The notes beneath the pieces are model-generated. The model was given only the letters and a program-made list of their open reading frames with translations, searched no databases and had not been told where the DNA came from. Of a DNA stretch of 64,000 nt, positions 1 to 64,000 are shown one piece after another. Source of the DNA: Chloranthus sessilifolius (Eukaryota > Streptophyta > Magnoliopsida > Chloranthales > Chloranthaceae); assembly GCA_021018995.1 (NCBI GenBank), contig CM037593.1, positions 8,026,088 to 8,090,087 of the forward strand. The letters are read 5' to 3'. Every line of letters starts with the position of its first letter. Within the stretch, counting starts at the first letter, position 1. A program made the translations under genes and the position numbers.

Positions 1-260
1 GGATTAAATTGAGCTTAGCTGTGTAAACCAACAATCTTAATGGATTCGGGTGATGTGTGCGAGTCACAATACAAAATTCAACACCCTTGCGAAAGGATAA
101 GATTTCAGGTCATGACAGATTTATTCACAAATAAACTCTTAGCTATATAATCTACGAAAAAGTATTTACACATCTATCTTATCTGCATATACCTTATAAG
201 TTATAACAATCGAAATGTTCACAATACAAGATCAATCAATGTGTGAAAGCAACCAAAGAC
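1..260. other. AT-rich stretch, nothing recognised
   Basis: No long reading frame, terminal repeat or RNA gene signal was seen here. The stretch ends at the tRNA-like SINE head that follows. Confidence 0.5.
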
Positions 261-330
261 GCATTAGCTCAGTTGGTACCCTCCCTTTAGGTCGTGGGTT
301 CGATACTTGTCCTCCACGTTGTTTCCCACC
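261..330 (+). mobile_element. tRNA-like SINE head
   Basis: An A-box-like TAGCTCAGTTGG (265-276) and a B-box-like GGTTCGATAC (297-306) are spaced as in a tRNA promoter. The sequence around them does not fold into a full cloverleaf with an acceptor stem. This fits the 5' part of a plant tRNA-derived SINE rather than a working tRNA gene. The 3' end was not resolved. Confidence 0.5.
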
Positions 331-394
331 CTTGTGTTTATAAGGTGTGGGTTGGGTTCTGTTAGTTAACGCTCACCACTGTAGTTGGTGCTCT

Positions 395-473
395 CTCACG
401 CTGCTCTTCAAGCTCGAACCCACATCGTCACCCTTAAGGGCTCAAGCCCTTTACCATTTCACCAAGGAGGAGA
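395..473 (-). mobile_element. tRNA-like SINE head, minus strand
   Basis: On the minus strand TGGTGAAATGG is followed about 40 bases later by GGGTTCGAGCTT, matching A- and B-box spacing. It faces the SINE head at 261-330. The two could be one rearranged SINE or two insertions. It abuts the MITE that begins near 472. Confidence 0.4.
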
Positions 474-814
474 GGGGTTGAAGTTTTGACCTGAAACCTG
501 ACTCAAAAACCAAGAAAACTAGTGCGAACCGGCCCAAAAATCAATTCGAACTGAATCGAACCAATTCTGATTTGGTTTGTTTCAGTTTTGGGTGGTGAAA
601 ACCGAAAGTCAATTATGTAGGATTAGAAAACCCACAAAAATAGCTTTAAAATATAAAAATAATTATTAAAAAAAAACAAAACTGAACCGAAAAAACCAAA
701 ATTTTCAGGTTTCTATTCGGTTTCAGTTTCAAAAAATATAAAAATAAATAAATTAAATTAAAACCGAACATATTCGTTTCGATTTTGGTTCGTATACCCG
801 AACCTACACCCCTA
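472..814. mobile_element. hAT-type MITE, TAGGGGTG-end family
   Basis: The interior is rich in AACCGAA/TTCGGTT words. The right end reads inward as TAGGGGTGTAGGTTCGG. The left end reads GAGGGGTTGAAGTTTTGACC, a degenerate version of the same terminus. Copies at 945-1332, 55322-55633 and 58207-60456 share ends and interior. No convincing 8-bp duplication was found, so the left edge may be off by a few bases. Confidence 0.6.
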
Positions 815-936
815 GCAAATGGCACTAGCAATGGCCCCTTATCTAGAATATCTGCTAAATAAATACATTTATGTACAACCAAAAAAATACCAAACTAAGA
901 ATTATGGCCCTACAGCAACTGTGTACGCATTGATGG
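815..936. other. Short spacer between MITEs
   Basis: AT-rich sequence with no recognised feature; it ends at the target-site duplication of the next MITE. Confidence 0.4.
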
Positions 937-944
937 GGCCCCAT

Positions 945-1332
945 TAGCGATGCAAGTTCGGTGGACCTAATTGAACCAATGCCCATGTTTTGGTTTTTGG
1001 GTCGGTTGAACCGAAATAAATCCGGTTCAGTTGGATTTTTTTTTTTTAAATGGAAATTGAAATATTTCAGTTTTTATGGTTCAGTTTTGTTAATTTTACT
1101 TCTTTTTTTTCTAATGTTTTATAGGGGGTTTTCAGTTTTTCTTCAGTTTATTTCGGTTTTCTCATCCTAGCTACCTCCTTAATTTTCGATTTTTTACACA
1201 CTAAACCGAAACCAAAACCAAAACCAAATTGGAATCGATTAGGTTTGGATCGGTCATGTCGGTTTTTGGGCCAATTCGGTTTACTTGGTAATCGATTTAA
1301 TTCCGGGATTCGGGTCAAATCTTGCATCCCTA
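945..1332. mobile_element. hAT-type MITE, TAGGGATG-end family
   Basis: Left end TAGCGATGCAAGTTCGG and right end, read inward, TAGGGATGCAAGATTTG form a terminal inverted repeat. The flanks GGCCCCAT (937-944) and AGCCCCAC (1333-1340) agree at 6 of 8 positions, as expected for an old 8-bp hAT duplication. The interior is AACCGAA-rich and has no transposase reading frame. Confidence 0.75.
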
Positions 1333-1588
1333 AGCCCCACAGATGACTTGGATCAAGCACTTATGGATGTTTTGGTCATCAAGGACAGAATTCTTAGGTG
1401 TCATGAGCTTCCCAAAGTTCTCTCACCAAATCATAAGCTGTGATTTGTTGTTTTCTTCCGCGTCTTCCTTATAATGGCATCACGTCCACTCTCTTAAACC
1501 ATCCCTTTCTCTATTCCCTCCAATTATGTGGCTTTCAAGAGTTTGAACTTCAATAGAGTTAAAATTGATGATAATAATTTGAAGGGAG
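1333..1588. other. Intergenic, nothing recognised
   Basis: No reading frame, terminal repeat or RNA signal was identified in this stretch. Confidence 0.4.
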
Positions 1589-1669
1589 CCATTACTTGCA
1601 CTCGAAAATTTGGTCCCTAGCCCTTACACCGAGTTTAAAATAAAGACTTGGAAGGTTGGGGTCCTCTAT

Positions 1670-1848
1670 TGTAATAGTCTCACATTGGATAGGGAAAAGT
1701 TCGAACCCTAAGTTATATGTGATTGCGGATGCTATATGTCATGATACATTTTGAGTGGGGACTTAAGTCCATACAAAAAATAAAATCGGGGTAAGGACCT
1801 AAGCCCAAAACCGGATAATATTATGACATGTGGGTCTGAGTCGTCACA
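1670..1848. mobile_element. Short LTR-like insertion (TG...CA)
   Basis: The insert begins TGTAATAGTCTCACATTGG and ends GAGTCGTCACA. It is flanked by TCTAT (1665-1669) and TCTAC (1849-1853), a 4 of 5 match. Its middle, around gacctaagcccaaaacc, resembles a segment near 22900-22970 in the large solo LTR. It may be a solo LTR shortened by internal deletion. Confidence 0.55.
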
Positions 1849-1904
1849 TCTACTATATGAAAAGACCATCTAAACCGTCTGATTTGGAGCACATTATTTA
1901 AATA

Positions 1905-2130
1905 TATTTGCAGTACCCCTTATGCCCTTGCCACAGTAGAGTTCACCTGCTTTAGCAGGTTTCCATCCTCTTTACTAACTTCCTGAGCAATTCTATCCTC
2001 CTCTTTATTTACTTCTTGTCTGAGCAGATTTTGTTTGCAGGGTGTTAGAAATAGAATGGGAACCAATTAAAACAAGTGAACTCTCCTGTGGCAGGGGCTA
2101 CCAGGGAGCTATGTCATACGCCACAACCTA
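1905..2130. mobile_element. Fragment of the GGCTGTGTTTGGC foldback MITE family
   Basis: It contains acctgctttagcaggttt and ends near gggagctatgtcatacgcc, both matching the complete element at 46081-46419. The left terminus is missing. Confidence 0.45.
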
Positions 2131-2414
2131 AGTGATTAAACATAGTCAAAGGCTATTATTTGATTCAACGGTTAACTATAATAGATCATATGATAAATAT
2201 CGTGTTTTGCTCCAATCTTAGCCACTAAGGATTTATATATCATGAAATTTAAATCAAACGGCCCAAATTGCGTTTTCACATGTCACATATCCCTAAAATA
2301 CAAAGTCTTTTTCTAACTTTGATGCAAGGGCCACATTTCCAAGTGCAAGTAATGGCTCCCTTAATTGAGGGGTACATATTTTTGCAACCACTGATTCGGT
2401 ATTCAGAATTGATA

Positions 2415-2750
2415 GATCCACCGTTAACACCGTTGACTGCTTTCAATCAGACTAATATATGGAGATCATTTTTTGTCTCAATCTTTCATAAAAACGATCT
2501 TGAAATCATGGCCCACGTATCAATCGGTCAGATGTTGATTTCACGTGACACACATTCCCAAAGTGATCGTGATCATGGCATACTATAAGAAGAGTTCTCG
2601 TGTTACTTTTCAGCATGTTCTCCATGTGGAATGAACATTTGATTGTTTCATAGATGTGCCATGGTCTCAAGATATATTGTGTGAAAGATTGGGACGAAAA
2701 ACGATCTCCATCATCTAATTCAAAGCATTCATCAACTGTCAGTTGCAGAA
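2415..2750. mobile_element. Foldback MITE, family FB-A
   Basis: The left arm starts near gttgactgctttcaatcag, then tggagatcat, then caatctttcat. The right arm carries the inverse: gaaagattgggacgaaaaac and gatctccatcatctaattc. The two arms are inverted copies around a variable centre. FB-A members recur at 4075, 13610, 14478, 25092, 26085, 27400, 33165 and 49465. No coding capacity; exact ends not fixed. Confidence 0.65.
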
Positions 2751-2908
2751 ACTAAATCATCTGTAATCTTAAATGATAAGGCTGCTAAGAGCACACCACT
2801 TTTTCTTTTCCCACACAAATTTTTATTGGAAACTAATTAATAAAAAAAATAATGATAACATATATCGCTTTATTATTGACTTGTTGCTAATAAAGATCCT
2901 TGTATGAC

Positions 2909-3170
2909 CATAGCGACAAATTTCGCTGAAATTCGGCGAAATTTTGCGAAATAGGGGTCAAACGAAATTTCGGGAAAATTTTGGTTTTCAGTATTTTCGG
3001 TATTTTTCGATAAATTTTGGTAAATTTTTTTAAAATTTTTAAAAATATTAAATACATATTTTTAATCCCTGAAACTTTCCCAAATTTTTTTCAAAAAGTA
3101 TCGAAATTAATCCGAAATGTACCGAAAGGACCCCCCACAGAAAAATTCCCGAAAACGAAATTTGTCACTG
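2909..3170. mobile_element. hAT-type MITE, CATAGTGACAAATTTCG family
   Basis: A perfect 8-bp duplication TGTATGAC flanks the element (2901-2908 and 3171-3178). The left end is CATAGCGACAAATTTCG and the right end reads inward as CAGTGACAAATTTCG. The A at position 2 and G at position 5 of the terminus fit hAT ends. Length 262 bp, no reading frame of note. Confidence 0.85.
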
Positions 3171-3237
3171 TGTATGACTTATCTAAAGCTGTGTCCAACA
3201 TAGCAACTTTTTGATGCCCACAAACTCTTCCTAATTT

Positions 3238-3578
3238 TGAGTTCGCACACAAAATTTGAATCGTGGAACACCATATAAGTCATTTAATTTAAAGGTCATG
3301 ATATAAAGATTTATGGTGCCAAAGATAGACACCAAACATGATCTCTATCACCTGATTTGTCACAATCAACCATTCAATCATATGTTGAATTGTGATTGTG
3401 TTGAATGAGATGATAAAGATCGCATTTCTTGCCAATCTTTGGCATAGTAAATCTTTATATCATGGCCTTCAAATCAAACGGCTTAGATGGTGTTCCATGT
3501 GTCACAAATCCCAAAAATATCAATTCTTTTTAAATTATGTTTCATCATGATACAATTTTTGTGTGCAAATTGTAACTC
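3238..3578. mobile_element. Foldback repeat, probably a MITE
   Basis: The ends gagttcgcacacaaaatt and aatttttgtgtgcaaattg are inverted copies. The inner arms agatttatggtgccaaaga and tctttggcatagtaaatct also pair. No target-site duplication was recognised, so the family (related to the Mutator-type MITE at 47793) is uncertain. Confidence 0.5.
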
Positions 3579-4074
3579 TCTTTCAAGTGTTCTTATTAAA
3601 TAAAATAAATTTTCTAGGCACACCCAAGTTCTGCTATCCACAAACCACTCTATCCACAAACCACTCTATTTTCTCAAGTGTGCGTCTGGAAAAAAAGTGG
3701 TGTGCACATAAATAATCAAAAGGAAAAGACTCCAAGAGGAGTTTTCAAGTAGAAGACAGCTGCCCTTTAAAAGTCTAGTCAGAATGCAAATGATTGTTGG
3801 ACAAAGTAGTAGTGATCTCCACGAACAAAGACAACTTATTGGGTTGGATGGTCAGGTCTACTGAGTAGAATCGAATTTCTCCTACCCCATTTGCTGCCCA
3901 TTGGAAATAGGAGAACCTTGAATGCACGTTTTGCTATAAAAGGGGAAAATCAAGAAAGTCAAGATTCTCCAATTTCCAAGGGTACCAGATGGAGTAGGAT
4001 TGGAAATCCGATTCTTCTTGATAGGACTTGACCATTCCCCGTGCAGCTAAAGATTCGATCTCCGTAGCTTGGGA
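3579..4074. other. Intergenic with a short direct repeat
   Basis: The 16-mer ctatccacaaaccact occurs twice in tandem around 3633-3669. Nothing else was recognised. Confidence 0.4.
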
Positions 4075-5961
4075 TTTCCACCATTAAAACTGTTGATTGC
4101 TTTGAATAAGACAATGGAGATCACTCTTCATCCCAATCGTCCACACAATAGATCTTGGGATCATGCATCACCACCTATCAAACGATCTGGTATTGATTCC
4201 ACATGACATACTGTTATGACCCGGATTTTTTTAAAACACCCAATTCTTGTGGCCTTAGATGAGGTGGGTCACCAAAAAGAATGTGCAAGCTCCATACCCT
4301 ATCACAACCCAACCCATCTATTTTGAATTGGAGTCCAAATAGGACTCGTGCTACTAATAACCGCTACTAATAACCAGTCAGCATGCCCTTTCGGGCCTCA
4401 CCTAATTGTCTCAAACCAGATCTCTCTCTTTAGCAAGTAGCAGAGTCCCCTTAGACTCTTCTTTTCTCATCGCTTGATTTGCCCACCTTAACTTTGACAG
4501 CCCACAATTTGTGCAAGTTTCCTCTTTCGCACCATCTACACTCCTTGCAACATTAGTGTGCTCCCATATCACTTGCCAATTTGACTAAAAGAAGATATAG
4601 TAGGTGGCCCATAAAAGAAACCAGCCAGAGAGACCAAACTTTAATTTAATTAGTCTCTAATAAAATAAGGACTCTTGCGTTCTTAGTAGAAGCCTTGCCC
4701 AATTGGGCTCCTTCCTCAATTCCGCCTATTTACCCACAATAGCAAGTGAGGACTCTTACCTATTTAATGGTAAGACTTGCCCTTCTTGCCTCTGTTTCTG
4801 TAATGACCCAGAATTTTTTACTTTCTTTTATTAGTATTAAATGGTATTTTGTACCTTGCATGGTGTTAGTGCTCCACACCGGAACCTATCCTAGTTGAGA
4901 AAATACACATTTTGAATTTTCAAAAGATTTTATATTTAAAATTATCTTTATTTAACACAAGTTGAAAGGCTTTGGTTATAGACAAGAGGTTTAAGGATCA
5001 AACCTTTCTATGTGAGTTTTAAACTTTAAAGTAAAAGCCTATACACCCTTATCAAAGCCCGCGATTGGTTGATGTTATCTCAATTGATGTTTGAAGCATA
5101 GTTCAAGTGAAAAAGATCCCTATCAGGTGAGTGTCAAGCCTTTTGATTAGCCGCATTTATGAATTCTCAAAGTCTGGCTTTGCCACCTCTACTGCTACTA
5201 CGATCAATTTCGAGCCTGAGAAAAGCACTTTTTTTTATACGTTATTTGAAGTTGGAAGATTTCAGTAGTTATCTTATGATATTTTATTTTAAACTTTAAA
5301 ATAAAAGTCTATACACCCTCATTTGGTGCGACCATATAGAACCGAATTAATCCTCATATATTATAAATAAGAAAGTTACGGAGAACCCTAAATCACTATT
5401 ATAAGAATTCTTCTTAAAAACTCACCCTAGCGATCACTCTATCTTCTTCTCTGGTTATCCTTTTCTAAAAACACCCAAATATCTTTTAAATCTCTTATGT
5501 GTTCTTCCACAAAGAACACCGTGGTATTTTTCTGCCTTCAAATCGTCGTGGAAGAAGGCGGCGTAATCGTGGACAGACCATCGTGTGGACGCCGATCTAT
5601 ATCGCCGTAATCGTCGTCGATCTATCGATCACGCATCAAGAGGTGGGTACCCATCCATCCATCTGGTCCTTCTCAGATCCCGTCACGTAGGATACGATTC
5701 GATCGCATATCGACAGACCATAAAAAGAACCATAAATTATTTTCTTATCATTTTGCCTTAGGGTTAAATAAATGGCTAGATCTTATTCTAGTTTAATTTT
5801 GATTATATTACTTATTTATTTATTTATAAAACCGTACTTGTTTAGAAAATCAATTGATCGATAGCGATTAATTATAAGTCCGTTCAGTATAAATCAGTCG
5901 TAATTGATTTGTTTGATATTTTTTTTCTACACTTTTAGTGTTGTTTTCTTTTTACCCTTAT

Positions 5962-6098
5962 TATTTTAATATGAGGTAAATGATAATCCCAATAATATTA
6001 GCGTATAGCCACTCGGTCGGTTCACTCGTTTCATTAATATTAGTGTATAGCCGCTCGGTCGGTTCGCTCATTTCATTAATGATATTATACGCAGAATC

Positions 6099-6173
<75 letters not shown>

Positions 6174-6345
6174 CTGCAGCTTCATCAGATTTTATAAGAC
6201 GTTTATTTTTTTTAATGCACCTCTGCTACTTTAGGTGGAGGTAGGTTATTTGCATCTCTTATTCTTTAGATTTACCTATTTGTATATTATAGTATATATA
6301 ATAAAATATTATATATAAATATTATATATATATATATATCCCTGC
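5962..6345. repeat. TA microsatellites inside the LTR
   Basis: A TA run covers about 6114-6168, and shorter TA-rich runs follow to about 6340. Just upstream are two imperfect copies of tagccrctcggtcggttc about 50 bp apart. The open frames that translate as alternating Ile-Tyr here are artefacts of the TA run. Confidence 0.9.
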
Positions 6346-6825
6346 TACTTTGGATTTAAGATAATAATAATATAATATTTTATGTAAAATAGAGATTGCT
6401 CAAATAGTAACTTTTAGATGGGATCATAAAATGTGGATTGGTTGCCTTTAAATTACTATAGAAATCTTTACCTTTCCTTTCAACCATTATAATATTATAT
6501 CTCTTACTTTATATAAATAGTATTATATTCACGATGATGTCACCCATATTATTATAAATGATAATTACCGAGAAAAACCCTTAGAGTTCTTGAGTTTCCT
6601 TTGCTCTGATCAATCTCCTCTGATACTATTTTACCTTATATGGTCAATTTTTATTTTTATTTTTATGAGTAAATATTTAATTAGAACTTGTAATTATAAC
6701 ATTATACTATTTTCTAAACACTTGTAACTTAAACTAGATATCTATTAAAATAGTATATAATAAAGTGTTATATAACTTATAAGTATATAATAATATATTC
6801 TTATCTAATTTTTCTACTTAAATAC

Positions 6826-8120
6826 TGTTGTGATTTTAAATGTGTTTTAAACTCGCAAGTGCACGAATCGGATTATAGTCAGTGGGTGCAGAATACGAGA
6901 TCGTTCCCACGAAGATTGGTTAGAAAATTATAAAGAGAAAATAGTAATTAATTAAAAGAACTACCACAAATTTAGCACAAGATTTAAACTAGCTTATGAA
7001 TTTTCAAAAGTGTGAAATAAATAAATAAATAATAATGTACTGAAATTTAATGCAAGATATAAAGCGATGTTTGGGATGCTAAATCCTCCCATCCATGGTC
7101 TAACATTTACCATCATAGATCTAATTGATTAGAATTCAAGAGTGCAAGACACAAGATTGTGTTCTTCCAAAATCGCAAAAGAAATCGGCAAAACATTCAC
7201 CGTAAAAGAAACTTAGTCCTAATGACAATAAATAAATGTCATAGCCGAAATGAACAAAACATTTACCGTAAAAGAAATTTAATTCAAATGACGATAAATA
7301 AATGTTACAAACCAAATAAACAAAATATTTACCATAAAAGAGGTTTCTAATGACGATGAATAAAGGCCACAAATATTAGCAATAAAGAACCCAGTATAAA
7401 TTTCAAATCACAGATCCGCGTTCATGGGAAGAGCATGACTAAATCTCATACCTTAGAAATGGTGTTCGATATTTACATAGTTTGACAAGAAAAAATAAGC
7501 GATATAATCGAAATACACCAAACATTGAATTCCAACCACAGATCTATGATAAATAAATGAAACCTAGGATGAGATTCATTAGATCCCAATCTTCAAAGAA
7601 ATTTAACCACGCATATTAGAAATGAAAGAAATGAAAGACATAATTGAAAGACAAAATGAAAATAACATTAAAATACCGTAAAAGAAGTTTTAATAATTCT
7701 AATGTAAACTTTTTTCTCTTGATGACAGAAATTAAACTAATCTAAAAACTAAACTTAAAAATTTAAAGAACAATCCTTGAAAAAGAAAAGGGAAAAGCTA
7801 AAAACTAAAAATATTAAGGAAAATAAAAAGGCTCTCCAAAGGGAGAGACCCCTAAAAACTAATTTCTAAGTTTGCTTAAATAGGTCCTCAGCTCCAAATT
7901 TGAAATTCAAATTTTAATTTTAAATTTCAAGGACCATTAACTCCTTTGCTCCAATGTTCCAACGTTTGTTGTTCTTATACTCTTTTATGCTTCCAAATGC
8001 ATCCAATGGTCAAATATTCCTGAAACAATTAGAACTTCACAAATATGTCAGAATGCCCTCATCGGATGGCTAAATGTAAGCTTAAAGGGATGAAATATGA
8101 TCATATTTTACCACTCATCA
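6826..8120 (-). repeat. LTR (downstream, 3' copy)
   Basis: It runs from TGTTGTGATTTTAAATG to TTACCACTCATCA on the plus strand. It matches 13206-16134 across most of its length. It retains about 210 bp (7887-8098) that the other copy lacks. Near 7190-7340 a short phrase containing accgtaaaagaaa recurs three times. Confidence 0.88.
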
Positions 8121-8137
8121 CACCCCCAAACCTACAC
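8121..8137 (-). promoter_or_regulatory. Polypurine tract of the LTR element
   Basis: Read on the minus strand this is GTGTAGGTTTGGGGGTG, directly before the 3' LTR. It has the composition and position of the plus-strand priming tract of Ty3/gypsy elements. Confidence 0.75.
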
Positions 8138-9874
8138 TTTACTAGTCCTCGAGCAAAGGAGAAAATAAACAAACTGAAAAATAAACTAATATCCTAATGT
8201 CACTTTCGTAGGGAGCGCGATTGCATTTAGCGTATGCAACAAGCCTTTAAACCGCTAGATGATCCCTAGTGGAGAAGTTTTGTCTCTTGAGAGTTTTCAG
8301 TGAAGCTACCCACAAACTTCAACACATTTTCAAACCATCGGCAAAATTGAGTTTTCAAAATATGATTTTCATATATTTTTAAGTTTAAAGCATAAAACCA
8401 TTAATCAATTCAACATGCGAATTCTCAATTTCAAATAGCAATGTTATACCAATCATACTTATATCCATTCAAATTAGTTTAATGCTCAAATCATTAGATA
8501 ACTCATTTATTCATGCTTAAACGTGTAGTGTGTGCATACCCAAACCAAGATTCATCCATCTCGAAACCAATCTAAACAGTAAATCATCAGATCTCATGTC
8601 TCGACTCAATCCTCACTTTAGGTATACTCTCAAAATAGAAACACACAGATGATGAGTTTATTTTCGCTCACATGTGAGAAATCAATATAAAGCAAACAAA
8701 AAGGTCTCACATGATAGAAGAAACACGATGTAATCAATGAACAAAAATAAATCTCATAAGAACAGATACTCGTATATCCTAAGCATGTCATATCGAGTGC
8801 CATAGGTATCACATATTCACTCTCCACAAGGCAGTTATCAATGTAAGATTGGATCATGAAGGTCTTTTATAGGGTTGTAATGAGGCTCAGGTAAGGATAA
8901 GAAAAAAATGGAAGTTGAGATTCAAAATTTCTGAGAAATTGAAAAATGAACTAACTTCTGATTTTTCTATTTCTTCTCTTTTTCTTTCCTTAATCTCTCG
9001 CTATTTTTCTCAATATTTTTCTATTTTCTCAACTTCCTTTTCTTTTCTCAATCTTTTTTTCTTCTTTTGAATTTTATTTTCTTGAAGCACCTCATATTTT
9101 TCATTCTTTTTTAATTTTTTTTTTTTCTGTCATATAGTCTCAGTAAACACCACAACTCGGTATCTCTCTACTTACTCTCTTTTCGTTTATTCTCATCTCT
9201 CGTTCCTAATTTCTTAGAAATAAGAAGGGTAAGGCTAAATTTTCAGAAATTGTGCAAAGGTAAAGGTTAACGTGGCTTATCAAAGAATATATAAAGGTAA
9301 ATTTTTTAATAAGCTCAAAGGGGTACTAGAATGATAAATTTATATGTGGTGGGGTATTTTAAGTACAAATGAGTCAAAGATGACCTTCAATCATGTCCTC
9401 AAACGATAGTAACCTTGCCTATTTGTCTTGAGTAAACATACGGTACGTTCTAACACAATGATATGAATTTAATGTCATGCAAAGTCACAAGTTAAAACAA
9501 AATGTATGAGATTATATAAAAATAATTCGTATTCAAAGATAACTCCGAGTTTATATAAACTCTCATCAAGGACGAGAAATTAGCTCTAAAGCTCATTGGG
9601 TTTAGTCTCCACTAAGAATCAAGGATTAAAATTTTAAAATAGTCCCTCGATTTCTAGATCTTAAGCATGGTGCACATGCACAAAAGTGTCTAGGCATGAA
9701 TTTCAGAGTCATTCTCAAATTATCACCTTAAATTTCATCATCCTAGATACAAGTAATCAAAATATGACATCGATATTTTCAAAATTAAATTCACATGCAT
9801 CATTAACTAAAGTTTGAAAACTATCGCAAAATAACATGTGTGATAGCTCCAAAAATTTTTTATTTTTTATTTTT

Positions 9875-9924
<50 letters not shown>

Positions 9925-10326
9925 TTTTATTCTAAGGGTATCAAACTAATAGTATCACAAGAACTACACTCCCAAACCAGAATTGAACAATGTCCTCATT
10001 GTTGACAATAAACAAAATATTAGAGTAAGGTGAGAGAATATACTTGGAGTAATGATTTGATAGCATACGAAAAGGAGAGAGATAGGAAAATCTCCCCCAA
10101 ACCTGCATAAAATTATACCAAGCTATCCAAGCATCCTCACCACACAAAAAAAAAATGTCAACAATATAGAGGAAATTATCAAAATTAGCAAAATGCTACT
10201 CGGATAATACTATCAACACCATAATCAACCATAAAAAAAAAGTGTATCTAAGCATTTTATTTATTTTTATTTATTTTTACTTTTTTTTTTTTTTTTTTAA
10301 ATTTTATTTTGAAAAGAAAATTGAAA
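8138..10326. other. LTR-element interior without coding evidence
   Basis: This part of the interior is AT-rich, with T-rich tracts at 8940-9130 and an AT run at 9881-9918. The short frames in it match no family I recognise. Confidence 0.5.
9881..9918. repeat. AT microsatellite
   Basis: Uninterrupted AT dinucleotides inside the LTR-element interior. Confidence 0.95.
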
Positions 10327-11414
10327 TTAATCTACAAGGTGTAAACACAATCCGAGTCCACCAGGATCCCAAATCTTCATGAAAAATTTTCTGAGAATGA
10401 TCAGTGACTTATTTAATAGTCTCTGCATTTCTCTGATCAAGGACTTGGTTACACCCCCATGATGTGCCCAAGTTCCACCACTACGGCCCATCTCTACCCT
10501 ACAAATCTCTACCCTGTACTTGACATTCCCAAAATTGTACTCTAAATTCAAGCCCATTAATCGTTTGTCGGTATTTTGTTGATTATCTATGTATTCAATG
10601 AATGGGCAACAGATTTGAAATTCCTTTTTTTCTCCCAAACCGAATTTACACTCGTCGGAAAGAGTTATGTCTCCCTTATCAGGTGTTGTAAGGGTGCTAT
10701 TTTTTTCCTCTCTCGTCTCAATTTGATTCTCAATTCCCCTCGATATAAGTATCGTTTCATTTCATTTCCTCTTCTCCATGCACTCGCACTACCTCAACGC
10801 TCACTGTGTCACTCTTAAGAGTAGTGACCAATAGGTCCTGCTCATAATTCTGAACGAAATCAGAGGGGTCCTCTTGAAGATGTTCTTCATTTCGATCAGT
10901 ATCAATAAGGGACTCCTCTATTTCATCTTCAATTTGCAACTGCTTGGCCACCTCACTAAGTTGAAATTATAACCTAGAAATTCTTTGAGTTGTGGTGCGC
11001 ACAAAACTTTGTAAATATTCAAAGAAGTAAGAAAAAATTTGGGTTGATTCATATGATTCTGTGTCTTGAAAGTATTGAGTTTGCTGTGAAAATTCATAAG
11101 GAAAGTTGTTCGGGTAAGAACTTCGATCATAGTTAGGCATCACATCACACATTGGAGATTGATTAAACGCCCACATGTCATTGGGTTGACTCTACAGTCA
11201 CTTTGATCAGAGTAAGGCATCGTATCACACATTAGATGTTGATTAGACCCCCACATGTTATTGGATTGACTCTGTCAGTCATGGGTGTTCCAAACAGGAT
11301 TGGGGAGGACTTGTTCAGGGTAAAAATTTGGTTGTTCAAGGGACACATAGGTGTAATGTGCATCGGGCTTCCATAAAGAGTACATGATTCTAGATTGAAT
11401 CCATGCATTAACAT
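10327..11414 (-). pseudogene. Possible gag remnant of the LTR element
   Basis: Three short minus-strand frames in succession (11414-11232, 11176-10967, 10951-10757) and a fourth at 10638-10327 could be pieces of one broken protein. Reading downstream they give FVRTTTQRISRL, then AKQLQIEDEIEESLIDTDR, an acidic stretch. Plant Ty3/gypsy gag proteins often carry a glutamine-rich linker and a short coiled segment at this place, but no zinc knuckle (CCHC) was seen. A direct repeat of about 75 bp (near 11121-11190 and 11201-11272) duplicates part of it. Gag origin is an inference from position and composition. Confidence 0.35.
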
Positions 11415-11449
11415 GATCTTACCGATAACACAATTTCTTTTTTCTTTAT

Positions 11450-13080
11450 TTTTTTATTTTTTTATTTTTTTTTAGTTTATTTTTTATTATTTTTCAAATT
11501 TGAATTTCAATTTTTTCAAATTTTTTTTTCAAATTTCTATATATATATTTTTTTTTTAAAATTTTTTTTTTAATTAAAAATTCAAATTCAAATTTAAAAT
11601 TTAAAATTTAAATTTTAAATTCAAATTTCAAATTTCAACTTCAAATTCAAAATTTAAATTCAAATTCAAATTCAAATTCAAATTCAAATTTAAAATTCAA
11701 GTTTCAAAATCTAAAAGAAAACCTATAAATCCTCCAAATCCTAACAAAAATCCTACAAAAGAAAAGAAGTGAAAGAAATAAAATCCTACCAATCCTATAA
11801 CTCCTAAAAGGCAATAACTAAAGATCCTAAAAATAAAATCTTAAAGATCCTAAATTATTCTTAAAATCCTAAAAGATCTTAAAAATACTAAAAATAATAA
11901 AAGATTCTATAAAAGAAAAGAAAGGTAGAAAAGAAAATCCTATAAATCCTACAGAAAAAGGAAAGAAAATAAAATCCTACTAATTCAAAACTAAAATCAA
12001 AATTTAAATTTCAAAATTCAAATTCAAATTATAAATTCAAAGTTGAAATTTAAAATCAAAATTCAAATTCAAATTCAAATTTAAAATTCAAGTTTCAAAA
12101 TCTAAAAGAAAATCTATAAATCCTCCAAATCCTAACAAAAATCTTACAAAAGAAAAGAAATGAAAGAAATAAAATCCTACCAATCCTATAACTCCTAAAA
12201 GGCAATAACTAAAGATCCTAAAAATAAAATCTTAAAGATCCTAAACTATTCTAAAAATCCTAAAAGATCTTACAAATCCTAAAAATAGTAAAAGATTCCA
12301 TAAAAGAAAAGAAAGGTAGAAAAGAAAATCCTACAAATCCTACAGAAGAAGGAAAGAAAATAAAATCCTACTAATTCAAAACCAAAATCAAAATTTAAAT
12401 TTTAAATTTTAAAATTTAAATTTAAATTTCAAAATTGAAATTCAAATTTTAAATTTCAAAATTTTAAATTTTAAAATTCAATATTCAACATTCAAAATTT
12501 TGAATTCAAATTTCAAAAATCTAAAAAAAAAAAAAAATTCCTACAAATCTAAAAAAAAAAATCCTACAAGATTTTTTTTTTTTTTTAAATTAATCCCTTT
12601 TTTTTTTTTTTTCAAAACTTAAATTCAAATTTTCAAAATTCAAAACCAAATTTTAAATTCAAAATTCCAATTCAAAATTTAAATTCAAATTCAAATTCAA
12701 AGTTTGAAATTCAAAATCAAAATCTAAATTCAAATTCTAAAAAGGCAATAAACTAAAAAGGAACCTACAAATCCTATAAATCCTAAAAGGTAATAAACTA
12801 AAGATCCTAAAAAAAAATCATAAAGATCCTAAACTAGAAGCCTTAAAAATTCTACCAATCCTAAAAAAAAATCCTACAAATCCAAAATTTCAAAATTTCC
12901 AAACAATCCAAAATTTCAAATTTCAAAATTCAAAATTTTAAATTTTAAATTTCAAATTTCAAATTCATATTCAAATTTCAAATTCGAATTCAAATTTAAA
13001 TTTAAATTCAAATTCAAAATTTAAATTCAAAATTCAAAATTTAAAATTTAAAATTTTATTATTTATTATTTATTATTATT
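11450..13080. repeat. Low-complexity AAATTCAAATTT region with a 391-bp tandem duplication
   Basis: Most of this region is built from short words such as aaattcaaattc and aaatcctac, with almost no G. A unit of 391 bp occurs twice in tandem: gtttcaaaatctaaaag begins at 11701 and again at 12092, and ctaattcaaaac at 11980 and 12371. Copies differ by scattered substitutions. A third, poorer relative lies near 12740-12900. It has no coding potential. Confidence 0.88.
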
Positions 13081-13186
13081 ATTTTATTTTTTTTTAACTA
13101 GTGGAAATATTGATTTAAATCTAAAGAAATTTCTAAAATTAACTATCTATTTCTTAAAAATTTCAGATTTTCTAAATCCAATCCCC

Positions 13187-13199
13187 GGTAACTGCGCCA
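13187..13199 (-). promoter_or_regulatory. Primer-binding site (tRNA-Asp type)
   Basis: Read on the minus strand just after the 5' LTR the sequence is TGGCGCAGTTACC, close to the TGGCGCCGTTGCC complement of the tRNA-Asp 3' end used by many plant Ty3/gypsy elements. The two differences suggest age. Confidence 0.75.
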
Positions 13200-13609
13200 A
13201 AAACTTGTTGTAATTTTAGATGTGTTTTAAACTCGCAAGTACACGAATCGGATTATAGTCAGTGGGTGCAGAGTATGAGATCATTCCCACGAAGATTGGT
13301 TAGAAAATTATAAAGAGAAAATAGTAATTAATTAAAAGAAGGGTTTTTTACAAATACCCCCCTGAGTTCTGTTGATATTACAAATAACCACCCCCCCCCC
13401 CCCCCAATTATAGCTATTTGCTTAAAACCCCCTAAGTTAGCATTTTGGTGTTTATAAAGCACCCTCTTTAACGGATGCTACTTTAAATGGTTAACCAGTC
13501 GTTAAAGAATAGCCTAAATATCATATTTATCCTTTTTAAAATTAAATTACTAAATTGCCACCCTCTACACGTAGTAAAAGTAATTTTAAATCCACCCCTT
13601 CACTTACAA

Positions 13610-14240
13610 AAAAGAATAGTTTTAAATCCACCCACCAAATATTTGAGTTCACCCACACTGAAAAACATTGACTGCATCGAATCGAACGATAGAGATCGTT
13701 TATCGTCCCAACCTTTCACACGATGGATCTTGAGATCATAGTGGCACCATTAGACGGTTGACTGCATTGAATCGGACGATGGAGATCATTTATCGTCCCA
13801 ACCTTTCACACGATGTATCTTGAGATCATGGTGGCACCATCAACAGTTGACTGCATTGAATTGGACGATGGAGGTCGTTTATCGTCCCAACCATTCACAC
13901 GATGGATCTTCAGATCATGATGGCACCATCAGGCGGTTGATTGCATTGAATAGAACAATGGAGATTGTTTATCATCCCAACCTTTCACACGATGGATCTT
14001 GAGATCATGGTGGCACCATCAGATGGTTGATTTTTTATTTCATGTGGTACACACCCAAAAAAATGACCTTAAAATTAATTTTAACCGTATACGTGATGTT
14101 AAGGTCACTTTTCTAAGATGTGTGCCACGAAATAAAACACTGCTCGTCTAATGGTATGCCTAAACGATCTCCATTGTCTTATTCAATGCAATCAATGCGT
14201 TTTAGCGTGGGTGAACTCAAAGATTCGGTGGATGGAAGCA
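13610..14240. mobile_element. FB-A foldback MITE with a four-fold expanded left arm
   Basis: The ends ttaaatccacccaccaaat and, at the right, gattcggtggatgg mark an FB-A element. The left arm unit of 89-90 bp is present four times in tandem; the units begin with ttga at 13668, 13758, 13847 and 13937, and the next phase point is 14027. The right arm is single. Open frames across this array simply translate the repeat. Confidence 0.75.
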
Positions 14241-14477
14241 TACGCGGTTAGGCAATCCAATTCCTAAAAATGGGTCTTGAATCATATAGGAAATTGGAGG
14301 GACGAGTATTTTGAGTGGAACACGTAAATTAAAGGTTTTCTTTTCAAGAATAATTGCATCGTTTGCCACAAATCCTCCATTGGTTGAGTATTCGTCCAAA
14401 CGCTGGCATGCTTTAATGGGAGAATCACCCATCTGATGAGTCTTTAAACTGATGGGTGAACGAAGGGCCTTTTAGAA

Positions 14478-14869
14478 GAGTACCTTTAAATCCACCCACT
14501 GAATCTTTAAGTTCACCCATGCTGAAACACGTTGATTGAATTGAATCAAATGATGGAGATCATTTATCCTCCCAATCTTTCACATGATGGATCTTGAGAT
14601 CATGATCGTACCATAAGACGGTCAGTGTTTTATTTCACGTGGCACACATCTCAGAAAAGTGACCTTAACATCACGCGCGTGCTAGTCACTTTTAGGGGTG
14701 TGTACCACATGAAATAAAAAGTCGACCGTCTAATGGTACACCCATTATCTAAAGATCGATCTCATGAAAGATTGGGATGATAAAAAATCTCCATCGTTTG
14801 ATTCAATGCAGTCGATGTGTTTCAGCGTGGGTGTACTCAAAGATTTTGTGGGTGGATTTAAAGATACTC
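14478..14869. mobile_element. Complete FB-A foldback MITE with 9-bp duplication
   Basis: The ends are GAGTACCTTTAAATCC and, read inward from the right, GAGTATCTTTAAATCC. The flank CTTTTAGAA is perfect at 14469-14477 and 14870-14878. The two arms are inverted copies over almost the whole 392 bp. A 9-bp duplication points to mobilisation by a Mutator-type transposase. This is the best copy for defining the family. Confidence 0.88.
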
Positions 14870-16139
14870 CTTTTAGAATAGTGGTAAATTATAATGGCAT
14901 GACTTGTAAATAAAGGTGAATGAAGGGCCTTTTAGAATGGTGATAAACTTTAATTGGATGACTTGCAAATATAGATGAATGAAGGGCCTTTTAGAATGGT
15001 GGTATTTTTAAATTATTGGTTTCATTAAGGGAAAAATAGGCTTTCCGTCCATAAACTCACGGCTAGTTAACGGCAGGGGGTTACATGAAACATAAACACA
15101 AAAGTAGGGGCTGCAGAATAAATACCCATAACTCAGGGGGTTTCTTATAATATTAGCATAACACGGGGGGGTATATTCAAAAAACCCTTAAAAGAACTAC
15201 CACATATTTAGCACAAGATTTAAACTAGCTTACGAATTTTCAAGAATGTGAAATAAATAAATAAATAATAATGTACTGAAATTTAATGCAAGATATAAAG
15301 CGAGATTTGGGATGCTAAATCCTCCCATCCATAGTCTAACATTTACCATCATAGATCTAACTGATTGGAATTCAAGAGATGCAAGACACAAGATTGTGTT
15401 CTTCCAAAACTGCAAAAGAAATTGGCAAAATATTCATCGTAAAAGAAACTTAGTTCTAATGACGATAAATAGATGTCATAGCCGAAAATGAACAAAATAT
15501 TTACCGTAAAAGAAATTTAATTCTAATAACGATAAATGAATGTTACAAACCAAATAAATAAAACATTTACCGTAAAAGAGGTTTCTAATGACGATGAATA
15601 AAGGCCACAAATATTAGCAATAAAGAACTCAGTGTAAATTTCAAATCACTGATCCGCGTTCATGAGAAGAGCATGACTAAATCCCATACCTTAGAAATGA
15701 TGTTCGGTATTTACATAGATCGGCAAGAACAAATAAGTGATAGAATCGAAATACACCAAACATTGAATTCCAACTACAGATCTATGATAAATAAATGAAA
15801 TCTAGGATGATATTCATTAGATCTCAATCCTTAAAGAAATTTAGCCACACATACTAGAAATGAAAAAAATGAAAGACATAATTGAAAGATAAAATGAAAA
15901 TAACATTAAAATACCGTAAAAGAAGCTTTAACAATTCCAATATAAACTTTTCTCTCTTGATGGCAGAAATTAAACTAATATAAAAACTAAACCTAGAAAT
16001 GAACAATTCTTGGAAAAGAAAAGGGAAAAGCTAAAAACTAAAAATGCTAAGAAAATTAAAAAGGCTCTCCAAAGGGAGAGACCCCTAAAAACTAATTTCT
16101 AAGTTTGCTTATGATAATATTTCACCACTCATCAAGTAC

Positions 16140-18371
16140 CTACCTTATTTTAACAATAAAAATTACCTTACAAGACACATGCAAGGTATCATTTCATGTT
16201 TCAAATTTATACCGACTCAGACCCATCTGATGTTGGACCCACCCATCTGATTTCATTTCATAGGATGACATTAGAATAATTAAAGTATCTGTTATATTAT
16301 ATTATAATATATTTAAAAAGAAAGTAGTTTTAGGTGGTAATATAAAAATTAATAAATATTATATACTTATACTTTATTATTATTTTATTCTCATATAAAA
16401 TAAAGATACTTGGTTACTACCTTATCTTAATATTATAAAATTATCTTATAAGGTATATGAGTAGTAGTATTTCCTGTCAGAGCCCAATTAGCTTCCTTTT
16501 TATCGATAGATTGACCTATTAAAAAAATTGATCAATCGATCATGAGCCAAACGGCAGCTTACACCTTATTAAATTCGATCTATCGATTTTCGTCCGAACA
16601 TACGACCTGATTCACACTAAAATCTCACCATTGTACGACCAAAATCTTAGTGCACATTAATCACTTGCACTTTTCGTTCGATGGTCGTGATGCACTTAAC
16701 TTCTAAAATAATAATATTTAATTTAAATATTTTATAATAATAAATAATAATATATTTAAATATCACTTTTATCACTTCAATGAGATCTCTTCAATAATAC
16801 GAAATGCTAGAAATTTGATACCTCGTAAAAATCGAACTCTGACCTTCAAGTTATCGAAAACACATAATTACTCCCCTACTCTATAATTATTGGTGTGTTA
16901 TACAAATAAATATATGTATAAATATAACAATAATCTAAATAAAAATCTTTTTGTGCATGTGATGATTTTGTATCTCTACTTTGATCATGATATGAGTTAA
17001 GGTCATGTTAGGTCAGATGATGCGAGAGTGTATGAGATTATGCCTATGCTTGGGCGTGATAATTCACTGAGATAATATCGAAGCGGAGAATGCATTGTAT
17101 TCACATGCCTTATAACTCATGGTGGTATGAGACATTATAACGAGTAGGGTGAGTGCGAATTCAGTGTAGCCTCGTATACAGTAGCATAAACGGTAACCAT
17201 ATCACTCCGAGTTCTAATATGATAGGATAAGATATGAATCGGTAGGCTAGGATATGAGTCAGTATGATATGATATGAGTCAGTATGATAAGATATATTAC
17301 GATAATAAGACACCGCTGTATAGGCTAACAAAAGATTAACAATTTAAGTCTCTATACGTGTCGTTCCTTGCGTAGCCACCGTAAGGGCAACAACGTCTTT
17401 CAGTCAAGACGAATGTCTCTGAGAGACATTATGAGTTATGAGTCGCCGGCCGCCCCTATGACTGGATGAGGTGTATGATATGATATGACATGGAGGGCAT
17501 TATGATATAATGGTATGATAATATGGTTACCCTCACATAGTAGCTCGAGCAGCAACTCTGCCACAGGTCGTTTAAGATTTTATGAGTATGTTAGTTACGC
17601 TCATGCGATGTACAAACGTATGTGCGAGAATGATAATAAGACATGGTATGATATGTTATGAGAGATGGTAAAGTACGTTAGGATATGAGTGTCTAGATCA
17701 TGGTCTTGTATTTATAATATGATATGAGTTTTACGATATACAAATGATTTTATCTTTTTCTTACTATCTGCTTTGAGATATTATGTTTATCACTCACAAG
17801 ATGCACCCACAATGCACCTGAGTAGAATGGGGTGAATTGGTGGCGTATCCCACTGAGTTTACGTGACTGAGTAAACTCATCCCACGACAATCTAACAGTT
17901 GCAGGTGATTACGCTAGTGGAATAGACGTCGGTCATCCAGATCCCGCTGACGTTGATTTCATTGATCCCGCGAGTATTGAGTACTAGGAGCCTTGGGAGG
18001 ATGACGGAGCTGAGTACCAGGAGGGCTACGGTGTTGATTTCGATCCGAGTGTCGGATATTGATCGTTGCAGACTTTGGTAGTAGATTGGGTCCTTATTAT
18101 TATCATTAATTTATTATTTTATTTTATCGGATTTGTCTCCGACTTTCATTATTATTTTTTAGGTGTAGTATTCAGATTCATTATTTTTATTTTAATATTT
18201 ATGACTACTTTTATTTCCACCTTTATGTGTTGGCTTTCACGGATTTCGTGGAACCAAATTTGTGTGATAACTCTGGTTAAGTGTATGTCCGCTTAGCATA
18301 TCCAGGATATGTGCGGGTCATAACTCGAAATTCTAGACCCTTGGGATGGGGTAGAATTTCGGGTAATGACA
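16140..18371. other. Right part of the second solo LTR
   Basis: This 2.2-kb stretch continues the LTR broken at 6826. It carries many copies of gatatgag near 17215-17290 and 17460-17720. The motif ttacgtgactgagtaaact lies around 17860. No gene was recognised. Confidence 0.6.
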
Positions 18372-18439
18372 GTTTCTCTCTCCCCCCTCACCGATGACCC
18401 AAATCACCAAGCCCCAATTACCTCTCTCCCAGCCACAAC

Positions 18440-18443
<4 letters not shown>

Positions 18444-18501
<58 letters not shown>
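18444..18501. repeat. AT microsatellite
   Basis: An uninterrupted AT run; a shorter one lies at 18689-18708, with CT-rich tracts between them. The plus-strand frame from 18366 with Ile-Tyr repeats is an artefact. Confidence 0.95.
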
Positions 18502-18504
<3 letters not shown>

Positions 18505-19101
18505 TGAAGAAGTCAGCAACCACAGCAGCCCCTTTTTCTCAAAACGCCTCTTCCTCTCTCTTAGTTATCTTTCCCTCTCTCTCCCCTCTAATCCAACCGT
18601 CCTTTTCACCAAGACCCAAGCAGCCAATTAATACCCTCTCTCTCTCTCTCCTTTGTTTGACTTTTTTCTCTTCTCTCTCTCTTCCTTTATATATATATAT
18701 ATATATATCCCCAGCCACTATATCCCTTCATACGTCCCAAGGAGCAAACCTCCTTCCCTAATAGCCGCTGTTAGTCCTATCAAAATATCACGTCCACCAT
18801 CTTATTCGTTGCCCTTAAATCACCCCCTCGCCTTACATTCTATCAACAATAATGTTCCATATTTTCTCTCTTTCTCTCATATTTAGCTACCAAAGAAGCC
18901 ATTAAAATTATCTCGGAAGCACCACTCTTCAGCAATTAAACTCACCAAAGCGTGCTAATCCAAACATGTGGGCAATCATCGAACGAGGTCAGAAGCTAAA
19001 GCTGGATCTGTGACTATCCAATCAATCAAAAGCTCCTATGATGTGGGTGCCCTTCTATCCATTCAAATCTACACATTTACACTTTTTTTTTATATTGTGA
19101 T

Positions 19102-21284
19102 TGTCACAATCTCAGATTTTTGAGATGAGTGCACGGCATGCATTACACATAGGTATATGTGTTTCACAAGGAGACCAAAACGAACCAAAAACACTAAGTG
19201 TGTATGTGGGAAACACACTAGTATGTCCTTAACTTATAGATATAAAAGTGAAAGAGAGAGAGAGTAACCCTTACGTAACTCTATTCTAACCTAAATAGAG
19301 AGAAGGAGAATATAGAGAGAAAGAAGAGAAGAGCCTAGTAGAGAACTAGGGTTCGTTGGGACTTATGTCGGCAAAGGAGATTAGAGGAAAAGACTGGAGG
19401 AAGAACCTTGGAGGCCTGTTAGCCTAGTAGAATTTCGAATCGTAAATCGAACTTGTGCGTGACTCATCGTCAGAGGTACGTTAAAGACATGATAGATGCC
19501 TAGGAATGTTTTAAATAGTAGGAAAAATGTTGGCTGAATATTTCTTTTTATGAGATTAAGGTTAAATGATGGGAGGAAGCATGTTCTCGATCTGATCGAG
19601 GAGCAAAATCATCGTTCCTCGCTCGAGCGGTCTAAAAGGCTCGCTCGAGCGAGGATGAACAGGAAAAAAATATAACTCTGGGATCGCTCGAGCGGTCCCC
19701 AAAACTAAAGGGAAGCTCGCTCGAGCGAGGGTCCCCAGTAATACTTCGATGGCTCGATTTAACCGCTCGAGCGATCTCGATTTAACCACTCGAGCGAGGT
19801 CTAGTGACCACTCGAGCGAGGTCAAGTGACCGCTCGAGCGAGGTCAAGTGGCCGCTCGAGCGAGGTCTGGTGACCACTCAGATCTTGGTTTTTCGAATAC
19901 AAGAAACTTGGGGGTCATACACCCCAATGATTCTAGTGATTGTTCTAAACCTATTTTTGAAATGTAGGTTTGATGCATTATAACCCTCTACGAGCAGGCG
20001 TGCCTTGAGATTCGTCGAGGTAGGGAATATTCTTGAAACATGTGCATTATCCCGTGAACTCATATGCGTAGTATAATCTATTTAAATAGTCACATATTGC
20101 ATGAATCCTCATGATAAGGGTGTGTGAGTGAGTTGCAACGTGAAAGTCTTGAGGTCCCCAGGGGACGAAAAATCATATAGTTCAAACAAAGAAGGGTGCG
20201 ACAGAAATATGGGGCATCCTGTGGATGCGATGAAAACTAACAGAAACGGAAGTAATGTGATAAGGCCTGATGTAATATAATTAGCACAATCACGGTGAAT
20301 AACTATATGTAAAGCACATTGATATTTTTATTATTTAAGGTTGATTAGAATACCCCACCGACGTGGCGGGATACCCACGACTGACTCGGCAGGATATCCG
20401 TGACCGGTACGGCTGCCAATCCGTACATTCATAGTACATCCCAGGGATGTAGATCTAAAATTAGACCCGCCACCTATGAGAAAGGGGCTTGGGCAAGATC
20501 CCTGTGGATACGTATAATAACTGTCTAGTTAGACGACGATGGTGGGTATTCCATCGGGGCTCGATGCTATATTGCTCGGGGACTACTTAAGTTAAGATTT
20601 AAGTGATTAGGCCAAATTCACAACTAAACAAATACAGAGATTTAATGAAACCATGCTAAGTAACGATCAAAATCATGAGTTTAATTCCAGTTACTCAAGT
20701 TGTTGTCCATAAGTGATTACTCAATAATTCTATGCTTGTTAAATTGCTGACATATGTGTGAAGGTCAATCTATATGTTCTTTTTGTTTCCCTACGGAGCT
20801 AGGATGTAGCTCACCCCCTTAGACTATATGTCGCAGGTCCAGGACTAGCGGCAGCAAAGACTTCTGGAGAAGCTGATCCAAGGGTTTCGGTTTTCGTGCC
20901 CACAGAAGAGTCAGAACCTCCTCCTGAGGAATTCTTCTAGGAAACCCGCTGCATACTTTGAAAGTGAGTTGAGAGTATTATGTATGGCTTGGTATATCAA
21001 GCCTCTTTATGTCGAATGTTTAAATACCGTTTCTTGACAAAACGTATAAGATGAGCTGTCATCACTAAACTTTGGGTAAGTTCTTATGCCCATGAATTGG
21101 CATGGGACAAGGACTGCCTTGTGATACGTTGATGGTTTTGAGATTTTATTTAGAGTAGCTACGCATGTCTCAATTAAAGTTTTGGATTGTATATATATCA
21201 ATGTTTTGCAAGGAACCCGGGGCACGACCTCGAAGGTCGTGTTGATGGCACGGATTTCGAGGTTCCAAAATTCGGGCTGTCACA
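19102..21284. mobile_element. Third solo LTR, with a palindrome array
   Basis: It starts TGTCACAATCTCAG and ends TTCGGGCTGTCACA. It lies inside the 4212-23952 LTR. The flanks GTGAT and GATGA do not match convincingly, so the edges rest on the TG...CA ends only. Near the right end cctcctcctgaggaattc may be part of a degenerate acidic frame of the kind seen in some gypsy LTRs, but it is broken. Confidence 0.6.
19617..19876. repeat. Array of CGCTCGAGCG palindromes
   Basis: At least nine copies of a palindrome centred on CTCGAG lie here. The last few are spaced about 22 bp apart within a unit like ccgctcgagcgaggtcaag. Earlier copies are spaced irregularly. This is the most GC-rich part of the surrounding LTR. 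Confidence 0.9.
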
Positions 21285-23952
21285 GATGAATTTAGGAAAA
21301 CTGGAATTTATTAGGTTTTGTGTGGATTCACAAAACGGTTATGGTCAAATGGTTGACCCTATGGTTGAACCCATCGGCCGAGAACTATCGTGCACTATTT
21401 CCTTTCCACTGGGCACCCAAGCGTGCCGGCAAAATAGATCTCACATCAAGAATGGGTTGTTGCCTGCTTTGTTTTGTTGGGCACTCGATTGGAGGTCATC
21501 GTTTGACCATTTCGATCTCGATGAACCGATCAGTTTCTGACCTCGGTCAAACCATGGACTCCCTATAAAATCACATGCTTTATACATCTAACGATTCACA
21601 TTGACCCACATGTCCTTATTTTTATAAATTTTAGTACCTCAAATATGTGAATATATTTTATTTATGCTTATAATGCTTTTTGTGTTTATTTATTTAAATC
21701 TGCTTATACACTGGCTAAAGGGTCTAGTATGGCCCATTAATTATAGCGGACGACAGACCTATGGGCCGAAGCCCGTAAATCGAAATAAAGATCATAGGTT
21801 TGTCTGTTGAATAGATGATCAGATTTTATTTAAATAGACACATCGTGTTCTTTGCACCACTTAAAGTCGTGCACATAATCCCCAAAATTCATGCACTCTA
21901 TGCTTGTGGCACCTTAGTCTAGGGTCTGAATTGACCTCTTTAGATCTCAGGTTTTGGGTTGAATTAGGCCAATGGTCAAAACCTACTTTTTCTATGACAC
22001 CTTATGGTTATCAAACTCGGTGTCTCATAACCGATTTATTTAAATTCTTAAAATGCACCTTAAATATTATTAAGTATGGATGGAAATTGAATCATTCGAG
22101 ACCCCTAAACATCGGAAAGGTCCATGGGCCTTGTGGGCCCGTTTAGTCTATGGACCCTTAATGGGCTCATATACCCAATATAGTCAAACGCACATTTTGT
22201 AAAATCGCGGACCCAAACCTTTTGAATAGTCTCAACTCACATTCTAAGCTTAGGACAATTATTTAGGTACATCTTCTACCCATGTTATGAAGGTGTACAT
22301 ATCCCAAAAATTGTACAATAAGGATTCGACGGTCGAAACTTATTTGAGTCATATGGGAGTCAATACTTAGCCAAATTTCACAAACGATCAGTCCGTTTTC
22401 AGTAGATCGATAAGATCTATCTGATAAGACTAGTCTAACATCACCTTATGATACACTTTCTGGTACTCACGTACTTTCATTGTAGGTCGCCTTCTTCTCT
22501 CTCTTAATGATGAGCAAGGCATCCGAATTACAAGTATTTTGGTTAGATGTTTTCTTATTATATATTTCATTTATTTAGTATGGCATTCATCAGTTAGAAG
22601 TAAGTTAGGGCATATGTATGTTAAGAAAAAAAAAAAAAGAATAAGATACGACACACGACTTTTAAGCTTTCGTCACAGTGGGATTTCTTTCACGGTCACG
22701 TGAAACTTGAAATATAGGTGTCCATGTACGGATGCAAACCCCTCTATGGTAGTATGAGATGTCACACGAAGTACATCCAGATTACTACGGAACTCGTCCC
22801 TTGAAAAGCGTGGTTTGTGAATCCTATCGCACTGTGGCCCATTCTAATTAAGTTTAAAATAAGATGGAATATGAATATGTTAAGCTACGAGATATTAAGA
22901 AAGTGGAGACTTAAGCCCACATAAATATAAAATCGGGGCGGGGACCTAAGCCCAGTACCGAATAATATTATGATATGTTAAGATACGCTGTGAAGGCCAG
23001 CTGAATATAAAATTAAGTTTCTACACGTGTCATATCTTGCGTACCACCACAAGATTCAACGTCTGCAGTCAAGACGGGTCTTAAGGACACTATGATAGCT
23101 TTGTCTCGAACTAAGGGGACATTATAGTTACTATGCGCGTAACCTCATCGGGCTGGATGGTAGTTTATGTTATGATATGGATGTTATGTGGTTATCTACA
23201 CGTGGACCTCACGTGATAGGCTCGAGCAGCGATTCTGGCATAGATCGTTTAAATAAGATAAGATACGAAGTACGTTGTGTAGGCATATAGAGTAATAATA
23301 AGACTTTCGATATGCCACGTAAGTTAACTTGACAAGACAAGTAAGAAAAATATAAGCATTAGAAGCATCATATACATTGAAACATGTTACGTTCTTTCAG
23401 CTTATTTGATATGAAAAGTTTATGAGATTTTTCTGTATATTGGTTATATGTATAATTGTAAGGGTTTCACTTTCACTCATAAGGTTGTACCCACGATCAC
23501 CTGGGTAGATTGTGGTGGATCGGTTATGCAACCCACTTAGTTTACGTGACTGAGTAAACTCATCCCACCAAAAACTAACAGTTGTAGGTGAAGATATGAA
23601 CTATACTGCCCGTTGGACTTGATGCATTGGAAGATGATACGGATTATAAGGGTGACGACTTGGATGATCAACTAAACGACGTCAGGTATATATTAATTAT
23701 TCAGAAAGATCTTCCAGTAGTTGACCGAACCTCTAGTTTTGGTCAGTTTGTTTATTGGACTCAAAATTCAATGTAAGCTTATTGAAGAAAATTTTTAATA
23801 CGAGAAGAAAGTTTGATTCACGATTTTTGGGAGCCCAATTTTATGCAAGATTCAATAAGATGTGAATGTCCGTTTATCGCCTTAACAAGCGTGCGGTGTC
23901 ATAACACGGAATTCTAGGTCCTTGTGATTGGCTAGGATTCTGGGTCGTGACA
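21285..23952. other. Right part of the outer solo LTR
   Basis: Non-coding LTR sequence that continues the element broken at 4799 and 19102. The plus-strand frame near 21187-21540 runs across the 21284 boundary and matches nothing recognised. Confidence 0.55.
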
Positions 23953-24091
23953 CATACATCCCCAAAAGTGACTACGATTATGGGTGTATCATGAGAACGG
24001 CTCTTTGGATATTTTTGGGGATGTGTTCCATGTAAAATCAATATCTTTGCGCCCCGCTACCACAAAAGATGATGGTGTCACCCATTACTAA

Positions 24092-25679
24092 CATAGTGAC
24101 AAATTTCGCCAAAATGCGGCGAAATTTCGTTAAATTTGTCGAAATGAGGGTCAAACGAAAATTTCAAAGAAATTTCGTAACTTTTCGATAATTTCATGAA
24201 TTTCGATATTTTTCGACAAATTTCAAAATTTTTGGTAAATTTCGATTTTTTATTTCAGTGTTTAATGTTTAATTTTAATTTTTTTTTTTTAATAATATGG
24301 CGAGATAATATTTGCTTTGTGCAATTGTGCTCACCAGTCAATACACAACTGGTAAGATGGTATAACCTATATTATATAGGTAGCTTCTTGTGTCAATTTA
24401 TTTGTCCCACCAATGTGGGACTAAAAACATGAATGCAGTTTGCTCAATGGGTACCGTTTACCCATCCAAAAGGTTACTTTTTCATCCCCACCTCCATAGT
24501 GATAAATTTCACCGAAATGCGGCGAAGTTTCGTGAAATTCGCCGAAATGAGGGTCAAACAAAAATTTCGAAGAAATTTCATAACTTTTCGATAATTTCGT
24601 GAATTTTCGACGAATTTCAAAATTTTCGATAAATTTTAGATTTTTTTTTTCAATGTTTAATGTTTAATGTTTAATTATTATTTTTTAATAATATGGCGAG
24701 AGAATAGTTGCTTTGTGCAATCGTGCTCACCAGTCAACACACAACTGGTAAGATGGCATAACCTATATTATATAGGTAGCTTCTCATGTCAATTTATTTG
24801 TCGCAACCCACCCAAAAGGTTACTTTTTCACCCCACTTCCATAGTAACAAATTTTGTCGTAATGCAGCGAAATTTCATGAAATTTGCCGAAATGAGGGTC
24901 AAACAAAAATTTCGAAGAAATTTCGCAACTTTTCAATAATTTAGTGAATTTTTGACAAATTTCAAATTTTAGGTAGCTTCTCGTGTCAATTTATTTGTTC
25001 CCAGCCATGTGGGACTAAAAATATGAATGCACTTTGCTCAATGGGTACCGTTTACCCACCCAAAAGGTTACGTTTTCACCCCACCTCTTCCACCTGGTAT
25101 ATATTGACTGCCTTTGAATCAGATGGTGAAGGTCATTATTCGTCCCCACCTTTTTTACACTGGATCTATAAATTGTGATCGTATCATCAGATGATCGATT
25201 TTTTATTACGCATTGCACACATCTCAAAAAGTGACACTAAAATCATGCTTGAGCGTGATGGAGGAGGTCATATGATTTTAGGGTCACTTTTTGAGATATG
25301 TACTTTGTATAATAAAAAATCGATTGTCTGATGGTACGTGCACAATCCATAGGTCCATTGTGCAAAAGATGGGGACGAAAAACGACCTCCACCATCTGAT
25401 TCAAAGGCGGTCAATGCATGCCAACTGAAGAAGGTAGGTTGAGAAAGCAGCGTGGTGAGGTGAGTATAATGGTATCCTTTGCCAATTTGTCTTTTATAGT
25501 TCTATGCCTGAGTTCAGCATCAGTGCTTGGATAAATTGCTAATTTTTTAAAAAAACATTAAATTTATTTTTTATATATTTTTAATTCCTAATTTTTTTTC
25601 AAAATATATCGAAATTAATCCCAAATGTTCCGATAGGACCCCCACCAAAGAATTACCGAAAACAAAATTTGTTACTATG
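24092..25679. mobile_element. hAT-type MITE, CATAG family, with triplicated left part
   Basis: The left end is CATAGTGACAAATTTCG and the right end is AAATTTGTTACTATG. Flanks ATTACTAA (24084-24091) and ATAAGTAA (25680-25687) match at 6 of 8. The left terminus recurs at 24495 and 24840, giving tandem units of about 403 and 345 bp plus a partial one. Each unit includes gctcaccagtcaatacac-like and aatgggtaccgtttaccca-like blocks. An FB-A element (25092-25445) sits inside. Confidence 0.7.
25092..25445. mobile_element. FB-A foldback MITE
   Basis: Left arm ttgactgcctttgaatcaga and right arm tctgattcaaaggcggtcaa are inverted copies. The arms pair through cacatctcaaaaagtgac and gtcactttttgagatatg. 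No target-site duplication was identified. Confidence 0.7.
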
Positions 25680-25845
25680 ATAAGTAAAGCGTGGGTGCAG
25701 CCATCCAGGATTAATTGTTGTTTTCTTTTTTTTGAAATGAGTATTAATTGTTTTCTCTTCGCTGACTATTTAACTGATTGTATAAATGTTTGGGCTTTTT
25801 CAAAGAAATATTACTCTCACAACCTTTTTTTTTTTTGCACTAGAC

Positions 25846-26073
25846 GAAGGATCAAAATTTCAGTTTTCGTTTCGGTGCCCGAAACCAAAATTTTAAATTT
25901 TCGGTGCTTTTTTTTTTAATATATATTCAAAGTATCAAAGTAGCAAAATATTAGTTGATAATTTGAAATTAACGGCCAATAATTTGCTACCTTTATATTG
26001 AAACCGAAAATATGGAGATTTCATTTTGGTCCTAACCGAAACCGATGCGTTTTGAAAGAAATTTTGATCCATG
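25846..26073. mobile_element. hAT-type MITE, CATGGATCAAAATTTC family
   Basis: The left end GAAGGATCAAAATTTC and the right end, read inward, CATGGATCAAAATTTC form the inverted repeat. Flanks CACTAGAC (25838-25845) and CGCTAGAC (26074-26081) match at 7 of 8. The 228-bp interior is rich in ccgaaac words. Confidence 0.85.
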
Positions 26074-26084
26074 CGCTAGACCAC

Positions 26085-26360
26085 GAGAATAGCGTTGACT
26101 GCTTTAAATTAGACGATGGAGAGATTGTCGTTTAATCCAAGTCTCCTCCACACAAAAGCACTATCAGACAATCAAATATTGATTCCATGTGACACACATC
26201 TCAAAAAGTAAACATGAACCACTTTTGATGGTATGCCACAATTATGTTCATTTCTTGAGATGTGTGTCCTGTGGAATCAACATTTGATCGAGTGATGGGA
26301 AGCTCATAAACTCAAGATTTATTGTGTGAAAGACTAGGACGAAAACAAAAATGTTTCCAA
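26085..26360. mobile_element. FB-A foldback MITE
   Basis: Left arm gttgactgctttaaattag, with the paired inner arms tgacacacatctcaaaaagt and acttcttgagatgtgtg-like sequence. The right arm ends around tgtgtgaaagactagg. It starts just after the preceding hAT-type MITE. Confidence 0.6.
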
Positions 26361-26394
26361 AGGTGTTAATTGAATCGCACAAATATGGTTTTTG

Positions 26395-26850
26395 GTCTCA
26401 AAGATTATAATTTTCTAAGGGTACCTCTGGTCGCTCCCATGACATCTCTGAAAGTGCCTACGTCACCCCTGAAATCTGTTGATTGCTTTGGATCAGACCT
26501 TCAGGATCATTTTTCAGATTTTCAAAAAATCTCTATGATGTGTGCCATATGGAATTTCATCTCATGTGCAAGTAATTGCTCTCTATTTGGAGGGATCTTG
26601 TAGAAATTCTAAATTCTAAAATAAAGAAGAAATAATAAGAAAATAGAAAGAGAGGCGGTACATTGCGGAAATAAGTTTTTCATTAATGATTCTCTATTAG
26701 ATATAATGTGGAATCAAAAGCAAACCGTCTGATGGTACTTTCATGGTCTCAAGATTCATCGTGTGGAATATTAGGGTGAAAAACGATCTCCATCGTCTTA
26801 TATGAAGTAGCCGATGGATTTAAGGGGTTATAGAACGTATGCGCTTTTAG
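26395..26850. mobile_element. Degenerate FB-A-related sequence
   Basis: tgttgattgctttggatcag near 26475 and gatctccatcgtcttat near 26790 are FB-A arm words. The middle holds unrelated AT-rich sequence, including a gtgcaagtaattgctctc fragment of the Mutator-type MITE end. Boundaries are not defined. Confidence 0.4.
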
Positions 26851-26896
26851 AGATGGCACAGGCGCGAATAAAGGTACCATATTTAATTATATTAAG

Positions 26897-27126
26897 CAAG
26901 GTGTCAAAATCGGTATCGGACTCAGGTATCAGTCCATGAAGGATCGATGCGACTCGGCTGATACATATCGCCCCATACTGATACCGCGATACATATCGGC
27001 CTATAAAAAAAAATAAAAAATAATGGAGGTATTGGCTGAAGCCAATACCGATATGTTTCGAGGCTGATACAAATCGATTTGCCGAGAAATCGATACGTAT
27101 CTGTATCGGCCGATTTTTTATACATG
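26897..27126. mobile_element. hAT-type MITE, GATACGTATCGG family
   Basis: The left end is CAAGGTGTCAAAATCGG and the right end reads inward CATGTATAAAAAATCGG. Flanks ATATTAAG (26889-26896) and ATATTAAC (27127-27134) match at 7 of 8. The interior is full of gatacatatcgg-type words. Relatives of almost the same length lie at 60951-61177 and 61467-61693. Confidence 0.85.
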
Positions 27127-27399
27127 ATATTAACTTTCACTAGTCTAACAAATTGACGAATACTAACCCTTTTGTAGAGTGATGGAGATTTTTACTAACC
27201 ACCGGAAAGGTAGCAGTTAATTGGATGTCTCGAATTTAAGAATCAATACCAATTTTGAACAAATGTCCATCCAAGGGTACCCCTTTACTATATAGATAGG
27301 TGGGTGGATCTTAAAATGACGGAATTTTAGGTGAAGGATATTATAAACGTTGCTGCTACTTGCACCCACAAAATACTAAATATCATGCATTAATTACAG

Positions 27400-27720
27400 T
27401 TGGAAATTGGTGATTGTTTTCTGTCAGACGATGAATATTATTTTTCATCCCAATAAATCTTGAGATCATGAAAATTCCATCAGACGGTCAGATGTTGATT
27501 TTACGTGACATTCACCATGAAAATTGATTTGAGAACCACATTTGATGTATGTCTTGATCATGTTCAAATTTTAGGGTGTGTGCCACAGTGGAATCAAAAT
27601 ATGATTGTTTGATGATAGGTGTATGATATCAAGATCCATTGCGGGAGAGATTGGAAAAAACAATGTCCATCCTCTCCTGGTTCTAAGCAATCAACAATTT
27701 TCCACTTTGGTTAGTAAGGG
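27400..27720. mobile_element. FB-A foldback MITE
   Basis: Left arm tcagacgatgaatatta and aatcttgagatcatg. Right arm tatcaagatccattg and gattggaaaaaacaatgtcc. The arms are inverted relatives around a centre near 27540. Confidence 0.6.
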
Positions 27721-29112
27721 ATATTGAGTATTTCGTGGGGTCGATTAGTGTTTCACTAGAAATGAGATGTGTGTCACTAGAATCAACATCTTTGATGGTA
27801 AGCCCGTGCTCGTAAGAATTATTGTGTGAAAGATTGGGAGGAAAAAGGATATCTTCATCTGATTTAAAGCAAGTCAATGGTATAGCAATGCAAAGCCGAG
27901 TTGAAAGGGAAGAATCTTGGGTGCAAATAAAGTACCAAAGGTATTGCATCTAACTCCATGAAATCACCAAATTATATGGTGCTAGATTCGTAGATACTGC
28001 TCAAATGTGCCAATCAATGACCAAAAAGGTTTCACAATGCTTTGTTTTTTAAGTAAAGAAAAGAGAAAAATATGCCAATTTGAGACTAAAATAAGTTGAC
28101 ATTTATAATTTTAAAATGATAACTACGTAATAGCTCTGGTGGGCTCCAACTAATCAATTCCTAATGACTTTAGAGGTGGCTATGTCTGAAGAACTGGGAT
28201 TAGGTGCTGGGAGTTGCGCACCAGCCTCAGTGCTCACTCATCTATCTTCTAGCATGAATCGGGCGGGCCAGATGATTTCTATATTTGGGGTCAGCTGCGA
28301 GTCTTATTTCTCCACTCAGTTTTTAATGAGCACTGAGCTCTTTGTAACTTCACAATCTTTCACAATATCACTTTTAGCTATTTTCTCTTCTCTTACTTAT
28401 AATTATAGCATCTCAACCTTTTGTGTAAGGTTTGTGCCTCTTCTAAAAATGCCCAAATCACCTCAATTGACATGTTGTAATTTTTTCTTGGGATCATCTA
28501 TCTTGACCGTCATTTTAATCACTAAGATGGTGTTTAAGTGATGACACACCATCAATGGTTTATGATGTAGGTAATCCACACTGTCAAGTTGATAGATCAT
28601 AAGTAGAAGGGCAATGAGCCCAAAAATCACATTTTTTGAAAGGTTTGAATCATATGATCTGTAGACTATAATATTAACATTTATTCTTAATTGTAGTAGC
28701 TGATATTAAAGTTCGTTAATCAGACGGTTCACGTTTACTTATGTACATGATTTTTTGGATTAAACATGCTATAATGTTGGATTGTCATTTGGACAATTTA
28801 AATTGATCACACATATGCATCACATGACATTATAATAAATCACAGGCCAACCGTGTAACATTTAAGGCTCTAATTTAGCAGTGTAAGATCATTTAAACAA
28901 CAAAGGGGTGTTTAAATGTCGGAGTCATTTAACCCTTTTTTCTTTTATAGGTGTTATTCTCTTACTCACAAATATTTATTTATGAAATTATTTTGAATTT
29001 TATCTTTTCTTTCTTATTTTAACATCCATCTGAACATATACATCTCGATCGCACGTACTTTATATCATGTATATAATGTGCGTAACCAAAACATCGGATG
29101 TAGTGCTCTGGC

Positions 29113-29114
<2 letters not shown>
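27721..29114. other. Intergenic, no supported gene
   Basis: A plus-strand frame of 125 codons (28164-28541) matches no family I recognise. It shows no splice or promoter context that I can defend. A fragment of FB-A-like words (agattgggaggaaaaagg) occurs near 27830. Confidence 0.4.

Positions 29115-29159
<45 letters not shown>
29115..29159. repeat. AT microsatellite
   Basis: An uninterrupted AT run. Confidence 0.95.
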
Positions 29160-29162
<3 letters not shown>

Positions 29163-30170
29163 GGTAGGGCCTGTCAATGAGCTTTTATTCATGTGCACTG
29201 AAGCATTCCTTCAAATCAATGACAGATACTTATACCAACTAACCGATTCAAATGTAACCATAATAATTTTCTGATGAATGGTTGTTGAATGATGGACGTT
29301 GCCCTTCATGGTTGCGAAACATTTCTTTTAGAGTAGATATTTAGTTGTTAGAACTGAACACTTTTGTTGGTGTTTGATTCATCTACGACACACGAGAATT
29401 GGTGTTACATCGATCAAAAAATGTCGCGTGGACATAATGCACTGAAAGTTTATACCTCTGATCAAACATTTAATGGTGGAAAAAATCATTTTTTTAATTC
29501 TTAGATGCTGTTTAATTGACCTTAGATAAATTGTCGTAACACCCGATCCTCTATTGGGTGCCATGTGATACCCGATATCCCTAAGCCTCTTTTGATTTTA
29601 CAAAACTTTTCAAAATCCGAGGCATGAGTTGAAGTCTATATTTGGCTTTAAGTCTTATTCTTTTACTTTTTGTGCTTGTAAAATCTCAATCTTTCCACAA
29701 GTCTGTTTTTGGTCTTCGATAGATCAACCCAAAAATTTAATGATCAAACTGTCATAATCATTCGACGAAATTAGTTTGAATGATGGCTGATACCATATCC
29801 CTTTGCTATATAACACTAACACCGAATCCTCCCACTTTCTTTAGTGTTGGTTATTGAACCTTACTTGAAAAAGAGCCAGGTTCATCATCACATCAAGATA
29901 ATGAACCTCACCTTTATCATATCCAGATTCAACAATCACCATTCGTCAGTTATTAAAGGCCAACAACCGATACAAACTCATGCAGAAAATCCAATTTCGG
30001 AGATTTTCCCGAGAGGGGCTTTTCGGTAATTTCAAAAAAAATCGATGGTATTTAACCACGCCGGCCGAAGCCGGTTTATTCGACCGACCAAAAGAAAGCG
30101 CAAACAGCTGTGTTCTCGTCTGCTAAGTTTCTAGCACGGTCGGCGTTCCCGTGTAAAACGCATACACAAA
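29160..30170. other. Intergenic, nothing recognised
   Basis: No terminal repeats or coding segments could be supported here. Sequence becomes less AT-rich from about 30050, ahead of the possible promoter. Confidence 0.4.
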
Positions 30171-30177
30171 ATATTAA

Positions 30178-30280
30178 CTATATAAGGAAAAAAAAAAAAA
30201 AGCTTCCTTCTTCAATTCGCTCTTCTGCAAACGCGCTTCGGCTCCACTTTCTCTTACAGGCAAGTCTTCACACACACACA

Positions 30281-30326
<46 letters not shown>

Positions 30327-30382
30327 ACCACTCGTTTCGTGCATCGGGTTCTCCTTCGTCCATGATGGACGGTCCTGATTGA
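30178..30382 (+). promoter_or_regulatory. Possible core promoter and CT-rich 5' leader
   Basis: A TATA-like CTATATAAGG (30178-30187) is followed by CT-rich sequence typical of plant leaders. Then come CA repeats (about 30269-30283), a CT run (30283-30322), and two adjacent ATG codons at 30362 and 30365. The frame from there is only MMDGPD before a stop, so if this is a first exon it must splice, for instance at the weak donor after GGACG. It could be the 5' end of the L18a-like gene 15 kb downstream, or of another gene. No transcript evidence is available. Confidence 0.35.
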
Positions 30383-30831
30383 AAGCTCAATTTTTTTTTT
30401 TCTGTTTTTTTGGCTTCTGGGTTTGACTGAGCTCTTCTTCTTCTACTACGGTTGTTTAACGATTAGGTTTCAAATAATAGGCAATTTTTCTTCTCATCCG
30501 AGTAAATATTTGGTGTAAGACGCATATAATTTGAGATGGGCATATGCAGCAATTGGAAAACACCAAGGGGAATCCCTTTTGGGGTTGGGCAGCCGACGTC
30601 TGACACCCGGGTAATGGAATCCGATACGTATCGGACGATGCAGTTTTAAAATGGGGTTTGTGTCGTCCGATGGAAACTTAGGTGGAGAGATAGTGTTTGA
30701 AGTTTTAGTCCATGGTTATGCCCATGACATGTTTCTCAGCTTTCAAGTTTTATGAATTCTAAATTATTAAATTTTATAAAAAAAATTAAATAAATAATTT
30801 TTTTTTAAAAGCTCTTATAAGCATAGTGACA

Positions 30832-31142
30832 AATTTCGTTTTCGGCAATATTTCGATAGGGGGTCATTTTGGTTTATTTCGGATAAATTTAAGGAAAAAT
30901 TCGAAAAAGTTTCGAGATAATTTGGGAGAGTACGAATTTTATTTATTATTTTCATGATATAATATTCATAAAAGTCTTATTTATTGTTTTAAAATGGTTG
31001 AGATTAAAAAAAATTCTTTAATTTCTGTGAAATTTTGCTGAAATAAATGAAATTTCAGCGATCTCGGAGAAATCACCGAAATTTTGCCGAAAGTTTCGTG
31101 GGGTACCTGTTTCCGTGAATTTCGGAGAAATTTGTTACTATG
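30832..31142. mobile_element. hAT-type MITE, CATAGTGACAAATTTCG family
   Basis: A perfect 8-bp duplication CTTATAAG flanks it (30824-30831 and 31143-31150). The left end is CATAGTGACAAATTTCG and the right end reads inward CATAGTAACAAATTTC. Length 311 bp, interior AT-rich with gaaatttcg words. Confidence 0.9.
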
Positions 31143-31734
31143 CTTATAAGGGTAGGTGCTGATTTTTTAAAAACAAAGAAAATTAAGAGAGTTTTAAAAT
31201 TGCATTAATAGTTTGTTCTTGGGAGAATTGATGGTTTTTTGAGCTTGTACCTTATATAATTTTTTTCCGATCTTACCTATAAGGAATTGAAGTTTATTAA
31301 TTATAGGGTGTTAGTTTTATAAGATAATTAATTTCAAATTGTTATTTGTTTTGGTGACCCGTCGTTGATCGAGAAATTGAGGGCTAAAATCTTTCTTTAG
31401 CTGATTAGTCTACAATTTGAAAGATTTTAACCTTCAATTTCTTAATTTTCATTCTGCTTTTTCTTTCAATAATAAAACTATCTCCCATCCATCAATTTTT
31501 TTTTATAAAATGTCGTCAATCTCTACTGACTTTATGTAATTTAAAACCACTATCATATTTATTTGATCGGAAAGACTTGAAGCCATATATGTTAGATTTT
31601 CCCCTTTGAGAATAATGATCAGTATCTTGCTTAAATTGATTTAATCACACCTAATTAATTTAGTATTAACTTTCTTCAATACTTTTGCACTTCTAAAATC
31701 CAGTTGTACTAACCAATTATTGGCCTTGCAGTCT

Positions 31735-31975
31735 TGGACTTGGGATATTGATATTGAACCAAATTGGGTAGTGATCATTGATATCTCTGATGAAACCTGA
31801 CGTATCGGGTGATACGTCTCAGTATTGGAGCCACCCGAGATAGACATATAGTCTTGAGTATCGCCCAATTGGGCCGGGCCAATACATATGCTTTGTAGTA
31901 TACATATCACTGATACTTGAGATGTCGTCTTGGTATTGGCACAGTCCGATACCGAGATTTTAATCTTCGGGATAG
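31735..31975. mobile_element. Probable GATACGTATCGG-family MITE
   Basis: Interior words such as cgtatcgggtgatacg and agtccgataccgagatttt match the family at 26897 and 60951. Termini and duplication were not resolved. Confidence 0.45.
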
Positions 31976-32983
31976 ATGGTATGGCATGCCATTTTGGTTT
32001 TTTTATGAATGAAACTAAGGGGCAATAGAAAATACAAAATTAAAAATGAAGACCTTAAGGTCCTGAGCTTCTGTTTCAATGGTGTATGAATACAAAAGGG
32101 AAAAGGTTTGGAGCTCGGCGTGGATGCACAAAAATGCATTTTAGTATTTTTTGTAAGAACTCTAAGAGAATTTGCTAAATCTATAATATTGCATCTATCG
32201 GAGGTATTAAATTAGAAATTCTATGGGTTTTTACACTTGGGGTTTGGATTTTTGTATTATTTAAATTGTGTGTACAGTGTTGCATAAAATTTTCTGGTTT
32301 GCTGAACTAGATCTTGATTTTGTGGACCAGTAACTGAAATTATTTGTTGTGATCATTTTGTCTGTTATTGTGATATCACTCTCTAATTTGGTCAATTTTG
32401 CACTGTAATGAGTGTGGAAACTATTGAGAGAACAAAAGCTTCTTTAAGGGCTATTTTTTATCAACTGGTAAACTTCTACACTGAGAGATAAAAACTGCAC
32501 TTTGGAACTCTAATCCCTAGGCATAGAAACAGGTGCAACAGTTGGCTTCTTAATTGCATTATCTTACCTGATTTAGTTTTAGACTAGGCATTTCTTGGGG
32601 CTTGGAATGTTTCCTCACATTTTATCTATAATTTTTTTAAATGTTATTCCATTAAGGGTATCGGTTGTTGGTAAAATATGTCTTGTTGGTCAGCCAACAC
32701 AAGTATGTTCTAATCAAAGGAGACTCACGTAATTACTTCTGCAAAAGATACTGAAAACTTGTTTCACTTGACTAGATTATCTTTTTCAATGTCCTTTTTT
32801 TTCTTTTTTGTTTTCTTCTTATTGATATTGATGTATGTACTATTGATGGAAAAAAAGTACATCCGGTCTGCTAAGCAAGGAGCTTAGGGAGGGTTCGAAG
32901 AACCTGAAAGGAATGGGAAAAAGAGGGGTGGGGTGGGTGGATGGCAATAACATATACTGCACGCAAAAACAAAACAACGAATT
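31976..32983. other. Non-coding, nothing recognised
   Basis: AT-rich sequence without terminal repeats or coding evidence. It would be intron if the 30.2-kb leader and the 33.6-kb candidate exon belong to one gene. Confidence 0.35.
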
Positions 32984-33149
32984 AGGAAGTAGAAACCGTA
33001 AGGAACGACACTTCATCGATTTCCTAGGCAGACCCCCCCATAGATTCCTTAGAAAGCTAAAAACAATGAAATAGGAAGTAGAAACTGTAAGGGACCACAT
33101 TTCCCGATTTCCTCGGTAGACCACCCATAAATTCCTTAGACAGCTCAGC
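32984..33149. repeat. Tandem duplication, unit 89 bp
   Basis: aggaagtagaaaccgtaagg begins at 32984 and aggaagtagaaactgtaagg at 33073. The copies stay similar through gatttcct and attccttaga. It precedes an FB-A element. Confidence 0.75.
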
Positions 33150-33164
33150 CCTAGATAGCAAGAA

Positions 33165-33465
33165 TCTGATAACTATCATGCCCATCACTTTCCATTAGAC
33201 GGTCAGTTTTTTATTTGATGTGGCACACGTCCCAAAATCGCGTGGCATACATCACTCTCAAACTGATTTTTAGATCACTTTTTTAGGATATGTTCCATGT
33301 GGAATAAAAAACTGACGGTTTAATGGTACACCATGATCTCAAGATCCCTTGAGTGGAAGATTGAGATGAAAATGGTTTCCATCATCTGGTTCAAAGGAGT
33401 TGATGGTTTTTGGCGTAGGTGCCCTCCAAGATTCGGTGGGTATTAATAAAGTTACCCATAATACA
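33165..33465. mobile_element. FB-A foldback MITE
   Basis: ttagacggtcagttttttatt on the left pairs with aataaaaaactgacggttta on the right. The right arm continues through ctcaagatcccttga and ttccatcatctggttcaaag. The left terminal part is missing or diverged. Confidence 0.65.
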
Positions 33466-33621
33466 ATTTGCTTTACTGTGAAAATGCAACCTTTTAAGTG
33501 TTAATATGCTATTGCTCTAGTCATTACTGAATTGTAACATCTAGTTGAAAAATTACAAAAATTGAAATCTGAGCTTTTATTCAATTATTGCTGATCACAG
33601 AAGTAATTTTACGTGAAGCAG

Positions 33622-33694
33622 GTCCTTCAGAGGCTGGCAGTTGCATTGAGGACCTGGGAATATTAGATGCGACAGCTAATACAGATGGAACAGA
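33622..33694 (+). other. Candidate small internal exon
   Basis: An acceptor-like gtgaagcag precedes an open stretch of 73 bases that encodes PSEAGSCIEDLGILDATAN followed by TDGT, and GTACTTG follows as a possible donor. Only one frame is open. Its phase would accept the MMDG start at 30362. It does not fit directly to the 45551 exon, so another exon would be needed. This is a suggestion only. Confidence 0.25.
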
Positions 33695-34164
33695 GTACTT
33701 GATTTTCCCGATTTTCCCTTTTTCTTTTGTTTCTTTCACGTCTCATAATAGTTGCATATAGTTCTGTAGTTTAACTGCTTATAGTTATTGGTTTCTTGTA
33801 ATAGATAAACATACTGCTTGCTAAACAGTTCAACCCAAGAACAGGTTAGCTGCAAATTAAGCACGAATTTTGGGGGCACAGACCTAAAATCTTTAGCTGT
33901 ATATTGCTTTCTCATTACTCAAATTTGACTAAGTTTTTGGGAGTGGCTGTAATTAGCAAAGTTCACTGAGGTCAAAATGTTGGTGTTAAAAATATTTATT
34001 GATATTGGTTGAGAAATGCAAAATTAGAATACTAAATGGTAAGAAAACCTCTAATAAGTGCAGATGTTTGTTGTATAGGCAGGTTCTTCATGGAACTCTA
34101 CGAAATCTAGCGACCATTGAACCATTCTTATTTATAGGACTAGTCGAATGCATGTGTTACCCGT

Positions 34165-34165
<1 letters not shown>

Positions 34166-34192
<27 letters not shown>
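34166..34192. repeat. AG microsatellite
   Basis: A run of AG dinucleotides after cccgtag. Confidence 0.9.
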
Positions 34193-34196
<4 letters not shown>

Positions 34197-37100
34197 TTTA
34201 GGGATTACACAAAGAACAAAAGACATATTTACCCGTCTATTTGTTTTGTTTTAGATTAATAGAAACACGTAATAATAAAAGAATAGAGGGTCTTCTAGTC
34301 ATTTTAATAAAAAACTTAGTCACAATGATATGTTGGCTAAACAAGATATTTGGTCTTCTCACATAATAACGGTAAGGATTACATCTGGAGTACCAATAAG
34401 CAATACCAATTGTGAACATCACACACTGGTGAGATCCCAATAGATATGTTGGCTAGACAAGAAAACAAAGGCACTTGAATAAATCAAGATTGGGGAAAGC
34501 TCACCTATTATTATAATAACTTAAGCTCGTCTACTGATGAAAGAAAATTGGCCGCTGTAACTTCTTCATAATTGAACTTGATATCAATCTTGCTATGCTC
34601 TTCCTGGACCCATGCCGAATACAGTAGACGAAATAGAGGCTATTTGCAATCCATGGAATGAGAGTTTAAGGTATTGGATATGTCACATAAATTACAATAT
34701 TGGTACAAATACATCATATACCATGCAGGTGAGAGTTAGCGGTTATTACTCCAACCAAAAACTAGAAAGAATGAGCTCTTTTTTTGCCATGGCGTTTACA
34801 AACCCCCATTTGATTATGAAATTTTGGATAAGTCATGCTGAGAAGTCAAAATAGATTTCGGTTCAAAATCTGCCTTTCCAATTTTTTTGTATTAACTTAT
34901 GCTAGCAAAGTTGGTACACTATGTGATTGGAGAAAAATAAATATAGGGTACAAAACCTGCATGCACCTATTCCCATCCAAAGGAGGTATAGGCCCTGTTG
35001 GATGGTTGGAATAATAGTGGTTATCTAGTAGAAGTGTCAATTGGAAGTGGGTTTTGTAGCCTCCAAATGGTCTACCTGATGGAGCGCCAAAAATGTTCAT
35101 ACAGCTCGCGCTAGAAAGTTGGGAAGATCTGCAGTTCCGGAAAACCCTTGACCTATTTATTTGGTGGAAGCTCGAATAAGGTGATGGTATTTAAAAGGAG
35201 TAAAATAATGAAATCTAATGCGAGGAACCAAGGACTATGGAATTGGTAATTTTCTATCTGAATGACATGTAGGTACAAATGGCATTTTGTGTTAAATGGG
35301 TTGTTAAATAATTGCTTGGGAATCCAGAAAGAGAGACGAAATGAAATCTTTTGGTAGAATTCAATGGTTCAAAAGTTTATTGCGAAAAAGAACAAAACAT
35401 ACTTGAAGGGATGACAAAATATAGGACGTACGGAATATATTGAAAGAAAAGGGAAGCTAGGGAATGCAAGTTTAAAATATGAAGCATATAGCAATTTTGT
35501 ATGCCAGGTTGGGAATGAAGGAATGAGAGAGGCATGTACAACTGTACAAGCTTACCAAAAATAACTGAGGGACACTAAAAACCTTAATTAAGGTGAATTG
35601 AGGATGAATATGAAAGTTTAGTTACGGAAGATGAAATAAAGAAGAGATTAAAAAAATGTATTTAAAAAGACATGCTAAATGTGGAGAATAAGAGGGAAGT
35701 CGACCAAGAAGAGGAACCATGTCAAAGGATGTTTAACACAATAAATAAAGTGAAGTAAAAACAGCCTTGGCAAAGATGAAAAAAAGAAAAACAGAAAGAC
35801 TAGTTGGTAATACCTATAGAGGTATTGATTGAGTGAGAGGGGGACTTGTTTTGTTGACATTTTTTGACAGGAATTTGAGAACGATGGAAAAAAAAAATGG
35901 AGAAAGGAGAAAGAGCTTTGTCATCTCTTTTTATGAGAAAGGTAGATGTGTGCAGTACTAAGGATAGAATTAAGAATGAGTACAAAAGAGGAAGTTTAGG
36001 CTAGCCCTAATAAAAGAAAAAATCAAGGAAATAGGAGATGAATAGCCAATAAAGGCTTGGAGAGGAGTGAGAAGGGACATGAAGGATTTCAGAGTGACCT
36101 TTAGCCGTGAATATAAATGGGTGGAGAAATAGGACATGACAACTGAACCCCTATACATGGGACAAGGTGGTGATAATGATATGTTTGTGTATAGTAGGAC
36201 CCACTCTATTTATTAGTGTGTCAGATCCTCATCTAGCCCGATTCGACCAACCCCCCGGCCACTGACTTTTGACCCAAGCCCGCCATGTTTATTACTGTGT
36301 TAGATCCTCATCTAGCCCGACCCAGATCATCACCGAGATGTGGACGTCACTCCCACAGGGTTGTAGATGCTAAATCTAGCAAAAAGGATTTGCAGAAAGA
36401 GTATGGGGAATGGGGTCATATTTTTTCCTTCAAGGTTTCTAGCAACTGCTATGATATGAGCGGAGATAATTTGCACAAATAGGGACTGGTTGTCTGCTTC
36501 ATAAAAGGCTACCCTCCCTTATCATATATTCAAGAATTTTTACAAAAAAATTGGGGCTCACGTAGTCCCAATGATGCAGGAAAAAAACTCTAAAACCATG
36601 GTTATGCAATTTTGAAATCAATTTGAGATTTAATTGAGCAACGGAGATATCAAAATTATTCCCACCCAAAACATATAAAATATTTAATAACTTTATTAGG
36701 GCAATTTAATTGATTCGATTTAGCGTCTGTTAGCATATGAATTTCCCAATCTAGAAAATAGGTCTAAAGATAGACTCTAGTTTTGATCTAGTTTAGGGTA
36801 CCAAACAACAATCTCGATGTTGTTTCTTGACTCCTTTCTAGGATTTGAATAATTTAAGGCCCGGCGGGTTTAAATCGTTCAAAGGGAATCAACAAATAAG
36901 GGTTAGGAATTTAGGAATAAAATCCCAGAAACAATATAACAAGGAAAAGATGTTTTTGAATTTATGGGTTTTCAATAGAAGAAACAAACTAGATAAATTA
37001 CCTGGCAATAATCAAAAGATAAAATAGAAAATGGATAGAAGATCCAAGGAATCGATCCAAGGAAGATAGTTGGCCTCACACAAAACCGTACGCTGGAGAA

Positions 37101-37850
37101 GAATCACTCTTCTAACGAAAACTCATCTCAAGTTCTCTAGAATTCGCACAAAGCAAAACTCATAAATTTTATTAACCATCCATTCAATATTCTCATAAGA
37201 GATTACAATGTGTCTTTATAAAATAAAAAAAAAAAACCCCAAGAATACTACTAAAAATAAAGCTCCTAATCAACCTTTAAAACTTTCTAATCTAACGGTC
37301 ATAATTAATTTCACCACTAATCCCGTTTTTTATTATGCGACCACTTTTAAAGGGTCAAATGATATCCGAATGACGTGAAATTGGTCTTGTTTGAAAGCTT
37401 ATCAAAGTAGCTTTCCAACGAGACAAGAATTACACAACTCCGACATATATTGATAGACTTATGACCACTTTTTCTATGGTTACATTGAAAGTGACGAAAC
37501 TAATAGTCACATATCATATATATGTGCCTGACCCCTAAGTAATTCAAATAAGGAAACTAATCCTAAAACAACCCACTTATTAAAAGAATCCTAATAAAAA
37601 GAAAACTAAACATAGATAAAAAAAGCCTAAAATAACATGCACACGGGTCTTTAACGGGCCTTTTAAAAACCCATTTGCGGGTCTACTTTCTGTTTTGATG
37701 TCTCCTCTTTATCTGGCCACGATCTCGGCGTGTAGGCTTCAATTCTGCATCACCAAGTATCTTTTTTAACAAAACAAAAAATCCTTCTAATATTCAAGAG
37801 GGGAGAATATCTCCTTTTTGACATTTGAAAAGGCTTGCAAACCAAAGAAC
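34193..37850. other. Non-coding, poorly characterised
   Basis: No conserved coding segment was recognised. A phrase of about 30 bp containing cagatcctcatctagcccg occurs twice, near 36208 and 36288. The part from about 36540 to 37760, with phrases such as gaaagcttatcaaagtagct, has the look of decayed LTR sequence, but ends and duplications were not found. Confidence 0.35.
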
Positions 37851-40177
37851 TTCGTCTAGCGAGAGCAGGAAGTTGAGTGCTATCACTAGAGTGATGATAA
37901 AGGAGGGCGCCAGCTGCAAAAAGAGGGCCACATGGTCTGTCTAAGAGTGTTGGGTCTCCCCCTTCATGCTTGGGCCGATGTTGTACCAGTTCCTCAGAGT
38001 CGATGGAGGGGCCATCTCATTCATTGAGACTTGGTATGCTCAGATTCTTGTGGGAGGGGCCCACTGGAGTGTCATCCCCCGGTGTGGTGACGTTGTGATC
38101 AACGAGATTGACATCGTTTTACATTGAACTCGAGGAAGGGATTCTGATTAGTGATCATGCTGAAAACACGACTGGTGGAAACAGGGGGAGCAGCGTAGAT
38201 AACTCGGCGGCTAGATAAGTGCTGGCGTTCGATAATCTCCCAGTTGATAGGGAGAGGATGGCCGAGAATACTTCGAATGACTGGATCAGTGACTCCGGCC
38301 ACAGGATCGACAAGAGTGCAACGTCAGGGTTGAGATCCTCATGGGAGGAGGCTGCATACTGTTTCCAGCGAAAGTTCAAAGAACGGAGAACGGGCAGCGA
38401 ATCATGCACCATTGACTTTTGTCAATGGCGCAGTGGAAGCAACGAAATCTTGTGTCTGTGAAAAGATGGAAGATGGTTAGGGCAAGTGGTTTTCATATTT
38501 TGAATTTGAATATTGAGCTAAGAATTTCATTTATAACCCGGAGAAGAGGCGAGACACTGATCTTATGGTGTTGAAGGAGACACGTGGTGGTATATGGAGA
38601 AGTGGATGTCAGACTATTACAGTTTGTGAAGTCTGAGATGGGAGCGTTACAACTGGGCATGTGGATCAAGGGATTAATATTGCGATGGCAATTACATTGC
38701 ATGTGCCTGTTGACAGTTTAAAGGAAGGGGTAGTGACAGGTGGCAATGATCTAGCTAACCATGAATCAAATTTCTCTGACATGGATATTGGTGGGCCCAA
38801 TTCAGATGCAAGAGGCGGAGGGTACGGAGCAAGTTGAAGGGAGTTATCTAATGAGGATGTGACAGGTCAGGAGAATTGGGTGTGTGCGGAGGAAGATCCT
38901 CATCATTTATGTTTTCCTTGAAGATACGGCAGTGGGTAATAATTTAGATTTGACGCCTGGGTCACGTGACATTTGAAGTAGGTGTGGCGTTGGGCTTAGC
39001 CAGATGGATCGGGTCGATGGTAGATCTAGCTCGAATGTGGATCTCGAGCCTGACATAATTTGACAACTGCGGACCATCCCAAGTGTTCTCCTTGATCGAG
39101 GATGGGTACATGTGACATTTTGGGTATTATTTCTTTGGCCTTAGAGCCTCATTGCAACCCTCTCCTGGACACGGTTTTAGCGAGGCTTTTGAAGTTGGTC
39201 TGAATACAAGCCTGTGTAACAAATTAGAAAATTTAGGTTTTTATTAATGTAATTTGGGGAGGGAAAACTTGTAATGAGCCACCAAATTTGGAACCCAAAT
39301 CTGTGGATAAACCTTCTCTTTGTAAGAACCTGTTTGATTTGGTAATCGCTTCTGTTGGTTTCACTTCGGAGGAGACGTCTGATACCATTGATAATGGGAA
39401 AGAAGTATGTGCAGAGGGTGATTGAGAGCTTAGAGAAAGAACTGTGGGAAGAGCATACACTTCAGCCAAATAAGGATGAACAGACTAAGGCAGAGAGGAT
39501 TATAATGATTGGGACAAGGCACGGTATGACATTTCAAGATACTGATGAGGCTTTGCAAGCAGTGTTTGGGCTATTGAGAGAGAAAGAAAAGGTATAACTT
39601 CAAACAACAAAGGTAAGGGGAGAAGAGAGCTTGAAAATCTGAAGTGGGGTTTGTCTTATAAGAAAGACAAGGTTGTGGGCAAGTAGTTGCTTTACAATTC
39701 TTTGGGTGTTTCTGTTGTTCAATACAGATTTTATCTTGGAATGTCAAGGGTTTATGTGATCTAAATAAAAGGGCTACGGTGAAACGAATGATCAAAAGGA
39801 ATAAGCTATTAATTGTTACTCTTCAGGAAATGGAGTGGGGGTTACTGATATTCAGAAAGTGAAGTCAGTGTTTGGGTGTAACAGATGGGGTTGGGAAAGT
39901 TTGTATTCAGAGGGTTTGTTGGGAGGTATTGTTGTAGCCTGGAATGATTCGGAGATGGAAGGCATGGAAACTGAAGTTGGTGAGTTTTTTGTTTCTGTCT
40001 TGATGAAGAACAGGAGGATGCCTTAGGTCTTCTCAGGTGTTTATGGCCCTGTTGAGGATTCTCATAAGGATGGCTTTTGGTTTGAGTTGGCGGAATTTCT
40101 GCTAGATGGGTCCTCCCCTGGTGTGTAGGAGGGGACTTTAATGGTATCAGATTTTCCAATGAAAGAATTGTCCAGGA

Positions 40178-40216
40178 GGGGGGGTGGGGGAGGGGGGGGA
40201 TCAAAGGGGGATGAGG
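40178..40216 (+). other. G-rich tract
   Basis: Four runs of at least five G (separated by T, A and atcaaa) lie in the endonuclease part of the LINE. The pattern could form a G-quadruplex on the plus strand. Confidence 0.6.
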
Positions 40217-40934
40217 CAGTTTGGAAACTTTGTCAGTACATGTGGTCTGGTGGAGTTTGACATTGAGGGGAGGCTTATACTTGGTCTAGCCTGCTGGATG
40301 TTCCAACATTGAGCGCATTACCTCGGTTCCTATGCAGCAGTAAGTGGTTGGAGATCTACTTGGATGCCATTTTGAAAGGGTTGCCCAGACCAACTTCTGA
40401 TCATATTCCTTTTCTTCTCAAGTTCCCTGTTAGGATGTAAAGCCTACTCCCTTCAGATTTGAGAATACTTGGTTATCGGAGGATGATTTCAAGGAGATGG
40501 TTGGAAAGTGGTGGCACGAAATCCAGGTCCAAGGAAGTGCAGCTTTCAAGATTTCAGTGAAATTGAAAAATATCAAAGATAAAATCAAGAAGTGAAGCAC
40601 AGGTAGATTTGGAAATGTGAAACAGATGAAAGATGCCATCCTCAAGGAAGTTACGGTGTTTGACAGCTTAGAAGAATCTCGACCTTTGACGGAGGAGGAA
40701 TCAGAAAACAGAATGGCCCTCAAAATGCACTTCGATAAAAGATGCCTTTAGGAGTCGATGTGGAAGCAAAAAATCTAAGTTACATTGGCTTCAAGAGGGT
40801 GATAATAACACTAAAATGTTCGAAACAAGAGAGCTAGATCTCTAACCTCAAGGTCAATGGGAGGATGTGACAAGTACGAAAGAGATTGGGAAAGAAATTG
40901 TTTGAAGAGTTATTATATGGAAGACAGATGGGAG

Positions 40935-41062
40935 CATGGATCAAAATTTCGGCCGAAATGTTTCAGTTTCGGGCATGGCCGGAACAAAACTGAAATCCAA
41001 AATTTCTGTCCATTTTGTATGGGGTCCAAAATTTCGGATTTCGGCCAAAATTTTGATCCTTG
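40935..41062. mobile_element. hAT-type MITE inside the LINE, CATGGATCAAAATTTC family
   Basis: The 8-bp flank GATGGGAG is perfect (40927-40934 and 41063-41070). The left end is CATGGATCAAAATTTCGG and the right end reads inward CAAGGATCAAAATTTTGG. It is 128 bp long and interrupts LINE coding sequence, so it is younger than the LINE insertion or its source copy. Confidence 0.92.
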
Positions 41063-43671
41063 GATGGGAGTGACCGGTTTTAAATGGTCTGAATTTCAAA
41101 TATCTGTCTGAACTCAGAAAATGGGGTTTGAAGAAGCTTTACGAAAGAAGAGGCTAGGGATGCCATAATGAAGAGTGGTAAGAACAAGGCCCCTTTTGCC
41201 AGATGGCTTTACTATGAATTTTTTTTTAAACCATGTGGGGTGAAACTAAACATGATGTGGGGAGGTGTTTCTGGAAATATTTGACCAGGGAAGGGTGGAT
41301 CCACTCTTGTTACTGTCATTCCTAAAGTGGATAGTGCTGAAGAAGTTAAAGATTTCAGACCAATCAGCTTGATTGGGAGTATGTACAAGATTCTTATGAA
41401 GGTTCTTGCTAATCAGGTTCGAAAGGTGAGGAACAACATCATTTCCAGTAGGCAGGGGGCGTTTATTGAGGGGCGGCAACTCCTTAACGTGGTGGTAACA
41501 ATGCATGAAGCCGCAGATTCCGTAAGCAAAAGCAGCAACAGTGGTATAGTTTGTATCCTTGATATGGATAAAGCATATGACAGGGTTAATTGGGGCCCTC
41601 TGAGCTATATGATGAGCACGATGGGATTCAACTGAAGATGGAAAATGGATGCTTGGGTGTATGTCTTCAGCCTGGTTTTCAATTCTGATAAATGTGTCCC
41701 TAGAAGGTTATTTTCAAAGCTCGAGAGGGTTGAGACAGGGTGACCCTTTGTCGTCAGAGCTATTCAATTGTTGCAGAGGCTTTGAATGGTTTATTTTTTG
41801 AAAGCTATGGAGCTAAATCAGTTTAGAGGGTTTATGATTACTGGACACAGGCCAATGATCACTCACCTACAATATGCCGATAATACTATAGTCTTCTGTA
41901 ACGTAATACAAATCAAGAGGATTTGCAAGCTGTGAAGGATGTTCTAACCATTTATGAGGCTGTGTCAGGGAAAAAAATTGAATCTCCACAAGTCTAAACT
42001 ATCTGGTATCAGAGTCGGAGAATTGGAGCTGAAGAGGTTTGCGGATAGCATGGGATGTCAGGTTGAAAATATGCCCATCTTATATCTTGGTTCTTCCGTT
42101 GGGTGTTGGTAAACCGAAAATGAACCTTTGGGATCCTGTTCTTAGTAGATTTGAAAAGCTGCTTGTTGTGTGGAAGTGCAAAATGCCCAGTAATGGGGGC
42201 AGGCTCACCTCATTAAATTTACTCTATCATCACCATCAGTCTTCTATATCTCTTTGTTCAGAGCTCCTGTAGTGGTAATGAATAGAATGGAAAAGATTAT
42301 CAGGGATTTTTTTATGGGAAGGAGGAAAAGATGTTACCAAATTGTAAAGCTGTTGTTTATTCGAAAAAGATGATGGATTAGGGATTCGAATGCTGGGAGT
42401 TGCTAATAGAGCCTTGTTAGGGAAGTGATTGTGGAGGAGCAAGGTTGATCAATCATCTTTGGTGGCAAGTGGTGCTGGCTAAATATGGTAATGCTACAGA
42501 TATTCAGAACCTAAAGGGTCTGCTGCTAGATTCGGTTTTCAATGATTTCTGGAAGGGTCTCAAATTTAGTAGGGGCAGGGGCGATAAAATCAAATTTCAG
42601 AGGATGTGGGGGCTTGTGATACTCGGCTAAAAGAGAAGTAGCCTGACAATTATCAAATTGCAGTGAACCTGACATTTATCAAATTGCAGTGAATAATAAT
42701 GCTATTGTTTGTGCAAAAATTTAAAGGAAGAAGAGGAGATTTCGATGCTTTCTCTACCACAGCTGTTGAACTCTATCCATAGGAACGCTGCCTTGAGAGA
42801 TCTTCGAATCTGGGGCCTGAATGCTAGGCTTTCGGTTAAATCTTGTTATCTAGCTCTATCTCAGTCTCCGCGAGTTCATCACAAGTGGGTTAAAATTTGA
42901 GAGTTCGGGCTCCTTCTAAAATCAAATTGGATCATACTTGGACTGAAAGAAATCATATGATTTTTTCTTGACTAGGAGACCCATAAGTATGATTACAAAA
43001 GGTGTTCGGGATCTAACCGTTAATTGGATCAGACTTGGGCCAATGTGCCTGCTGCGAATCCTACTGAAGATAGGGATTTTTGTTCTAAATGGGATAACCT
43101 GCACATTTAACCTATATGCCTCTCGCTAAGGGAGGTCTATGCATGAGTTTAGGCGTGGTTTTGGCTCGAGGGTGAGGTTCTCTTTCTGTGCTTTGGGTAG
43201 TTGTTTTCTAGGTTTTCTCAAGCGCCTCACTGGTCTATACAGGTTTGTGTTCTTTTCTCTCATAATAAATTTTTCTTACAATAAAAAAAATGTTTCATTG
43301 GCAGTGTTTTACATGATATTTCTAGGGATGTTGCATTGAGTCATAGCTGTGTCATGAATTATGGTTTTCCGACATTTTGTCATCTCACCTCTGGCAGATG
43401 TTCACAGAGCTTCCAGTATTCAAAAGGGTGTTCATGCATGTGGATCAACTTGCTAATTTTGTTTTCCAGTGAAATAAATATAAAATAAAGTACTTGCTAA
43501 TTTGGTTTTTCAGGGAAAGAAATAAATAAATAACTAAAATACTTGCTAATTTGGTTTTCCTTTGGTAGATGAGGGCTTGTTGCTTCCCGACAAGGCGACA
43601 ACCCTTTGATATCTTTGGTCTTTCTAGTTTTAATTAACATTATTTCGTATTAATTAAAGAGAAACCATAAT

Positions 43672-43780
43672 TTTTTTTGTTTTTTGTTTTTTTTAAATGG
43701 GTAAGCTGGATTGAACCTGCAACCTTAGGGTTGCAAATTTGCAATATTTCAACCTTCGAATTGAGCTACAGCCCACCCCA
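43672..43780 (-). mobile_element. tRNA-derived SINE, minus strand
   Basis: On the minus strand TAGCTCAATTCG and GGTTCAATCC (43708-43717) form A and B boxes. An A-rich tail follows, seen on the plus strand as T-rich sequence from about 43672. It is about 110 bp and has no working cloverleaf. Confidence 0.65.
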
Positions 43781-44044
43781 AAACCGTTATAAATCTAATT
43801 TACAAACAACTAGATGGTCATTTAAGGTCCAACTTAATGCAGGGCCTCGAGATTCTTCATTTGGGATTGTTCTTCCTAGACCAAGTCAAGGTGGTAATCA
43901 CAAACAATTAAATTTATCCTTTATGTCACTGGTAAAAACAAAAGAAAAATAGTTCTCGTTTATGTCAAGGTGTGTCTTTTGATTGCCTAAATTTTTTATC
44001 ATGCTGAACTCTTCATATGGATTTGCATTGTGTTCCAATGACAC

Positions 44045-44800
44045 TGTGACGGGGAACGTCAAGATCGAAAGTATTGAAATTGAACCGCAACAGAATTTCA
44101 ACTTCAGGAAAAAAAAAAAAAAAAAAAAAAGTTACTGTTCACATGAACAGTGACGGACGCCCGTGAATAGTGATGGACGTCCGTGATGAACAGTGACGGA
44201 CGTCCGTGATTTTGCTCCCTCACTGTCCGTGGACGTTGTGACGGGACTTCTAATTTTAAGTTTTTTGTTGCGAAAACTTTCCTTTTTAGTGTTTTATTAG
44301 TATTATGACTCTTTATTTCGAATTTAATTATTGGTAGCCTATATATTGAGGCTTGTAAAGACTTTTTAATTAGTTATTGAATATTTTGAATGCTTTTATG
44401 CTTGAATATTCTTTACCTGAGATGGGTTTGGTGTGAGGCCAAGGGAGTGATTCCTAAAAGCTATCTGTTTATTTTCTCTATTATCTATCACTGTCTTCTT
44501 TGAATCTTTTGCCTTATTGATCCCTGCTGGTTTTTCCTACATCTTAACCTATTGATTTCTTGATCCCTAAAACCATAAATCCCTTTTCGAATCCCAAATC
44601 AAACAGAGCCCAAAACCTTTTTATAAGCCATAAATCAAACCATAAGCCCATTACAAAATTATACACCTATTTCCAAAGCCCTAGTTAGAGCTCGCGAATC
44701 TACATCGGTTCGAAGACGAACGCCCAAGCCTGGAAATAGCTAGAGTTCTATCTCTAGACCGATTTCGCTTCAAATCTAATAGTGCTCGCGCATCGAATTG
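44045..44800. mobile_element. LTR fragment with GACGTC palindromes
   Basis: It begins near gtgacggggaacgtcaag, close to tgacggggacgccgacatcg at 63200. The array at 44139-44215 repeats gaacagtgacggacgtccgt in about 23-bp steps. A TATA-like cctatatattg lies at about 44337, and ggtttggtgtgaggccaagg near 44426 matches ggtttggtgcgaagccaagg near 63772. The two fragments are thus from related LTRs. Ends and duplications are not resolved. Confidence 0.55.
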
Positions 44801-45550
44801 GACCCTAACTGGATCTCGCGTGATCTACCAACCTGAATTCTCTGAACCCTAAGGTATTTAAGATAGTTTTGAGATTAAGCTTGATTTAATTTTATTTAAT
44901 TTCGGCAAAATCGCAAAACACCATATTCACGCATTTTAGGGTTCCCGTCTCGCGTCACACTGCCAAGGAATTGTTGATCTGAGTAGGCTCAATATGTAAC
45001 TCTTGAAGTTTTACCTAGGCATGTCTACTTTTGGGATTTTTGTGCCGACACTTGGTGGCACTTGGATACTCCTCTACAGAGTATGATACTTCCAGACATA
45101 TATGAAGATACCCCATAATATGATAAAAATGTTCCTCATTTTGACACAATAAAATGAACCGTCATTTTTTTTTTTTAAATTTGTGTGAAGTTTAGTACCT
45201 TATAAAATAAAAAGCTCGGATCATCGAAACAATTTGTATAATATTATCTACTTTTAGTTAGGTTTATGATGTACATAATGTATCTTTTCGTTACATATCT
45301 CAATTGGCTCTCTAAGATTTTCCTTAAAAAAAAAAAATTAATGTACTATGTTTTTTCTTAAGGCCGTGCCGCCGTATTGGAATCTTTAGAAATTTGGAGT
45401 GCCAAACATCTATGACACCTTGACACTTGGCACCCATGCCACGTATTGAATTCTTACGGATTGTCATGACTTTGCATCATGTTTTATTGTTTTTCTATCG
45501 GACCCATTCCTTATATAAAAACCTATCTGGAGAGGTATATGAGAAATTTT
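44801..45550. other. Non-coding sequence upstream of the L18a-like exons
   Basis: No recognised exon. It could contain intron or 5' leader of the gene that follows. Confidence 0.35.
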
Positions 45551-45692
45551 ATGTCGAATGCAGGGCCAGCTTTAGATGGTAAGGACCATGAAGCAAGGTA
45601 TATGCTGATCAGAGATGCCGAAGATTTGCAAGTGGGACTATATGACAAACCCCTTCCATGCTTTGGCTGTGGGATAGGATGGTTCTCGTGAG

Positions 45693-45741
<49 letters not shown>

Positions 45742-45901
45742 GTGCCTCTCTCTCATATACTTGCATCATGGTTTCACAGTTTTCTACTTGGATTTTTGAT
45801 CCCGTTGCTGTGGTACTATGCCACTATTCTCTACTTTGGCAACTACTACCGCCGAGATCCAAGGGAACGAGCAGGCCTTGCTGCCTGTGCAATCGCTGTA
45901 A

Positions 45902-45934
<33 letters not shown>

Positions 45935-47274
45935 CAAAACATGAGAAAATTCTAAGTGATTAGGAATCCAGTGAAGTTCTATTGTTTAACCCCCTTTAAA
46001 ATACCCTTATGCCCTTCTCGCAGAGAATTTCTAATATTCTAAGTAGAGCGGGTTCAAACTATAGACTAGATAGAGACCAAGGCTGTGTTTGGCATAGCCC
46101 TCTGCTAGCTCCCTGCCAGAGTAGGGTTTACCTGCTTTAGCAGGTTCCTTTTATCTTTGCTAAATCCAGGCTACCTATTTTAGCAGGTCCCCCTTCTCCT
46201 TGCTAACTTGCTGCATAGCCGGATTTACCTGGTCCAACAGTTATCTCCTGCTCTCTGCTCACTCCTTACCAAAGCAGAGTTTATTTGCTCTGGCAGGGAG
46301 GTAGCTGCTAGAGCAGGTAAATGCTGCTTTGCAGGGAGTTAGCAAGGAACGAGAGCCTACTCAAGTAAGTATATCTGGCACTGGCAGGGAGCTGTGAAAG
46401 AGCTATGCCAAACGCAGCCCAACTGCTCTTCATTCTGGTTGTTTTTCTTTTGTTGATTACTTCCCTCTTAGTAAAGGAAGCATTGGTATGTTCGGTACCT
46501 GGCCTGTTCATTAAGGGCAGTGCATGGGTCGATCTCCTTCTTCCAAAAGGGTCAAATCTTGGGAAGTGCACAGCTATTTTTGAGCACGCAATTTAGTGAA
46601 AGTATGCTTTTGACCTTTCACTTACTTGGTGCTAAAAAAATGTGCATTTCCCAAGATTGGTGATGAGGGGTTGATCTGGTGTATGGAACCTACCAACAAA
46701 TTTACTGTGGGTTTTTTATGCTAATATTTTGCAGCCATACGAGTATATGATCCTCAAATTACTGCTGGTTACATTCATGAGATTTGAGTCGTCAGCTACA
46801 TCACGACCTTTTAAGACCATGTGGTGCCACATGGCACATATCTTTTACAATCTACTTCACCCAAGCGGTTGGGTATCATGTACCTTCACGTAGCCCGGAA
46901 AAAAAAAAAGAGCATACCCATCAGCCAATCTGTACCATCTATTCCGAGCGCTTCAGTACAGATCCAACATTAAATATGAACAATGGTTTATATTAAAGTG
47001 CTTAGATCGAATGGTTTGAACCCTCTGATGGGTGCCTCCTTGAGGCTAACTTTATTTATAGTGATGTGATGTTCTGCCACTTGGACGACTTGGATTGGTC
47101 AAAGATGTGCGACATTAAACGTGTACTTTTGAACATTCCCATCTTCACTTCCCTATGAAAGATTTCATTACCACACCTTCATAATTGTTCTATTTTTTGT
47201 TTTCTATGGAATGTTTGCAGGCATTGGTCTGTTCGGTTGCAGCCTTCATCACAGTAGCAGCCATTTTATTCTAA
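45551..47274 (+). CDS. 60S ribosomal protein L18a-like membrane protein (three exons)
   Basis: Exons 45551-45687, 45780-45897 and 47221-47274 join in frame to 102 residues. Donors are GTGAGT and GTAATA; acceptors are TTTCACAG and GTTTGCAG; intron phases are 2 and 0. The motif CFGCGIGW (residues 37-44) precedes a hydrophobic span (about 44-66), then YYRRDPRERAG, then a second span to the C terminus (about 78-102). This is the layout of the plant family named L18a-like, which despite the name is a small two-span membrane protein and not a ribosome component; its exact function is not established. The ATG at 45551 is the first in-frame start that gives a sensible N terminus, but GAATGCAG just after it could be an acceptor, in which case a first exon lies upstream. 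Both introns start with CT microsatellites, and intron 2 holds a MITE. Confidence 0.85.
45694..45738 (+). repeat. CT microsatellite at the 5' end of intron 1
   Basis: The CT run begins about nine bases after the exon end and fills about half of this 92-base intron. Minus-strand Arg-Glu repeats predicted here are artefacts. Confidence 0.95.
45904..45932 (+). repeat. CT microsatellite at the 5' end of intron 2
   Basis: The CT run begins six to seven bases after the second donor site. Confidence 0.95.
46081..46419. mobile_element. Foldback MITE, GGCTGTGTTTGGC ends, in intron 2
   Basis: The left end GGCTGTGTTTGGCATAGC and the right end, read inward, GGCTGCGTTTGGCATAGC form a long inverted repeat. 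The 3-bp flank CAA is present on both sides (46078-46080, 46420-46422). A 3-bp duplication and these ends suggest PIF/Harbinger, although the usual target there is TWA. The interior repeats ctgctttagcagg and gctccctgccag words. A fragment of the family lies at 1905-2130. Confidence 0.75.
46770..47160. repeat. Dispersed repeat in intron 2
   Basis: Phrases such as ggtttgaaccctctgatggg and gccacttggacgacttggat recur in diverged form near 50880, 51470, 52210 and 56940-57130. Termini were not identified. It lies in intron 2 of the L18a-like gene. Confidence 0.45.
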
Positions 47275-47792
47275 TTCGAGTTGCACACCGAGCTTCGTTC
47301 ATTCTGTAAGTCCTCCAGATATATATAATTCACCAATATGTTGATAGGTTTCATCCTGTAATTATAGCGGCCGAAGTGTGAAGAACAATTGAGAGCAGAA
47401 AGGTTAATGCCATCCAAAATTTCTTGGGCCCTTCTACTGCATCTTGTACACTAAAAACTGTATATGATGACCAGGGGTTCTCATTGTACAAATTTGAAAG
47501 CGGTGTGTGCGTTAGCCGTCTGATTATTACAGATTATTTGTTTCGGTTCTCGCAGAGTTGCCGAGGCTATGTATTGTGTAGATCAAAACCATGTCAAGTT
47601 TATCACAAATGTCATCTGGTATAGAAGTTTATGTAGTTCTTCTCTACCAATCTCAAAATTATATATTGCAAATTTTATGCTTGGCATTTGAAAGGGACAG
47701 AGTTGGAAAATATGGGGAAAAATGTTAGAAAGGGATATTTGATTGGCCATTAAATTTTTATTATATTTTTCTAAAAAAGGATATTTTATAAA
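47275..47792 (+). other. Probable 3' UTR and downstream sequence
   Basis: This follows the stop codon of the L18a-like gene. No polyadenylation site was fixed. The short frame at 47424-47624 is not supported as a gene. Confidence 0.4.
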
Positions 47793-48085
47793 GGGTGCCA
47801 TTACTTGCAAACAGAAAGTTGGCCCTTCCATAGAGTCTAAAAGAAAGTTTGTATTTTGGGGACCTTTGTCATGTGAAAAGGCCGTCTAAGCCATCTGATT
47901 TGAAGTATGTGATCTGAAGATCTTAGCTGCAAAAGATTGTCAAGAAACATGATCATTATCATATGATTCAACAATTGACTGATGATTTTTTAGCACTAGA
48001 GATCTTTAAACGGGTCTCAAAGTACAAAGTCTTTCTTTTAAGCTACGTGCAAGGGCTAACTTCTCGTGCGCAAGTAATGGCTCCC
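47793..48085. mobile_element. Mutator-type MITE, GGGAGCCATTACTTGC ends
   Basis: The 9-bp flank TTTTATAAA is perfect (47784-47792 and 48086-48094). The left end GGGTGCCATTACTTGC and the right end, read inward, GGGAGCCATTACTTGC differ at one base. It is 293 bp long with weakly paired arms and no coding capacity. It defines the family also seen at 1589-2354. Confidence 0.92.
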
Positions 48086-48261
48086 TTTTATAAATGCTAC
48101 TACACCAGTGCGAGTCAATGGACGAACTGTCTTAAGGGATACTAAAGTAGGAGCAGCTCAGTTCTGCCGAAATGTTTTGGTTTCGGTGGGGACCGAAACC
48201 AAAACGATAATTTCAATTATTTGGAAACGAATTCCGTTTTGTACCTTTATTCAACAACAAA

Positions 48262-48355
48262 GAGAAGGAAAACAAGCCGGATGGAGGAATGGTCAGACAT
48301 ATGGGGCGCATGAGTTGAAGACTACAGGTTCAATTCCTGTCCTTCTCACCTAGTC
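48262..48355 (+). mobile_element. tRNA-like SINE head
   Basis: gaggaatggtcagac and, 40 bases later, ggttcaattcctgtcc match A- and B-box order and spacing. The flanks do not form an acceptor stem. Sequence just upstream (48160-48240) has ccgaaaccaaaacg words of the hAT-type MITEs. Confidence 0.5.
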
Positions 48356-49464
48356 AAGGTGACACTTACAAGTGACGACTGAATTATTTCCCTTCCTCGC
48401 TCCCGTTGAGAAATAGAACGTGTTTTTTTTTTTTAGTGAATTTTTGAGAAATAGAACTGATTAACTTGAAAAGTAATAACTTTTTTTAACATGAAAAAAA
48501 TGACAAAAATTAACTTTTTTTAACATGAAAAAAGAGATAAAATCATTTTTTTAGCATTAGTATTGTTTTTTTCAAAATTTATATACGATATGTAAATATA
48601 TATGATAAGGGAAATGGGAAAATACATCTCTGTGTAGCCTAAAATGGTTGATCTTGGATGCTAGATCACATGTCACGTGGCATATGATTTTGAGTTACAC
48701 TACACTCTTTGAGGGTTCACAAGCTCCTTTAGGGTTTTAAAGAGAAAATTACCTTTTTCTGTTCATTTCACAAGCCACAAATACGAGTTATTCACCTCAA
48801 AAAAAGTTCATATTGAAAATTTTCACCTTTGATCCTAAAATAAACAGTATGAAAATATTTTTTTCTTTTTTAATATTTTCTTTCACAACATTAATAATTA
48901 ACCTTGTGTATGTGCATGTGGCACACTCATGCTTACTCCCGGGTCTCATATAATAATTGGAAAATAGCGAGTATTGTTATGGAAAGTTTTTATAGCTTTA
49001 TTCAAAGGCAGAGCTAAATTTATCCTATGGGGGTCTAGGGATCCCCATCCTTTAAAAATAATCTTAAACTCCCTTTTAAGGAGATTTTTTAGGGGCAATC
49101 GGTCTTCGCGAGGGATCCCTTAAGACCATCTATACATATTAAGTGACCAGAATTCTGAGTTATTTTTGCCAAAAATAATGGAAAATACTATTTTTTTCTA
49201 TCTTTATCGATTCCCCTAACTTCTCTCTTATCTTTGTTTAGTCACAGGATTTTTAATAAATAAAATGTAATACTAATGATTCAAGTTACTTTATTTACAA
49301 TCATAGTATAAAGAAAAAATTTCAAATTGCAGATAACATTACTCATTATTAAAATTTTCCTGCCGTCTTTTTTTGAACTCACAATACCTCCTTCCTAAGA
49401 ATAAGGGCTAGTGTTACTACCACACTACTTTATGCTATGGTCACTTCTGAGGCAAAGGAAAAAC
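48356..49464. other. AT-rich intergenic sequence
   Basis: A phrase around taactttttttaacatgaaa occurs twice near 48477-48532. Nothing else was recognised. Confidence 0.4.
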
Positions 49465-49760
49465 CAATTGACTCCTTTGAATCTAATGATAGACATTGGT
49501 TTTCCTCCTAAGCTTTCATCTAATAGATCTTAAGATCGTGGGCCCGTTATCAAACGGTAAGATATTGAGTATACCTGACACACATCCTAAAAAGTGAATA
49601 CAAACCATGTTTTGTTTGATGGTTCATCGCACGAGGAATAAACATCTAACCGTTTGATGGTAGACTCGTGATCTCAAGATCTATAGTAGGGAAGATTAGG
49701 GCGAAAAACAATCATTAGATTCAAAATAATCAACAAAATTTTCCTTTGTTGAAGTGAGGT
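49465..49760. mobile_element. FB-A foldback MITE
   Basis: Left arm attgactcctttgaatctaa, inner arms tatcaaacggtaagatattg and acatctaaccgtttgatggt, right arm gattagggcgaaaaacaatc. Diverged copy, duplication not found. Confidence 0.65.
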
Positions 49761-50129
49761 GGTTGTAAAATAAAGTGTAGGGCAAGCTCTGAGCATAGGC
49801 GAGCAAATAGCAGCCCTAATTGGACCCAAATGGGGCCCTCAATTCTTCAAAGGCATATTGCCGAAGAATTTTTTTAATAAGCCCTATTTTAATTTTTATT
49901 TATTTATTTGACCTATAAAAGTAAGCATGACAAAACTAATAATGTTTGACGACTATCATGGACCCCTCTCAGAAAAATCGTGGCTTTGCCACTGATTTTA
50001 TTCCAATGAGTCTATTGGAAAAAACTGGCAGGGATGGTTTTATATGGACCGATTTTATATCTTATAATAAGGAAGTTGGGCACTAGAGAGGAAAAAAACA
50101 AGCTTCTTTTAGAGGGAAAATTTTCATAT

Positions 50130-50345
50130 TAGACAATGGTCAGAGGTTGATACCACAAAGCATACATCCTTGATCATAGTGCACCTATTGCACCTTGATC
50201 ATGGTCAATTTGGGGATGTGTGCTACATGTAATCAATATCTAATCGTCTGATATGTCGGCCATGATCTTAAGATCTAATGTATAAAAGATTGAGATGAAA
50301 AACAATCTCTATCATCTGATTCAAGGAAGTCAATAGTGTGAGCGG
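50130..50345. mobile_element. Partial FB-A element
   Basis: gatctaatgtataaaagatt and atctctatcatctgattcaa are FB-A right-arm words; a left arm is missing or very diverged. Confidence 0.45.
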
Positions 50346-52697
50346 TATAACCATGGGTTGTACCATAAGAATCTTTGGTTGTAAAAATCGCTACCCAAAT
50401 AAAAACAGTGAGTTATTGTAGTTTGGATTCCAATGCCAGCTTTTAACCCCAAAGTGAACAAATTAGGGTTGGAGAATAAATTATATTGGGAAAATTTATG
50501 CAAAAGAGGAATGGTTAGGTCCAATTAGGTTGAATCAGATTTCGAGTTCAACCACATATACAACCCTTAGATATGAGAGAGATATGAGAGAGACTTGACT
50601 TTCATAATTTTTATTTTGTATAGGATGACGTGTAGTCAAGACTCTCCCATCTTCAAGTACGGCAGATGTGGTTGAACTCAAAATCTGGTTCAACCTGGTT
50701 GGGTCTAACCATTGCTCTCTCCAAAATTTGGCAAATTTGAAAAAAGAGAGAAATTTTGGAGAAAGTAATATAATAATTATAAATGATTAGTAGATTTGAA
50801 ACATCTCTGTGCACTCTGATATGAACGGTTGTACTTATTGTTTAAATGCATGACATTAAATTGCACTAATTGGATGGTTTTGATCCACTGATGGGAATGC
50901 CAATGATGAGCTGCCAAATGGACTGCTTAGATTTGATCAAGTACACACGCCACATGGCATACAAATGAGCAATCATGGTCCTATCCATTTAAACACTATC
51001 ACCAAAGTTCATCTCGCAAATCTATACATTGACCAATATCCATCACTATGATGATGATGATGTTTCTACGATGCAATCTTCAACCCATCAGATCTTTATG
51101 TTGGATCCTTCAAATCATAACGCACGTTTGATAAAATAAAGTGTGCCAGTTACCATATATGAGTTCTTTAGGATTAATGGGTGTCACCTACATCAATAGA
51201 TAAAAGACGGTGACTACCATGACCATGATCGGCAAACATGTTGACTGATCAAAGTTGTCCAACTCATAACCCACCACTGACATGTGTCTCAACACAAAGC
51301 AAATCTATCATAAGATTCAAACATCCAATTCGGCTAAAAATTTCACTGATGAGAGATTTTATCTGTCCAATCGACGCATTCTATACATAATTTTTAACAT
51401 TGATGTTAAATTATGCACATCAGATGGTTCAATAACTTTTTTGGCAGAGGCGTCGTAACAACGATGAGCTACTAGGTAGCCTGCTTGGATTGATCAAAGA
51501 TGTGCACCATATGCCATATAAGTAGGTGGTCATGGTCTCTTGGCGTTATCCATCTAACCGCGATCAGCTAAGTTGGTCTCATTTAAAATTTATCATAAAA
51601 ATAAGCCTTGATGAGTTAGGCAGTTTGATCACACTGTCCTCCAAAAACATTTCTAGGAAAGGATGAAACAAATAGCAAAGCTCAGAATAGTACATTAAAA
51701 AACAGTTCTCTATAAATATATAAATGCATAACAAAGGAAAAAATAGAACCAACAGCAAGACAGCAAAACTGCTAGAAGCAAATCAGTCTCTTTAGAACAA
51801 AATTTCACGAGGGGGTACTCCAGACTCCCTGCAAGTATTCTGAAAGAAAGAAAAATAGAGACCTTCAGACACTTGAAATTATAGTTCAGGGCAAAAGATG
51901 ATAGTTCAGGGGGCAAAAGATGCACAAAAGGACTTAATGATGCAATGCAAGCCAAACTGAAATGATCAAGAGCAAAAAGGAAAAGGTTTAATGAGAGCTT
52001 AGTTTTGGCTAAAAGATTAAGCCCTCACTGTCCCCAGTTTTTGAGCCAGGTGGTGGACTTTTTGCCATTCTAAATTGTTCAAATGGCTAACCATCATATG
52101 AAGATCACTCAGACCAAAAAAAACATGCTCACCAGAACTATTTGATCATGAGTTCTAGTATGGACCAGCATAGGGTTCATATTAAAGTATTTGGAATCAA
52201 TGGTACAGATCCTCCAATGGGTAGACTACACAAAGGGTATAAGAAGTCCTGCCAATTGGACGATTTGGATTGATAAAACTGTACAACATTGCACCATCTG
52301 GCTTAATAGTGAGAAAGTGAGGGCTTTATCTTACACCTAAAGTGAGGAGAATTGATCCCAAATGAAAAATATGAAGATGGTCAAACGGGACTCTCTTCTT
52401 CTTCTTCTTTTTGACGAGTAAGTTGGCTCGAACCTACGACCTTGAGGTTGCAATATTGTCAACCTTCCATTGTTTTAATGGATTATGATTACAAACTGTA
52501 AATAGCAGGATGAGTTTTATATGGTGCACAACCAGTCCACAAGCACACTTCATCAGACACAAGCGGACTTCAAGGATCTAGATCTGTGCACATCTCGAGG
52601 TCCGCACAGTGTGCATGCCACTGCCTAATCAAAACCGATTAAATAAAGAGACTACTCACGATAGATAGCAAACAAGTTCTCCAGGTATACATGATCA
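50346..52697. other. Intergenic, dispersed repeats only
   Basis: Relatives of the repeat at 46770 occur at about 50820-51000, 51370-51600 and 52180-52330. Part of the foldback repeat at 55640 is present near 51050-51150. Two diverged copies of a segment around gcacatctcgaggtccgcac lie near 52560-52620 and, inside the next gene's intron, 52840-52920. No exon was recognised before the stop codon of the zinc-finger gene. Confidence 0.45.
52405..52480 (-). mobile_element. tRNA-like SINE head, minus strand
   Basis: On the minus strand, caacctcaaggtcgtaggtt leads into GGTTCGAGCC, a B box, like the SINE at 43672-43780. The A box is not clear. Confidence 0.45.
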
Positions 52698-53198
52698 CTA
52701 TCCAGTTTTGGCAGCTAAACTGATGTGTTTGTTCTCAAGTACAAATCGTGAACTTGAATTGATCTGCAAAACAAAAGAAAGTTTGCATAAGAATGAATAC
52801 CTTGCAACTACGAGCTAGTACAGAGCAGCCAACCCCAGCATGCTACCCGTGCACTACGTGGACCTTGGGATTGACGAGGACATAAAGAGCACAAAGATCC
52901 GAGCACATCTCAGAATCCACACAGTGCACAAGTCACATGCCATCCGCCGGCAACCAGCTCGGTCACTCTCAGAGAAAATCTCGGTCTAGACTTACCTTGT
53001 GCATAAGCATGTCTCGAAGTTGAACCTCATCTTCAGTTATGCCGGACTCCCGGAGAGCCTTTAAAGCAAGCTTTTGCAGCTTTTTCACCTTCAGAACTCT
53101 ATCTGGATCCTACTTTACAAAAACTGAAGATAATAAATCCATGCTTACATGGGTAATAGCTCATGTACAATTACCAACACTAGCCACATAAAAACCAC

Positions 53199-53271
<73 letters not shown>

Positions 53272-55148
53272 GAAGATGCATTCGAACTTGTAGAACCGGT
53301 TAAGACTAAGACCATAGTCACAAAGTCAGGATATGGCAATAATTCAGGTTCAGTCAATTCATAAAAATTTGGACAAATTCAGCTAAGTTTAGTAAAATTC
53401 TGTAAAATTCAGAAATATAAAAAACAATATAAATATAAAAAAAAGAGGCTCGGAGCTATGGGTTCAAACCCACCTTGAGGCACTGGGTTAGAGTCAGTTG
53501 GAGGCCATGTGGCATCCATCCGAGGGATCAGGTTCTACGGCTACTTGCCCAAGGACGATCAAAGGCCACCCAAAAAAAATGGGCATTATCCGATGCATAA
53601 ACTGTCCAAATTGTGGTCAAAGGGAGGGGGGGGGGGGATTCAATGCATCAGACCATAGTTTTGAACACGAAAAAAAGCCTTCTTTTGAATTCTTTTATAG
53701 ATCACATGGCACATGGCACATGATCCCAAAATGAGTGTTGTTTTGGAATCACGTGCCATGTGGCATGTGATCTGAGGTTCTAACCCACCACTCTCAATAT
53801 GGGTTCAAACTCATTGTCCCATTTACCATATATGAATACATTATAATATATTTCAAATTTGAAAGTGTTCTTAAAAGCAAAATAAGCTATAAGGTGTTTG
53901 ATGCAAGGCACACATCTATAACAACATAATCCATATAACCATATAAATGTATTATGCATGAAATTTGTTAAAATTAGGGAAAATTCGGCAAACTTTAATT
54001 CGGAGATTTTTAGCTTTTTTTTCCAAAAAAATGGATGCTTATGTGACTATAGTTAAGACATGAAAGAATTTCTGGTAGGGTCACATCCAAGTTTCAGGAC
54101 AGGGACAAGGGAGTCCACTCAGTTCTGGTCTTGATCAGATACGAGTCATAAACATTATAGTGACTCAGCCTGGGCTCACCTGACTCCAACATATCCCATC
54201 ATATAGCCCAAGTCAACCAATACATGCACCAATACATTAATCTTGACATTTTCAAGTAGCACAACTCAGTGGCAGCCAAGTCAAAGCGGTTTTCAGTGGT
54301 GGCCAAGTCATACGCTAAAACCAAGTCCCGAAAACCTTTATTCAAATCAAAGTGACAAAATGCGGGTACTTTAATACGGTGAGCGAGAAAATCGGAAATG
54401 AAAATGGAAAAATTGGTACAAAAATGAGATAATATAAAAAAAAAAAATTTAATGTTTTAAACAATTGTTTTAAAAAAGAGGGTAAAATACGGGGAAAAAA
54501 TGTTTAATACGCAGAAAACATGTTTAATACGCGTATTATACAAAAACAATCATTTTATTCAAAAATATGGGTATTATACGTGTTTAGTATGTAGCCGTAC
54601 TTTGTCACAATTATTCAAAGAGAATGAAATTGTACCCTTTCACCAAAACCAGAAGCAATTTAAGCTCGAATACGCGTACCAATTTCAAGATCGATGTAAT
54701 CAGCTTCTTCCACTTCATTTTCTTAAGCGGGGCTTCCTTTGCATGACCAATGTCATCCCTTTGATCTTCATTCTTCATGAATGAATCAATATGTTTGCTT
54801 TTCTTTGGCAAACTTTGTGGTTCTACTTCTGTTTCTGCTCTTTCGGCTTGGACAGCTTCACCATTTACATATGCACTGGGTTTTCTCCTTTTCTTCATCT
54901 GACTTCCTTCTTCCGAGTGTGAACTCAAGATGACACTGGCTTTTGGTTCATCTACATTCTTAGCTCCATTAGCTTCTACTGATTCAACCTTTGGATGGCC
55001 ATTAATGGAGTCCCCATTTGGTGTGGATTCTTCTGTCTTAATTGGTTGTTGCTTAGCAGCATGGAAAGCTCGGGCTTTTGCTCTATGTTTCTTCCCTTCT
55101 GCATGGAGCAGCAAGGTCTGCTTACTCGTAGCCTGGGTATTGCAAAGG
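52698..55148 (-). CDS. LYAR / UBP1-associated protein 1C-like zinc-finger protein, 3' exons
   Basis: Three minus-strand coding exons, 55148-54680, 53109-52996 and 52763-52698, join in frame to about 215 residues ending in a stop. Donors read GTACGC and GTAAGT; acceptors are CTACCAG, AAAGTAG and TTTTGCAG; the last two introns are phase 0. Exon A gives LCNTQATSKQTLLLH then AEGKKHRAKARAFHAA, the second half of a U1C/matrin-type C2H2 finger whose first Cys must lie in an upstream exon. A charged, Lys-rich linker with KKRRKPS and PKKSKH follows, then LKKMKWKKLITSILK. The second exon begins DPDRVLKVKKLQKL and includes ESGITEDE; the last is INSSSRF...AAKTG. This order matches the C-terminal half of plant UBA1C-like proteins, which also have an N-terminal LYAR-type finger and are expected to act on RNA in the nucleus. 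No N-terminal exons were found between 55.2 and 64 kb, so the gene is partial here: they are farther away or lost. Confidence 0.85.
53202..53268. repeat. AT microsatellite in an intron of the zinc-finger gene
   Basis: It lies about 90 bases upstream (in gene sense) of the acceptor of the 52996-53109 exon. The Ile-Tyr frames on both strands are artefacts. Confidence 0.95.
53270..54679. other. Intron sequence with minor repeats
   Basis: A run of 12 G is at 53626-53637. ggttcaaacccacc at 53461 and gggttcaaactcattg near 53800 resemble SINE B boxes. A possible MITE at about 54358-54609 has similar ends (TGACAAAATGCGGGTAC; inward from the right TGACAAAGTACGGCTAC) but no clear duplication. Confidence 0.4.
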
Positions 55149-55321
55149 CTGGTAGAATACAGCTCCAAGAGAAAATGACTTAGCTCCAATTGTCAAAGCA
55201 ATAAATAAGATTAAAAATTTATGCACTCCGCCTTCATATGGCAGTAAATAGTAAGAGCTGGTATAAACTGACCTGTTCCCAATCTAGATTGGAATGGGTT
55301 TGCTGATTGGATATGTGTTAG

Positions 55322-55633
55322 TAGGGACACAAATTCGATTATGCGAACAGAACCGAAACGAATCGGTTCGGTTCTCTAGTTTTTTATTTTTTGAAACCAA
55401 AACCAAAACCCAAAAATTTTGGTTTTTTCGTTTCAGTTCAGTTTCGAGTTTTTATTAGTTCTCATATTTTTAAAGCTATTTTTCAGATTTTTTCAGTTTT
55501 CTAATCCTACTAATCGATTTTCGCCACCCAAAACTGAAACTGAGCCAAACCAGTTGGTTCAGTTCGAATTGGTGGTCGCCTGGTCGGCCTGGTTCAGTTC
55601 GCTCGGTTTTCGGGTCAAAACTTGTACACCCTA
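55322..55633. mobile_element. hAT-type MITE, TAGGG-end family
   Basis: The left end TAGGGACACAAATTCG and the right end, read inward, TAGGGTGTACAAGTTTTG match the family at 472 and 945. The interior has cgaatcggttcggtt words. The flanks TGTGTTAG and ACATGTAG match poorly. Confidence 0.65.
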
Positions 55634-55639
55634 ACATGT

Positions 55640-55945
55640 AGGATTATCCTTCATCAAATGTGCCACTTGATGCGAAGGATCCGATGTAAAGATATGATGG
55701 GTCGCAGATTGCATTCAAAAAACATCCCCATCGTATGATTCAAAGCAGTGAAATGACTTTATAATGAGTGGCTACAATAGTTTTGGGAATTTACATGGTA
55801 ACCATTCATTTTAGAGGCATTCGAACACTTTGAATCACAAGATGACATGGTTCTCACTGCAATCTATGACCCATCAGATCTTTACATCGTGTCCTTTGCA
55901 CCAAGTGGCATACTTGATGAAAAATAGTGCCACGTGAACCCAACT
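55640..55945. repeat. Foldback repeat
   Basis: tcatcaaatgtgccacttgat on the left pairs with accaagtggcatacttgatg on the right, and gatgtaaagatatgatgggt pairs with acccatcagatctttacatc. Arms are about 90 bp. A single-arm relative occurs near 51070-51150. Confidence 0.65.
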
Positions 55946-56245
55946 AGTGAGCCCTTCCAGTCTTGATTGGGAATAGGTCGCGTACACTATACCAGCTCAA
56001 ATAGCAAACAGTATAATTTACGACTAGTGGTTGACCATTTTCGAATTTGAAAAAGATGACTTGATGTTTCTATTTCTCCTCTGTTATGCATTCAAATAGT
56101 GATAAAACTTGAGACACTTCCGATGTCAATACTAAAGACAGCAGGGTATTTGGCTAAAGTCAAATATATGGTTAGTAGTCAAATCCCTCTGTTTTAGTTT
56201 TTCCTAAATATCTGGAGATGGTTATTCATCATACACTGTTCAAAG

Positions 56246-56628
56246 CATAGTTCTAAAACTCAGTGAGTCATCGAGTAACACGGCCGAGTTACTCGACTCG
56301 CGGGGATTTCGAGTTTAGTTTGAGTCAAGTTAAGATTTCGCTAGGATGACACGACCATAGGTCATAAACTACCCTTACATATAATATATTTTCATGAGAA
56401 AAGGTTGTAGAAACCCTATCTTTTAAAAAAGTATTAAACCACCCATTTTACCAACATATCTTTCTATCCTTTTCCTTGTAAAATATTCTTTTTCATTTTC
56501 ATAAAATATAAAGTTTTAAAAATATATACTAAATTACTGAGTCCGAGTGAGTCGAATTTATCCGAGTCTTCGAGTTAACTCGACCCAGCTGACTTTCAAG
56601 TGGAGTCGAGTTTCCTGGTCAAACCATT
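56246..56628. mobile_element. hAT-like MITE with cgagttactcgactcg interior
   Basis: The 8-bp word GTTCAAAG occurs at 56238-56245 and 56629-56636. The left end is CATAGTTCTAAAACTC and the right end reads inward AATGGTTTGACC. The G at the right edge can belong to element or duplication. Inner words gagtaactcg and cgagttactcg lie near both ends. Confidence 0.65.
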
Positions 56629-56636
56629 GTTCAAAG

Positions 56637-57387
56637 ATCCCGTACAGAAAGGAAAAGAACATGGCAGACAAATTCACAAAGTATGGTGTCCTTCGAATTT
56701 TTAGGGCCCCACATCATACCTAATTTGGAGAAAGCTGGTGATGTCACCTGCATTAGATTCTACTATCTAAATAAAATGCCCATCTTAAAAACAATAAAAT
56801 AAGATATATCATTCATATACTTTACGAATAATGGCTCCTCGCAAGCTCTTGTAAGATACCAGCCACGTGGCACAAATGTTAGAGCAATCCAAGTCATCAA
56901 AGTGGCAGCTAATATTTTGATGCGAAGTGAGCCCAATGGCCACACTCACTGAAACTTTTGAACCATTTGATCGATGCACTTTAATGTGGACAGTTTTTCA
57001 TATCTTTTTAGCAGTCCCTATTAAAGTGCTATAATCTTGCGGTTCAAAACCTCGATTAGGTAGCCTTCGGACTCTGCATAGTACAGATGACGTTCAACCA
57101 CGTGGAATACAGATTGACCTTAGACAAATGTCACATGACGCCACATGGCTTAACAGTGGTTTTGTAAGGAGAATATTACATTAATCCATTTTGTAATTGA
57201 TTTGGTGGTTTCTCTTATTATAGTATGCCATTTCTTAACAGCTGTTACTTCCTAATGCGTTGTCAATTTGAGAAAATGGATACTCCATACTTGCCAAAAT
57301 TGAGTTGATAGGTAGAGATTATACAATTCACAATAATAAATAAAATTTATCAAATTAAGGTTGTATTTCCATTAACAAGAACCAAAG
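56637..57387. repeat. Dispersed repeats upstream of the LINE cluster
   Basis: Relatives of the 46770 repeat occur at about 56820-57150, some in opposite orientation. No exon recognised. Confidence 0.4.
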
Positions 57388-58076
57388 GGAAAAAAAAAAC
57401 GTAACTTTACACAACCAATAAAGCAAAGAAAATAGCCAAAAAAAGTCACAATAAAAGGCAAAAGGCAAAAGGCAAAACAAATTAACTTCACTATGGAGGT
57501 CAGATCTGCTCCCACTCTAACAAGACCTCAGCAACCAACTTCGCCAAGACGACAGGCACCACCAGCAAAGGTCCTCTTTTATGGCATCCGTAACAAAATG
57601 GAAGTCGGAAATTCCATTTCAATAATCCATCTACTATGTTTCTTCCAAATCCCCCAGAAGATTGCTATTGAAAACATTTTCCAAATGAGATCTATTTTTC
57701 CCTCAAACACCTCCTCTGGCCAACCAGCCAGTACCAAGGCCAAAAAAAACATAACTTAACACAAACAATAAAGCAAAGAGAAAAGTCAAAAAAAAAGTCA
57801 CAAAAAAAAATGCAAAAGGCAAAAAAAACTAACTTCACTATGGAGATCAGATCTGCTCCCACTCTAACAAGATCTCAGCAACCGACTTCGCCAAAAACGA
57901 CAGGCACCACTAGCAAAGGTCCTCTTTTATGGCATCCGTAACAAATATGGAAGTCAGAAATCCATCTATTACATTTCTTCCAAATCTACCAGAAGATTGC
58001 TATTGAAAGCGTTTTCCAAATGAGATCAATATTTCCCTCAAACACCTCCTCTGGCAAACCAGCCAGTACCGAGGCA
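57388..58076. repeat. Tandem duplication of the LINE 3' part, unit about 350 bp
   Basis: gtaactttacacaaccaata (57401) recurs as ataacttaacacaaacaata (57752). ctatggaggtcagatctgct (57491) recurs at 57838, and agccagtacc (57726) at 58061. The offset falls from 351 to 335 through small indels. This could be a local duplication or two LINE copies inserted at one place. Confidence 0.88.
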
Positions 58077-58206
58077 CATGATTCCCCCATAAATCACCAA
58101 TTCAGAAAGAAGCCTTGAACTTTTCCCATATAACCCTTGCAAACTCATACCACATAACCAAATGCTCCACTGATTCTTCCTAAATATAGCAAAACTTACA
58201 GTCCAT

Positions 58207-60456
58207 TAGGGGTGGAAGTTCGGTATACTGAACCCAAAACAAAACTCGAACCAAAATATATCGGTTTCGGTTTTGGTTAACAGAAATCTGCATTTCTGGA
58301 AACCGAACAGCCGATCCAGTTGGTTCAATTTTTTTTCTATTTTTATTTCTGAAGGTTTTTTCCGGTTATCGATTTTTTCAGTTTTAGGGTCAGTTTTTTC
58401 TTTTTTTTTTATCGATAACAAAACAGAAAACTTATTAGAAAAAAAGCAGAAAAGGATACATACCATGGCAGGTAATGAGAAACTACCGAAAGAAAAGAGC
58501 TACCTCAACATAGGAACCCTGGAGCTGAAGGCAACCGCAGAAGTCGAGATCACAGAAACGCACAAGGGACAGAAACGTGCGGCGATATTACCTCAGTTGA
58601 AGATTGTCCCACTCGAGGCCCAGCTCGTCCCCGTCCTCCCCTCCGATGTAACACTGAATAAGGAGTCAATGCAACACTAGATCGTTAGCGCACAAACCAC
58701 CAGCTTGAAAGGGCCTAGCCTGCCTCTGAAAAACCCGAGTATTCTGCTCGAGCCATAAAGACCACAGAACAGCATACCCCACAATTTGGCACATATCACC
58801 CCTGAAATCAAGAAAGGAAACCCCTTCTCACTGGTCCATCATGTCAGCGGTTTACTCCAGGAAAACCCATTGAATACCAAACATAGAAAGCACATCCCCC
58901 CAGACTTTGAAGGAGAAAGGGCAATGGAGGAGATTGTGGCCAACGGATTCCCTTCCTCACATGGAAAGCACACTTGTTCCTGACATGAATTCCCCTTCTG
59001 TTCAATTGATCTCTAGTGAGAATCCTGCCCCACGCTATGGACCAGCTAAAGAAACGAATCATGAGGGGGATCTTCAGTTTCCAAAGTTTGAACCACTGGG
59101 GGAAATGACACGGCAGCAAGAGAGAAGAGGTTACGTGTCTATAAAAAGACCCGGCCGAGAAAACTCCTTTCCCATTTTTACTCCAAATTTGCAGTCTCTG
59201 TAGGCGTTATTTGGATTTACTGCATGCAGCAATCTGAACAAATTGATATACTCATCAATCTCCTCATCATTAAGGGCCCTTCTTGTGCTAATATTCCAAG
59301 AGATTATCCCATAACTTCTTCGATCCTTGCCTCAGGTAAAGTCGTGATTGTAAATATTCTAGGGAAAACATCGCTTACGTTCTCACCAAAGCCCAGACAT
59401 CCTTCCAAAAGTGTAATCTTCTACGAACAACCCAACTGAATCTGATACATTGTTTGAACTCATCAGACAGCCCCCCTGACCCCTTTCCACCAGCTAGAGT
59501 CGACGTTGTGATTGGTGAGTTCCCCATCATTTCTATGGATCCGTATTTAGCCGTGATGACCTCCTACCAGAGTTTCCCCTTTTCATTAGGGCACCCAGTT
59601 TTCCATAACCATTTCCGAGAAGTGCCTTGTTAAAAACAACCATCTTTTTTATTCCCAGACCACCTTCCTTTGTCGGCATGCAACACGTATCCCAGTTTAC
59701 AAGGTGTAGTAATTTCCCCTTTTGGCATCCCCTTCCCATAAGAAATTTTTGATAATCGCATCCACTTCTCTGACCACTTTGACTGGCACAACGTATAGTG
59801 ACATGTAAAAAACATGAAGCGAGGCATGAGTGGAGTTGATCAAGGTCAATCTACCCCCAGTGCTAAGCATATGACTCTTCCACATGGCAAGTCTTTTCCA
59901 AAAGTGATTCGCTACCACATCCCAATCAGCTGCCTTTAATCTCCTTACCCCGATAGGTAACCCCAGATAAATGAAGGGTAGGGCTTCTTGAAGACACCCA
60001 ACCACACTGATGAGGTCGGCTATCAAAGTGTCGCTAGTATTGATTCCCACCATTTTGGATTTGTGAAGGTTAACCATTTGGCCCGAGACCGCCTCATATG
60101 GTTAAGACATTAATGACCGATTGGACATCCATAGTATTTGCACCACAAAACACAACCGTGTCATCAGCATAGCAAATGGGTGCCTGCAAAATGGTTATCT
60201 GCAACCATAAATCCCTTAAACCGATTTAGCTGAGTGCTCCTAAGCAGCAACCGATGGAGGGCTTCGCCAACAATGTTGAACAATAAAGGAGACAACGGAT
60301 CGCCTTGCCGCTTTTAGGGTCGGTTTTCTCTCCCTAACTCAACCAGTTTTCGGTTTCGGCACCCAAAACCGAAAGCGAACCGATCCAAAATCAGTTTCTG
60401 TTTTTCGGTTTTTTCGGTTAGGTTTCATCGATTTTCGGCTTTTTTTTCCACCCGTA
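58207..60456. mobile_element. hAT-type MITE inserted in the outer LINE, split by an inner LINE
   Basis: The left end TAGGGGTGGAA and the right end, read inward, TACGGGTGGAA match at 10 of 11. Flanks CAGTCCAT (58199-58206) and CACTCCAT (60457-60464) match at 7 of 8. Without the inner LINE (58401-60311) and one duplication copy the MITE is about 320 bp, like its relatives. Confidence 0.88.
58401..60311 (-). mobile_element. Inner LINE, 5'-truncated, minus strand
   Basis: A T-run at 58401-58410 on the plus strand is its poly(A) tail. The flank TTTTAGGGTCAGTTTTTTC (58382-58400) and TTTTAGGGTCGGTTTTCTC (60312-60330) match at 17 of 19, a good LINE target-site duplication. The coding strand begins within the RT domain at RQGDPLSP, keeps ICYADDTVVFC (intact YADD) near 60150, then EALPFIYLGLPIGVRRLK at about 59985-59930, LVNWDTCCMPTKEGGLGIKK and a zinc-binding domain with FFSWSIAWGRILTRDQLNRR near 59050. 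Frames are broken. It is truncated at the 5' end, as is usual for LINE copies. Confidence 0.9.
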
Positions 60457-60950
60457 CACTCCATCAGTATATTCATCCCTCTTTTCTGCAATTTGACATG
60501 TAAGTACCTACCCCAAACAAGTTCCCATGCAAAAATCTTGACTCTAAAAGGGGATCCACACTTCCACATTTGTCTCCATGGTTGGTCCACTAAAGGTCTT
60601 ATATACAATAACTTCTAGAAAGACTTGACCCAGAAATGGCCTTTGCTCCCCAAGACTCGGACAATTTTATCTTGCACATTCCGATTGTTATCCCGCTCAC
60701 TCAACTTTCCCATCAATAAAATAAACTGCTCAATCTCTTCCTCCTTCAGATTCCTCCTCAACTAAACATTCCAGCTACCGCTACAGCCGCATTTTTTCAC
60801 ATAGACAAAAAATAATTCAGACTACACCTTGACTCAAGTGAATCATCTCTGCCCCAACAATCCCTGCCAAAAGCTAACTCTAAGCCCCGAGTCTAACCCA
60901 CTTTCATGCACTATCACAAATTTATTTCTAACCCTTTGCAATCCCTCCAC

Positions 60951-61177
60951 CATGGATCAAATCTCCTTTTTCCAATACGTATCGTCAACCATCAACACCG
61001 AGTCGATACGTATCGGTATCACCGTTACATTCAATGTATTGGCGATACAATGAAAAAAAATGACATATATTGGGTATGTATCACTGATACATACCCAATG
61101 TATCGTGTACTGCTGGCCAGTGATACCGGTACATATCGGACGACAGGTACTGGTATTGTCTGAGATTTTGACCCATG
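60951..61177. mobile_element. hAT-type MITE, GATACGTATCGG family, in the LINE
   Basis: The 8-bp flank CCCTCCAC is perfect (60943-60950 and 61178-61185). Ends are CATGGATCAAATCTCC and, inward from the right, CATGGGTCAAAATCTC. Length 227 bp. Confidence 0.92.
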
Positions 61178-61466
61178 CCCTCCACCACCTTGACCCTCCT
61201 CTACCTCTCAGCTCATTATGGTGACCCATATCTATCCCTTCCATACATTTCTTCAAGCCTGATTTTTTCACATTGTTCCTCAATACCCTACCTCCATAGC
61301 CACTTCCCACGGTGCCAAATTCATAAATTTTAGAGGCTTGACCCCCAAACCCCCATCTTCCATACTACATCCCAATTCAATGGATGGACTTTCTCCGCTG
61401 TTTTCCTCCCACTCCCAAGAAAGACCCTTTGAACACTCTCCAATCTCCTCACCTTTGAAGCTGGAC

Positions 61467-61693
61467 CACGGTTCAAAGTCGGTTTTTCAATACGTATCAT
61501 CCAGCTCCAAAACCGGTACGTATCGTTTGATACATACCAGTTCCTGTCGATACATTGGAATGTATCTTCCGATACATCACCAATATATATGTAATGCACC
61601 GATATGATACAATCAAAGTATCGTACCGGTGACCTCCGAAACTGGTACATATCGGATGATACGTACGAGTTACGTCCCAAATTTTGAACCATG
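61467..61693. mobile_element. hAT-type MITE, GATACGTATCGG family, second copy in the LINE
   Basis: Ends CACGGTTCAAAGTCGG and, inward from the right, CATGGTTCAAAATTTGG. Flanks AGCTGGAC and GGCTGAAT match at 5 of 8. It has the same 227-bp length as the copy at 60951. The minus-strand open frame from 61779 crosses its boundary and is not a real protein. Confidence 0.75.
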
Positions 61694-61727
61694 GGCTGAA
61701 TGTTCAAACATAGACAAAAAAAAATAT

Positions 61728-63160
61728 TGTAAAAATCGAGTGTGACTGATCTGTGCCGAAATGTGACTATATTTCGCACCTTAATTCCTACATTTAGCTA
61801 TCCGATGAAAGTTATCTAACGGCTGTTATATAGTTTTAGTGATTTCAAGTGTTTCTGACCATTGGATTTTCAAAGAGCGTAAAAGAGAATACTTAAGGGT
61901 TACACAAGAATATTGGACCAAGAAGTCAACAGAAGCACCAAAATCCGTGAATATGATTGGTTGGCCCAGAGCATCCACCAGGAGAATGAAAATGTTACCT
62001 TTATGTGTCAATCGATTGAGAACCAAACCTCAATCGATTGACAAGGAAGACAGTTTTTCCCCCCCTATTTCAAATTTGAATAAATCAATCGATTGGCATT
62101 TGAAGTCAATCGATGGAAATTCAAATTTGAATAATATCGCAAAAAAGAGAATTTGAACTCAATCAATTGAGAATGAACTTTCAATCGATTGAGCCTATTT
62201 TTGGAAGATGTCTTGCCCGCACCCTATAAAATAAAAGCTACGGCTTAGGGTAGGGGTTCTTCTGGCTCTCTCATTAGGGTTCTCTTAGCTCTCTCTTGAT
62301 AGATTTTTCCTAGGATTTTCATAGTTTTTCTTTACAATTTTTTAAGCATAGTTTGTATTTAGGAATAAAGCATTGTAAGGAGAGATCTTTTGATAAATAA
62401 AAGTGCATGTTTAAGATGATGGATTCTAGTTTACAACAAGCTTGTACACCGAGGATGAGCAGCTAAAACCCCTTGTTCAAGGAGGAAGCAACCCCTAGAT
62501 AAATAACTGCATTACCATTAATTTTACAATTTCTTAGTATTGTCATAGAATCATTCTGTTAAAAGTGTGCTTAATTGAATATCATCGAATGCTCATTTAT
62601 AGCCGTTGATCTTGGTTATCAACGATCATAAAAGGGTCATTCCATCTAGATCTCTTCCTACAGGCCGATCTAGGCTGCAGAGTGATTGTTTCCTCACTGT
62701 CGTGATTTAGAATTTTGAGATACGCTATGCCTTTTACATGATTCATACCGCAGTAGGCTGAGTCATAGTTTTTGGATAGGGTATGTCAGATCAATAGTCA
62801 CTTTCTTTACGATTCATTTATCTTCTTGATAAATGATGGTATTTTGATGTGGCATGAAATTGTGAGATTAATTGTAGAGAAGTTACAAATCTAGGGTTAG
62901 CAAACTCCTTGATCATTTCTTAAATTGTAATTTCCTTTATCATAATTTATTTTTGCATTGGTTGATTTACATTTATTGCTCTAGTATCGTGTGGTAATTG
63001 TTTAGCGAATCATCGTTCTCTCCCTTGGTACTTCATTGGGCATTCTTGTTCTCTTTAAAATTAATTCAATTACGCGTTTCCCTGTGGATACGATACTTGT
63101 ATTTTTGCGTTGCTACAACCGATCTTGTGCACTTGCAAGGGTGCATTTAAAACCGATTAG
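61728..63160 (+). mobile_element. LTR fragment, Ty3/gypsy-like, with TCAATCGATTGA palindromes
   Basis: Palindromes TCAATCGATTGA and variants occur six times between 62008 and 62193. CCTATAAAATA follows at about 62223 as a TATA-like box. The 3' part, with gatacgatacttg near 63088 and gatcttgtgcacttgcaagg at about 63121, resembles the same part of the LTR at 6826 read on its own strand. Start and duplication are not fixed. Confidence 0.55.
62008..62193. repeat. TCAATCGATTGA palindrome array
   Basis: Six exact or near-exact palindromes centred on ATCGAT or ATCAATTGAT-like words lie upstream of the TATA-like box of the surrounding LTR. Confidence 0.85.
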
Positions 63161-64000
63161 TGACCTTAATCAAGGTGACTCTTCCCTCGATGGATAGGCA
63201 AGGTGACGGGGACGCCGACATCGTAAACATCGGATATGGACCTTTTCGCGTGTACCAACGTTGGAAGAAGCGGAATGGAAATAAAAAATAGGCGAAAATT
63301 GAAGTTCTGCAAATTGGAGCATAGGAAAATCGATTAATCGAATTGAATTTTCGATTGATCGAAATTTCATATTCGATCAATCGACTGACAATGACTAGCG
63401 ACGGCGAATTTCAATAACACATGAAATTTCAAACCGATCAATCGATTTTATAATCGATTAATCGAAATTTCAAGTCGATCAATCGATTTTAAAATCGATT
63501 AATCGAAATTTTAAGTCAATCAATCGATTTCTAAAATCGATTAATCGAATTCGCGCCGGGAATTTTGGTTTACTTTCGAACTTTTATTTCAAGGGTTTAA
63601 TTGTCTTTGAATTAATATTCGTTTTAGGGTTTTCTTTTATTGTAAGACCTCCTATATAAGGTCCTTGAACAATGTAATTAGGATTGATTATTGATTATGA
63701 ATGAAAAGAGTTTTTGCTTATGTGTGCTTGAGATGAGCCTCTACGAAGAGTGAATCTTCTTCCCGAGAAGGGTTTGGTGCGAAGCCAAGGGTGTGAAGCC
63801 TACAATTCTATCTATCTATCTCTTTTATCTTTGATTGCGTGATTCTACAACCCTAAATTGGCCATCTTCTTGTGAAATCCTAAACCCTAAATTTCTCTAA
63901 ATCCTTGAATCGATCCGATTCAACAACCGTAGAGCCCAGCAGAGTTATTAAACCTTTCACACCTGATATTCAGAAAAAATCAGTGATCCCATCATTGAAT
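63161..64000 (+). mobile_element. LTR fragment with CGATTAATCG palindromes, runs off the window
   Basis: tgacggggacgccgacatcg near 63200 resembles the start of the 44045 fragment. A palindrome array (63329-63549) is followed by CTATATAAGG at 63652-63661. Then ggtttggtgcgaagccaagg and ctatctatctatctc follow. The fragment reaches the window edge, so the element may continue beyond it. Confidence 0.55.
63329..63549. repeat. CGATTAATCG / CGATCAATCG palindrome array
   Basis: Pairs of ATCGATTAATCGA and CGATCAATCGATT alternate. The last three pairs repeat in steps of about 45 bp between about 63430 and 63548. The words are self-complementary or complementary to each other. Confidence 0.9.

What the first reader, a model, noticed from the sequence alone, without database searches (positions are those of the whole stretch)
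4075..24070. Six-layer transposon nest ordered by target-site duplications
Read directly: FB-A MITE, broken by a solo LTR (CATAC), broken by a solo LTR (GTTTC), containing a gypsy-like element (AATAC/AGTAC), whose LTR is broken by a MULE (TTAAAAGAA), which contains an FB-A MITE (CTTTTAGAA). Four of the five insertions have clean duplications. FB-A is both the outermost and innermost family, so it may have been active over the whole period, unless the MULE carried its FB-A copy from elsewhere.
Basis: partly seen in the sequence, partly recalled or inferred. Interest (0 to 1): 0.75.

Follow-up and report, generated by a model that had tools for sequence, protein, structure and literature searches.

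The report
Nested plant transposons, order corrected
A stack of jumping genes inserted one inside another in a large plant-like genome is real, but the innermost piece came in as a passenger inside another element and one further insertion was overlooked, so this is an ordinary nest with a corrected history.

Summary
The nest is real. Unaltered copies in the same genome (G000, 2.17 Gb) support each break: solo LTR A (4212-23952) in a truncated FB-A, solo LTR B (4799-18371) in A, retroelement C (6826-16134) in B, Mutator-like M (13341-15187) in C's right LTR. C's uneven duplication (AATAC/AGTAC) is AGTAC with one later change: 7 of 8 empty B sites read AGTAC.

Two corrections. First, the innermost FB-A (F, 14478-14869) is not a local insertion: 26 of 26 other M copies fetched at or beside F hold it, 25 with both junctions found. 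The filled junction is counted 499 + 499 times, and two narrow pattern scans found no F-less copy. F entered M before M multiplied, so FB-A being outermost and innermost says nothing about lasting activity.

D, like M, is probably among the younger insertions; which came last is not resolved. Divergence does not order A and B, nest position does. Such nests are common in plants (up to 8 layers in wheat 3B, PMC4290129).

The parts
4075..4211 (+). Outermost element, left part: truncated FB-A MITE arm, ending in CATAC (4207-4211), the left copy of A's target duplication
   Evidence: 80-83% identity to nine FB-A copies
23953..24046 (+). Outermost FB-A, right part, starting with the second CATAC; truncated, no outer terminal repeat found
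   Evidence: follows the left part with a 5-bp overlap in L052 and L054, 2 of 9 copies fetched
4212..23952 (+). LTR A with everything inside it (own sequence 4212-4798, 18377-19101, 21285-23952, about 3.98 kb): solo LTR
   Evidence: TG...CA ends, CATAC both sides; relatives without B and/or D; L038+L047 hold a relative with two LTRs and CCAAG at both outer ends
4799..18371 (+). LTR B with everything inside it (own sequence 4799-6825 and 16140-18371, about 4.26 kb): solo LTR
   Evidence: GTTTC both sides; 3 of 3 copies fetched over their whole length are solo LTRs of 4.2-4.6 kb with duplications CTAAT, GGTAC, GTATG
6826..16134 (-). Retroelement C, two LTRs, minus strand by its primer site and purine tract, no coding domain recognised
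   Evidence: LTR pieces 92.9% and 95.6% identical; target site empty in 8 of 8 B relatives
6826..8120 (-). C, left LTR, with one unoccupied TTAAAAGAA
13206..16134 (-). C, right LTR, split by M at 13341-15187
13341..15187 (.). M: Mutator-like element without long ORF, ends GGGTTTTTT.../...AAAAAACCC, 9-bp duplication TTAAAAGAA
   Evidence: 6 of 6 relatives fetched end to end have their own 9-bp duplications; 2671 first-look candidates; longest stop-to-stop frame 84 aa
14478..14869 (.). F: FB-A-type palindromic MITE carried inside M, flanked by CTTTTAGAA; not a local insertion
   Evidence: held by 26 of 26 other M copies fetched; junction pattern 499+499
13609..14236 (.). Second FB-A-like block in M with about 90-bp tandem units; wholly or partly present in the six M copies fetched end to end
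   Evidence: L062 lacks much of it
19102..21284 (+).
   Evidence: RT, RNase H, integrase zinc domain and chromodomain in a full-length relative

Best explanation
An ordinary plant-type transposon nest built by separate insertions: A entered an FB-A MITE and is now a solo LTR; B entered A and is now a solo LTR; C entered B; M entered C's right LTR, bringing F with it; and, on a side branch, D entered A and is now a solo LTR. Shown: sites without the insert for A, B, C, M and D, and F shared by the M copies read. Inferred: solo LTRs arose by LTR-LTR recombination; D, like M, is among the younger insertions; D's missing duplication is due to target-site loss or recombination between different D elements.
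For: Flanking repeats. Sites without the insert in unaltered copies. Relatives with two LTRs: A in L038+L047 with CCAAG at both ends; B in L074, where the second LTR matches only over its first part; D in 8 pairs 9.1-9.4 kb apart, one with CTTAT at both outer ends. F in 26 of 26 M copies, 499+499 filled junctions. Empty-junction scans: 2 hits, the window's own filled site and one at C2, and 29 hits, of which 4 were read on, the C2 place among them, and all 4 hold F; the printed letters of the other 25 fit a filled junction with one change. Nearest-copy identity: M 97%, D 98% over 400 bases and 97% over 985, against C's LTR/LTR K2P 0.072.
Against: Only 2 of 9 FB-A copies show the A site contiguous, and the outer FB-A lacks its ends. 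D has no target duplication. Divergence does not order A and B: A's relatives are 81-83% identical over its first 587 bases but 91-92% over two other stretches, B's 76-86% over its first 254 bases, 88-90% over the next part and 89-93% at its centre. The 39 other D copies scored range from 93 to 97%, no younger-looking than M's. The 499 per strand may be a cap.
Confidence: 0.92

Rival explanations
1. Six independent local insertions with F the last, as first read: FB-A active from the start to the end of the nest.
For: F has a perfect 9-bp flanking repeat.
Against: The same junctions and repeat occur in other M copies at other places, 25 of 26 with both, and about a thousand times by pattern.
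Confidence: 0.01
2. Part of the nest was copied as a block by segmental duplication, so that not every layer inserted at this locus.
For: L025 shows an A-like LTR inside an FB-A on contig C1.
Against: At L025 the LTR lies about 14 bp from the window's insertion point in a diverged FB-A, so it looks like a separate insertion. The best other matches of A, B, C, M and D lie at different places; not every row was compared.
Confidence: 0.04
3. D is not a simple solo LTR insertion but an exchange product or deletion derivative.
For: No target duplication; 8 or more target bases are missing compared with A copies without D.
Against: Its ends are those of the D family's LTR.
Confidence: 0.3

Closest known systems
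Nested LTR retrotransposons of large plant genomes (wheat chromosome 3B; passages seen in PMC4290129)
   Same: Several layers ordered by insertion; the passage reports 30,199 nested insertions, up to 8 layers
   Different: Here the last layer (M) carries an older passenger (F); whether that paper treats such cases was not looked up
LARDs, non-coding LTR retroelements such as Sukkula (passages seen in PMC7215508)
   Same: A and B families: two-LTR relatives whose internal parts have no stop-to-stop frame over 103 and 52 aa
   Different: In the two relatives read the internal part (about 2.07 kb and under 0.8 kb) is shorter than one LTR; LARD lengths were not in the passages
Ty3/gypsy chromoviruses
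   Same: A full-length D relative has RT, RNase H, an integrase zinc domain and a chromodomain in that order
   Different: The window holds only the LTR
Mutator-like elements and Mutator/Foldback MITEs (listing and abstract starts only: PMC4486113, PMC3169594)
   Same: M and F have 9-bp flanking repeats; F is a long palindrome
   Different: M carries F and a second FB-A-like block

Membership tests
Solo LTR (A) | One LTR with TG...CA ends between a 5-bp duplication, and relatives with two LTRs | tested here: met
   CATAC; L038+L047: LTR, about 2.07 kb, LTR, CCAAG at both ends
Solo LTR (B) | One LTR with TG...CA ends between a 5-bp duplication | tested here: met
   GTTTC; L057, L058, L059 likewise with own duplications
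Solo LTR (B) | Relatives with two LTRs | tested here: inconclusive
   L074 has one LTR and the first 1.7 kb of a second after a primer-site-like stretch; the rest of the second did not match within the piece fetched
Solo LTR (D) | LTR ends as in the family, relatives with two LTRs | tested here: met
   Same ends in the six relatives read; 8 pairs 9.1-9.4 kb apart
Solo LTR (D) | 5-bp target duplication | tested here: not met
   GTGAT/GATGA in the window; of six relatives three have one (TCGAG, GATTG, CTTAT), one lies in a CA repeat, one has none, one right end is internal
Ty3/gypsy (C) | RT before integrase, in C or a coding relative | tested here: inconclusive
   No Pfam family in the 4 ORFs tested of 8 listed; no ORF of 110 aa in a 5-kb piece of a longer relative
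LTR retroelement (C) | Two LTRs, primer site and purine tract next to them, target duplication | tested here: met
   the label tRNA-Asp for the primer site is recalled
Mutator-like element (M) | 9-bp target duplications and terminal inverted repeats | tested here: met
   7 of 7 copies including the window, each at its own site
Mutator-like element (M) | MULE transposase in an autonomous partner | not tested
   No search for a partner was made
FB-A MITE (F) | Palindrome with similar arms and relatives elsewhere | tested here: met
   Arms 84% over 170 sites; relatives in window and genome

The most novel reading that the evidence does not exclude
Taking up F (and the other FB-A-like block) is what turned M into a successful element: no F-less M was found beside about a thousand filled junctions, so the foldback cargo may have helped M to spread. 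A single F-bearing founder explains the same data without any benefit.
Probability: 0.06. Interest if true: 0.45.

Novelty: new member of a known kind. Interest (0 to 1): 0.2.

Why it matters
It shows that order in a nest can mislead when the innermost element travels as cargo: its flanking repeat looks like a local insertion, and only other copies of the carrier tell. It also gives a relative order for five repeat families of one genome, with a clear limit: M and D are both young and not ranked.

Tried and rejected
Six local events with F last: rejected because F is shared by the M copies read. Segmental duplication of an FB-A/A block: considered because of L025, thought unlikely because the insertion points differ. 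C site in the first three B copies: failed, since B's centre is hypervariable there; solved with a query from the flank itself. Pfam on 4 of C's 8 internal ORFs: nothing. ORFs of 110 aa in a 5-kb piece of a longer C relative: none. One search seemed to show one F-less M at C2; reading on showed F there. Empty sites in related genomes could not be looked for: the tool says that G000 has no relatives here.

Rows dropped or weak: B site in L044 not readable; C8 right end internal and C9a in a CA repeat; L061 and L062 are shorter M copies, L062 compared over 1251-1266 sites; the 1074 sites of C's LTR comparison count the 9-bp M target twice and include a poorly aligned tail (the core alone gives K2P 0.073). 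In one search a Transposase_32 match (19.5 bits, cut-off 45) is below its threshold.

Full report
What was checked. For a random pair of places in this stretch the chance is 0.22% for an exact 5-mer, 2.5% with at most one mismatch and 0.015% for an exact 9-mer.

Layer by layer. (1) A in FB-A: the flanks 4075-4211 and 23953-24046 are parts of an FB-A MITE. The left flank matches 9 of 9 FB-A copies fetched; in 2 of 9 (L052, L054) the two flanks follow each other with a 5-bp overlap, as CATAC predicts; in the other 7 the short, palindromic right flank gave no clear contiguous match. (2) B in A: 6 of 7 A-family sites printed show one GTTTC, one (L044) is not readable. (3) C in B: three B copies could not show the site because B's centre is hypervariable; a query from the flank gave a closer subfamily, and 8 of 8 pieces fetched lack C; 7 of 8 read AGTAC, one (L072) TGTAT. 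AATAC in the window is thus AGTAC with one change. (4) M in C: the left LTR of the same element has one TTAAAAGAA.

What A and B are. L038 and L047 on contig C15 hold an A-type LTR of about 3.95 kb, about 2.07 kb of internal sequence beginning with a TGGTATCAGAGC primer-type site, and a second LTR, with CCAAG at both outer ends; over the part compared the LTRs are 93.6% identical at 2214 ungapped sites. The window's A without its inserts is about 3.98 kb: a solo LTR. Three B copies fetched over their whole length are solo LTRs of 4.2-4.6 kb with duplications CTAAT, GGTAC and GTATG. L074 has a B LTR, an internal part under 0.8 kb beginning with a TGGTATTAGAGC-like site, and the first 1.7 kb of a second LTR. 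The internal parts have no stop-to-stop frame over 103 aa (A) and 52 aa (B).

C. Over 1074 aligned LTR sites there are 60 transitions and 13 transversions, K2P 0.072 (9 sites counted twice). At two recalled plant rates, 1.3e-8 and 7e-9, this is 2.8 and 5.2 million years; the rate of this species is unknown. The left LTR has about 220 bp near its end that the right one lacks. Primer-site-like TGGCGCAGTTACCGGGGA and purine tract lie on the minus strand. No coding domain was found in the 4 of 8 ORFs tested.

F is cargo. M has 2671 first-look candidates; the 39 other copies scored are 95-97% identical over 14870-15187. Six were fetched end to end (two of them shortened): each has its own perfect 9-bp duplication and F with both junctions. 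Twenty more of those 39 were fetched around F: 19 of 20 have both junctions within tolerance, and the twentieth (L093) has F with an altered left edge. A query across the left junction matched 39 of 39 other scored copies, which is biased towards copies with F. The filled junction was counted 499 times on each strand with no control match; equal numbers may mean a cap. The empty junction gave 2 hits (the window's own filled site, and C2) and 29 hits; the 4 read on, C2 among them, hold F, and the letters of the other 25 are those of a filled junction with one change. These scans allow few mismatches, so old F-less copies could escape. Pairwise K2P among seven M copies is 0.044-0.077.

D was missed. 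19102-21284 lies inside A; 6 of 6 A-family sites printed lack it. The 39 other copies scored are 97-98% identical over its first 400 bases, with 8 pairs 9.1-9.4 kb apart, and 93-97% over its last 985 bases. Ends and duplications in six relatives: three clear (TCGAG, GATTG, CTTAT), one in a CA repeat, one without, one uninformative. The window's D has none, and target bases are missing beside it. A full-length relative (L088, searched in pieces) has RVT_1, RT_RNaseH, an integrase zinc domain and a chromodomain: a Ty3/gypsy chromovirus.

Order. Nest position gives FB-A before A, A before B and D, B before C, C before M. Divergence adds less than I first wrote. A's relatives are 81-83% identical over its first 587 bases but 91-92% over two other stretches; B's are 76-86%, 88-90% and 89-93% by stretch. 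So A and B are not ranked by it. M and D both have 97-98% nearest copies, closer than C's two LTRs to each other, so both are probably younger than C, M by position anyway; M against D is open.

What is known. Passages of PMC4290129 report 30,199 nested insertions in wheat 3B, up to 8 layers. Passages of PMC6911290 report non-random nesting and a weak preference for palindromes; A in an FB-A palindrome fits but is one case, and FB-A-like stretches form 15 clusters in this window, F included. Passages of PMC7215508 describe LARDs. The paper searches were made; none was for this locus or these families by name, so no claim is made that they are unpublished. The nest is a new member of a known kind, with a corrected history.

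Noticed in passing
window 5053-5282: B in the window has about 230 extra bases between 40-bp repeats; none of the other copies listed matches this part, and L057, L058, L059 and the second LTR of L074 lack it.
   Followed up: partly
L013, L020, L028, L074: Upstream of the LTR start at the 3' side of A- and B-type elements lies another purine tract followed by an LTR-like start: about 230 bp upstream in L013, L020, L028 and about 130 bp in L074.
   Followed up: no
window, 15 clusters from 2426 to 55749: FB-A-like stretches (E up to 1e-3 with F, F included) are dense in this window.
   Followed up: partly
L058 (C2:172984600-172989400): A B-type solo LTR inserted in another B-type LTR.
   Followed up: no
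window 3006-3172 and 25527-25679: Direct repeats, 75% identical, 22.5 kb apart, on both sides of the nest; an older host element is possible.
   Followed up: no
L025 (C1:29667596): An A-like LTR in another FB-A, about 14 bp from the corresponding position.
   Followed up: partly
window 7879-8120: About 220 bp near the end of C's left LTR are missing from its right LTR.
   Followed up: no
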